A stretch of DNA of 40,058 bases from Flavobacteriales bacterium (GCA_026418175.1 JAOABX010000023.1:1-40058), one strand, 5' to 3'; counted from the first letter of the stretch, positions 1 to 40,058 are shown. Notes: generated from the letters alone by a model not told the origin. Program-made: numbers and translations.

Positions 1-1170
1 CCGGTTGTACAGCTACTGCAACAACTTCTGCAACTATTAATCCTTTACCTACGCCAACTGCCGGAAATAATGGACCTGTTTGTCAGGGAACTACCTTGAA
101 CCTTACAGCTTCGGGTGGCACCAGCTACAGCTGGACAGGACCAAACGGATTTACTAATACTACTCAAAATCCATCTATTACCAATGCATCGGTAGCCGCA
201 TCAGGTGTTTATACTGTTACCGTTACATCTGCTGCCGGTTGTACAGCTACTGCAACAACTTCTGCAACTATTAATCCTTTACCTACGCCAACTGCCGGAA
301 ACAGTGGCCCTGTTTGTCAGGGAACTACCTTGTACCTTACAGCTTCGGGTGGCACCAGTTACAGCTGGACAGGGCCAAACGGATTTACTAATGCTTCTCA
401 AAATCCATCTATTACCAATGCATCGGTAGCCGCATCAGGTGTTTATACTGTTACCGTTACTTCTGCTGCCGGTTGTACAGCTACTGCAACAACTTCTGCA
501 ACTATTAATCCTTTACCTACGCCAACTGCCGGAAATAATGGACCTATATGTACTGGAGCAACCTTAAATTTGAATGCTACGGGTGGCAATGGATACGATT
601 GGACAGGACCTAACGGGTTTACAAGTAACATTCAAAACCCATCCATAAGCAATGTTCCGTTGTTAGCTTCTGGAATTTATACTGTTACCGTTACGTCAGC
701 AGCCGGTTGTACAGCCACAGCAACTACAAATGTTACTATTCATCCTTTGCCAATAGCTATTGCAAACAACGACGGCCCTGTTTGTGAAGGTAATACTTTC
801 AATATTACTGCCGGAGGAGGTGTATCATACTCCTGGACGGGACCAGCAAGTTATACTTCAACACAGCAAAATAATTCCATAAACAATGCTCAACCAAATC
901 AAGGAGGAACATATATTGTGATTGTTACTGATAATAATGGTTGCAGTAATACTGCATCTACTACAGTTGTTGTCCATGCATTACCTATAGCAACTGCCAG
1001 TGCGGGTGGTCCGGCTTGTGAAGGGCTGAATATTTCACTATCTGCAAGCGGAGGAACGAACTATCAATGGACAGGCCCCAATGCATTTAGCTCAACAAGT
1101 CAAAGCCCAGTTATTTCGGGGGCCACTACATCAAACAATGGCACATATACTGTAACTGTTACTGATGCCA
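1..1170 (+). repeat. Tandem 234-bp (78-residue) coding repeats
   Basis: Five units can be phased on the Gly-Cys pair: boundaries fall at 1, 235, 469, 703 and 937, each exactly 234 bp apart. Units 1 and 2 differ at only about nine positions by eye, and the first 76 or so bases of unit 3 match unit 1. Units 4 and 5 are progressively diverged but keep the spacing. This is the signature of recent in-frame duplication of a beta-sandwich module within the surface protein gene. Confidence 0.93.
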
Positions 1171-1997
1171 ATGGTTGTTCATCTACTGCATCTACTACCA
1201 TTACGGTTTATGCCATACCAATCGCCAGCTTTACTGCTGCAAATCTTTCTGGATGTTCACCGGTTTGTACAGATTTTACTGATTTAAGTAGTGTCAATGG
1301 CTCAACGATCACTAACTGGAGCTGGTCATCGAATGGTACTAACTTCAGTAATCAGCAAAATCCGACACAATGTTTCACAAATACCGGATTATATGATATT
1401 AGCTTAACTGTAACAAGTGCCCAAGGCTGCTCTGCAACTATTGTTTTGAATGATTTTATTCAGGTATTTCCAAATCCAGTTGCAGACTTCTTTATCAATC
1501 CGGATTTAATTCCATCTGGTAACCCAGTAGCTCAATTCATCAATGCTAGTTCTGGTAATATTACATCTTGGAATTGGGATTTTGGTGATGGCAATACATC
1601 TACATTAGAAAATCCCAATCATAATTATAGTGATACCGGGGTATATTGTGTAACATTAACTGTAATTACAGCTAATGGATGTCAGGCAAATGCACAAAAC
1701 TGTTTGTACGTTTATCCAGAATTTGTTATATATATTCCAAACACCTTTACACCTAATGACGATAAAATAAATGATTTCTTTTCAGTAGAAGGACAGGGCA
1801 TAAAATCCATTCAAATGTTTATTTACAATCGTTGGGGAGAACCTATTTATTCTACTGATAATTTACAAGGTTGGCCAGGATTTATCAGAAATACATCAGA
1901 AATTGCAAAGCAGGATGTATATGTTTATAAAATCTATGTAACAGATATTTTAGACGGCAAACATGAATATCATGGCCATGTTAACTTACTCCGATAA
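1..1997 (+). CDS. T9SS type B sorted repeat surface protein (5' end outside window)
   Basis: The reading frame is open from the first base of the window, so the true start and signal peptide lie upstream. What remains (about 665 residues) is a row of 78-residue Ig/PKD-like units, each with a Gly-Pro-x-Cys segment, an aromatic SWTGP-type strand and a YTVTVT strand followed by a Gly-Cys pair. After about nt 1220 two PKD-like domains follow; the second has the WDFGDG motif near nt 1575. The last 90 or so residues are a gliding-motility-associated C-terminal domain (type B sorting signal): IPNTFTPNDDKINDFF, then YNRWG, then a YVYKI strand and a basic end. Proteins with this tail are exported by the type IX secretion system and attached to or released from the cell surface; many are adhesins or motility factors. 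Adhesion is inferred from the repeats, not shown. A second protein of the same build follows about 100 bp downstream. Confidence 0.93.
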   Translation, partial: GCTATATTSATINPLPTPTAGNNGPVCQGTTLNLTASGGTSYSWTGPNGFTNTTQNPSITNASVAASGVYTVTVTSAAGCTATATTSATINPLPTPTAGNSGPVCQGTTLYLTASGGTSYSWTGPNGFTNASQNPSITNASVAASGVYTVTVTSAAGCTATATTSATINPLPTPTAGNNGPICTGATLNLNATGGNGYDWTGPNGFTSNIQNPSISNVPLLASGIYTVTVTSAAGCTATATTNVTIHPLPIAIANNDGPVCEGNTFNITAGGGVSYSWTGPASYTSTQQNNSINNAQPNQGGTYIVIVTDNNGCSNTASTTVVVHALPIATASAGGPACEGLNISLSASGGTNYQWTGPNAFSSTSQSPVISGATTSNNGTYTVTVTDANGCSSTASTTITVYAIPIASFTAANLSGCSPVCTDFTDLSSVNGSTITNWSWSSNGTNFSNQQNPTQCFTNTGLYDISLTVTSAQGCSATIVLNDFIQVFPNPVADFFINPDLIPSGNPVAQFINASSGNITSWNWDFGDGNTSTLENPNHNYSDTGVYCVTLTVITANGCQANAQNCLYVYPEFVIYIPNTFTPNDDKINDFFSVEGQGIKSIQMFIYNRWGEPIYSTDNLQGWPGFIRNTSEIAKQDVYVYKIYVTDILDGKHEYHGHVNLLR

Positions 1998-2000
1998 TTA

Positions 2001-2048
2001 TTAGCTTCTTTCCTAATATCAAAAAATGATAACTGGGAAAGAAGCTAA
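2001..2048 (+). terminator. Perfect 13-bp inverted repeat between the two surface protein genes
   Basis: TTAGCTTCTTTCC at 2001-2013 pairs perfectly with GGAAAGAAGCTAA at 2036-2048 across a 22-nt loop. It begins three bases after the stop codon of the first surface protein. The bases after the right arm are A-rich, then mixed, with no T-run, so it is not a classic intrinsic terminator; it may act as a transcript-end or 3'-stabilising hairpin. Confidence 0.6.
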
Positions 2049-2096
2049 AAATTTGGCTAATTTTCCCATTTGTCATATATTTAATCAAAAATGTAG

Positions 2097-5000
2097 ATGG
2101 TTCATGTATTAAAAATAAGCCTCTTTATATTCTTATTGCATTTAGGAATGGCATCTTTTTCACAAAAGTCATCCGTAATGGAAATATATCAATCTGACTT
2201 TGTGTCTTATGGTAATTTTTCAGAATTGGGACTATTGATGGATGCTTTACCCTATTTTGAAGCGAAGGATGAAATACCACCATGTACTAATTGCATGGAA
2301 GTAATATCAAAACGTACCAGATTTGAAAAACACTATATAGACCCATCCGATCCTGGAAAATTTATCATCCAAAAATCATACGGACCAGTTCATTACTTAA
2401 AAAATGGAAACTGGGAACCGTTCAATTTTAAAATAACACCCAAAAATCAATACATATTAGAAACAGTTTCTTCTGATGAACCTATGGGAATTGATTTTCA
2501 GAAAAACCAATCATATATGAAGCTTTACCAGGGGAATGTAGGATTTAATAATTGGAAATTAATCGTTATAGATGCTCAAAATCAAATGGAAAAAATTGAG
2601 TTATCCGCAAATTGGGAAAAAGGCACCTCTGGAAAAGATGGTATTTATGTAAAACAGATCTTCCCTGGTATTGATGCAGAAATTACATTCAGAAACGGTG
2701 CAATTAAAACAAATTTTTTCATACAATCATTTGAATTTCCTGGATATGATGAATTGATATTTACAGATCATTTTACATTGAATGGAGCTGAAAATGTATT
2801 ATTAAAAGAAAATTCATCGATAGTAGAAGTATTATCAAACAATCATGAATCATTGTTATTGATTGAACCTGCATTTGGATATGTAAAATCAAACCCCAAA
2901 TACACAACTATAGACTTTAATTATCAAACTTCAAAGAATCAGTTGAAACTGGTAATACCTGCAAAGTGGATAACTGATAATATTCATCAATTGCCTCTTG
3001 TCATTGACCCATTGGTTACAAGTTCAAATTTTTTGGCACAAGCTTCCATCAATGGCTCTGGATACAATGCTACCTGCTTTAATGGGTTTTGCTCATATTT
3101 TTTAACAGTACCAACACCAGCTAATGCAGTACTTACAGATGTTCAGTGGTCATTTAACTATACTGCTACAGGCACTTGTTGGCTAAGTGATGGAGCTGTA
3201 AGTTTTTTCAGAGGAACGTGTAGAAGCCCTGGGAATACTAATTTTTTTTGGTTTTGTAACCTAAATTCGGGTGGCACTTGCAATGGAAGTAATATTTCCA
3301 TTTTTAATGATATTCAAACTTGCTTGCCTGCCCCATCGTGTGCACCTCAGAACGTTACTTTCGAAATGAGATTTCATCGCTGTTGGAGTGCAGGTGGCGG
3401 ATGCAGCAATTCTTGCATTGGAGCAGCATCAAATTGGACAATGACATTAACTGGAAGAACTCTTGAATTCAGCAATGCTTCAAATCCCATTTCAGTAAGT
3501 GCAACAACAATATGTCAAGGACAATCTATCAATGCATCAACATCTGGTAGTTTTGGAGTTCCAGGTTATACATATAATTGGAGTTTAAGTCCTACAGGAA
3601 CACCTTCATTAGGAAATACTGCTTCCGTTAATATTCCGTTTCCAAATGCAGGCACCTTCACGCTGTATGGTTTTGTGACTGATGCCTGCGGCAATCAGGT
3701 AACTTCTACAAGGACAATTACTGTAAATCCCAGTCCAACACCAAGCATTACAGGCAGCACATCTTTATGTCAAGGACAATCTACCACCTTAACCGCAAGT
3801 GGAGGTAATACATATTCGTGGAACACAGGTTCTACATCAGCAACAATTACAATAAATCCACCAACAACAACCAATTACACCGTAACTGTAACTGGAACTG
3901 GAGGATGCACTGCTACCCTATCCCAAACTGTACTTGTAAACCCAATACCTTCTCCTGTTATTAGCGGAACAACAAGCATCTGCAATGGCCAATCTACCAC
4001 ACTTACTGCTAGCGGTGGTTCATCGTATGCCTGGAATACAGGGGCAACTACTGCTGCTATTACTGTTAGCCCTACTTCTAATACTACTTATACTGTTACG
4101 GTTACCGGAGCTGGGGGTTGTTCTGCTACACTTTCTCAAACTGTTACAGTAAATTCTGTACCTACCCCTGTAATTAGCGGTACAACTAATATTTGCAATG
4201 GCCAGTCTACAACGATTACTGCTAGCGGTGGTTCATCGTATGCCTGGAACACAGGGGCAACTACTGCTTCTATTACTGTTAGTCCCGCTTCTAATACTAC
4301 TTATACTGTTACGGTTACCGGTGTTGGAGGGTGTTCTTCAATCAATTCAGTAAATGTTACAGTAAATCCATCTCCTAATTTTTCAATTCAAAACAATTCG
4401 GGAACAACCATAATCTCATGCAATACAGCATCTATTAATGTAACTGCTTTAGGAGCATTTAATTATATTTGGAGTAATGGATTAGGAAATAACCCTAACG
4501 TTTCTATCACTAATCCTGGTACATATACTGTTACAGCAACCGATGCCAATGGATGCAGTAGCACGCAGACGATAACCATTACGGAAGATACTTCAACTCC
4601 ACTTGTAAATGTTATAAATAATACCGGAACTTACACACTTGACTGTTCCAATACGTCTGTTTCAATTACAGCATTTGGAGGAATCAATTATTTATGGAAT
4701 GGTGGAAGCAATCCAAATTCTGCTACAAATCAGTTTTCTAATGCAGGTACTTATGAGGTAGTCGTTACTGGCTCAAATGGTTGTACTTCCACTGCAAGTA
4801 TTACAATTACAGAAGATTTTACTCCACCTATTGTATCCATTATAAACAATACTGGTTCAAACGAACTTTCATGTGTAATATCCAGTATTTCTCTTACGGC
4901 AACAGGAGGTGGCTCCTATTTATGGAGTAACGGATTAGGAACAAATTCATCTGTAATCATAACAAATCCTGGAATATATACTGTAACCGTAACAGGAACT

Positions 5001-5831
5001 AACGGTTGTACTTCAAGCGCTTCTGAAACAATTTTGCAAAACTTGAATTTACCACAGGTAGCATTCAGTGCATCAACACAAGTTGGATGCCCCATTACTT
5101 GTATTGATTTTACAGACCAATCCACATCTGCAGGTTCAAGTATTGTATCATGGAAATGGAGTTATAATGGAATAGAATTCTCAACCAATCAAAATCCAAA
5201 TTTCTGTTTTACAGAAGTAGGGAATCACACTATTTCTTTAACAGTTACCAATTCGGCTGGTTGTTCATCCACCCAATCATTACCTAATTATATTTCTATA
5301 TTGCCCCCTCCAATTGCAAGTTTTCAATTAAGCAATACATTAGTTCCAATTTCAAATCCAACTCCTAATATTATTAATTTATCAAGCGGAGCCAATACTT
5401 ACAACTGGAATTTTGGGGATGGCACCTTTAGTTCACTTCAAAACCCAATTCACACCTATGCTGATACCGGTAACTATTGCATTACCCTTTCAGTTAGTTC
5501 AGCACTAGGATGCAGTGATGAAACCAGCGGTTGCTTGTATGTTTATCCCAATTTCCAATTCTTTATCCCCAATTCATTTACTCCCAATGGAGATAAGATT
5601 AATGATATATTTATTTATTCTGGGGTGGGATATCAACCAATTAGTTTTGAAATATTTGATCGTTGGGGTAATGTTGTATATTCAATTCAAGATGTAATAT
5701 TAGGTTGGGATGGAAATCATATAGTTACAGGAAAGCCTCTACCAACTGGCACATATGTATATAAAATTGTAGTTGAAGATTATGCCAAGAAAGAATATGA
5801 ATTTATGGGTGCAGTAAATCTAATTAGGTAA
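2097..5831 (+). CDS. Large T9SS type B sorted surface protein with Ig-like and PKD repeats
   Basis: 1244 residues with a signal peptide (about residues 1-22, ending near SFSQ). Residues 30-300 form a domain I do not recognise beyond its occurrence in large secreted Bacteroidota proteins. Residues about 320-455 form a cysteine-rich module with some 11 cysteines. Three 71-residue Ig-like units (nt 3741, 3954, 4167) follow, each with a Cys-x-Gly-Gln-Ser-Thr start and a TASGG-x-x-Y-x-W-N-T-G core, then roughly 76-residue units, then PKD-like domains (NFGDG near nt 5412). The tail has IPNSFTPNGDKINDIF, FDRWGN and YVYKI motifs, the type B T9SS sorting domain. The likely role is a cell-surface or secreted adhesin-like protein. 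The ATG at 2097 is chosen because it gives a complete signal peptide. Whether it shares a transcript with the preceding gene is unclear because a hairpin lies between them. Confidence 0.93.
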   Translation: MVHVLKISLFIFLLHLGMASFSQKSSVMEIYQSDFVSYGNFSELGLLMDALPYFEAKDEIPPCTNCMEVISKRTRFEKHYIDPSDPGKFIIQKSYGPVHYLKNGNWEPFNFKITPKNQYILETVSSDEPMGIDFQKNQSYMKLYQGNVGFNNWKLIVIDAQNQMEKIELSANWEKGTSGKDGIYVKQIFPGIDAEITFRNGAIKTNFFIQSFEFPGYDELIFTDHFTLNGAENVLLKENSSIVEVLSNNHESLLLIEPAFGYVKSNPKYTTIDFNYQTSKNQLKLVIPAKWITDNIHQLPLVIDPLVTSSNFLAQASINGSGYNATCFNGFCSYFLTVPTPANAVLTDVQWSFNYTATGTCWLSDGAVSFFRGTCRSPGNTNFFWFCNLNSGGTCNGSNISIFNDIQTCLPAPSCAPQNVTFEMRFHRCWSAGGGCSNSCIGAASNWTMTLTGRTLEFSNASNPISVSATTICQGQSINASTSGSFGVPGYTYNWSLSPTGTPSLGNTASVNIPFPNAGTFTLYGFVTDACGNQVTSTRTITVNPSPTPSITGSTSLCQGQSTTLTASGGNTYSWNTGSTSATITINPPTTTNYTVTVTGTGGCTATLSQTVLVNPIPSPVISGTTSICNGQSTTLTASGGSSYAWNTGATTAAITVSPTSNTTYTVTVTGAGGCSATLSQTVTVNSVPTPVISGTTNICNGQSTTITASGGSSYAWNTGATTASITVSPASNTTYTVTVTGVGGCSSINSVNVTVNPSPNFSIQNNSGTTIISCNTASINVTALGAFNYIWSNGLGNNPNVSITNPGTYTVTATDANGCSSTQTITITEDTSTPLVNVINNTGTYTLDCSNTSVSITAFGGINYLWNGGSNPNSATNQFSNAGTYEVVVTGSNGCTSTASITITEDFTPPIVSIINNTGSNELSCVISSISLTATGGGSYLWSNGLGTNSSVIITNPGIYTVTVTGTNGCTSSASETILQNLNLPQVAFSASTQVGCPITCIDFTDQSTSAGSSIVSWKWSYNGIEFSTNQNPNFCFTEVGNHTISLTVTNSAGCSSTQSLPNYISILPPPIASFQLSNTLVPISNPTPNIINLSSGANTYNWNFGDGTFSSLQNPIHTYADTGNYCITLSVSSALGCSDETSGCLYVYPNFQFFIPNSFTPNGDKINDIFIYSGVGYQPISFEIFDRWGNVVYSIQDVILGWDGNHIVTGKPLPTGTYVYKIVVEDYAKKEYEFMGAVNLIR
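3741..4379 (+). repeat. Three 213-bp (71-residue) Ig-like coding repeats
   Basis: Units start at 3741, 3954 and 4167, exactly 213 bp apart. The second and third share long identical runs, for example across the SSYAWNTGATTA segment, while the first is more diverged. Beyond 4379 a related unit of about 228 bp takes over, judged from the valine codons at 4605 and 4833. Confidence 0.88.
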
Positions 5832-5874
5832 TTATATCTTTGATTTTTGAGATTTGATTTTATTATAATTTAAA

Positions 5875-6432
5875 TTACTCTTTCCACTTGATATTACAAC
5901 CTATACTGGGAATTTGCTTTTCTGGTATTGGCTTTCCGGATAATAAACAATCGAGTACATTTCGAAGATCTCTTCCAGTTACAGGTTTATCGTTTTTCGG
6001 ACGGGAGTCGTCCATCTGTCCGCGATATACACACTTATCCTCTGCATCAAACACACTAAAATCTGGGGTACATGCAGCATGATAAGCTCTGGCTACATCC
6101 TGCGTCTCATCATATAAATATGCAAATGGAAATTTCAATTCCTCGGCCAGCAATTTCATTTTTTCTGGTGAGTCATCCGGATATTTTATTACATCATTAC
6201 TGCTTATTGCAACAAATCCGATGCCTTGAGGTAAATATTCGTTTGCAATTTTAATTAACTCATCCCGTACATGCACTACATATGGACAATGATTGCATAT
6301 AAACATCACTACAGTACCTTTTTCCCCACGTATATCTTTAAAAGAAAGGTATTTCCCTGAAATAGTATCCAACAAATAAAAATCAGGAGCTATAAAACCT
6401 AACGGTATTTGCAATGTCTCAGTTGCTGCCAT
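5875..6432 (-). CDS. Thioredoxin-fold AhpC/TSA-like protein
   Basis: 185 residues of the thioredoxin/peroxiredoxin-like family. A CNHCPYV motif follows an FICNHCP strand, at the place where thioredoxins carry CxxC. Other family signs are the early FxLxD segment, GxGFVAISSND, and a C-terminal section with GQMDDSRP. Family members are presumed thiol-disulfide oxidoreductases or peroxiredoxin-like proteins; the physiological substrate is unknown. There is no signal peptide, so it is probably cytoplasmic. It stands alone, convergent with the surface protein gene and divergent from the endonuclease-family gene. Confidence 0.87.
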   Translation of the reverse strand: MAATETLQIPLGFIAPDFYLLDTISGKYLSFKDIRGEKGTVVMFICNHCPYVVHVRDELIKIANEYLPQGIGFVAISSNDVIKYPDDSPEKMKLLAEELKFPFAYLYDETQDVARAYHAACTPDFSVFDAEDKCVYRGQMDDSRPKNDKPVTGRDLRNVLDCLLSGKPIPEKQIPSIGCNIKWKE

Positions 6433-6518
6433 ATATTTGAATTATTAACTACAAAAATCGTAAAAAAGCCAAAATTCCAATGATTCATCAATACTCACAA
6501 ATCAAAAAAATAAAATAT

Positions 6519-6526
6519 TACTTTCG
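6519..6526 (+). promoter_or_regulatory. Possible -7 element (TACTTTCG) for the endonuclease-family gene
   Basis: TACTTTCG lies 12 bases before the ATG at 6539 and matches the Bacteroidota -7 consensus TAnnTTTG at seven of eight positions. No convincing -33 TTTG is seen at the expected distance. Confidence 0.35.
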
Positions 6527-6538
6527 CTATCATTAAAT

Positions 6539-7642
6539 ATGGTAGTGCTAAAAAACCTTGGCTTTTTTCGTTGGGTATGGCTGATCATTCATACCGTATT
6601 TTCAATATTGCTGATTGGTTCCATGATTAGTCCCATTTTCAAGCCATTTGAATATTGGTATATTGCTTTTTTAGGAATAAATCATGTTTTACTACTTTTT
6701 ATTAACTTGTTTTTTACTTTAAGCTGGCTCTTACTTCGCCCCTTACTAGCAATTCCATTTATAATTGTGATACTTAGTGGTGTTTCGCTTCACCAAAGAA
6801 GCTTTCCACTGCATTTTAAAAATGAAAAACCTGGCAAGGATGCTATAAAAATTATGAGCTGGAATGTTCAATTATTTAAGTTATATAATTGGACACATAA
6901 TAAACAACTTCGAGATGAAATGATTGAATTTATTTCAAATGAAAATCCTGATATACTTTGCTTACAAGAATATTTTCAGGCTTCAGGAGATTATTTTGAA
7001 ACTACCAAAATTTTAAAAAATAAACTCGATGCAAAAAACATTCATTTTTCTAAAGGAGTTAGCAACAATGTAGGACATGAGTTCGGCATTGCAACATTTT
7101 CCCGATTCCCTATCATCAATACAGGCTCTATTTTTTTTAACGAAGAGAAAAATAAAACCAACCTGGCACAATATACTGATATATTGTGGAATAATGACAC
7201 CATTAGAATTTACAACATCCATCTAGCATCCAATCATTTAAATACCCAAGAAGTGGATGAAATTATGGAAGCTAATAACAAATCATGGATAATTACTCGT
7301 AAATGGATAAGTAAATTACGAAATGGGTATAAACATCGGCAAAATCAGATAATAAAAGTAAGAAAACATATGGATCAATCACCACATCCAGTCCTTGTAT
7401 GTGGAGATATGAATGATGTACCTGTATCATATACATATAAAATAATTTCAAATGGACTAACAGATGCATTTGTTAATTCTGGAAACGGTCTTGGAGCAAC
7501 TTACAACGGTAGGCTCCCTTATCTTCGAATTGATTATATATTTCACGATAATTCAATTCGTTCTACATCATTTGATGTAATTTATAAACCATTTACCGAT
7601 CATTTTCCAATACGTTGTTGGATTGAACAACTAAATCAGTAA
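6539..7642 (+). CDS. Membrane-anchored endonuclease/exonuclease/phosphatase family protein
   Basis: 367 residues. The first 85 or so hold two to three hydrophobic helices, then a soluble domain begins with IKIMSWNVQLF. Family metal and catalytic motifs are visible: the Asn in SWNVQ, Glu in CLQEYF, CGDMNDVP (Asp-x-Asn), RIDYIF and a final TDHFPI with the catalytic His. The family covers Mg-dependent phosphodiesterases, from nucleases to sphingomyelinase-like enzymes, so the substrate cannot be assigned. The helices precede the catalytic domain. A plus-strand run of genes continues with the aminotransferase 32 bp downstream. Confidence 0.9.
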   Translation: MVVLKNLGFFRWVWLIIHTVFSILLIGSMISPIFKPFEYWYIAFLGINHVLLLFINLFFTLSWLLLRPLLAIPFIIVILSGVSLHQRSFPLHFKNEKPGKDAIKIMSWNVQLFKLYNWTHNKQLRDEMIEFISNENPDILCLQEYFQASGDYFETTKILKNKLDAKNIHFSKGVSNNVGHEFGIATFSRFPIINTGSIFFNEEKNKTNLAQYTDILWNNDTIRIYNIHLASNHLNTQEVDEIMEANNKSWIITRKWISKLRNGYKHRQNQIIKVRKHMDQSPHPVLVCGDMNDVPVSYTYKIISNGLTDAFVNSGNGLGATYNGRLPYLRIDYIFHDNSIRSTSFDVIYKPFTDHFPIRCWIEQLNQ

Positions 7643-7674
7643 CTTCGAATTAACAATCACCATCTAGCCAATTC

Positions 7675-8949
7675 ATGTACAATCGCAAAGAATTTCTATA
7701 CCGTTTGGGGTTGCTGGGTAGTTCTGTTAGTTTTACTAAACTGTTAGTAGCTGGAGCAACTTTTTCTGATCTGGAAGATCAAATAAAAATTTTACCCACA
7801 TCTGATGATTTTTGGGGATGGGTTCGCACTCAATACACCGTATCCTCTCAATTATTGAACCTGAACAATGGAGGTGTGTGCCCCCAACCTAAAGTTGTGC
7901 AGGATGCTTTGTTTAAATACACAGAAATGGCTAACGAAGCCCCCACATATTATTTATGGCGAATATTGGATGAGGGAAAAGAAGCAGTAAGACTTAAACT
8001 AGCCGAAATGCTAGGTGCTAATAAAGAAGAAGTAGCAATAAACCGAAATGCTACCGAAGCATTAGATACCATTATTCAGGGAATTTCGCTAAAAAAAGGC
8101 GATGAGGTAGTTTTATCAAAGTACGACTATCCTCGTATGATGAATGCTTGGAAGTGGAGAGAAAAACGAGATGGAATAATTTTAAAATGGGTAGATTTTA
8201 ATTTTCCAGAAAATGATCCTAAAATACTAATTGAAAAATACATCTCACTTTTCACCAACAAAACCAAGTTGGTTCATATATCACACATGATTAACTGGAC
8301 AGGTCAGGTAATTCCGGTAAAAGAAATAGCAGCCGAAGCCAGAAAAAAAGGAATTAAAGTTCTGGTTGATGCTGCACATACATATGCTCATTTTGATTTC
8401 AGGATTACAGATTGGGATATAGATTATTTAGGTACAAGCTTACACAAATGGTTATGTGCCCCTTTTGGAACAGGACTACTTTATGTGCGAAAAGACGAAA
8501 TTAAAAACATTCCAGCTTTTTTTACACAAGATCCATCCATGAGTGAAGATAACATTAGAAAATTTGAAGAACTGGGCACCCGAGCAACTACCGCTGAATT
8601 AGCCATTGCCAAGGCAATAGATTTTCATCATATAATTGGTGGAAAAAGAAAACAACGAAGACTCTACGAATTAAAACAATACTGGATTCAGGGAGTAAAA
8701 GATCATCCTCGAATAAAAATACTAACTCCGGAAAATGAAAAACTATCCGGTGCCATTGGATTTGTTAGTATAGAAGGCATGGATGCAGAAAAAATAGACT
8801 CCATTTTATTGAAAGAATATAAGATACATACCGTTGCAATAAAACATGAAAAATTGAATGGGGTGCGAATATCACCCAATGTTTATACAAACGAACACGA
8901 CCTTGACCGACTTATTACAGCTTTGCGTAATATTGCAGACCAAAAATAA
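7675..8949 (+). CDS. Aminotransferase class V-fold PLP-dependent protein
   Basis: 424 residues of PLP fold type I. VDAAHTYAHFD supplies the cofactor-binding Asp (about 232) and His (about 235), and SLHKWL supplies the Schiff-base lysine, about Lys258. The layout resembles the isopenicillin N epimerase/cysteine desulfurase-like group. The N-terminus, NRKEFLYRLGLLGS then a hydrophobic stretch, resembles a Tat-type leader but lacks the twin arginine (RK instead of RR), so it may be exported or only membrane-associated. Substrate is unknown. A thioesterase gene starts 6 bp downstream, suggesting co-transcription. Confidence 0.9.
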   Translation: MYNRKEFLYRLGLLGSSVSFTKLLVAGATFSDLEDQIKILPTSDDFWGWVRTQYTVSSQLLNLNNGGVCPQPKVVQDALFKYTEMANEAPTYYLWRILDEGKEAVRLKLAEMLGANKEEVAINRNATEALDTIIQGISLKKGDEVVLSKYDYPRMMNAWKWREKRDGIILKWVDFNFPENDPKILIEKYISLFTNKTKLVHISHMINWTGQVIPVKEIAAEARKKGIKVLVDAAHTYAHFDFRITDWDIDYLGTSLHKWLCAPFGTGLLYVRKDEIKNIPAFFTQDPSMSEDNIRKFEELGTRATTAELAIAKAIDFHHIIGGKRKQRRLYELKQYWIQGVKDHPRIKILTPENEKLSGAIGFVSIEGMDAEKIDSILLKEYKIHTVAIKHEKLNGVRISPNVYTNEHDLDRLITALRNIADQK

Positions 8950-8955
8950 AGCAGT

Positions 8956-9390
8956 ATGGAAGCAATGATTGATGTCTATAATAAAATCAACTTGTATGCT
9001 CAGGATAATGGCTTAGTTTTAACTGTAATTGAGCCCGGTCACATTACTTACTCCATGAAAATTTTAGAAAAACACCTTAGCTCTCCAAATACTTGTCATG
9101 GAGGTGTTATTGCAGGCATGATGGATTCAGTGATTGGTACGGCTGCCTTATCACTTGCCTTCACAGAAAACAACCTGGTTTCGACCGTAGAATTTAAAAT
9201 AAACTACTTTAAACCGGTTCATTTGCATGATGAACTTATTGGTACAGGAAAAGTAGATTATAAAGGCAAAAGCCTAATTATATCCAGTGGTGAAATACAT
9301 GATAAAATTACAGGCAAGCTGGTTGCCAAAGGAATTGGCACTTTTAATGTTTACCCTTTATCTAAAAAAGATTTTTCGAGTGTTATTTAA
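8956..9390 (+). CDS. PaaI-type hotdog thioesterase
   Basis: 144 residues. The NTCHGGVIAGMMDSVIG segment is the HGG helix motif of the PaaI/4-hydroxybenzoyl-CoA thioesterase group, followed by STVEFKINYFKPV, the central hotdog strand. Such enzymes hydrolyse acyl-CoA thioesters in the cytoplasm; the acyl group is not predictable. It follows the PLP enzyme by 6 bp, likely in one operon. A weak 5-bp hairpin (9392-9407) follows the stop. Confidence 0.88.
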   Translation: MEAMIDVYNKINLYAQDNGLVLTVIEPGHITYSMKILEKHLSSPNTCHGGVIAGMMDSVIGTAALSLAFTENNLVSTVEFKINYFKPVHLHDELIGTGKVDYKGKSLIISSGEIHDKITGKLVAKGIGTFNVYPLSKKDFSSVI

Positions 9391-9415
9391 AAGCCTACGA
9401 TAAGGCTGTGCAATT

Positions 9416-9850
9416 TTACTTATGGAGTAAATTTTTAAATGATATGGTTACCAACATAAAAATTAACCATAATGATAAAATAGCAATTAAAAGAAAAATT
9501 GTAAATAACGATTCGTTTAAACCTTTTAAAGCAGAACCTATGGCATCAACGTAAACCGGCAAAGCCCAAATTAAAGCAATCAACTCAATTAACTTACCTA
9601 CCACATATACCATTAGCCATTTTCTAATCCGTAAAAATAAACCAATAACAGCTATTATTACAATTAAACTACCTACAATTAAAAGATATTGCTGTATGGT
9701 AGCTTCTTTTAACCCAAGTCCTAAATAAAAATCACGATGATTATTTACATATGAAATGAAATATAACACGCCTCCAATCAACAATAACTTGCTAATTAAT
9801 ATAAATAGCAGATACAAGGAAAAAAAAAGCGATTGACGAGATTGAGCCAT
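9416..9850 (-). CDS. Small four-helix membrane protein, copy 3 of a paralogous trio
   Basis: 144 residues with four predicted membrane helices (about 10-35, 52-74, 80-103, 116-140). No known family recognised. It shares with its two upstream neighbours a basic-Trp/Gly-Leu-x-x-Tyr-x-x-Gly/Ala-Lys-x-Ile-x-Leu segment (here KWLMVYVVGKLIEL, near residue 77). Its ATG overlaps the stop of the preceding gene by one base (TAATG), so translation is probably coupled. It is the last gene of a three-gene minus-strand operon. Confidence 0.8.
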   Translation of the reverse strand: MAQSRQSLFFSLYLLFILISKLLLIGGVLYFISYVNNHRDFYLGLGLKEATIQQYLLIVGSLIVIIAVIGLFLRIRKWLMVYVVGKLIELIALIWALPVYVDAIGSALKGLNESLFTIFLLIAILSLWLIFMLVTISFKNLLHK

Positions 9851-10290
9851 TAGTTCATCTGTTTATAGTGAATAATAAATACTACCGGCCAAATAGCCCA
9901 AATAATAAAACTCCAAATAAAACCAACCACCGAAAAACTTTGAATTCCAAAAACATATACATCAGTAAGTAAAATAATTTTGGCAGCCAGGTAAAGATAC
10001 AACCCTGCCTTTTTCATTTTCCATAAAATGATTGCACCTAACAAGCCCAACATTAACGCTGAAAGATGAACCAACATAAATTGAGTGTTTTCTAGCATAT
10101 CTAATAATTGTCCCATTTCTTGTCCTTGAGCTTCCAATTCATAAAAAAAGTCTTTCATTATCCACGGAATAACAAGTGCTATGAATTGAAATCCAAAAGA
10201 TATATACGTTAAAACTAACATCACCTTAATTACGGTTGGCGTTTGGGGCAATGCAGATACATTTATCATTTCATCTTGCTGTTCGTTCAT
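9850..10290 (-). CDS. Small four-helix membrane protein, copy 2 of a paralogous trio
   Basis: 146 residues: a polar N-terminus of about 20 residues, then four predicted helices. Helices 1 and 2 are separated by an acidic, Gln-rich loop (about 50-68). The shared motif is KKAGLYLYLAAKIILL near residue 93. No family is recognised. The start lies 4 bp after the stop of the upstream copy and the stop overlaps the start of the downstream copy. The function is unknown; a membrane complex of the three products is one possibility but is inference. Confidence 0.8.
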   Translation of the reverse strand: MNEQQDEMINVSALPQTPTVIKVMLVLTYISFGFQFIALVIPWIMKDFFYELEAQGQEMGQLLDMLENTQFMLVHLSALMLGLLGAIILWKMKKAGLYLYLAAKIILLTDVYVFGIQSFSVVGFIWSFIIWAIWPVVFIIHYKQMN

Positions 10291-10294
10291 AGGT

Positions 10295-10696
10295 TTATGT
10301 ATTATGAGTTTTCAAAATTATTAAAAATAATATCGGATATATTAACCATGAGCCAAATCCTGCTAAATAGGTTTCAATGTAAGGTTCATTATAACTGATG
10401 GAAAATTTTTCCATGAATGCATGTATCAAAAAAATTAAAATAATCATTTTGCCAATGAAATAATAAGCTAATCCTCTTTTATTATTTAGGAGAAAAGTCC
10501 ATACACCAGTCAAAGCCACAATACAACCCAAGCAATACAATGCATACCAAACTCTACTTACTGGAAAAGGATAAAACCGTAACCAACGATACAAATCATG
10601 AAACTGTAAGATAACAGCAATTCCACAAACCACCTGATAAAATAATCCGACCATTGCTGAAAAAAATACAGCAATATTGAAAAATGAATGATTCAT
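10295..10696 (-). CDS. Small four-helix membrane protein, copy 1 of a paralogous trio
   Basis: 133 residues with four predicted helices; the shared motif is NKRGLAYYFIGKMIIL near residue 72. This is the first gene of the trio. A perfect TACTTTTG -7 element ends only 7 bases before its ATG, so the transcript may have almost no leader. No database family recognised from sequence. Confidence 0.8.
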   Translation of the reverse strand: MNHSFFNIAVFFSAMVGLFYQVVCGIAVILQFHDLYRWLRFYPFPVSRVWYALYCLGCIVALTGVWTFLLNNKRGLAYYFIGKMIILIFLIHAFMEKFSISYNEPYIETYLAGFGSWLIYPILFLIILKTHNT

Positions 10697-10703
10697 ATAT
10701 CTT

Positions 10704-10711
10704 CAAAAGTA
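10704..10711 (-). promoter_or_regulatory. -7 promoter element (TACTTTTG) for the membrane trio
   Basis: Read on the minus strand, TACTTTTG is a perfect match to the Bacteroidota TAnnTTTG element. Its last base is 8 positions before the ATG at 10696. A clear -33 TTTG is not seen about 20 bp upstream. Confidence 0.55.
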
Positions 10712-10821
10712 AGAATCATTATTTTAAAATTGCTTTAAATAATGATGTTTAAATTGTGATTGAGAGATACATTTACGAAACATTGGTTAACATGAATTTT
10801 ACTGAATATAAGAGATTTTTC

Positions 10822-10829
10822 TATTTTTG
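10822..10829 (+). promoter_or_regulatory. -7 promoter element (TATTTTTG) for pyrR-pyrB
   Basis: TATTTTTG matches TAnnTTTG perfectly and ends 18 bases before the pyrR ATG. The -33 region (around 10796-10801) is T-rich but has no TTTG. If used, the leader would be under about 18 nt, too short for a PyrR-type attenuator. Confidence 0.5.
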
Positions 10830-10847
10830 CTATAACAAACGTAACCG

Positions 10848-11399
10848 ATGGAAAACAAGGTTTTACTGGATAGCAAACATGTGCACATTACCATCGACCG
10901 TTTGTGTTATCAGCTAATTGAAAATCATCATCATTTTGATCACTCTGTAATTATTGGCGTTCAACCTCGAGGGATTTATCTTTCATCCCGTATTCATAAG
11001 CGTTTACAAGAAATCATTGGTAAAACAGATATAAAACATGGATTATTAGATATTACCTTTTACCGGGATGATTTCAGAAGGCGGGATGAACCCTTAGTTC
11101 CAAGTGCTACCCATATTGACTTTGTAATTGAAGATAAAAACGTCATCCTTATTGACGATGTATTATACACTGGCCGAACCATTCGTGCTGCTTTAGATGC
11201 CATTCTCGCTTTTGGAAGGCCAAGAAACGTTGAATTATTAATTTTAATTGATCGGAAATTCAGTCGTCAATTACCAATCCAAGCCGATTATGTGGGGGCT
11301 TCGGTAGATGCGCTTACCAGCCAGCGGGTAAAGGTAAATTGGCAGGAAACAGACGGAAAGGACGAAGTTATTTTATATACGCCTATAAAAGCATTATAA
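10848..11399 (+). CDS. pyrR: PyrR, pyrimidine operon regulator / uracil phosphoribosyltransferase
   Basis: 183 residues, the usual PyrR length. The PRPP-binding loop VILIDDVLYTGRT is at about 99-111, with the family segments GVQPRGIYLS, DITFYRDDF and the C-terminal QADYVGASV region. The protein converts uracil and PRPP to UMP, and in Firmicutes also binds pyr mRNA to control attenuation. pyrB starts 3 bp downstream, so the two are co-transcribed. No attenuator-like leader precedes the gene, so RNA-based regulation here is doubtful. Confidence 0.95.
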   Translation: MENKVLLDSKHVHITIDRLCYQLIENHHHFDHSVIIGVQPRGIYLSSRIHKRLQEIIGKTDIKHGLLDITFYRDDFRRRDEPLVPSATHIDFVIEDKNVILIDDVLYTGRTIRAALDAILAFGRPRNVELLILIDRKFSRQLPIQADYVGASVDALTSQRVKVNWQETDGKDEVILYTPIKAL

Positions 11400-11402
11400 T
11401 AC

Positions 11403-12353
11403 ATGGAAAGTCTGAGTGTTCGACATCTGTTGGGAATTAAAGGCCTTACCAGCCATGATGTAAAATTGATATTAAATACCGCTCAGCAATTTAAAGATGT
11501 TATTAACCGGCCTATTAAGAAAGTGCCATCATTAAGAGATGTTACGGTGGCCAATATGTTTTTTGAAAATTCCACCAGAACTAGACTTTCATTTGAGCTG
11601 GCAGAAAAAAGACTTTCAGCTGATGTAATTAATTTTTCTTCTTCAGGCTCTTCAGTAAGCAAAGGCGAAACGCTGGTAGATACTGTCAATAACATTTTGG
11701 CCATGAAGGTAGATATGATTGTTATGCGTCATCCCAATCCTGGAGCGCCGGTTTTTTTGGCCAGAGAGTTGCAAAAATATCCCAAAAGCGCCCATGCACA
11801 AATCATCAATGCAGGCGATGGTACTCATGAACACCCTACCCAGGCACTACTCGATGCATTTTCTATCCGCGAAAACCTTGGAGATTTGATTGGTAAAAAG
11901 GTAGCCATAATTGGTGATATCATGCATTCCAGAGTTGCCTTATCCAATATCTATTGCCTAAAACTACTGGGAGCAGAAGTAATGGTTTGTGGTCCAACAA
12001 CATTAATTCCAAAATACATTGGCTCGCTTGGAGTAAAAATAGAACATAACCTGATGAAAGCCCTGGAATGGTGTGATGTAGCCAATATGTTGCGCATTCA
12101 ATTGGAACGACAACAATTGAAATATTTCCCCAGCCTAAGAGAATATGCATTGTATTTTGGATTAAACCGAAAAAAACTTGAATTGCTGAATAAAAAAATT
12201 CTTATCATGCATCCTGGACCTATTAATCGAGGAGTTGAAATTACCAGCGATGTTGCTGACAGCGGACATTCTATTATCTTAGATCAAGTAGAAAATGGTG
12301 TAGCGGTAAGAATGGCCATCTTATATTTACTAGCAGGAAAAACTGCTTCCTGA
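11403..12353 (+). CDS. pyrB: Aspartate carbamoyltransferase catalytic subunit
   Basis: 316 residues. The carbamoyl-phosphate motif FFENSTRTRLSFE (STRTR near 57-61) and HPTQALLDAF identify an ATCase catalytic chain; HPGPINRGVE near the C-terminus is also typical of ATCases. It catalyses carbamoyl phosphate plus aspartate to carbamoyl aspartate, the committed step of pyrimidine synthesis, in the cytoplasm. It is coupled to pyrR. No pyrI (regulatory chain) follows. The next pathway enzyme, an active dihydroorotase, is not in the window: the pyrC-like gene at 16655-17923 appears dead. Confidence 0.96.
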   Translation: MESLSVRHLLGIKGLTSHDVKLILNTAQQFKDVINRPIKKVPSLRDVTVANMFFENSTRTRLSFELAEKRLSADVINFSSSGSSVSKGETLVDTVNNILAMKVDMIVMRHPNPGAPVFLARELQKYPKSAHAQIINAGDGTHEHPTQALLDAFSIRENLGDLIGKKVAIIGDIMHSRVALSNIYCLKLLGAEVMVCGPTTLIPKYIGSLGVKIEHNLMKALEWCDVANMLRIQLERQQLKYFPSLREYALYFGLNRKKLELLNKKILIMHPGPINRGVEITSDVADSGHSIILDQVENGVAVRMAILYLLAGKTAS

Positions 12354-12382
12354 TTTTTCGTATAAATTGAAACATATTTTAT

Positions 12383-12390
12383 TAACTTTG
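12383..12390 (+). promoter_or_regulatory. -7 promoter element (TAACTTTG) for the STAS gene
   Basis: TAACTTTG is a perfect TAnnTTTG match 20 bases before the ATG at 12411. A TTTTTCG at 12354-12360 is a weak -33 candidate with a 22-bp spacer. Confidence 0.5.
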
Positions 12391-12410
12391 TAAAAAGTTA
12401 AGATTGGTGT

Positions 12411-12782
12411 ATGAGTTTCACAGTAGAAAAAACCGAACATTTTGTGCTGATACGTCCTGAAACGGAAAAAATGGACAGCACCATTTCGCCTGACTTAAAG
12501 GCCGAAATTGTTTTTCAAAATGGTAAAGGAGAAAAAAATTTGGTGATCGATTTATGCAATGTTAAATATATTGATTCTTCCGGATTGAGTGCAATTTTAG
12601 TTGCCAACAGGCTCTGTAAAAGTTGTCGTGGGGTATTAGTTCTTACACAGGTAAATGATTCTGTGATGAAACTCATCACCATTTCGCAACTAGACTCTAT
12701 TCTTAACATCATTCAAAATCCTAATGAAATTGTTGATTTTATTCTTATGGATAACATCGAAAATGAATTAAACATGGAATAA
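12411..12782 (+). CDS. STAS-domain anti-sigma factor antagonist-like protein
   Basis: 123 residues, a single STAS domain. VIDLCNVKYIDSSGLSA holds the DSSG motif whose serine (about Ser57) is the phosphorylation site in SpoIIAA/RsbV relatives. Such proteins switch partner proteins by phosphorylation. No cognate anti-sigma kinase or phosphatase is encoded nearby, so the partner is unknown. The C-terminal 20 residues are acidic and extend beyond the fold. It has its own promoter-like element upstream. Confidence 0.88.
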   Translation: MSFTVEKTEHFVLIRPETEKMDSTISPDLKAEIVFQNGKGEKNLVIDLCNVKYIDSSGLSAILVANRLCKSCRGVLVLTQVNDSVMKLITISQLDSILNIIQNPNEIVDFILMDNIENELNME

Positions 12783-12819
12783 TTCAATTGCATTTCATTT
12801 TTTTTTAAAAATAGTTTAG

Positions 12820-12827
12820 TAACTTTG
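12820..12827 (+). promoter_or_regulatory. -7 promoter element (TAACTTTG) for the type A secreted protein gene
   Basis: The same octamer as upstream of the STAS gene, here 27 bases before the ATG at 12855. It suggests a separate transcript for this gene, which ends in a strong terminator. The -33 region is T-rich without a clear TTTG. Confidence 0.5.
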
Positions 12828-12854
12828 ATGTATAACCTTTAAATTTATTAACCA

Positions 12855-13706
12855 ATGAAAAAATGTTTACTTAGTTTAGCAACCCTAGTATTTGCTGGAA
12901 GTTTGGTGGCACAAAATTGTATGCCACAACACAATTCTAATGCTACCCAGCTTGGATTTGATCCTAATCCTATTAATGGATCCATTGCTGGCCAAGCTTA
13001 TGACGAAGTAATTACCATTGTACTTCCACGTAAGGTTTATGCAGGACCACCAATTAACGATTCTATTACATTGTGCAAAATCGGAATTGTTTCTTTTTCA
13101 AATGATACTCTAGATGCTTTGGGATATCAGTATGAAGTGTGGGCCAAAACATTAGGATCAAGCCCAGTTGATTATAATGTATTGGCACTATCAACTGATA
13201 CTATTCCTGTTAATCCAAATACCAATTTAACTCGTGCTTGCTTAAGACTTAAACATTCTAACCCTCCAGCACCGCAAAGTGGTGATATAGATTCAATTCC
13301 TTTGAACATTACGGTTGCTGCATGGTCTGATTTAGGTTTTGGATGTATTGATCTTTCTGGAACTGGAGGAACTGAAGATTTTATTGTGAAACTCCCTGTT
13401 AAAGCTGCTTTTTATGCTGGTATTAACGAAAATGAAATTGATAATTCTGTATTTTCTATATACAACAATTATCCAAACCCAGCAGCTGATTTTACAAACA
13501 TTAACTTTACTACACCGATTGCCGGAAAAGTTAATCTAACTGTAGTTGATGCTTTGGGCCGTTTAGTATATCAACAAAATATTACCAGCAAATCTGGCTT
13601 GAATACTATTTCAGTAAATACATCTTCTCTTCGAAATGGAATTTACCTATACACTGTAGAATATAATGGAAAATCCATCACCCGTAAGTTAGTTGTAAAT
13701 AAATAA
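12855..13706 (+). CDS. Secreted protein with T9SS type A sorting domain
   Basis: 283 residues with a signal peptide (MKKCLLSLATLVFAGSLVAQ). Residues about 22-195 are a single domain I do not recognise, perhaps beta-rich. The last 85 residues are a type A T9SS tail: NNYPNPAADFTNINF, then VVDALGRLVY, GLNTISVNTSSLRNGIY, and a basic end RKLVVNK. The product is predicted to pass the inner membrane by Sec and the outer membrane by T9SS. It has its own -7 element and terminator, so it looks like a single-gene transcript between the STAS gene and rnz. Confidence 0.9.
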   Translation: MKKCLLSLATLVFAGSLVAQNCMPQHNSNATQLGFDPNPINGSIAGQAYDEVITIVLPRKVYAGPPINDSITLCKIGIVSFSNDTLDALGYQYEVWAKTLGSSPVDYNVLALSTDTIPVNPNTNLTRACLRLKHSNPPAPQSGDIDSIPLNITVAAWSDLGFGCIDLSGTGGTEDFIVKLPVKAAFYAGINENEIDNSVFSIYNNYPNPAADFTNINFTTPIAGKVNLTVVDALGRLVYQQNITSKSGLNTISVNTSSLRNGIYLYTVEYNGKSITRKLVVNK

Positions 13707-13720
13707 TTCCTTACAAGATT

Positions 13721-13752
13721 AAAAAAACCGCATCGTTTGATGCGGTTTTTTT
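13721..13752 (+). terminator. Strong intrinsic terminator, 14-bp perfect stem
   Basis: AAAAAAACCGCATC (13721-13734) pairs perfectly with GATGCGGTTTTTTT (13739-13752) around a GTTT tetraloop. The flanking A- and T-runs make it potentially bidirectional. It ends only 10 bases before the rnz ATG. Confidence 0.93.
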
Positions 13753-13762
13753 ATTTTAGAAT

Positions 13763-14701
13763 ATGCAATTCAGCATAACAATTTTAGGCTGCAGTTCAGC
13801 CATTCCTACCAAAGACCGATTTCCTACGGCCCAGGTTGTAACCTATGGTAACGAGCACTATTTATTAGATTGTGCTGAAGGTACACAAATCCAATTACGA
13901 AAATATCGGTTTAGTTTTCAGCGGATCAGCAAAATTTTTATTAGCCACATGCACGCCGATCATTTTTTGGGATTACCAGGTTTACTTTCAACCATGGATT
14001 TGCTGGGCAGAACATCTTCACTGCAAATTTACGCACCCATTGAGGTAATTCGCTTTATTGAATCATTTAAACAACTGGTTTACGCTAATTTTCAGTATCC
14101 TATTGAATATCATATCATTGAAGATACGTTCGAAGGAGTAATTTGGGAAAATGAACAATTGGAAGTAATTGCATTTCCTGTGAAACATGCTGTGCCTTGC
14201 CATGCCTTTTTATTTAAAGAAAAATTACAAAGCCGGAGGATGAAAAAAAATGCAATTACAGACTATTTCCTTAGTATCGAACAAATTAAATTGGCAAAAG
14301 AAGGAAAAGACATAGAAATTGAAAACGGAAAGATTATTCCTAATTCATCATTAACTCATTCTGCGCCCCATCCACGCAGTTATGCTTTTGTAACAGATAC
14401 GGCTTTTTATCCAGAAATTACTAACCTTATTAAAGGGGTAGATTTACTATATCATGAAGCTACCTTTGAAAGTAGTTTTGAATCACGAGCCAATCAAACA
14501 TTTCATAGCACAGCTGCGCAAGCCGCAAAAATTGCATCATTGGCAGAAGTAAAAAAACTGTTAATAGGGCACTATTCTGTTCGATACGAAGATTTGAATA
14601 TATTGCTTCAAGAAGCCGAATCTGTTTTTAACCCAACAGAACTTGCCCTGGAAGGCAAAAAAATAGTTTTGGAATATGATTCCAGAACAGAAAATACGTA
14701 A
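13763..14701 (+). CDS. rnz: Ribonuclease Z
   Basis: 312 residues, normal for the short RNase Z (about 300-320). The zinc motif SHMHADHFLGLPGLL gives His62, His64, Asp66 and His67; further ligands sit in PVKHAVPC, VTDTAF, HEATF and FHSTAAQAA. It cuts the 3' trailer from tRNA precursors in the cytoplasm as a metallo-beta-lactamase-fold dimer. The ATG at 13763 is followed directly by the conserved MQFSITILG strand, so the start is secure although a terminator sits just upstream. Ferritin follows after 26 bp. Confidence 0.96.
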   Translation: MQFSITILGCSSAIPTKDRFPTAQVVTYGNEHYLLDCAEGTQIQLRKYRFSFQRISKIFISHMHADHFLGLPGLLSTMDLLGRTSSLQIYAPIEVIRFIESFKQLVYANFQYPIEYHIIEDTFEGVIWENEQLEVIAFPVKHAVPCHAFLFKEKLQSRRMKKNAITDYFLSIEQIKLAKEGKDIEIENGKIIPNSSLTHSAPHPRSYAFVTDTAFYPEITNLIKGVDLLYHEATFESSFESRANQTFHSTAAQAAKIASLAEVKKLLIGHYSVRYEDLNILLQEAESVFNPTELALEGKKIVLEYDSRTENT

Positions 14702-14727
14702 CATTGTTATATTAAAAAATTAAAACT

Positions 14728-15261
14728 ATGCTATCAAAAAAACTTGAAAAACTGCTTAATGAACAAATAGAAATTGAATCAAATTCTTCTTATACATATT
14801 TGGCTATGGCATCATGGTGCGAAATTAACGGCATGGAAGGTGCTGCCTCATTTTTTTATAATCAAAGCGATGAAGAGCGGATACACATGCTAAAACTGTT
14901 TCGATATATTAATGAAAAGGGTGGAGTTGCGATTACTCCGGTAAACAAAAAACCAAAGATGGATTATAAAAATATCCTGGAAGTAGTTAAAGCATTTTAT
15001 GAACATGAAAAAAGCGTATCTCAGGCTGTAAATAAATTAGTGTATATGGCCAATGAAGATAAAGATTATACAACGCTTAATTTCTTACAGTGGTATGTTT
15101 CTGAACAACATGAAGAAGAAACCTTGGCTCGTACCTTGCTGGATAAAATTAAACTCATTGGAATGGAAGCCAATGGTTTGTTTTTAATAGACAACGAAAT
15201 AGGGAAATATGCTACCATGAAGAAACAAACATCGGTAAACATGGGCAACGAAGACAATTAG
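14728..15261 (+). CDS. ftn: Ferritin (iron storage)
   Basis: 177 residues, a four-helix-bundle ferritin of the non-haem FtnA type. The ferroxidase residues fall at the canonical numbers: Glu17, Tyr24, Glu50, His53, Glu94, Gln127 and Glu130. It oxidises Fe(II) and stores Fe(III) inside a 24-subunit shell in the cytoplasm. The last 12 or so residues are polar and poorly conserved. It may share a transcript with rnz (26-bp gap) and is convergent with the ClC gene. No Fur-box-like site was recognised upstream. Confidence 0.95.
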   Translation: MLSKKLEKLLNEQIEIESNSSYTYLAMASWCEINGMEGAASFFYNQSDEERIHMLKLFRYINEKGGVAITPVNKKPKMDYKNILEVVKAFYEHEKSVSQAVNKLVYMANEDKDYTTLNFLQWYVSEQHEEETLARTLLDKIKLIGMEANGLFLIDNEIGKYATMKKQTSVNMGNEDN

Positions 15262-15273
15262 ATACATTACGGT

Positions 15274-16653
15274 TTACAACACATCTTCTCCAAAATGTGA
15301 ACGTTCAGGAAGAATACCGTTTTTAATCAAGGATTTATGATATAACGAATATTGATCAAACCTGCGTGCAAAAAAATATGCAATAGCACTTACCAGCATG
15401 AGCGGTATAAAAAGCATGTATCCACCTGTTATTTCAGCAATTAAAAAAATGGAAGTGAGTGGTGCATGAATCACACCGGCCAACATTCCGGCCATACCAG
15501 CAATAATGAAATGATGAGAGGTCAAGTTAAACCATCCGGTAAGATTTAAAGTATAACAAAAAATAAAGCCGGCAAACCCTCCAATAACCAACGATGAGGC
15601 AAAAATACCACCGTTACCGCCGGCACCAATAGTTAATGCAGTGGCTATGGGCTTGAGCATCATGATTAGAAAGGCAACCAGCACCACTGAAAATTTATAC
15701 GACGATAAATTTTGATAAAATGCATGTTGCATTAAATATTCTGAATTTCCTTTCAATAATTGAGTAACAGCATAATATCCTTCGCCATACAATGGGGGAA
15801 ACAAGAATATTAAAAAGCAAAGTATGGACCCACCTAAAAAAACCGATTTCCAAGTAAGCTTTAATCGTTCAAAGGCTCCTTCAATATGCTCAGTGGTTCT
15901 TACCGTATAAACAGAAATTAGCCCGCAAAAAAGCCCAAGCAATATATAAAATGGAATGGATGAGAATGGCCAGTCTTGTGTTATGAGGAAAAAAAACTTG
16001 TGGGGATACAGTAGTTGTGAAACGACCGAAGCGGTAGCAGTAGATATAAGCAACGGTATAAAAAACGGAATGGTAAAATCTATCAACAGTACTTCCAGCG
16101 TAAAAATTATGCCAGCAATAGGAGCATTAAAAATGGCTGATATTCCACTAGCAGTTCCACAAGCAAGCAATAACATAATTTCGCGATGATGCAGCCGTAG
16201 GTCTTTCCCGGTATTGCTGCCAATTGCGGCACCGGTTGCAACAATGGGAGCCTCCAAACCGGCTGAACCACCAAATGCAACTGTAAACGCACTGGTTAAC
16301 AAATGGCCAAATGTATGCATTTTAGCTATCCGGCTGTTTTTTTGAAAGATACTTCGAATAACCGGAGGGACACCTCGATATAATTTACCCCGAAACATTC
16401 GTTTCAATATTAAAAATGAACCAACAATACCTATTAGCGGAAGCATTGCCGTTAGCCAGTTGCTATTCATCCATTGATTAATTCGATTGGCCTGATGTTC
16501 TAAAAAATTAATTAATAATTTAAGAGTTACGGCTGCAATGGCAGTAACTAATCCAACAATGAAGCTAGCCAACAAAATAAAATTACGATGGCTGATGTAT
16601 TTTTTACGTGTATGATATACACGAATAAGTATTTTACTAAAAAACAAACTCAC
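15274..16653 (-). CDS. ClC-family chloride channel or H+/Cl- exchanger
   Basis: 459 residues with about ten membrane helices, a ClC core without CBS domains. Motifs are variant: GSAGLEAP in place of GREGP, keeping the gating glutamate, and GGNGGIFASS in place of GIFAP. The GSGIP region reads RGVPP. The retained Glu favours an exchanger mechanism, but ion selectivity is uncertain. The GTG start at 16653-16651 lies one base after the stop of the pyrC-like gene, so it is co-transcribed with it. Variants like these seem common in Bacteroidota ClC proteins (recollection, not checked). Confidence 0.9.
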   Translation of the reverse strand: MSLFFSKILIRVYHTRKKYISHRNFILLASFIVGLVTAIAAVTLKLLINFLEHQANRINQWMNSNWLTAMLPLIGIVGSFLILKRMFRGKLYRGVPPVIRSIFQKNSRIAKMHTFGHLLTSAFTVAFGGSAGLEAPIVATGAAIGSNTGKDLRLHHREIMLLLACGTASGISAIFNAPIAGIIFTLEVLLIDFTIPFFIPLLISTATASVVSQLLYPHKFFFLITQDWPFSSIPFYILLGLFCGLISVYTVRTTEHIEGAFERLKLTWKSVFLGGSILCFLIFLFPPLYGEGYYAVTQLLKGNSEYLMQHAFYQNLSSYKFSVVLVAFLIMMLKPIATALTIGAGGNGGIFASSLVIGGFAGFIFCYTLNLTGWFNLTSHHFIIAGMAGMLAGVIHAPLTSIFLIAEITGGYMLFIPLMLVSAIAYFFARRFDQYSLYHKSLIKNGILPERSHFGEDVL

Positions 16654-16654
16654 G

Positions 16655-17923
16655 TCAACTCAAGTATAGTTGTTGAGTAGTAATAATTCCGTAAGGTTTT
16701 CCTTTAAATGTATATTGATGAAACGGCGTATTTTTAGAAAGAGATGCGGTTAGGTTAACATCAAAAGTCCAGGATGCATGGGGGTGATATAAAGTGAAAT
16801 TTGCAGGTTCTCCTTCTCGAACTATCGGCAAGTTAATTCCTAACAACCTGGATGGATTGATGGAAATTTTTTCAACCAAAGTGGTTAAATCTATGTTAGA
16901 ATTCGTTGCCGTACGAGCAGCTGCAAAAAAAGTCTCCAAATTGGTAATTCCAAATTCAGCATGTTCAAGTTCGTGATTTTTATGTTCATCATCTACCGGT
17001 GTATGATCTGAACAGAGCACATCGATTGTACCATCTGATAATCCTTGTAATAAAGCTTCAATATCTTTTTGATTACGATACGGAGGATTAACCTTAAATA
17101 ATGGATCAAACGACTCCAATGTATCATCAGTAAATAATAGGTATTGTGGAGCTGTTCCGCAGGTAACCTGCAATCCTTTTAATTTTGCCTTACGTATTAA
17201 TTCTACAGAACCCCAAGTAGTAATTATAGGAATATGCAATCGGCCTCCTGTATATTCTAAAATATATAAATCGCGTTGAATGGCCATTTCTTCAGCTATA
17301 GCCGGAAAACCTTTTAGTCCCAGCCGAGTACTTACATCTCCTTCGTGCATTATTCCGTGTTGAGTAAGCTTCGGTGTATCAGCATGATGAACTACCAAAA
17401 GGTTTCGATTTTTTGCATACTGCAAAATCAATTCAAATAATTTAGGATTTTCAATATTTCGCTTTCCGTCTGTAAAAACTGTAATACCAGCCTCAGCCAT
17501 GTCCAACAATTCTGCCATTTCCTTTCCTTCTCTGCCTACTGTTAATGCGCCCAAGGGATAAATGGTTACAGGTAGGGAAGCGTTTCTTCCAACTATAAAT
17601 TCTACTTGTGTTCGATTATCAATAGGGGGTTGAGTGGAAGGGAGCATACACAAGGTAGTAATACCACCCCGAATGGCACATTGCGATGCTGAATCCAGGG
17701 TTTCACACATTTCTCTACCCGGCTCGCCAATGGTTACCTGAAAATCAGTAAAACCAGGAGAAATACATAAATTTTCTTCTGATACTTCTCGAATACCCGG
17801 AACTGAAGCTAAGTTTTCGCCTATTTGTTTTATTCGTCCTTCTGAAAAATAAATATCCTTCTTTTTTAAATGATGAGGTGATCGGGGATCAATTACAGTT
17901 ACATGTCGAAGTATTAGAATCAT
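16655..17923 (-). CDS. Dihydroorotase-like protein, probably catalytically inactive
   Basis: 422 residues aligning throughout with type I dihydroorotase (amidohydrolase fold), with family landmarks SPGFTDF, GEPGREMCETL, GGITTLCMLPSTQP, KVNPPYR and CSDHTP. Key residues are missing: the HxH metal pair after PGF-x-D is Gln-Val-Thr, the substrate Arg is Gly, the Asn of MPNT is Ser, the second ligand His (HVST in active enzymes) is Thr (ITTW), and the final His of DHAPH is Val. One Asp and one His site remain. It resembles non-catalytic PyrC' proteins that support ATCase in some bacteria (family knowledge); that role here is inference. It lies 13 bp after the BatA-like gene and 1 bp before the ClC gene. 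Confidence 0.88.
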   Translation of the reverse strand: MILILRHVTVIDPRSPHHLKKKDIYFSEGRIKQIGENLASVPGIREVSEENLCISPGFTDFQVTIGEPGREMCETLDSASQCAIRGGITTLCMLPSTQPPIDNRTQVEFIVGRNASLPVTIYPLGALTVGREGKEMAELLDMAEAGITVFTDGKRNIENPKLFELILQYAKNRNLLVVHHADTPKLTQHGIMHEGDVSTRLGLKGFPAIAEEMAIQRDLYILEYTGGRLHIPIITTWGSVELIRKAKLKGLQVTCGTAPQYLLFTDDTLESFDPLFKVNPPYRNQKDIEALLQGLSDGTIDVLCSDHTPVDDEHKNHELEHAEFGITNLETFFAAARTATNSNIDLTTLVEKISINPSRLLGINLPIVREGEPANFTLYHPHASWTFDVNLTASLSKNTPFHQYTFKGKPYGIITTQQLYLS

Positions 17924-17936
17924 AATACAAAGTTAT

Positions 17937-19985
17937 CTATCCTTTCAGAAAGCGTATCAAAAGAATTTCAATTCCTAAAAATACTAATGTAAGTATAATA
18001 AATAATTTCCAGAGCTTAATACCACTGTCTGAAGCTATAATGGCTTGTCGAACTTCTTTAGCATCTGTGTTTAGAAGTGAAAAATGATGTAGCTTCAATG
18101 TTTTTATTTGTTGATTAAGCTGCTCTGCAGTATAAACAGACGGATTAGATTCGCGGCGATTGTAATTCATTACAAATCGATATACAGGCTCACTGCCTGA
18201 CAGTACAGAGTATAACCCATCGGTAGTTAAAAGATTGCCTGGATAAAACCACGTAGTATTTTCAATGGTTCGTTGACGAGGAATAATTTCTGTTCCTGTG
18301 GATTCATGTTTCAAAACAAATACTTTATCCCCCGGCAATTTAATTCCATGAACGGCAATTTGTGCATCTAGTCCTAAAGTATAGTAAAGTGGCGAACATT
18401 GTATTGCAGAAAATACAGTTTTAATAAATGTAGGTACAAACAATGCATGCCGTGGAAAATTTCCCCAAGCATCATCCAGGGCAGATGCGAGAAGATAAAC
18501 TTGTCCTTTCCCTCGTTGATAGCGTACATAAAATTTTCTCCCGTTTTTAGTAGTAATTATAGGTACCGAATAAGCAGATGATTGCGAAGAAATAATCCAG
18601 TGTTTTTTAATAATGGGTAAATCCATATTTTGAGGAAACTGCTCAAAAACATCGGCATAAAAAGCATCTTTTGAGTCAATTCGTTCTATTCGAACATCGG
18701 CTGTGTCTATTTGCTGAAAAACACCAGTACCCAGTGCATTGAATAAATCATAATATGTAGTTTGATCTGCATTACTTGAAGGAATAATGACCACCGTGCC
18801 TCCGGCTTCGATTTGTTTTTTAAGTTCCTGAACCAAACCGGAACTTATTTTTTCCAACCCATTCAAGAAAATAATTGGCTGAAGAGATAGTTTTGAAAAA
18901 TCAACCTGCCCTTCTTTTACGGTTTCGAGTTTAAAATACGAATCGTTACCAAAAAGCCGCTGAATATAAGGCCCTGCCTTTAAACCTTCGATGTTATAAA
19001 TAGGTAATGATTCTTTTACATCAAATCCGATATAAATCAAGTCATCAAATGTAATCTGATCATCGTCCAGTGAAATTTCTCCGAAATGAAAACCGGTTTC
19101 CTGAATGGTATAATTTATTTCTGCATCTACTGATGCATGGGCATCCACTGATAGATTAACCGGTGATTTTTGCTGTCCGTTTACTTTCAATCGTAATGTA
19201 AGGTTCTCTATATTCTGATCACTTTCATTGCGAACTCTTACTTTGAGTTTTAAGGTTCCGCCTTTTTGAAGCTCAGGCCGATCAGTCCAACACGAATCTA
19301 TATACAAATTACTTTGAATACCCGGTGAAATTGGAACAAATTGAACAGGCAGTGTGCTATCCATTTGAATTTGTTGCCAGTCGGTAAACGATTGCTGGAA
19401 ATCAGAAATTATATAAATGCGTGATGAAGTTACCTGCTGATTTTTATGTAGATCTGAAATACGCATCAGCACTTCGCTCAATGGTCTTGATGATGGACTA
19501 ATGTTAATTTGATTTATGAGTTGACGAGCTTCAGCAGGGGAATAAAATACCTGGTGACGGCTTTCAAAATCGTGGGTTAATACCTGAATTCTATCGGCAT
19601 CAGTGTAGGCAGTAATTATTTCATCGGCATAAGTACGAGCTAAATCAATCAATCTACCCTGTTTTTGCTGGGCGTCCATGCTAAAGGAATTATCAATAAA
19701 TACCGTTACCGATTTTTGAGTATTAGATGTAATCGTTTTGTTTTTTCCGGGTAGGTATGGCTGAGCAAATGCAAATACCAAACAAGTAATGGCCAGCATT
19801 CGAGCTGCAAGAATAAGCCATTGTTTTAATTTGTTTCGACTTTGGGTTTCCTGCTGTACAGCCTTTAAAAATTTTACATTAGAGAAATGTACCTTTTTAA
19901 ATTTTCTGAAATTAAACAAATGAATAATAACCGGCACAACCAAGGCCAGTAATCCCCATAAAAAATATGGATAAACAAATTGCAT
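17937..19985 (-). CDS. BatA-domain / von Willebrand factor A membrane protein
   Basis: The ATG at 19985 is chosen because it begins MQFVYPYFLWGLLAL, the standard start of the BatA N-terminal double-membrane domain (helices about 5-25 and 58-75, joined by a basic KFKKVHFSN segment); the frame is open further upstream but adds nonconserved residues overlapping the ABC-F gene. 682 residues. A vWA domain begins near residue 95 with VFIDNSFSM, the DxSxS metal site. A beta-rich region follows, then a GATase1-like section (residues about 370-560) and one C-terminal helix near the end. Such proteins are thought to present vWA domains towards the periplasm; the specific role is unknown. It sits between the ABC-F and dihydroorotase-like genes. 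Confidence 0.88.
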   Translation of the reverse strand: MQFVYPYFLWGLLALVVPVIIHLFNFRKFKKVHFSNVKFLKAVQQETQSRNKLKQWLILAARMLAITCLVFAFAQPYLPGKNKTITSNTQKSVTVFIDNSFSMDAQQKQGRLIDLARTYADEIITAYTDADRIQVLTHDFESRHQVFYSPAEARQLINQINISPSSRPLSEVLMRISDLHKNQQVTSSRIYIISDFQQSFTDWQQIQMDSTLPVQFVPISPGIQSNLYIDSCWTDRPELQKGGTLKLKVRVRNESDQNIENLTLRLKVNGQQKSPVNLSVDAHASVDAEINYTIQETGFHFGEISLDDDQITFDDLIYIGFDVKESLPIYNIEGLKAGPYIQRLFGNDSYFKLETVKEGQVDFSKLSLQPIIFLNGLEKISSGLVQELKKQIEAGGTVVIIPSSNADQTTYYDLFNALGTGVFQQIDTADVRIERIDSKDAFYADVFEQFPQNMDLPIIKKHWIISSQSSAYSVPIITTKNGRKFYVRYQRGKGQVYLLASALDDAWGNFPRHALFVPTFIKTVFSAIQCSPLYYTLGLDAQIAVHGIKLPGDKVFVLKHESTGTEIIPRQRTIENTTWFYPGNLLTTDGLYSVLSGSEPVYRFVMNYNRRESNPSVYTAEQLNQQIKTLKLHHFSLLNTDAKEVRQAIIASDSGIKLWKLFIILTLVFLGIEILLIRFLKG

Positions 19986-20037
19986 GATGTAAAAATAACT
20001 GAAATATTCAACGAAATAACGATAAAAAACAAGAACC

Positions 20038-21921
20038 TCATCCGGTCCATTCTGAAAGTTCAAGCCAGCGATCGGTTTTTTGATCAATTAATGCTGTGAG
20101 TTCAGAGAGGCGGGTTGTTAATTCTAATAATTTTTGATGATCAAGCATTGGTTGCATCAATTGTGCTTCAATGGATGATTTTTCGTTTTCAAGCAAGGGT
20201 AATTCTTTTTCAATCTGCTCAAATTCAAGTTTTTCTTTGTATGATAATTTCTTTTTTTCCTTCCCTAAAATTTGCTCCACATGTAAGGTTGATGGTAAGG
20301 CCTCTTTCTCAAGATTTTTATCTTCTAATTCTTGTTTTAAACGATATTCTGTATAGCTTCCTCCAAAAATCTCTACCTTGCCATCACCTTTAAATACAAA
20401 AATTTGATCTACTAATTTATCAAGAAAATACCGATCATGACTAACAATGATGATGCATCCCTGAAATGTTTCTAAATATTCTTCCAGTTTTTGAAGGGTT
20501 AAAATATCCAGATCATTGGTAGGCTCGTCTAAAATTAGAAAATTGGGATTTCGTAACAATACCGTTAACAAATACAATCTTCGCTTTTCTCCTCCACTCA
20601 GTTTTCCAACTGGTGAATATTGCACTTCAGGTGGAAAATCAAACCGAGTAAGCATTTGTGAAGCAGTAATCCGAGCACTTTTATCAACTTCAATTACCTC
20701 GGCAATTTCACGAATTACTTCAATTACTCTTTTATCATCATTTATTTGAAAACCCTGCTGGCCATAGTAACCAAATTCAATGGTATCTCCTATTATTATT
20801 TTTCCTTCATCTGGGGGCAGCTGTGATGTAATTAACTTAAGAAAGGTTGACTTTCCCGAACCATTACTCCCAACAATACCAATTCGTTCTCCTTTACGAA
20901 ATGAATAGGTAAATTTTTCGAAAAGTTTTCTATCGCCAAAACGTTTGCTTACCTTCATTACTTCGAGAATTTTATTCCCCATACGCTTCATTCGCAGGTT
21001 GATTTCAATTTCCTTATGCTTACGTAAGCTAAACGCTTTTTCGCGAATTTCTTCAAATTTATCCAGCCTGCTTTTTGATTTGGTGCCACGAGCTTTGGGC
21101 ATTTTACGCACCCACTCCAACTCACGGGAATATAAATTTCGGGCTTTATCCACTTCGCTTAAAGCTGCTGACTCACGATCAGCTTTTTTTTCTAAAAAAT
21201 ATGCATAATTTCCATGGTATTGATACATCTTGCCTCCGTCTAACTCAAAAATGTCAGTGCATACATTATCCAAAAAATAACGATCATGCGTTACCATAAA
21301 CAACGTAATACCGGGAGTTGCAAGATAATCTTCCAACCATTCAATCATATCAATATCCAAGTGGTTGGTTGGCTCATCTAAAATGAGCAAATCAGGCTGA
21401 CTGATTAATACCCCTGCCAATGCCACACGTTTGAGCTGGCCTCCTGAAAGTGTTTCAATGGGCGAATCTACATCGTGAATATTGAGTTTTGCCAATATCT
21501 GGCGGACTTTTGCTTCCAAATCCCAGGCCTGCCAAAGGTCCATTTGCTGCATATATTGTATTAATTCAGCATAATTTTCATCTGTTTTATTGGATTCATA
21601 ACGTTTCAGGGCTTGTTCATAATTACGAATAGCAGCCATCACCTCATTGTCTTGTGCAAATAAAGCCTGCAACACTGTATCCTTTCCATTAAAAAAAGGC
21701 GACTGTTCCAAATAGCCGATACGTATGGAATTTCGAACTACCACTTGCCCATCATCCGGGAGGTCTTTGCCGGCCATGATTTTTAATAAAGATGTCTTCC
21801 CCGATCCATTGCGTGCCACCAGAGCAATTTTCTGCCCTTGTTGAATACCAAAAGAAATACCGCTGAATAAGACCTTAATTCCATATGATTTTGAGACCTG
21901 CTCTACACTCAAATAATTCAC
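20038..21921 (-). CDS. ABC-F family ATPase, Uup-like
   Basis: 627 residues with two ABC domains and no membrane helices. Domain 1 has Walker A ARNGSGKTS, signature LSGGQLKR and Walker B LLILDEPTNHLD; domain 2 has GSNGSGKST, LSGGEKRR and FLILDEPTNDLD. A linker of about 80 residues lies between them, and a charged coiled-coil tail (residues about 545-627) resembles Uup. ABC-F proteins act on the ribosome E-site or on DNA/ribosome quality control, not in transport. The start is GTG at 21921, directly followed by the conserved NYLSVEQVSKSYG strand. It is the first gene of the run to the BatA-like, dihydroorotase-like and ClC genes. Confidence 0.94.
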   Translation of the reverse strand: MNYLSVEQVSKSYGIKVLFSGISFGIQQGQKIALVARNGSGKTSLLKIMAGKDLPDDGQVVVRNSIRIGYLEQSPFFNGKDTVLQALFAQDNEVMAAIRNYEQALKRYESNKTDENYAELIQYMQQMDLWQAWDLEAKVRQILAKLNIHDVDSPIETLSGGQLKRVALAGVLISQPDLLILDEPTNHLDIDMIEWLEDYLATPGITLFMVTHDRYFLDNVCTDIFELDGGKMYQYHGNYAYFLEKKADRESAALSEVDKARNLYSRELEWVRKMPKARGTKSKSRLDKFEEIREKAFSLRKHKEIEINLRMKRMGNKILEVMKVSKRFGDRKLFEKFTYSFRKGERIGIVGSNGSGKSTFLKLITSQLPPDEGKIIIGDTIEFGYYGQQGFQINDDKRVIEVIREIAEVIEVDKSARITASQMLTRFDFPPEVQYSPVGKLSGGEKRRLYLLTVLLRNPNFLILDEPTNDLDILTLQKLEEYLETFQGCIIIVSHDRYFLDKLVDQIFVFKGDGKVEIFGGSYTEYRLKQELEDKNLEKEALPSTLHVEQILGKEKKKLSYKEKLEFEQIEKELPLLENEKSSIEAQLMQPMLDHQKLLELTTRLSELTALIDQKTDRWLELSEWTG

Positions 21922-21942
21922 AACTTAATACTTTATGCATAA

Positions 21943-21950
21943 CAAAAATA
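21943..21950 (-). promoter_or_regulatory. -7 promoter element (TATTTTTG) for the ABC-F operon
   Basis: On the minus strand TATTTTTG matches TAnnTTTG, 21 bases before the GTG start. No clear -33 element. The 207-bp gap 21922-22128 holds nothing else I can identify. Confidence 0.45.
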
Positions 21951-22128
21951 CGATTTAGGTTTGAGCAGTGGTTGAAAAAGCTAAACTCGAAAATAACCTT
22001 AGGTAGTGTAATCAGCTATAGTTTGCAATGATTTTTCGTATAGCCAATTGGGGGTCAGTAGTGAATAATTTAAGAAAGGACAAAAAAGATTTCTGTATTA
22101 GTATTGAAAGAAAACTATTTAAAAAAAT

Positions 22129-22578
22129 TTATTTATTTAATTGATTTCTCAATAAATAAACAACATGTTTATCTATAGGAAATGTTACTCCTTCGGATGA
22201 TAATTGTTTTAAAGGAACCCAACGAAAATGAGATTGATGTTTATTTTCAGGATAGTTAGGTAAAAGTGATACTTCGGCCTGAAAAGAAAAAGGATTTTTT
22301 AAGGTTACAAGGTAATATACACTGATAAGTTGTGTATTGGGATGAAAAGCAGATTGCTGAAAAAAATCGGTTGTATAAAAATGAGTAGCTTCTAAAATTT
22401 CTGCCTGCATTTCTTCATAAATTTCCCGATATAATGCCTCTTTTATGCCTTCTCCAAACTCCACACCTCCACCCGGGAATTTTGTCATGAGTACTCCATC
22501 ATAATTCTCGTCACAAACCAAAATAAAATCCGAGTGTATGATAAGTGCATACACCCGAATCATAAATTTACCTTGCAT
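22129..22578 (-). CDS. Nudix hydrolase
   Basis: 149 residues. The Nudix box GGVEFGEGIKEALYREIYEE (residues about 38-57) has the metal-binding glutamates; the Gly that usually follows the REUxEE segment is Gln. It hydrolyses a nucleoside-diphosphate-linked substrate, identity unknown. It lies 8 bp after the DUF4920 lipoprotein gene, likely in the same transcript. Confidence 0.9.
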   Translation of the reverse strand: MQGKFMIRVYALIIHSDFILVCDENYDGVLMTKFPGGGVEFGEGIKEALYREIYEEMQAEILEATHFYTTDFFQQSAFHPNTQLISVYYLVTLKNPFSFQAEVSLLPNYPENKHQSHFRWVPLKQLSSEGVTFPIDKHVVYLLRNQLNK

Positions 22579-22586
22579 TGTAAAAA

Positions 22587-23078
22587 TTAAGGCTTAGCCG
22601 GCTTAATAATTACGCCTCGGGCTTCGAAAGTGAATGTAGTATCAGGTTGGGTAATGGCTTCAATCTCTTCTTTTGATTTACCGGCATCTTCAGCTTTGTG
22701 TCGAAGCCATTCTACGGTTTCAATTTCTTTACGGATTATTCCATCTAAAACAGCAGTTTTACCAGCAGCATCTTTAGGTACAAAAAATCCATAATCCTTA
22801 AAGCGTACCGTCATTAATTCATTAGCAGTTAATTCTACATCCATCCAACATCCTTTTTTTTGGCATACTTCGCGAATGGTGGTCGTTATTTTAACTTCAG
22901 CCGAATCTTTATCTTTCATTAAATCCATCAAAGCAGCAGTTGTAATTGCTCCTTCTTCCTGTATGGTATCGCCATAATATTCAACATTCGAAGTAGTTGT
23001 TTCAGTTTTTTCAGATTTTTTTCCACAAGCTGAAACAAAAACACCCAGTGTAAGTAATGCAATAAAAAGGTTATTCAT
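22587..23078 (-). CDS. DUF4920-type lipoprotein
   Basis: 163 residues. A lipoprotein signal ends in the lipobox-like VSAC (Cys18). The mature part has the DUF4920 hallmark CQKKGCWM followed by a beta-rich segment with RFKDYGFFVPKDAAGK. The two cysteines in CQKKGC may form a disulfide or bind metal; function unknown. The C-terminal helix is charged. It has its own promoter-like element in the tail of mnmD. Confidence 0.85.
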   Translation of the reverse strand: MNNLFIALLTLGVFVSACGKKSEKTETTTSNVEYYGDTIQEEGAITTAALMDLMKDKDSAEVKITTTIREVCQKKGCWMDVELTANELMTVRFKDYGFFVPKDAAGKTAVLDGIIRKEIETVEWLRHKAEDAGKSKEEIEAITQPDTTFTFEARGVIIKPAKP

Positions 23079-23093
23079 AGGTCAAAATTTTTG

Positions 23094-23127
23094 CAAAGTT
23101 ACAAAATAGTTCCTTTGGGTTTTACAA
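23094..23127 (-). promoter_or_regulatory. Promoter for the DUF4920 lipoprotein, inside the mnmD 3' end
   Basis: On the minus strand TAACTTTG (23101-23094) matches TAnnTTTG and overlaps the mnmD stop codon region. A TTG at 23127-23125 sits 23 bp upstream, close to but longer than the usual spacing. The start codon is 15 bases downstream. Confidence 0.5.
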
Positions 23128-23770
23128 CCCGAATCATTTCACGTTTTCCGGGAGGCCCGGGCAACGTTTGTACCTCGAATCCACATGATTTTAAGGTGCG
23201 TTTTACAACCCCTTTGGCACAATAGGTTACCATGATTCCACCCGATTCGAGAAGTTCAAATATTTTAAAAAAAATTTCCTCTGTCCACATATCTGGTTGC
23301 TTTTCAGGTGCAAACGCATCAAAATATATCAGTTGAAATTGTTGCGTTGTTTTCCATTGCTGTAATGAATTATGGTGCTTCGTGAATTGAAAATGTTCGT
23401 TGAACACCACCGGAACCTCCCAGTCACTTTCATGAATTTTTAAAAATTCCTGAGCATCAACATTTAATAATTTGGCATAATTTAATGATTGATATATTTC
23501 TGCGGGAAGAGGAAATTTTTCAAGCGATGTATAATGGATTTTTCTTGGTTTTTTTTTATTTTCAAGAAGCGTTAATAATGCATTCAATCCAGTACCCAAA
23601 CCCACTTCCAACAAATTGATCGGATCAATTGAAACAGCATGTAAACCGGCTTGTATAAAAACATGCATAGATTCCTGAATAGCTCCATGCACAGAATGAT
23701 AGTGCTCATTCAAATCAGGTAAATAAATACTATGGCTGCCATCTGCTGTATAAACCAGTGTAGGTTTCAT
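23099..23770 (-). CDS. mnmD: tRNA (mnm5s2U34) methyltransferase MnmD
   Basis: 223 residues, an SAM-dependent Rossmann methyltransferase. LEVGLGTGLNALLTL is the SAM-binding motif, IYFDAFAPEKQPDMW contains the MnmD DAFxPxxNPxxW-type motif, and the C-terminal GPPGKREMIR segment is characteristic. Stand-alone MnmD lacks the FAD-dependent MnmC1 domain and completes the 5-methylaminomethyl modification of wobble uridine in certain tRNAs. The ATG overlaps the stop of the PD40 gene by one base (TAATG). Confidence 0.93.
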   Translation of the reverse strand: MKPTLVYTADGSHSIYLPDLNEHYHSVHGAIQESMHVFIQAGLHAVSIDPINLLEVGLGTGLNALLTLLENKKKPRKIHYTSLEKFPLPAEIYQSLNYAKLLNVDAQEFLKIHESDWEVPVVFNEHFQFTKHHNSLQQWKTTQQFQLIYFDAFAPEKQPDMWTEEIFFKIFELLESGGIMVTYCAKGVVKRTLKSCGFEVQTLPGPPGKREMIRVVKPKGTIL

Positions 23771-25185
23771 TAATCATCAGGATTTACAATAAATATTCGT
23801 TCTGTTTTTTTATACCCGCTGAACATTGTTTCTTCACGAATTATGCCGGGCATTTTTTGTTTAGGAGGCAAAAGAATAATGTAAATATTGTCTTGAATAT
23901 CGGTTGTAGAGCGCTTACCAGAAAATAATGCCTTAAGTCCATTGGGCAAAATATAGAGGTTATTTTCATCGCGAGATGTGTTAATTGGGAAGCCAATACT
24001 AATTGGTTTACTAAACGATAAATTCTCCCAACGGCATCTGTATATGTCGGCTCCACCCAATGAATTATGTCCTTCAGAAGTGACAAATGCAGTCTGATAA
24101 TCGCGGGTAAAATGAATGGTAAATTCATTCAAGTTTGTATTTATGATATTACCTGCGTGTTGAGGTTTTTCCCACCATCCCGCTGCATCTTTTTTGCTAA
24201 TCCAAATATCAAGCCCGCCTAATCCTCCGGGGCGATTAGAAGAAATAAATAACAAAGAATCACCAGGTCCATAACATGCATAATATTCATCAAACATTGT
24301 ATTGATGGAAGAAGGTAATAATACCGGATTAGACCATTTGTCAGCTATCCAAATACTTTCATATAAGTCCCAGGTATTTTCACGGGCTTTAGCTCGTAAT
24401 AACATGCGTTGTCCATCGTTTGAAATACCTAATGCTTCAAAACTAAAACCGGTGTAATTATCAAAAGGCAATACCTTTGCTTCGCTCCAACCCGAATCTG
24501 AAGCTACAGAAACATACATTTTAGAGACTACCTTGCCGGTTGAATCAATTTGTTTACAATTAAAAATCAACATCGACTCATCAAGCGAAAGGAAGGGAAA
24601 TGATTTATCTCCTTCTATATTTAAATTATTCGATAATCGTTCTATTCGAGTATTTACTGGATTGGATGCCATGAGTTTACCTAAACGGCTTTTTTCGAGA
24701 TAAAACAGAGCCAGTGAATCCAAGGTTTCGTTATAACCACCATGTTCCATAAATACTTGAATGTGCTCATATGCATTTTCCCATAACATTTCATAATATT
24801 CGCAAATACCCAGCCACAATGGCAGTCTGGGATCATGTTTAGTTTGTATATACCACGCATTGGTAAAAAAAGAAAGTGCCTTGTCTTTTCGATTCATTAA
24901 AAAATAAGATCTGCCTATAATAAAGTTAAGCTTTTCATTATAAGGATTAAATGCATGTACCGGTAGCAATAGTTGAATCACGGGATCAAAATTTATATCC
25001 CCGGAAGCTATTTTCTTTTCAAACAATTTATACCCGGCTTTGAGTTTCTTTTTAAAATATGCTAATTCTTTCCGCTGATTGGGGAAAGCATCTTTAGTAA
25101 AATCAACATTTTCCTGAGCAAACATCCTGCTCAGCATGATGAAATTAAATAAAAATAAACATAGTTTGATCGTTATTTTTTGCAT
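23770..25185 (-). CDS. Exported TPR plus PD40 (beta-propeller) protein
   Basis: 471 residues with a signal peptide (about 1-23, ending SRMFAQ). Residues 60-160 resemble TPR helices; residues about 200-440 contain PD40 repeats, seen in SSNRPGGLGGLDIWISKK and SLGGADIY. PD40/TPR proteins in Bacteroidota often sit in the envelope; some, with an added OmpA domain, serve the type IX secretion system. This one ends without an OmpA domain. Its first 13 bases overlap the upstream TPR gene and its end overlaps mnmD, so all three are co-translated. The specific role is unknown. Confidence 0.85.
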   Translation of the reverse strand: MQKITIKLCLFLFNFIMLSRMFAQENVDFTKDAFPNQRKELAYFKKKLKAGYKLFEKKIASGDINFDPVIQLLLPVHAFNPYNEKLNFIIGRSYFLMNRKDKALSFFTNAWYIQTKHDPRLPLWLGICEYYEMLWENAYEHIQVFMEHGGYNETLDSLALFYLEKSRLGKLMASNPVNTRIERLSNNLNIEGDKSFPFLSLDESMLIFNCKQIDSTGKVVSKMYVSVASDSGWSEAKVLPFDNYTGFSFEALGISNDGQRMLLRAKARENTWDLYESIWIADKWSNPVLLPSSINTMFDEYYACYGPGDSLLFISSNRPGGLGGLDIWISKKDAAGWWEKPQHAGNIINTNLNEFTIHFTRDYQTAFVTSEGHNSLGGADIYRCRWENLSFSKPISIGFPINTSRDENNLYILPNGLKALFSGKRSTTDIQDNIYIILLPPKQKMPGIIREETMFSGYKKTERIFIVNPDD

Positions 25186-26216
25186 TGTTTTCTCACATAT
25201 TCACCTGCTTTGGCAACTCCTAATTGCAAAGCCTGTTGCCAGGAACGACAGGCATCTTCCCACATAAATAAATTTTCAAGTGCGATTCCTTGATTTAAAT
25301 AAACTAAACCATCTTGTCCATTGATTTCAATTGCTCGCTCTATATCAACTAAAGCTTCTTCAAAACGGCCCAGTTTAATTAAGGTTGCGCCTCGGTTCAC
25401 TAATGCAGGATAATATGTTGCTGAATCATGAAGAGCTTGAGTAAAATATTCAAGTGCTTGGATATAATTTCCTGTTGAAAATAAAAATGCGCCACAACTA
25501 TTTTTAATTACTGGATCATTACCGTATAATACAATGGTGCGTTCATATTGCTTTAGTGCTTTATCAGTTTCATTGGTTGATTCATAAATACGAGCCATCG
25601 AATAGGAGTATTGTGGATTATTGGGTTGAATTTGCATAGCTTTTTTTATGCAAATCACCGCGCTGTCTGATTGATTCAACTTCCAGAAGCAAACCCCCAA
25701 ATCATGCCAAGCAAAAGCATAATCAGGATTGATACGTAATGATTGCTTAATTAGTCTGGAAGCCGGCATATATTCTTCAAGAACACCCAATATTAAACCA
25801 GCCATATAAAAAGGCTCAAAGTATTCCGGATGATATCTACACTCTATTTCAAAGTCTTCATACGCTTCGTGTAAGTCTCCATTTTGTAATCGAATAACTC
25901 CCCGGTAATAATGCGCTTTGGGAAAAAATGGCTGTAGTTGCAACAATTTATCAAAATCAGCTAAGGCTCTCTCCATTTCTTTCATACGAAGCAACAATAA
26001 CCCTCTATTGTAATAGGCTTTATCAAACAATGGATTGACTGTAATGGCTTTATTAAAATATTCCAGTGCTGCCGATTCGTTTTTTTCCTGCCAAAAACGT
26101 AATCCTTCCTGGTAGTATTTCTCACCCTCTGCCAACGATTGAGCCAAAGTGGAAAACTCACCTGCTATATTCAACCAAAAAAATAAAAATAAACCGATTC
26201 CATGAAGCCTTATCAT
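25173..26216 (-). CDS. Exported TPR-repeat protein
   Basis: 347 residues with a signal peptide (about 1-25) and roughly nine tetratricopeptide repeats covering the rest, for example AALEYFNKAITVNPLFDKAY and ALVDIERAIEINGQDG. The last repeat, DACRSWQQALQLG ending in a C-terminal cysteine region, is a common end of such Bacteroidota proteins. TPR arrays bind partner proteins; the overlapping PD40 gene downstream is the obvious candidate partner (inference). Confidence 0.87.
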   Translation of the reverse strand: MIRLHGIGLFLFFWLNIAGEFSTLAQSLAEGEKYYQEGLRFWQEKNESAALEYFNKAITVNPLFDKAYYNRGLLLLRMKEMERALADFDKLLQLQPFFPKAHYYRGVIRLQNGDLHEAYEDFEIECRYHPEYFEPFYMAGLILGVLEEYMPASRLIKQSLRINPDYAFAWHDLGVCFWKLNQSDSAVICIKKAMQIQPNNPQYSYSMARIYESTNETDKALKQYERTIVLYGNDPVIKNSCGAFLFSTGNYIQALEYFTQALHDSATYYPALVNRGATLIKLGRFEEALVDIERAIEINGQDGLVYLNQGIALENLFMWEDACRSWQQALQLGVAKAGEYVRKQCKK

Positions 26217-26251
26217 GGGCCTAAAAATAGGGCATAAAATCGAAAAGGAAG

Positions 26252-26935
26252 TTAATTTTTTAGGTATTTCAATACATTATCACCTTGATGATTGATGATA
26301 ATGTCAAATTTTTTTCGGTCTAGAAAGACATCAAAAGTAAGATAATTGGGGTGATTGGTTTGATGTCGTTCTTCAAATACATCATATCCAAACACATCTA
26401 AAAATACACGATATACTAATTCTGTACAATAAAACTTGGTGGTATCTGCAATATCAAAACTATTATCAAAACCAATTTTGCGGGTAAGGTAATAACGTGC
26501 CCTATCAGCTATTGCATTTCTTTTTTCTTTATCTGCTTTAAAGCGAAGCACTACAATTGTATTTTCAACACTTTCGCCCGTAAAACGGTCCAAGCGCTCA
26601 GTTTGTACTCCATCTATATTACTTAACTCGCTGGAAACTGTATGAATTACGTTCCATGAAACGGAATCCATTTTGACAAGTATGGCACAATGAGAAATTT
26701 GATAGTCAGCTTCGTTCAAATTATTTATAACGCTACTTACAAAACCTTCTCCCCTACGAAGGATAATATCTCCTTCTTCCAACATTAATTTTTCTTCTTT
26801 TGTAAGCCGATAATTGGGATTTGCCTTAATTTCTAACGGGATTTTACGGCCCGTAATCAGGTCATACATACCATATACTGACACAAAAAAAGAAAGGGTT
26901 AAGAACCCGGTAAGTATCTTAACCCTTTTAAGCAT
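26252..26935 (-). CDS. YiiX/YebB-like N1pC/P60-type cysteine hydrolase
   Basis: 227 residues from ATG 26935, which places one hydrophobic helix (about 4-24) at the N-terminus. An upstream ATG at 26983 would overlap the lipoprotein gene and add 16 nonconserved residues. The domain has the permuted papain-like pattern: LEEGDIILRRGEGFVS, then the histidine in YQISHCAIL, then the cysteine in FYCTELVYRVF. These are presumed lipid or peptide amidases anchored in the envelope; the substrate is unknown. A terminator-like hairpin lies within the first codons. Confidence 0.82.
   Translation of the reverse strand: MLKRVKILTGFLTLSFFVSVYGMYDLITGRKIPLEIKANPNYRLTKEEKLMLEEGDIILRRGEGFVSSVINNLNEADYQISHCAILVKMDSVSWNVIHTVSSELSNIDGVQTERLDRFTGESVENTIVVLRFKADKEKRNAIADRARYYLTRKIGFDNSFDIADTTKFYCTELVYRVFLDVFGYDVFEERHQTNHPNYLTFDVFLDRKKFDIIINHQGDNVLKYLKN
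26885..26928 (-). terminator. Intrinsic terminator-like hairpin inside the start of the YiiX-like gene
   Basis: On the minus strand AAAGGGTTAAG (26928-26918) pairs with CTTAACCCTTT (26903-26893) around a 14-nt loop, followed by CTTTTTTT. This is a textbook Rho-independent terminator starting 29 bases after the lipoprotein stop codon, but it also forms codons 3-17 of the YiiX-like protein. Confidence 0.75.
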
Positions 26936-26957
26936 ATAATTTACTATTAAAGAAGAA

Positions 26958-27401
26958 TTATTTTTTCTCTTCAGTAGTAGCATTATCCATTTCAGTTGAC
27001 AAAGTTTCTTCTACTTGAGTAGCAGCAGAGTCTAATCCAGCGCCAAGATCGCCACCACCCATTTCTTTCTTGTCGTTTACAATCCACTTGTCACCTTCTT
27101 TAACCAACTTCAGCTTGCTGCTTCCACCTTCTTTCATACAGCAGAATGAACACTCAGCTTCGTTTTCTTTTACTTCGCACTTTACATCTTTTACTTCAGT
27201 GATTCCAGCATCGCCACCAAAGCCTTTGATGCCATCAATTTTAGCTTTAGTATCTTCATTACCTAAAGCTTTAGCTTTGTCCCACTCCTTGTTTTTAAGA
27301 GCATTCAGATACTCAGTAGCCACTTTTTCAGGACCATTACCTTTTGCACCGCAAGAAGCTAAGAAAGCGATTGCTAGTACACCAAATAGAACTTTTTTCA
27401 T
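26958..27401 (-). CDS. DUF4878-like lipoprotein
   Basis: 147 residues from ATG 27401, which begins MKKVLFGVLAIAFLASCG, a clean lipoprotein signal with lipobox LASC. The frame is open upstream but adds no plausible start. The mature part (KVATEYLNALKNKEWDKAK, then EGDKWIV) follows the DUF4878/SnoaL-like pattern of small envelope lipoproteins. A Cys-x-x-Cys-Cys cluster (ECSFCC) and an acidic tail are notable. A good promoter lies 47 bp upstream. Function unknown. Confidence 0.85.
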   Translation of the reverse strand: MKKVLFGVLAIAFLASCGAKGNGPEKVATEYLNALKNKEWDKAKALGNEDTKAKIDGIKGFGGDAGITEVKDVKCEVKENEAECSFCCMKEGGSSKLKLVKEGDKWIVNDKKEMGGGDLGAGLDSAATQVEETLSTEMDNATTEEKK

Positions 27402-27447
27402 AATTGTTAAGTTTTTGTAATTAGTTAATTTTTTGTTAAAGCGAGGC

Positions 27448-27481
27448 AAAGTAACGCATTATTTTTCAATCTGACAAAAAT
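27448..27481 (-). promoter_or_regulatory. Promoter of the DUF4878-like lipoprotein gene
   Basis: On the minus strand TTTTTG (27481-27476), a 20-nt spacer, then TTACTTTG (27455-27448): the best match to the Bacteroidota -33 TTTG / -7 TAnnTTTG layout in the window. The leader would be about 40 nt and A/T-rich. Confidence 0.7.
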
Positions 27482-27537
27482 TTAAACCCAAATAGCTTAT
27501 AAAATTTAACATTTTTTTTTTCAAGTTACGTTTAATA

Positions 27538-28188
27538 TCACCTTTTACTAATAGTAAAATCAGGTTCTTCGCCTTTTATCAACCGCTTGATATTAGAGCG
27601 ATGTGTATAAAAAACCAGGATAGGATATATTAACACTAGCAGGTTATCTATGAATTGCCAGGGATTATGTATAATTATGAATGCCACTGTAAAAGCAATG
27701 CTGGCAACCAGCGAACCAGCAGATACTTTTCTGGTAATAACAAAAACCAACATGAACGTTGCAACACAAATTCCGGCTATAGCAGGATCAATTCCCAAAA
27801 TTACACCGAATAAAGTAGCCACACCTTTTCCTCCTTTAAATTTTTCGTAGATAGGATAAATATGACCAAGGGCTGCACCCAACCCTAGCAAAAGTTGGTA
27901 ATTATCTAAAAAAGCAATGCGTGGTATCAGATCAAGTGAAAAAATACGGGTAAAAATTACAGGTAATAAAACTGCTAACGTGCCTTTTCCAATATCTATT
28001 AACAACACGATGATGCCAGCTGCTTTTCCAAAAACGCGAAACGTATTGGTAGCTCCTGCATTTCCACTACCGATGGTACGAACGTCTTTTTTGAAAAAAA
28101 CTTTTCCTAACCAAATTGAAGAAGATATAGCTCCAATAAGGTACGCTAACAAGAGGTATATATAAATGTAATAATTGGTTACCAGCAT
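27538..28188 (-). CDS. plsY: Acyl-phosphate:glycerol-3-phosphate acyltransferase PlsY
   Basis: 216 residues with five membrane helices. The three PlsY motifs are visible: GSGNAGATNTFR (from about residue 40), GHIYPIYEKFKGGKGVAT, and a later loop near the C-terminus. It transfers the acyl chain from acyl phosphate to glycerol-3-phosphate, the first step of phospholipid synthesis, in the inner membrane. It starts 2 bp after the giant exported protein gene, so it belongs to the tpiA-prmA transcript. Confidence 0.95.
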   Translation of the reverse strand: MLVTNYYIYIYLLLAYLIGAISSSIWLGKVFFKKDVRTIGSGNAGATNTFRVFGKAAGIIVLLIDIGKGTLAVLLPVIFTRIFSLDLIPRIAFLDNYQLLLGLGAALGHIYPIYEKFKGGKGVATLFGVILGIDPAIAGICVATFMLVFVITRKVSAGSLVASIAFTVAFIIIHNPWQFIDNLLVLIYPILVFYTHRSNIKRLIKGEEPDFTISKR

Positions 28189-28190
28189 AA

Positions 28191-31100
28191 TTATTCCTTA
28201 TTTTCAAACATTTCTTTAAACTTATCAACTCTTCGCTGCGTACCTGGAGTAATTTGATATATCGGAAGCCCCTCTTGTTGAAATTGACGTTTATTACTTT
28301 CAAGACTACTAAGCAGTTCATTCAATTCTTTAATACCCGAATAAAACTGCATAACATTATTTCGATAATGGAAGTAATACCAATTAATATCATCAAACTC
28401 TAAGTAAATAGTAATAATATCACCGCTACTTTTTCTATTCAGTTCAATTTTTGCATTAGCTGATTTATTTACCTGATTTCCATTAAATATTAATACACCA
28501 ACCGGACCACTATAAAGTAATGAACGTTGTTTTTTATCCCATTTTAAATTTACATCGGTAAGCACCAAGGTTTTATCCAGCTCTTTTGGAATTTTTTTGA
28601 ACTTTCCTTCACTATTCAGGTTGCTGAATATTTTTTCAGCACGTGCACTATCAAGTAGCTCTACAATGGCTTTGCGGGTTTTTTCATCACTTAGGCTTGC
28701 ACCGCTGGTGCCTGCGAACTTAAACCTATCCTCCATAAATTTAAACATGGATACATCCATTTTAAAATTCACAGTAAGTAAGATATTCATTATGATGTTA
28801 TCATCAGCAGGTTCATGTACAATAGTACCTGCACATTTTAACGATACCTGGCCTAGCTTGGAACCAAGATCCATCTGGCCTTCACCATAAGAACTGCAAT
28901 TAGAGGCATTAAAGGCCAAATAATTACCCGGTAATTCTTTGTCCTGCAATTTTTCTTTTCTGGATATTCTGAATTCCTGACTTCGCTTATCAAAATGTAA
29001 ATATCCATATACATTCAACACATCATAATCGCTGTAGCGAATTTTAGAAGCTAATACTGCCGGATAAATTCCAGTTGAATCAGATGCAAATAAGAATCCG
29101 TTGTAAATCTTATTATTCTCATCATTTTCAGGTTCTTTAGGAATAGGTATCATAATATTATTGGGGTCAATTTCATTTTCAAACTTCACCCACTGGTTTT
29201 TCATATTCTTACACGGATGATTGATTTTGGTGTATCCTCTAAAGGTTAGGAAACGATTGGTTCCATATAAGTTTACACGCCCTTTGAATCCAAAATGTGG
29301 ACTTAATTGAAAATCAGATATTTGCTCTACCTGTCCCTCTCCAATGGTAATATACTTATCATCCACATCTAGTTGAGTTAAGCGTATTACTTGGGCTGTT
29401 CCAATTTCATCCACATAGGTATAATCGGCCGAACCTGAGTATTTCTTACTTGTATATACTGTTACATCAGCGTTTTTCAGCACATGAATTTTATCAGTTT
29501 TACCAACCCAAATTTCAGCACCTTGAAAAGGATCGAGTTTTCCTCCTCTTCGAATTGTTATTTTATTGTCGGACGGAAATATCCGGCTATCCGCTACATC
29601 AATATACTTTACATTTTCACAGTAAATAGTTTTACCAGCAGTTAAAAATCTGGCATTGGGAGCCACAAATGAAAGCGAATCAAGTCTTGGATCTGTAGAT
29701 ACAAACAACGCTCCTTTTAATCCTAACTCATCAATCATACTGCTATTCATATCCACTTTGCCTTGATCCATGTACCATTCAATTTCTTCAATATATGCTT
29801 TAAACTTATTAATTGGGAAATCAACAAACGATTTTTTATCATTCGTTTTTAAGGATGCTTTTCGTTCAATGTAAGTAACATTGCCTCTCACATTATCTGT
29901 TCTCATGGCTACTTGCAATGTATCAGACGCATCAAGCTGTTCGGTATTTTTCAGTATAAATTTCATTGTATCTGCCTTGAAATCGTCTGTTTTAAATCTA
30001 AATATCTTTGAATCAAAGTCTGCATTTTTTTGACTTAATACCCCATCCCCTTGTAAACCAGAAGGCGTTAAGGTTAACTTACCTTTCATCACACTTTGGC
30101 CTTCATACATCTCAAAGGCATTACCAGTTTCTTTTACTTCAAATTTTTCTTTTTTGGGTTGCCAGTGTATATACACATCTTTTGCTTTTACATCGGGTGT
30201 TTCAATTCCACCTTTGGTTTTCTTAATTCCAAATTTGTATGCCATGGCATTGGTAGAATCCGGGTAAAACTTAAAATCCCTTGACCACGCCTGTGACGTT
30301 AGATAGTCTAATTTTCCGGCTCCTCGTAAGCCTTTGTGAGATAATGTAAGTGTATCATAATACTTCCCTTTACCGCCATAAATATCCAATCCTTCATTGC
30401 TAATTTGTTTAAAAAAACCTAAGGAATAATCTTCCATTACTTTTAGTTCTTCCCTTAGATCTTGAAAAATTCCATCCGACACAAATGTTCCTTTATATCG
30501 AAGCGAAGTTGTATGAAACCTATCCAATGTATCCGTCCTAAATGGATCTAATGCAAAATAAAAACGATCCTTTTTATAGACCCCTTTTTCTACTGAGGGA
30601 TATTCATAAAATACATAAGATGTTTTATTGCTGATTAATGAAGGATATTGAGGAAAATCCTTCGATTTTAATCCAGATTTATTCCCCGGATGATCAACAA
30701 GTAATTCTCCGCTCAGGTCTTGTATTATACTTTTTACATTGACTGTATCATATACTCCATATTCATTCTTTTTAAAAGCATTCACTACAAACTCTACTTT
30801 CTGTACATCCTTTAATTTGAATTTAAAATCCTTGTACAAAAAATTAAAATTACTACCGTGTATGGCCGCTTTGCCGGCGGCTATAACCCCGTTAAATTTA
30901 AAATCCAGGTCTTTTAAAATAGTTACTTCACGTTGATATGGTAATATTTCAACCATTTGAGAATCACTGATAGCAACCCGGTTTACACCTTTTAAGTCTA
31001 ATCGAAAATCCATTAAACTTAATTTTCCAATCTCTTCGTTCTTACCCACTTTTGATTCAAATTCAATAATATCATAATCTGTTCTTCGGGCAGATGAATT

Positions 31101-32666
31101 TATCATGTGATAAAATCTGTCATTTATAAATCCTGTTTCTGTATCTATATTATATGCTATTAAACCTTCAATGGCAAATCGCATAAGCAACTGACGAGCC
31201 GAAGTTAAATCTGCTTTAATGTATTTGGCATAATCAATCGCTTTAAATGATTTTTGATTGTTATTTTTTTCTCTTAAAAATAAATTTAATTTAACCAGCG
31301 GATGTTGTTCATCAAGCCCTTGCATTCGTTGATATTCTACATCGTTGAAATAGTTAAAAGATCTGAACCTACCAATTCCTTGAGCACTGGCTAATGTAGT
31401 GGAAAGACGCATTAAAGGCTCATTAAGCTTCCAATAAACAGCATCTACAAACCATTGAAGTTTATGAAAAGTATCATAAAAAGGAGATTGTATTGTCCCT
31501 TCTCCAATTCTGAATAAATTTACTTCTCTTTTTTCTTTTAAAAACTTAAATTCTAATCCAGGATGATAAATACTATCATTTTCGCCTATATATATAACAA
31601 TTGCTGCACGAATGGATGAAATTTTATCATCATCAATCATAAAATTTTTTGAAGATGCTTTCAAAAATATTTTTCCATCTTTTTTAAAAGCAAACTGAGC
31701 CAAATTAATACTATCCCCTTTGCCTATAAATTTATTTCCATGGAATGAAAAACCTCCAACATAATCCACATCCGGTACAATGTTTTGAATTGGAAATATT
31801 TTTACATACGAATCAAATTTTGGATACTTGTAATCTACACCCTCTACCTGATTTGTGAGTTTTTCTTCTAGCCTTCCCATCATTGGGGCATTTGTATAAT
31901 TTGTATTTACAAAGAATACAGAATCGGCCGAAAAGGTTGAACGTTTTACTGAAATTTGATAATGATTTAGATCAGCATACACTTCATTTTTGGGAATACG
32001 AAGGCGTGTCCAATAAACTCTTCCTCCTTTGCCATAGAAAATTTCATCCTGGGGATAATATATTCCGCTTGTATTTTCGATTAAAGTAGAATCATCTTTT
32101 CCAATACATTTAAGATTAATAGAAGAATATTTGATAACTACCTTTTCATCTTCAAATCCAAAATTCCAGGCATTGCTTTCGGTAAACCAAGTGTGCCCTG
32201 TTGATTTATACAGTGCATTATACTTAAATAAATCTGAAGATGCTTCCAAATAATTGACCAGATAGTTTCCGCTTTTCTTTTTAATCATCCATAACAGCCC
32301 TTTTTCCCAGATATCAAATTGAGGTTTGGGCTTTTGGCAATGATAAAAATCCATCACAGCCTGTATATAGGGTTTGAAATGGGTTCCTGCAAGGAACTTT
32401 TTTCGCTTCATTTCATTACAAAATCCTATGACCTGATTTTTGTACACATCAAACGGGCCTTCTTTCCAAACTGTTTCAAATTCTTTCATAAAGTCTTTCA
32501 TTTCCTTGCTGTTTTGCCCTTCCATCATAAACTTTTCAAATACATCAAAAAACTGTGTTGGGTCAGAAGGAAAATCTTGTGCCATCACATTGGAGATTCC
32601 CCATGCAAATAGCATGAAGAAAATACCCCATTTCAAACCATTTTTTTTAAAATAAGTAATACCCAT
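28191..32666 (-). CDS. Giant exported protein of unknown function
   Basis: 1491 residues that I do not recognise. The N-terminus GITYFKKNGLKWGIFFMLFAWGISNVMAQ-like region is a signal peptide (cut after about residue 30); an internal ATG at 32615 is a less likely start because it drops the basic part. The rest is hydrophilic and predicted beta-rich, without membrane helices, cysteine clusters or a T9SS tail. Two segments about 90 residues apart (near 772 and 862) share LTL-x-x-x-GL-x-G-x-G-x-L, suggesting an internally repeated beta-structure. It overlaps prmA by 34 bp and precedes plsY by 2 bp, so it is firmly within a core-gene operon. An envelope role is inferred from the signal peptide only. 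Confidence 0.88.
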   Translation of the reverse strand: MGITYFKKNGLKWGIFFMLFAWGISNVMAQDFPSDPTQFFDVFEKFMMEGQNSKEMKDFMKEFETVWKEGPFDVYKNQVIGFCNEMKRKKFLAGTHFKPYIQAVMDFYHCQKPKPQFDIWEKGLLWMIKKKSGNYLVNYLEASSDLFKYNALYKSTGHTWFTESNAWNFGFEDEKVVIKYSSINLKCIGKDDSTLIENTSGIYYPQDEIFYGKGGRVYWTRLRIPKNEVYADLNHYQISVKRSTFSADSVFFVNTNYTNAPMMGRLEEKLTNQVEGVDYKYPKFDSYVKIFPIQNIVPDVDYVGGFSFHGNKFIGKGDSINLAQFAFKKDGKIFLKASSKNFMIDDDKISSIRAAIVIYIGENDSIYHPGLEFKFLKEKREVNLFRIGEGTIQSPFYDTFHKLQWFVDAVYWKLNEPLMRLSTTLASAQGIGRFRSFNYFNDVEYQRMQGLDEQHPLVKLNLFLREKNNNQKSFKAIDYAKYIKADLTSARQLLMRFAIEGLIAYNIDTETGFINDRFYHMINSSARRTDYDIIEFESKVGKNEEIGKLSLMDFRLDLKGVNRVAISDSQMVEILPYQREVTILKDLDFKFNGVIAAGKAAIHGSNFNFLYKDFKFKLKDVQKVEFVVNAFKKNEYGVYDTVNVKSIIQDLSGELLVDHPGNKSGLKSKDFPQYPSLISNKTSYVFYEYPSVEKGVYKKDRFYFALDPFRTDTLDRFHTTSLRYKGTFVSDGIFQDLREELKVMEDYSLGFFKQISNEGLDIYGGKGKYYDTLTLSHKGLRGAGKLDYLTSQAWSRDFKFYPDSTNAMAYKFGIKKTKGGIETPDVKAKDVYIHWQPKKEKFEVKETGNAFEMYEGQSVMKGKLTLTPSGLQGDGVLSQKNADFDSKIFRFKTDDFKADTMKFILKNTEQLDASDTLQVAMRTDNVRGNVTYIERKASLKTNDKKSFVDFPINKFKAYIEEIEWYMDQGKVDMNSSMIDELGLKGALFVSTDPRLDSLSFVAPNARFLTAGKTIYCENVKYIDVADSRIFPSDNKITIRRGGKLDPFQGAEIWVGKTDKIHVLKNADVTVYTSKKYSGSADYTYVDEIGTAQVIRLTQLDVDDKYITIGEGQVEQISDFQLSPHFGFKGRVNLYGTNRFLTFRGYTKINHPCKNMKNQWVKFENEIDPNNIMIPIPKEPENDENNKIYNGFLFASDSTGIYPAVLASKIRYSDYDVLNVYGYLHFDKRSQEFRISRKEKLQDKELPGNYLAFNASNCSSYGEGQMDLGSKLGQVSLKCAGTIVHEPADDNIIMNILLTVNFKMDVSMFKFMEDRFKFAGTSGASLSDEKTRKAIVELLDSARAEKIFSNLNSEGKFKKIPKELDKTLVLTDVNLKWDKKQRSLLYSGPVGVLIFNGNQVNKSANAKIELNRKSSGDIITIYLEFDDINWYYFHYRNNVMQFYSGIKELNELLSSLESNKRQFQQEGLPIYQITPGTQRRVDKFKEMFENKE

Positions 32667-33472
32667 GGCGCCAATATTTTTTCTTTAATGAAACGAAAAT
32701 TATATTCTTCAGCGTATTTAATCACAACATCTTTGTCGTGCTCCATGATACCACTTAACCACAAATGTGTACCGTTATCTGAAAGACGATCGTAAAGAGG
32801 CATTTGCTCAAGCAACACATTTCGCTGAATATTTGCAATGATAAGTTCGTAAGTTCTATCCAGCTTAAATTCATCCAGCAAAAATACCGATACTTGACTA
32901 CACTGATTAAGTGAAATGTTTTCAATACTGTTTTCTACACATTGTGAATCAACATCCACTGCATCTACCTTAGCAGCTCCCAGTTTTTCAGCCAATATAC
33001 CTAAAACAGAAGTACCACATCCCATATCAAGTACCTTCAAACCCACCGGTGGTTGAACAACAAGTTCTTCTAAAATCAGGCGGGTAGTGGCATGATGGCC
33101 TGTACCAAACGACATTTTGGGTTGAATTACCAATTCATAAGCAAATGAAGGGTCAGGGGGGTGAAACAAAGCACGTACACGAACTTGTTTGTTAATTTCA
33201 ACGGGTTGAAAGGCAGACTCCCACGCTTCGTTCCAGTTCTGATGAGGAATTATTTCCCTTGATACCTTGGCAATCTGAGAATGATGTAACAACTGATGAT
33301 ACAATTCCTGATTATCTAACTCTTGCTGAATGTATCCGATTAGCCCATTTTCAATTTGTTCAAAACTCTCAAAAGGCAAATCTTGTAATTCAGCCAATAA
33401 CATGTCAGAGGTTTCTTCTGCTGACAAACCTTGCTTTACTCTAGGTATAAGGGTATAAGCTACATAGTTCAT
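32633..33472 (-). CDS. prmA: Ribosomal protein L11 methyltransferase
   Basis: 279 residues, typical of PrmA. FGTGHHATTRL (about 122-132) and the SAM motif VLDMGCGTSVLGILAEKLGA identify it, with IANIQRNVL holding the NPPY-like position. It trimethylates ribosomal protein L11. The start overlaps the tpiA stop by four bases (ATGA), and the tail overlaps the next gene by 34 bp. The glycine usual after GCGT is Ser here. Confidence 0.93.
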   Translation of the reverse strand: MNYVAYTLIPRVKQGLSAEETSDMLLAELQDLPFESFEQIENGLIGYIQQELDNQELYHQLLHHSQIAKVSREIIPHQNWNEAWESAFQPVEINKQVRVRALFHPPDPSFAYELVIQPKMSFGTGHHATTRLILEELVVQPPVGLKVLDMGCGTSVLGILAEKLGAAKVDAVDVDSQCVENSIENISLNQCSQVSVFLLDEFKLDRTYELIIANIQRNVLLEQMPLYDRLSDNGTHLWLSGIMEHDKDVVIKYAEEYNFRFIKEKILAPWVLLILKKMV

Positions 33473-34227
33473 TCGGCAGCATGAATGATAGTAACAAAAT
33501 CCAAAGCATTCAAAGAAGCTCCTCCAACTAATCCGCCATCTATGTCCGGTTTATTAAATAAGTCTTTGGCATTATCAGGCTTTACACTTCCACCATATAC
33601 TATTCGCACACGAGCTGCTACTCCATCACCGTATTTCTGCTTTATAAGTTCACGAATAAATGCATGTACTTCCTGCGCTTGATCTGGAGTTGCTGTTTGC
33701 CCGGTACCAATGGCCCAAACAGGTTCATACGCAATTGCAACCTGATTCATTTGTGTAGCATCGAGATGAAACAAAGATTCTTCTAACTGCTTTCGGATTA
33801 CTTCCCTGAAATTACCTTCCATTCGTTGATCCAAGGTTTCTCCGCAGCAAAACATAACAAGCAATTGTTGAGATAATGCTTGATCTACTTTTTGTTTTAA
33901 TATGGTATGATTTTCATGATAATATTGCCTGCGTTCAGAATGACCCACCAATACCCACGATACATCAATGGAACGAAGCATAAACGCAGCTACTTCACCT
34001 GTAAAAGCACCTTTTTCATGATTGCTACAATTTTGTGCACCTACACTAAAAAAAGGAGAAACTGAAACTTCCTTTTGAAGGGTAGTCAAATGAACAAACG
34101 GAGCAAAAAAAATTACTTCCCGGTGTTCATTAGCATGAGCTGTTTCCATCACTTGCCGAGCTAAAGTCAACCCTTCATCGGGGGTTGTATGCATTTTCCA
34201 GTTACCCGCTACAATTTTTTTTCTCAT
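33469..34227 (-). CDS. tpiA: Triosephosphate isomerase
   Basis: 252 residues. Catalytic residues are at Lys11 (GNWKM), His96 (VGHSERR) and Glu168 (AYEPVWAIGTG); the phosphate loop YGGSV and GGLVGGASL are present. It interconverts dihydroxyacetone phosphate and glyceraldehyde 3-phosphate in glycolysis. It is the first gene of the tpiA-prmA-unknown-plsY run. No clear promoter was found in the 118-bp gap shared with the divergent thioesterase gene. Confidence 0.97.
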   Translation of the reverse strand: MRKKIVAGNWKMHTTPDEGLTLARQVMETAHANEHREVIFFAPFVHLTTLQKEVSVSPFFSVGAQNCSNHEKGAFTGEVAAFMLRSIDVSWVLVGHSERRQYYHENHTILKQKVDQALSQQLLVMFCCGETLDQRMEGNFREVIRKQLEESLFHLDATQMNQVAIAYEPVWAIGTGQTATPDQAQEVHAFIRELIKQKYGDGVAARVRIVYGGSVKPDNAKDLFNKPDIDGGLVGGASLNALDFVTIIHAAE

Positions 34228-34345
34228 TATTAAATATGCATTTATTTACAATAATAAGGAATTAGGCTGAAATTGAATTAAAAACCGCTACAGTAAAACT
34301 TTATAAGCCACAGATTTTTGTAATTTCACGCAAAACTTAGGCTTT

Positions 34346-34771
34346 ATGGCCCGCATCAAACTTGAGATTCCCAAAAAATTTCATTTTAGTACCCGAATTC
34401 GTGTTCGGGTTACAGATTTAAATTATGGTAATCACTTAGGTAACGATTCGCTGCTATCGTTAATGCACCAAGCACGTGTTGATTTTTTACAACACTTTGG
34501 ATATACTGAAATGAATGTAGAAGGAGCCGGCCTCATTATGGCCGACGTAGCAGTTCAGTATAAGAATGAAGCTTTTGCAGGCGACGAATTATTGTTTGAA
34601 CTAACGGCATACGATTTTTCGGTTACTTCATTTGATCTTTTTTATTACATTACCCGGTGCAGCGATCAAAAAGTGATTGCCCTGGCTAAAACAAACATGG
34701 TATGCTTTGATTACCAAAACCGTAAAATGATGGATGTGCCCGAACCTTTTAAAAAACATTTCGAAAATTAA
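34346..34771 (+). CDS. Hotdog-fold acyl-CoA thioesterase, YbgC/FcbC-like
   Basis: 141 residues. RVTDLNYGNHLGNDSLLSLMHQAR is the N-terminal hotdog helix; the Asp seen in YbgC/4HBT enzymes (DxDxxGH) appears here as the altered DLNYGNH. Central strand VAVQYKNEAFAGDEL follows. It hydrolyses acyl thioesters; substrate unknown. It precedes the LptF/LptG gene by 23 bp. Confidence 0.87.
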   Translation: MARIKLEIPKKFHFSTRIRVRVTDLNYGNHLGNDSLLSLMHQARVDFLQHFGYTEMNVEGAGLIMADVAVQYKNEAFAGDELLFELTAYDFSVTSFDLFYYITRCSDQKVIALAKTNMVCFDYQNRKMMDVPEPFKKHFEN

Positions 34772-34794
34772 TTTACAATAAAAATTAAAGTACC

Positions 34795-36288
34795 TTGAAA
34801 AAGCTCACCATACTTATGATCCGTTCTTACCTGGGTCCATTTGTATTGACCTTTTTCATTGCTCTTTTTGTGCTGGTGATGCAGTTTTTATGGAAGTATA
34901 TTGACCAATTGGTGGGTAAAGGCCTGGAATGGAATATTATCCTTGAATTATTATTTTATGCATCAGCTACTTTGGTTCCTATGGCATTGCCCTTGGCAAT
35001 ATTGCTTTCTTCCATTATGACCTTGGGGAGCTTTGCTGAAAACTTAGAGCTGGTAGCTGCTAAAGCTGCTGGTATTTCACTGCTTCGAATTCTGCGACCG
35101 CTGATAATGTTATCAGCACTCATTAGTTTGGGAGCCTTTTTATTTGCTAATTATGGCATGCCCGTAGCTAATTTCAAACTTAAATCTTTACTTGTTTCCA
35201 TTCAACGCACTCGCCCTGCCATTGATATTCCGGAGGGTACATTTTATGATGGTATTAAAGGTGCTGAGATATTTGTAGAAAAAAAAGAATCTGATGGCAA
35301 ATCATTTCAAAATATACTTATATACGACCACACCAAAGATACATATGGCGCCGGTAGTGTTGCCATGGCACGTCGGGGAAGCCTTTCGATGAGTGATGAC
35401 CAACGTTATTTGATATTAAAACTTTACCAGGGTTTGCGTCTCGATGACCGAAATTTTTTTACCCGCGAACGAGAAGGACTGCCATTATATCGCGAAGTAT
35501 TTAGCGAACAACATATTTATTTTGATTTATCCGGTTCAAAATTTACCCGCAATGATGAAAGTGTAATTCGCAACCAATATTCCATGATGACGGTGGGGCA
35601 ACTGGATAAAGTTAATCTTGAGTTACATGAAGACCTCAATAATTCCATTAAGTTTACAGCCAAATTCATGCAAGAATTAAGTGCCGTTAGAAAAACTGAA
35701 CCCCAACAAGGCATGTATCAAGAACAATGGGATCCTCAACTCATGAACTTTTTAGAAACTGCCGATTCAATAACGGAACGAAGAAAAATCACGTCAGTTA
35801 ATTTTCAAAATGGTAAATTTTTATCCGGATATACCGAAGAAGAAAAAGCCCTTATACGGCAAAGCGCCCGTCAATCAGCAGAAGATATAATCAATAAACT
35901 GGAAGAACAAAAATCCATCATCAAAGCCAAGAAAATGCAAATTGCCAAAAACAGGGTAGAATATCATCGCAAATACTCTTTGTCATTTGCTTGTTTTATT
36001 TTGTTTTTTGTAGGAGCCCCCTTAGGAGCAATTATTCGTAAGGGAGGTTTGGGCCTGCCACTCATATTTTGTATTGTTATTTTTATCATTTACTATGTAA
36101 TCAGTACCATTGGTGAAAAAGCTGTACGACAATTGGCCATGGAACCTTTTGAAGGCATGTGGCTATCATCATTCATTTTATTTCCGTTTGCATTATTCCT
36201 TACATTAAAAGCCTCAACTGATTCACCTTTATTTATTGCTGAAACTTATACCAAATTCTTGCAAAAACTTGTACGAAGAAAAAAATAA
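34795..36288 (+). CDS. LptF/LptG family permease (YjgP/YjgQ)
   Basis: 497 residues with three N-terminal helices (about 12-36, 52-75, 98-120), a periplasmic beta-rich domain, and three C-terminal helices (from about 395). The motifs ATLVPMALPLAILLSSIMTLG and LELVAAKAAGISLLRIL are typical. In LPS export LptF/LptG form the inner membrane channel of the LptBFG transporter. The start is TTG at 34795 because KKLTILMIRSYLGPF is the family N-terminus; the first ATG at 34816 would lose it. The glycosyltransferase reading frame overlaps its 3' end. Confidence 0.93.
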   Translation: MKKLTILMIRSYLGPFVLTFFIALFVLVMQFLWKYIDQLVGKGLEWNIILELLFYASATLVPMALPLAILLSSIMTLGSFAENLELVAAKAAGISLLRILRPLIMLSALISLGAFLFANYGMPVANFKLKSLLVSIQRTRPAIDIPEGTFYDGIKGAEIFVEKKESDGKSFQNILIYDHTKDTYGAGSVAMARRGSLSMSDDQRYLILKLYQGLRLDDRNFFTREREGLPLYREVFSEQHIYFDLSGSKFTRNDESVIRNQYSMMTVGQLDKVNLELHEDLNNSIKFTAKFMQELSAVRKTEPQQGMYQEQWDPQLMNFLETADSITERRKITSVNFQNGKFLSGYTEEEKALIRQSARQSAEDIINKLEEQKSIIKAKKMQIAKNRVEYHRKYSLSFACFILFFVGAPLGAIIRKGGLGLPLIFCIVIFIIYYVISTIGEKAVRQLAMEPFEGMWLSSFILFPFALFLTLKASTDSPLFIAETYTKFLQKLVRRKK

Positions 36289-37483
36289 ACGCGTATTGCT
36301 ATTGATGCCCAAACCACCATATCCGATGATAGACGGTGGATGTATCGCTATGGCAAATAGCATGAAGGTATGGAAAGAAGCTGGTTTTGATGTACATGTA
36401 TTTTGCCTATCTACGCCCAAACACCCCTTTTATTCAGATATGTTTCCGAAAGAATGGATAGAACATAAAAACCTGTTTCATGAGTATGTTGACACCCGTG
36501 TAATGCCCACGCATCTTCCAATCTTTTTATTTTCGTCACATTCATATCAAGCTCGCAGGTTTTATAGTCATCAAGCAGCTAAACAAATTGCCAGGCTGCT
36601 TGAACAACATGATTATGATGTAGTGGTATTCGATAGTTTGTATGCTGCCATCTATTTAGCTGAAATAAAAAAAAGATTCTCCGGTACCGTTTTTTTACGA
36701 TCGCATAATATAGAATTTCAAATTTGGCAAAGCCTTCGTAAAAACGAAAGTCAATTTATCAAACGAAAACTTTTACTTTACGAAACCAATCGGCTTAAAA
36801 AGTGGGAAGAATCCATATATCATCAAGTTGATGGAATTTTTACAATAACAACAGGAGATGAACGCACCACCCGTGAAATTTCTCCTCATATACCTGTTGT
36901 AACTCTTCCGGTTTCGATGGAGATTCCTGCAGAGATAAAAAAAAGAACTTTACATCTTCCCCTTCGCCTATTTCATATAGGTGCCATGAATTGGGAACCA
37001 AATCAAGATGCTATTCAGTGGTTTCTTGATGCATGGTTTCCATTATTATCTGAAAAATTTCCAGACATAACCTTTCATTTTGCAGGCAAAGGGATGCCTT
37101 CTGAATTTAAAAATTTACGATTCAACCATACTTATTGTTATGGTGAAGTGCAGGATGCAATTGCTTTTATGAAACAGTTTGATGTATTGGTTGTGCCACT
37201 AAGGCATGGGAGTGGTTTACGCATTAAAATTTTGGAAGCCATGGCTTTGGGAATTCCCGTGATAAGTACCCGCAAAGGTGCAGAAGGAATACCTGTAATC
37301 CATGGTGAAAACATACTGCTGGCAGATAATCCGGAAGATTGTATGAAAAGCATATCCCAACTTATTCAAACACCCGGCCTTTATGAACATCTTAGTGAAC
37401 AAGGTATAGCTTTCATCCAAAAAAATTTTTCGATAGATGCCTGTGTATCCATCATTCATTCAATGACAAATCATTCAAAGTAA
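36269..37483 (+). CDS. Glycosyltransferase family 4 protein (GT-B)
   Basis: About 404 residues. The Rossmann strand KRVLLLMPKPPYPMIDGG begins at nt 36287, so an ATG at 36305 would cut it; a TTG at 36269 or a TTG at 36236 is needed, and I chose the nearer one without strong evidence. The C-terminal half has the GT4 features HGSGLRIKILEAMALGIPVI and RKGAEGIP around the donor-binding glutamates. It probably transfers a sugar from an activated donor in envelope polysaccharide or lipid synthesis; donor and acceptor are unknown. It overlaps the LptF/LptG gene by 20 bp. Confidence 0.9.
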   Translation: MYEEKNKRVLLLMPKPPYPMIDGGCIAMANSMKVWKEAGFDVHVFCLSTPKHPFYSDMFPKEWIEHKNLFHEYVDTRVMPTHLPIFLFSSHSYQARRFYSHQAAKQIARLLEQHDYDVVVFDSLYAAIYLAEIKKRFSGTVFLRSHNIEFQIWQSLRKNESQFIKRKLLLYETNRLKKWEESIYHQVDGIFTITTGDERTTREISPHIPVVTLPVSMEIPAEIKKRTLHLPLRLFHIGAMNWEPNQDAIQWFLDAWFPLLSEKFPDITFHFAGKGMPSEFKNLRFNHTYCYGEVQDAIAFMKQFDVLVVPLRHGSGLRIKILEAMALGIPVISTRKGAEGIPVIHGENILLADNPEDCMKSISQLIQTPGLYEHLSEQGIAFIQKNFSIDACVSIIHSMTNHSK

Positions 37484-37506
37484 CTTGACTAAACTTGTCT
37501 TCTATT

Positions 37507-37803
37507 TCATGATTCAATGAACGGAATACCGGTACTTGTCTTAGGTTTACTTTCCAATGAAGCAAATGCAGTACAGTGTATTTTTTTTAAAATAACATCA
37601 CTGAAATTGCAATTACGCCAAAATCTGCTAATACCATTCTTCAACGGAGGGTTCCAGCCATCAAACTGAAATGATTGAAACAAAAAAAATGTAAACACAA
37701 GAAAACCAAACAATATAGCATTATAGACACAAGGTTGTACAACAGACAATTTTACCAAGAGATACGGACTGCGTAAAAAAACATCAGAATAAACGCGACC
37801 CAT
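37507..37803 (-). CDS. Small hypothetical protein with one membrane segment
   Basis: 98 residues, not recognised. It has one likely membrane helix (about 28-44) and a soluble C-terminus rich in aromatics, Asn and Cys. Its codon choice looks like that of the neighbours, which argues for coding. It begins within the last 20 bases of the CsaA-like gene and has no other in-frame ATG. It could also be a gene remnant. It fills most of the 37484-37783 gap. Confidence 0.4.
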
Positions 37804-38119
37804 TAGGAATTATACTGTCTGGAACAGCAAGCACTACAGCGCCCTCTTCATCATACATACCGGTAACCAATACCTCCGAAGTAAATCCTGCAATTTTTTT
37901 TGGAGGAAAATTCACCACACAAATCACTTGTTTTCCAACTAATGAATCTGGTGTATATCGTCGTGTAATTTGGGCACTGGATGATTTAATGCCATAGGGA
38001 CCAAGGTCAATGGTTAATTTATATGCAGGTTTAAGAGCTTCCGGAAATTCTCTTACATCCATAATTGTTCCTGCCACCAGCAATACCTTTTCAAAATCAG
38101 CCCATGTTATTAGCTCCAT
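37784..38119 (-). CDS. csaA: CsaA-like tRNA-binding protein
   Basis: 111 residues, a stand-alone OB-fold tRNA-binding domain of the CsaA/YgjH type. Diagnostic segments are [41 protein letters not shown] and [13 protein letters not shown]. CsaA was described as a secretion-related chaperone in Bacillus (family knowledge); tRNA binding rests on the fold. Its start overlaps the nfeD stop by one base (TGATG), coupling it to that gene. Confidence 0.93.
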
Positions 38120-39468
38120 CAGTTTAGTTTTTTTACAATCAATACAGAATTATCAATTCCGGTAACTACTACAGCTTCTCCTTTATCAATGTAGCCCACT
38201 GGAACAGAAGCCTCATACACTTCGTTATCAATTTCAATATTCCCCACCGGACGTAGCGTTGAGATTGCCACACCTTGTTTTCCAATCAAGGAATGGTCAA
38301 GTACAGGCAAAGCTACCCAACCCTCTTGTTTGCTTTCAGTAGTAGCAACTTCTACTTTATGAAAAAAACCTGAATGCATCACTGAGCGTCCAAAAAGTAC
38401 AATCAAACCAAATGCCCCTAAAATGGAAATTATTACAGTTAATACTGCTTTTAGTAAGCTATCAGTATCAGGCAATGGCAATGGCCCGGTATCAGGTACC
38501 GCTTTAACCAATGCAAACACCAATGAAAAGAAAATACATAGACCACCCAAAATTCCGGCTACTCCAAATCCTGGAATTACAAAAATTTCAAGCATTAATA
38601 ATATTAAACCAATGATAAACAGAATGATTTCCCAGTTGGCAGCCAGCCCTTCCAAATACAACGGAACAAAATACAATATGGCAGCCAAAATAGCTACAGC
38701 TGTAGGTATTCCTACCCCTGGGGTTTTTAGTTCAAAAAAAATAGCCAATACAATAATGGTAATTAATAACCCACTAATGGCAGGCTTCATAAAAAACCGA
38801 ATGATGCTGGACAGCACGGTTTCTTTGTGATAAATTATTTCAACAGGTTTTAAGCCATAATAATCAAAAATTGCCTGGATAGAACTAAACTCTCCTTCAC
38901 AAAATCCTAACTGTATAGCTTCTTTCACGGTAAGTGACACCACTTTACCACTATCCACCACACCCGGAATTGTTTTTTGTGCTTCCACCATGGCTTCGGC
39001 AATGTCAGGGTTTCGGCCGTTTTGCTCTGCCGTACTACGCATACGGCTTCGCATAAAACTCTGGTATTTCTCGCCTACTTTCTCTCCCTGCTGATTAACC
39101 ACCGTTGAAGCACCGATAGTAGAGCCAGGCTTCATAAAAATACTATCACAGGCTATGGCAATAAAAGCTCCGGCTGAAGCTGCATTGTTTTCAATAAATA
39201 CCCACACCGGGATGGAAGAATTTAAAATCAACGTGCGAATTTCATCGGCTGCATCTACCATTCCTCCGTATGTATCAAGATGTAAAATTATCAAATCACA
39301 TTGAAGAGAATCAGCTTTTTTCAGTGCATCACGGGTAGTTTTTACTGCCGGAGGAGCAATTTCTTCATGAATTTTATATACATATACTTTGGGTTGTTGT
39401 GCAAAAACCCAATTGAATAAAAAAAACAAAACACTTAAAATTAAACTCATTCGAAACCCCTTCTTCAT
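38119..39468 (-). CDS. NfeD-family membrane serine protease (ClpP-like)
   Basis: 449 residues: signal peptide (about 1-24), a ClpP-class protease domain (about 30-230) with [15 protein letters not shown] and the nucleophile in NNAASAGAF (Ser98), four to five membrane helices (about 235-365), and a C-terminal OB-fold NfeD domain with [14 protein letters not shown]. Long NfeD proteins cut membrane-associated substrates, often together with a stomatin; no stomatin gene lies in this window. It is preceded by the monophosphatase gene (34-bp gap) and coupled to csaA. Confidence 0.93.
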
Positions 39469-39502
39469 AACTTCTTCTCTTTGTAGTTAAAAATAAAAAA
39501 AT

Positions 39503-40058
39503 TTATACGTCATTCAACCACGAAAGCATGACAGGATGTATCAATGTATTGGAAGCAAGAATTTCTCGGCCTTCTAAATAATTTTGCCCTCCCTTGAAGT
39601 CAGTTGTTTTTCCACCGGCTTCTTGTACAATTAATACTCCGGCAGCCACATCCCATATATTTAACCCTATTTCATAAAAAGCTTCAAATCTTCCAGCAGC
39701 CACATAACACAAATCCAAAGCGGCCGTTCCAATGCGCCGCACACCACGTGTTTCCAATATTACTCTTCGTAATACTTTCAGGTATTCATCCAAGCGCTCA
39801 TAACGGGTTACAGGAAAACCGGTACCAATTAACGATTTATGAATATTCTCCTGGACAGACACTGTAATTCTTTTATTGTTAAGCGTACTACCCTCTCCTT
39901 TAACAGCAGTAAATAATTCGTTATTTGCCACATCGTAAACTACACCTACTACCGGATTGCCTTTGTACAACAATGCAATGCTAATACAATAATGCGGTAT
40001 GCCATGTACAAAATTGGTAGTACCGTCTAAGGGGTCAACTACCCAAATCCATGCTGAA
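39503..40058 (-). CDS. Inositol monophosphatase family protein (5' end outside window)
   Basis: The frame is open to the window edge, giving about 184 residues of the C-terminal two thirds. The window starts just before the metal motif WVVDPLDGTTNFVHG, and the second motif NIWDVAAGVLIVQEAGG is present. Family members are Mg-dependent phosphatases of inositol phosphates, fructose-1,6-bisphosphate or related compounds; the substrate is not assigned. An internal TTG at 39973 is not the start because conserved sequence lies upstream of it. Confidence 0.93.
   Translation of the reverse strand, partial: SAWIWVVDPLDGTTNFVHGIPHYCISIALLYKGNPVVGVVYDVANNELFTAVKGEGSTLNNKRITVSVQENIHKSLIGTGFPVTRYERLDEYLKVLRRVILETRGVRRIGTAALDLCYVAAGRFEAFYEIGLNIWDVAAGVLIVQEAGGKTTDFKGGQNYLEGREILASNTLIHPVMLSWLNDV

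Follow-up and report, generated by a model that had tools for sequence, protein, structure and literature searches.

A giant exported protein encoded beside prmA in Bacteroidia is predicted to contain Lpt-like beta-taco segments

We analysed a 40,058-nucleotide stretch of DNA from a Flavobacteriales bacterium (GCA_026418175.1, JAOABX010000023.1:1-40058), hereafter the window, in which a large ORF for an exported protein of 1,491 residues lies between prmA and plsY (Table 1). The ORF overlaps prmA by 34 bp, its stop codon is separated from plsY by 2 bp, and prmA in turn overlaps the upstream tpiA by 4 bp; the length of the protein, its exported character and the spacing to prmA and plsY are exactly those given in a preliminary description of this DNA. 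An LptF/G gene and a gene for a PorE-like protein with TPR and PD40 domains lie within the same window. Promoter and terminator scans returned counts equal to those in shuffled sequences, so that the limits of the operon are not definable that way, and a search of Rfam found no element.

Table 1. Genes of the window and predicted parts of the 1,491-residue protein
Feature	Position	Strand	Basis or remark
Exported-protein gene, whole ORF	28191..32666	(-)	ATG start, 1,491 aa
Signal peptide, residues 1-30, predicted cleavage near ..VMAQ	32577..32666	(-)	Hydrophobic N-terminus, no lipobox
N-terminal six-helix region, residues 36-149	32220..32561	(-)	AlphaFold, DSSP helices at model 9-122
Predicted beta-taco segment I, residues 284-554, split by winged helix	31005..31817	(-)	VIA-align Z 10-11.6 to LptD N-domain, LptA, LptC, LptH
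Predicted winged-helix (MarR/Rio2-type) domain inside segment I, residues 439-531	31074..31352	(-)	VIA Z 8-9.2; weak wHTH Pfam matches
Predicted beta-taco segment II, residues 556-746	30429..31001	(-)	VIA Z 9.7 to LptD 8h1r_A
Predicted beta-taco segment III, residues 810-1041	29544..30239	(-)	VIA Z 10.5-11.2 to LptC 6mit_C, LptA, LptD
Further amphipathic beta-strands, residues 1046-1300, no fold assigned	28767..29531	(-)	AlphaFold, DSSP; strand amphipathicity
C-terminal helical insert, residues 1305-1348	28623..28754	(-)	AlphaFold
C-terminal beta domain ending in helix, residues 1367-1491	28194..28568	(-)	AlphaFold
prmA, ribosomal protein L11 methyltransferase, conserved upstream neighbour	32633..33472	(-)	Pfam PF06325
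tpiA, triosephosphate isomerase	33469..34227	(-)	Pfam PF00121
plsY, glycerol-3-phosphate acyltransferase, frequent downstream neighbour	27538..28188	(-)	Pfam PF02660
LptF/G gene	34795-36288
PorE-like gene	23770-25185		TPR-PD40

The neighbourhood of the gene is conserved well beyond the window. Among 80 loci in public genomes, 53 have prmA directly upstream, commonly with tpiA next to it, and at least 31 have plsY as the next gene downstream; the starts and stops of the gene and its neighbours often overlap or fall within 10 bp of each other. The adjacency to prmA persists in distant families, even at 26% identity, and for 49 loci the tree of the protein agrees with that of prmA (Mantel r 0.85; best of 999 permutations, 0.26), which argues that the two genes were inherited together. 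The preliminary description had the gene locked into the tpiA-prmA-plsY operon, and the constancy of the upstream neighbour bears this out in part; however, some relatives have the operon but not the gene (in two genomes lacking it only 98 and 68 bp lie between prmA and plsY, and in other such genomes tpiA-prmA is followed by unrelated genes), so that 'locked' is too strong a word. LptF/G is found nearby only in the closest relatives.

The protein belongs to a real, conserved, single-copy ortholog family. Members were found in 38 of 40 relatives of the window's genome (that genome counted) at 26-89% identity, nearly always as one full-length copy per genome, and in all 16 genomes of the order. 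The family is under strong purifying selection (dN 0.061 versus dS 1.34 against the nearest relative), and an alignment of 23 relatives revealed conservation along the full length. A draw across the class recovered the family in 324 of 395 genomes (159 of 196 genera); a phylum-wide draw of mostly isolate-grade genomes recovered it in only 10 of 198. Most of the little-studied branches of the Bacteroidia have the gene, nearly all of the sampled, mostly isolate-grade genomes are without it, and the negative families appear to be the well-studied ones. Absences inside three otherwise positive families (f15, f20 and f29) would fit repeated loss better than transfer. The gene is also missing from whole families that retain a full outer membrane. 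The family appears to be undescribed: a literature search found no description of it, which is not proof of absence.

Export is predicted throughout the family. All 78 family sequences begin with a signal-peptide-like hydrophobic N-terminus, 52 of them with an A-x-A-Q-type pattern that points to cleavage, and none of the 78 has a lipobox. Searches of Pfam and NCBIfam with the 1,491-residue protein matched no family even at E <= 10 (TamB, PF04357, and AsmA included), searches of both libraries with its relatives, and of PDB sequences with the protein and its relatives, gave nothing meaningful, and PHROGs, searched with the single protein, gave nothing strong, in keeping with the earlier statement that no family is recognised. 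Matches to FimG and to antibodies in the sequence searches were dismissed as chance. Several winged-helix (wHTH) Pfam models were weakly matched by different members of the family. The lack of a T9SS tail, likewise claimed before, agrees with the absence of any Pfam or NCBIfam match to a T9SS C-terminal sorting domain in the protein; in the same check another protein of the window (2097-5831) matched TIGR04131. At the C-terminus the aromatic last residue of the OMP type is absent, 70 of the 78 sequences end in E, D, Q, N or K, the model ends in a helix and no barrel was assigned (piece 546-1491).

Two overlapping pieces of the protein, residues 28-950 and 546-1491, were modelled by AlphaFold from 74-sequence alignments, with a mean pLDDT of 90.6 and 89.7, respectively. 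As pTM was 0.71 for the first piece and 0.57 for the second, the overall path of any groove is uncertain. Foldseek matches to the PDB at E <= 0.001 were to LptD in 10 of 10 cases for the first piece and in 3 of 5 for the second, and weak matches extended to ApoB100 and the LPD-3 complex, which also carry lipids. In VIA alignments, three segments matched the beta-tacos of LptA, LptH and the LptD N-domain (2r1a, 2r19, 4uu4, 8h1r, 9ia5) with Z 9.6-11.6 and an rmsd of about 3-3.7 Å over 119-158 residues, and the periplasmic domain of LptC (6mit_C, 3my2, 4b54) was matched by segment III (Z 11.2) and segment I (Z 10-10.9). Unrelated sheets scored below the Lpt proteins (VIA Z 8.8 for the CPAP TCP10 domain, less than 7 for axonemal proteins and about 5 for OspA). 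TM-scores over whole models were low, since it is the segments only that match. On these models a beta-taco fold in three segments is well supported. Along the strands, hydrophobic and polar residues alternate far beyond shuffled sequences (z -5.8 at lag 1, +5.6 at lag 2); such alternation is what a lined groove needs, yet it is expected of any amphipathic sheet.

The preliminary description had pointed to a repeated LTL-x-x-x-GL-x-G-x-G motif and, from it, to an elongated structure of the kind seen in lipid- or LPS-bridging proteins. The motif is real and present in two copies only, LTLSHKGLRGAG and LTLTPSGLQGDG; a profile self-comparison with hhalign placed the repeat at residues 755-788 and 846-879, about 91 residues apart (probability 87%, E 3.8e-6), within a beta-meander to which it belongs. 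The motif was therefore rejected as a sign of a long tandem repeat array. The structural part of the proposal fared better, as the predicted fold contains three Lpt-taco segments (Z 9.7-11.6), from which a transport function may be inferred. Likeness of fold alone is no proof of transport. Neither the helical N-terminal domain nor the inserted winged helix had been foreseen. The latter resembles the winged helices of MarR and Rio2 (2pex, 3vb2, 1tqi; Z 8-9.2 over residues 439-531) but, unlike these, sits in an exported protein and is near-neutral (mean charge +0.7), which makes DNA binding unlikely; it is probably a protein-docking module.

The Lpt matches raise the possibility that the protein is itself a component of the Lpt machinery, an extra-long LptA/OstA bridge joining LptC to LptD for the export of LPS. 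Akin to LptA, it carries a signal peptide that looks cleavable and, with no anchor seen, appears to be soluble, its segments match LptA, LptC and LptD, and an LptF/G gene lies in the window. It differs from LptA, LptH and the LptD N-domain, however, in being many times the length of LptA, in its helical bundle and inserted winged helix, in that no barrel was assigned and no sequence homology detected, and in its own gene neighbourhood; LptC itself is short and anchored in the inner membrane. Moreover, the same genome encodes separate OstA_2, LptD_2 and TamB proteins, OstA_2 does not track the gene (it occurs in 39 of 40 genomes, with and without the gene), and in most relatives the gene is encoded not with lpt genes but beside tpiA, prmA and plsY. 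An hhalign comparison with the OstA_2 profile was no better than the reversed control, and its positive control, the genome's own LptD, failed as well. A replacement of LptD, OstA or TamB was rejected, all three being present. With LptD_2, OstA_2, TamB and LptF/G in place, the protein would add to the Lpt and TAM systems and not substitute for them. Given the want of lpt linkage, of replacement and of demonstrable sequence homology, we do not file it as an Lpt component, a reading that we regard as very unlikely. Nevertheless, judged from the models, it probably folds like an Lpt beta-taco protein and probably works likewise.

A second explanation is that the protein is a divergent member of the AsmA/TamB superfamily, moving phospholipids or aiding the assembly of outer-membrane proteins and not acting as an Lpt-like conduit. 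AsmA-like proteins are envelope proteins with beta-taco or repeating beta-groove folds and, as with TamB, YhdP, YdbH and the Bacteroidota TamB (PMC12045153), are of similar size (1,400-1,600 residues), plsY, a gene of phospholipid synthesis, is a frequent neighbour, and in Flavobacterium johnsoniae both TamB and TamL are essential (PMC12045153). However, no AsmA or TamB family of Pfam matched at E <= 10, the C-terminal domain of TamB (PF04357) being among them, and hhalign against a Bacteroidota TamB profile, run without a positive control, gave no signal above the reversed control. The known AsmA-like proteins of E. coli have an inner-membrane anchor (PMC12045153); our protein has instead a signal peptide that looks cleavable, and no such anchor was seen. 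TamB, furthermore, is present in all 40 genomes tested, with and without the gene, and is thus not replaced by it, and the fold matches point to Lpt proteins instead. Among the fold matches listed there was no chain of TamB or AsmA, which carries no weight in either direction. In the absence of Pfam or profile signal we have not filed the protein under AsmA/TamB, and consider such a membership unlikely.

Alternatively, the protein may handle no lipid and serve as an elongated scaffold that ties together periplasmic or outer-membrane complexes (for example PorE-like and peptidoglycan-linked ones), with the strands as a spacer and the winged helix as a docking site. The beta-meander parts do match sheets without a transport role, as in the CPAP TCP10 domain and OspA, and 20 of the 80 loci have a PorE-like TPR-PD40 gene on the same strand further downstream (the downstream sequence extends to 5 kb or more in 57 of the 80). 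The window carries such a gene too. In several loci this gene is a giant ORF, and the two such ORFs that were scanned carry PD40 and SPOR domains. The link hints at a shared envelope task but is only suggestive, because such genes are common (16 PorE-like matches in this genome) and the loci with such a neighbour are confined to a few lineages; as far as the scaffold is concerned, it is a lead only. The Lpt matches, in addition, mostly have the higher Z and a good rmsd (2.5-3.7 Å over 120-160 residues for most). We view a purely structural role as unlikely.

We tentatively favour, at a confidence that falls somewhat short of probable, a soluble beta-taco protein of the periplasm that would serve amphipathic cargo as a bridge or chaperone, in other words a lipid conduit or an amphiphile chaperone. 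Once its signal peptide is removed, it would be a giant beta-taco protein, soluble in the periplasm, in which a helical N-terminal bundle gives way to an extended series of amphipathic beta-strands. Three or more LptA-sized portions of this series would fold as half-pipes like those of LptA, LptC and the LptD N-domain, and the winged helix inserted in the first half-pipe would be the likely docking element. From the predicted fold and the predicted export we infer a continuous groove, lined by the strands, that would shelter the apolar part of its cargo across the periplasm, with the winged helix engaging partner proteins. The cargo might be an envelope lipid or glycolipid and, less likely, a nascent outer-membrane protein, and the route would run parallel to the canonical Lpt and TAM systems. 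Against this reading stand the missing direct link to lpt genes and the whole families that keep a full outer membrane but not the gene. The beta-taco fold of Lpt proteins has been tied to the transport of amphiphilic molecules, and single tacos of Borrelia measure 42 Å (LptC), 55 Å (LptA) and 53 Å (LptD N-domain) (PMC10353723). By analogy, three or more tacos per chain could span a periplasm.

Taken further, several fused beta-tacos, together with a winged helix for regulation or docking, could form an undescribed lipid-transfer bridge spanning the periplasm, a third trans-envelope route beside Lpt and TAM that was ancestral in the Bacteroidia and lost in well-studied families, probably including the Flavobacteriaceae; this fuller version is possible but doubtful. 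The passage of lipids other than LPS through the periplasm has long been an unsolved problem, on which recent progress has come mostly from AsmA-like proteins of Proteobacteria. The protein described here is large, conserved and unannotated, and its predicted fold groups with known lipid carriers. It is spread over most lineages of the main class of a major phylum yet almost lacking among the sampled genomes, most of which are of isolate grade; this would explain why a family model is missing, and natural losses of the gene are available for comparison.

In the closest relative (loci L002 and L031), the ortholog of the giant gene carries one in-frame TAG, which falls at the second-last codon and thus shortens the frame by only two residues; it is likely to be harmless. 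In two genomes devoid of the giant gene, prmA directly adjoins plsY, the genes lying 98 bp (L163) or 68 bp (L166) apart, and this junction is the empty slot for the giant gene. Downstream of plsY, the window encodes a YiiX-type amidase and a small lipoprotein-like protein, a pair that was kept in 8 of the closest loci. The tpiA operon also lies near a divergently oriented LptF/LptG gene, a proximity limited to the closest relatives.

Features of the window surrounding the giant gene
Feature	Position	Strand	Family match
1,244-aa protein, type B T9SS sorting domain	2097-5831	+	TIGR04131
TPR-PD40 protein, PorE / CHU_0125-related	23770-25185	-	below curated cut-offs
YiiX-type permuted papain-like amidase	26252-26983	-	PF05708
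Small lipoprotein-like protein	26958-27449	-	no family
LptF/LptG permease gene	34795-36288	+	PF03739

Several lineages encode homologs of the TPR-PD40 protein, which itself has no OmpA tail, downstream of the giant gene. Some of these ORFs reach 1,400-2,300 aa, and both large homologs scanned (L087:12517-18132 and L057:6881-13849) contained PD40 and SPOR domains. The TIGR04131 protein in turn suggests that T9SS cargo is present in this organism.
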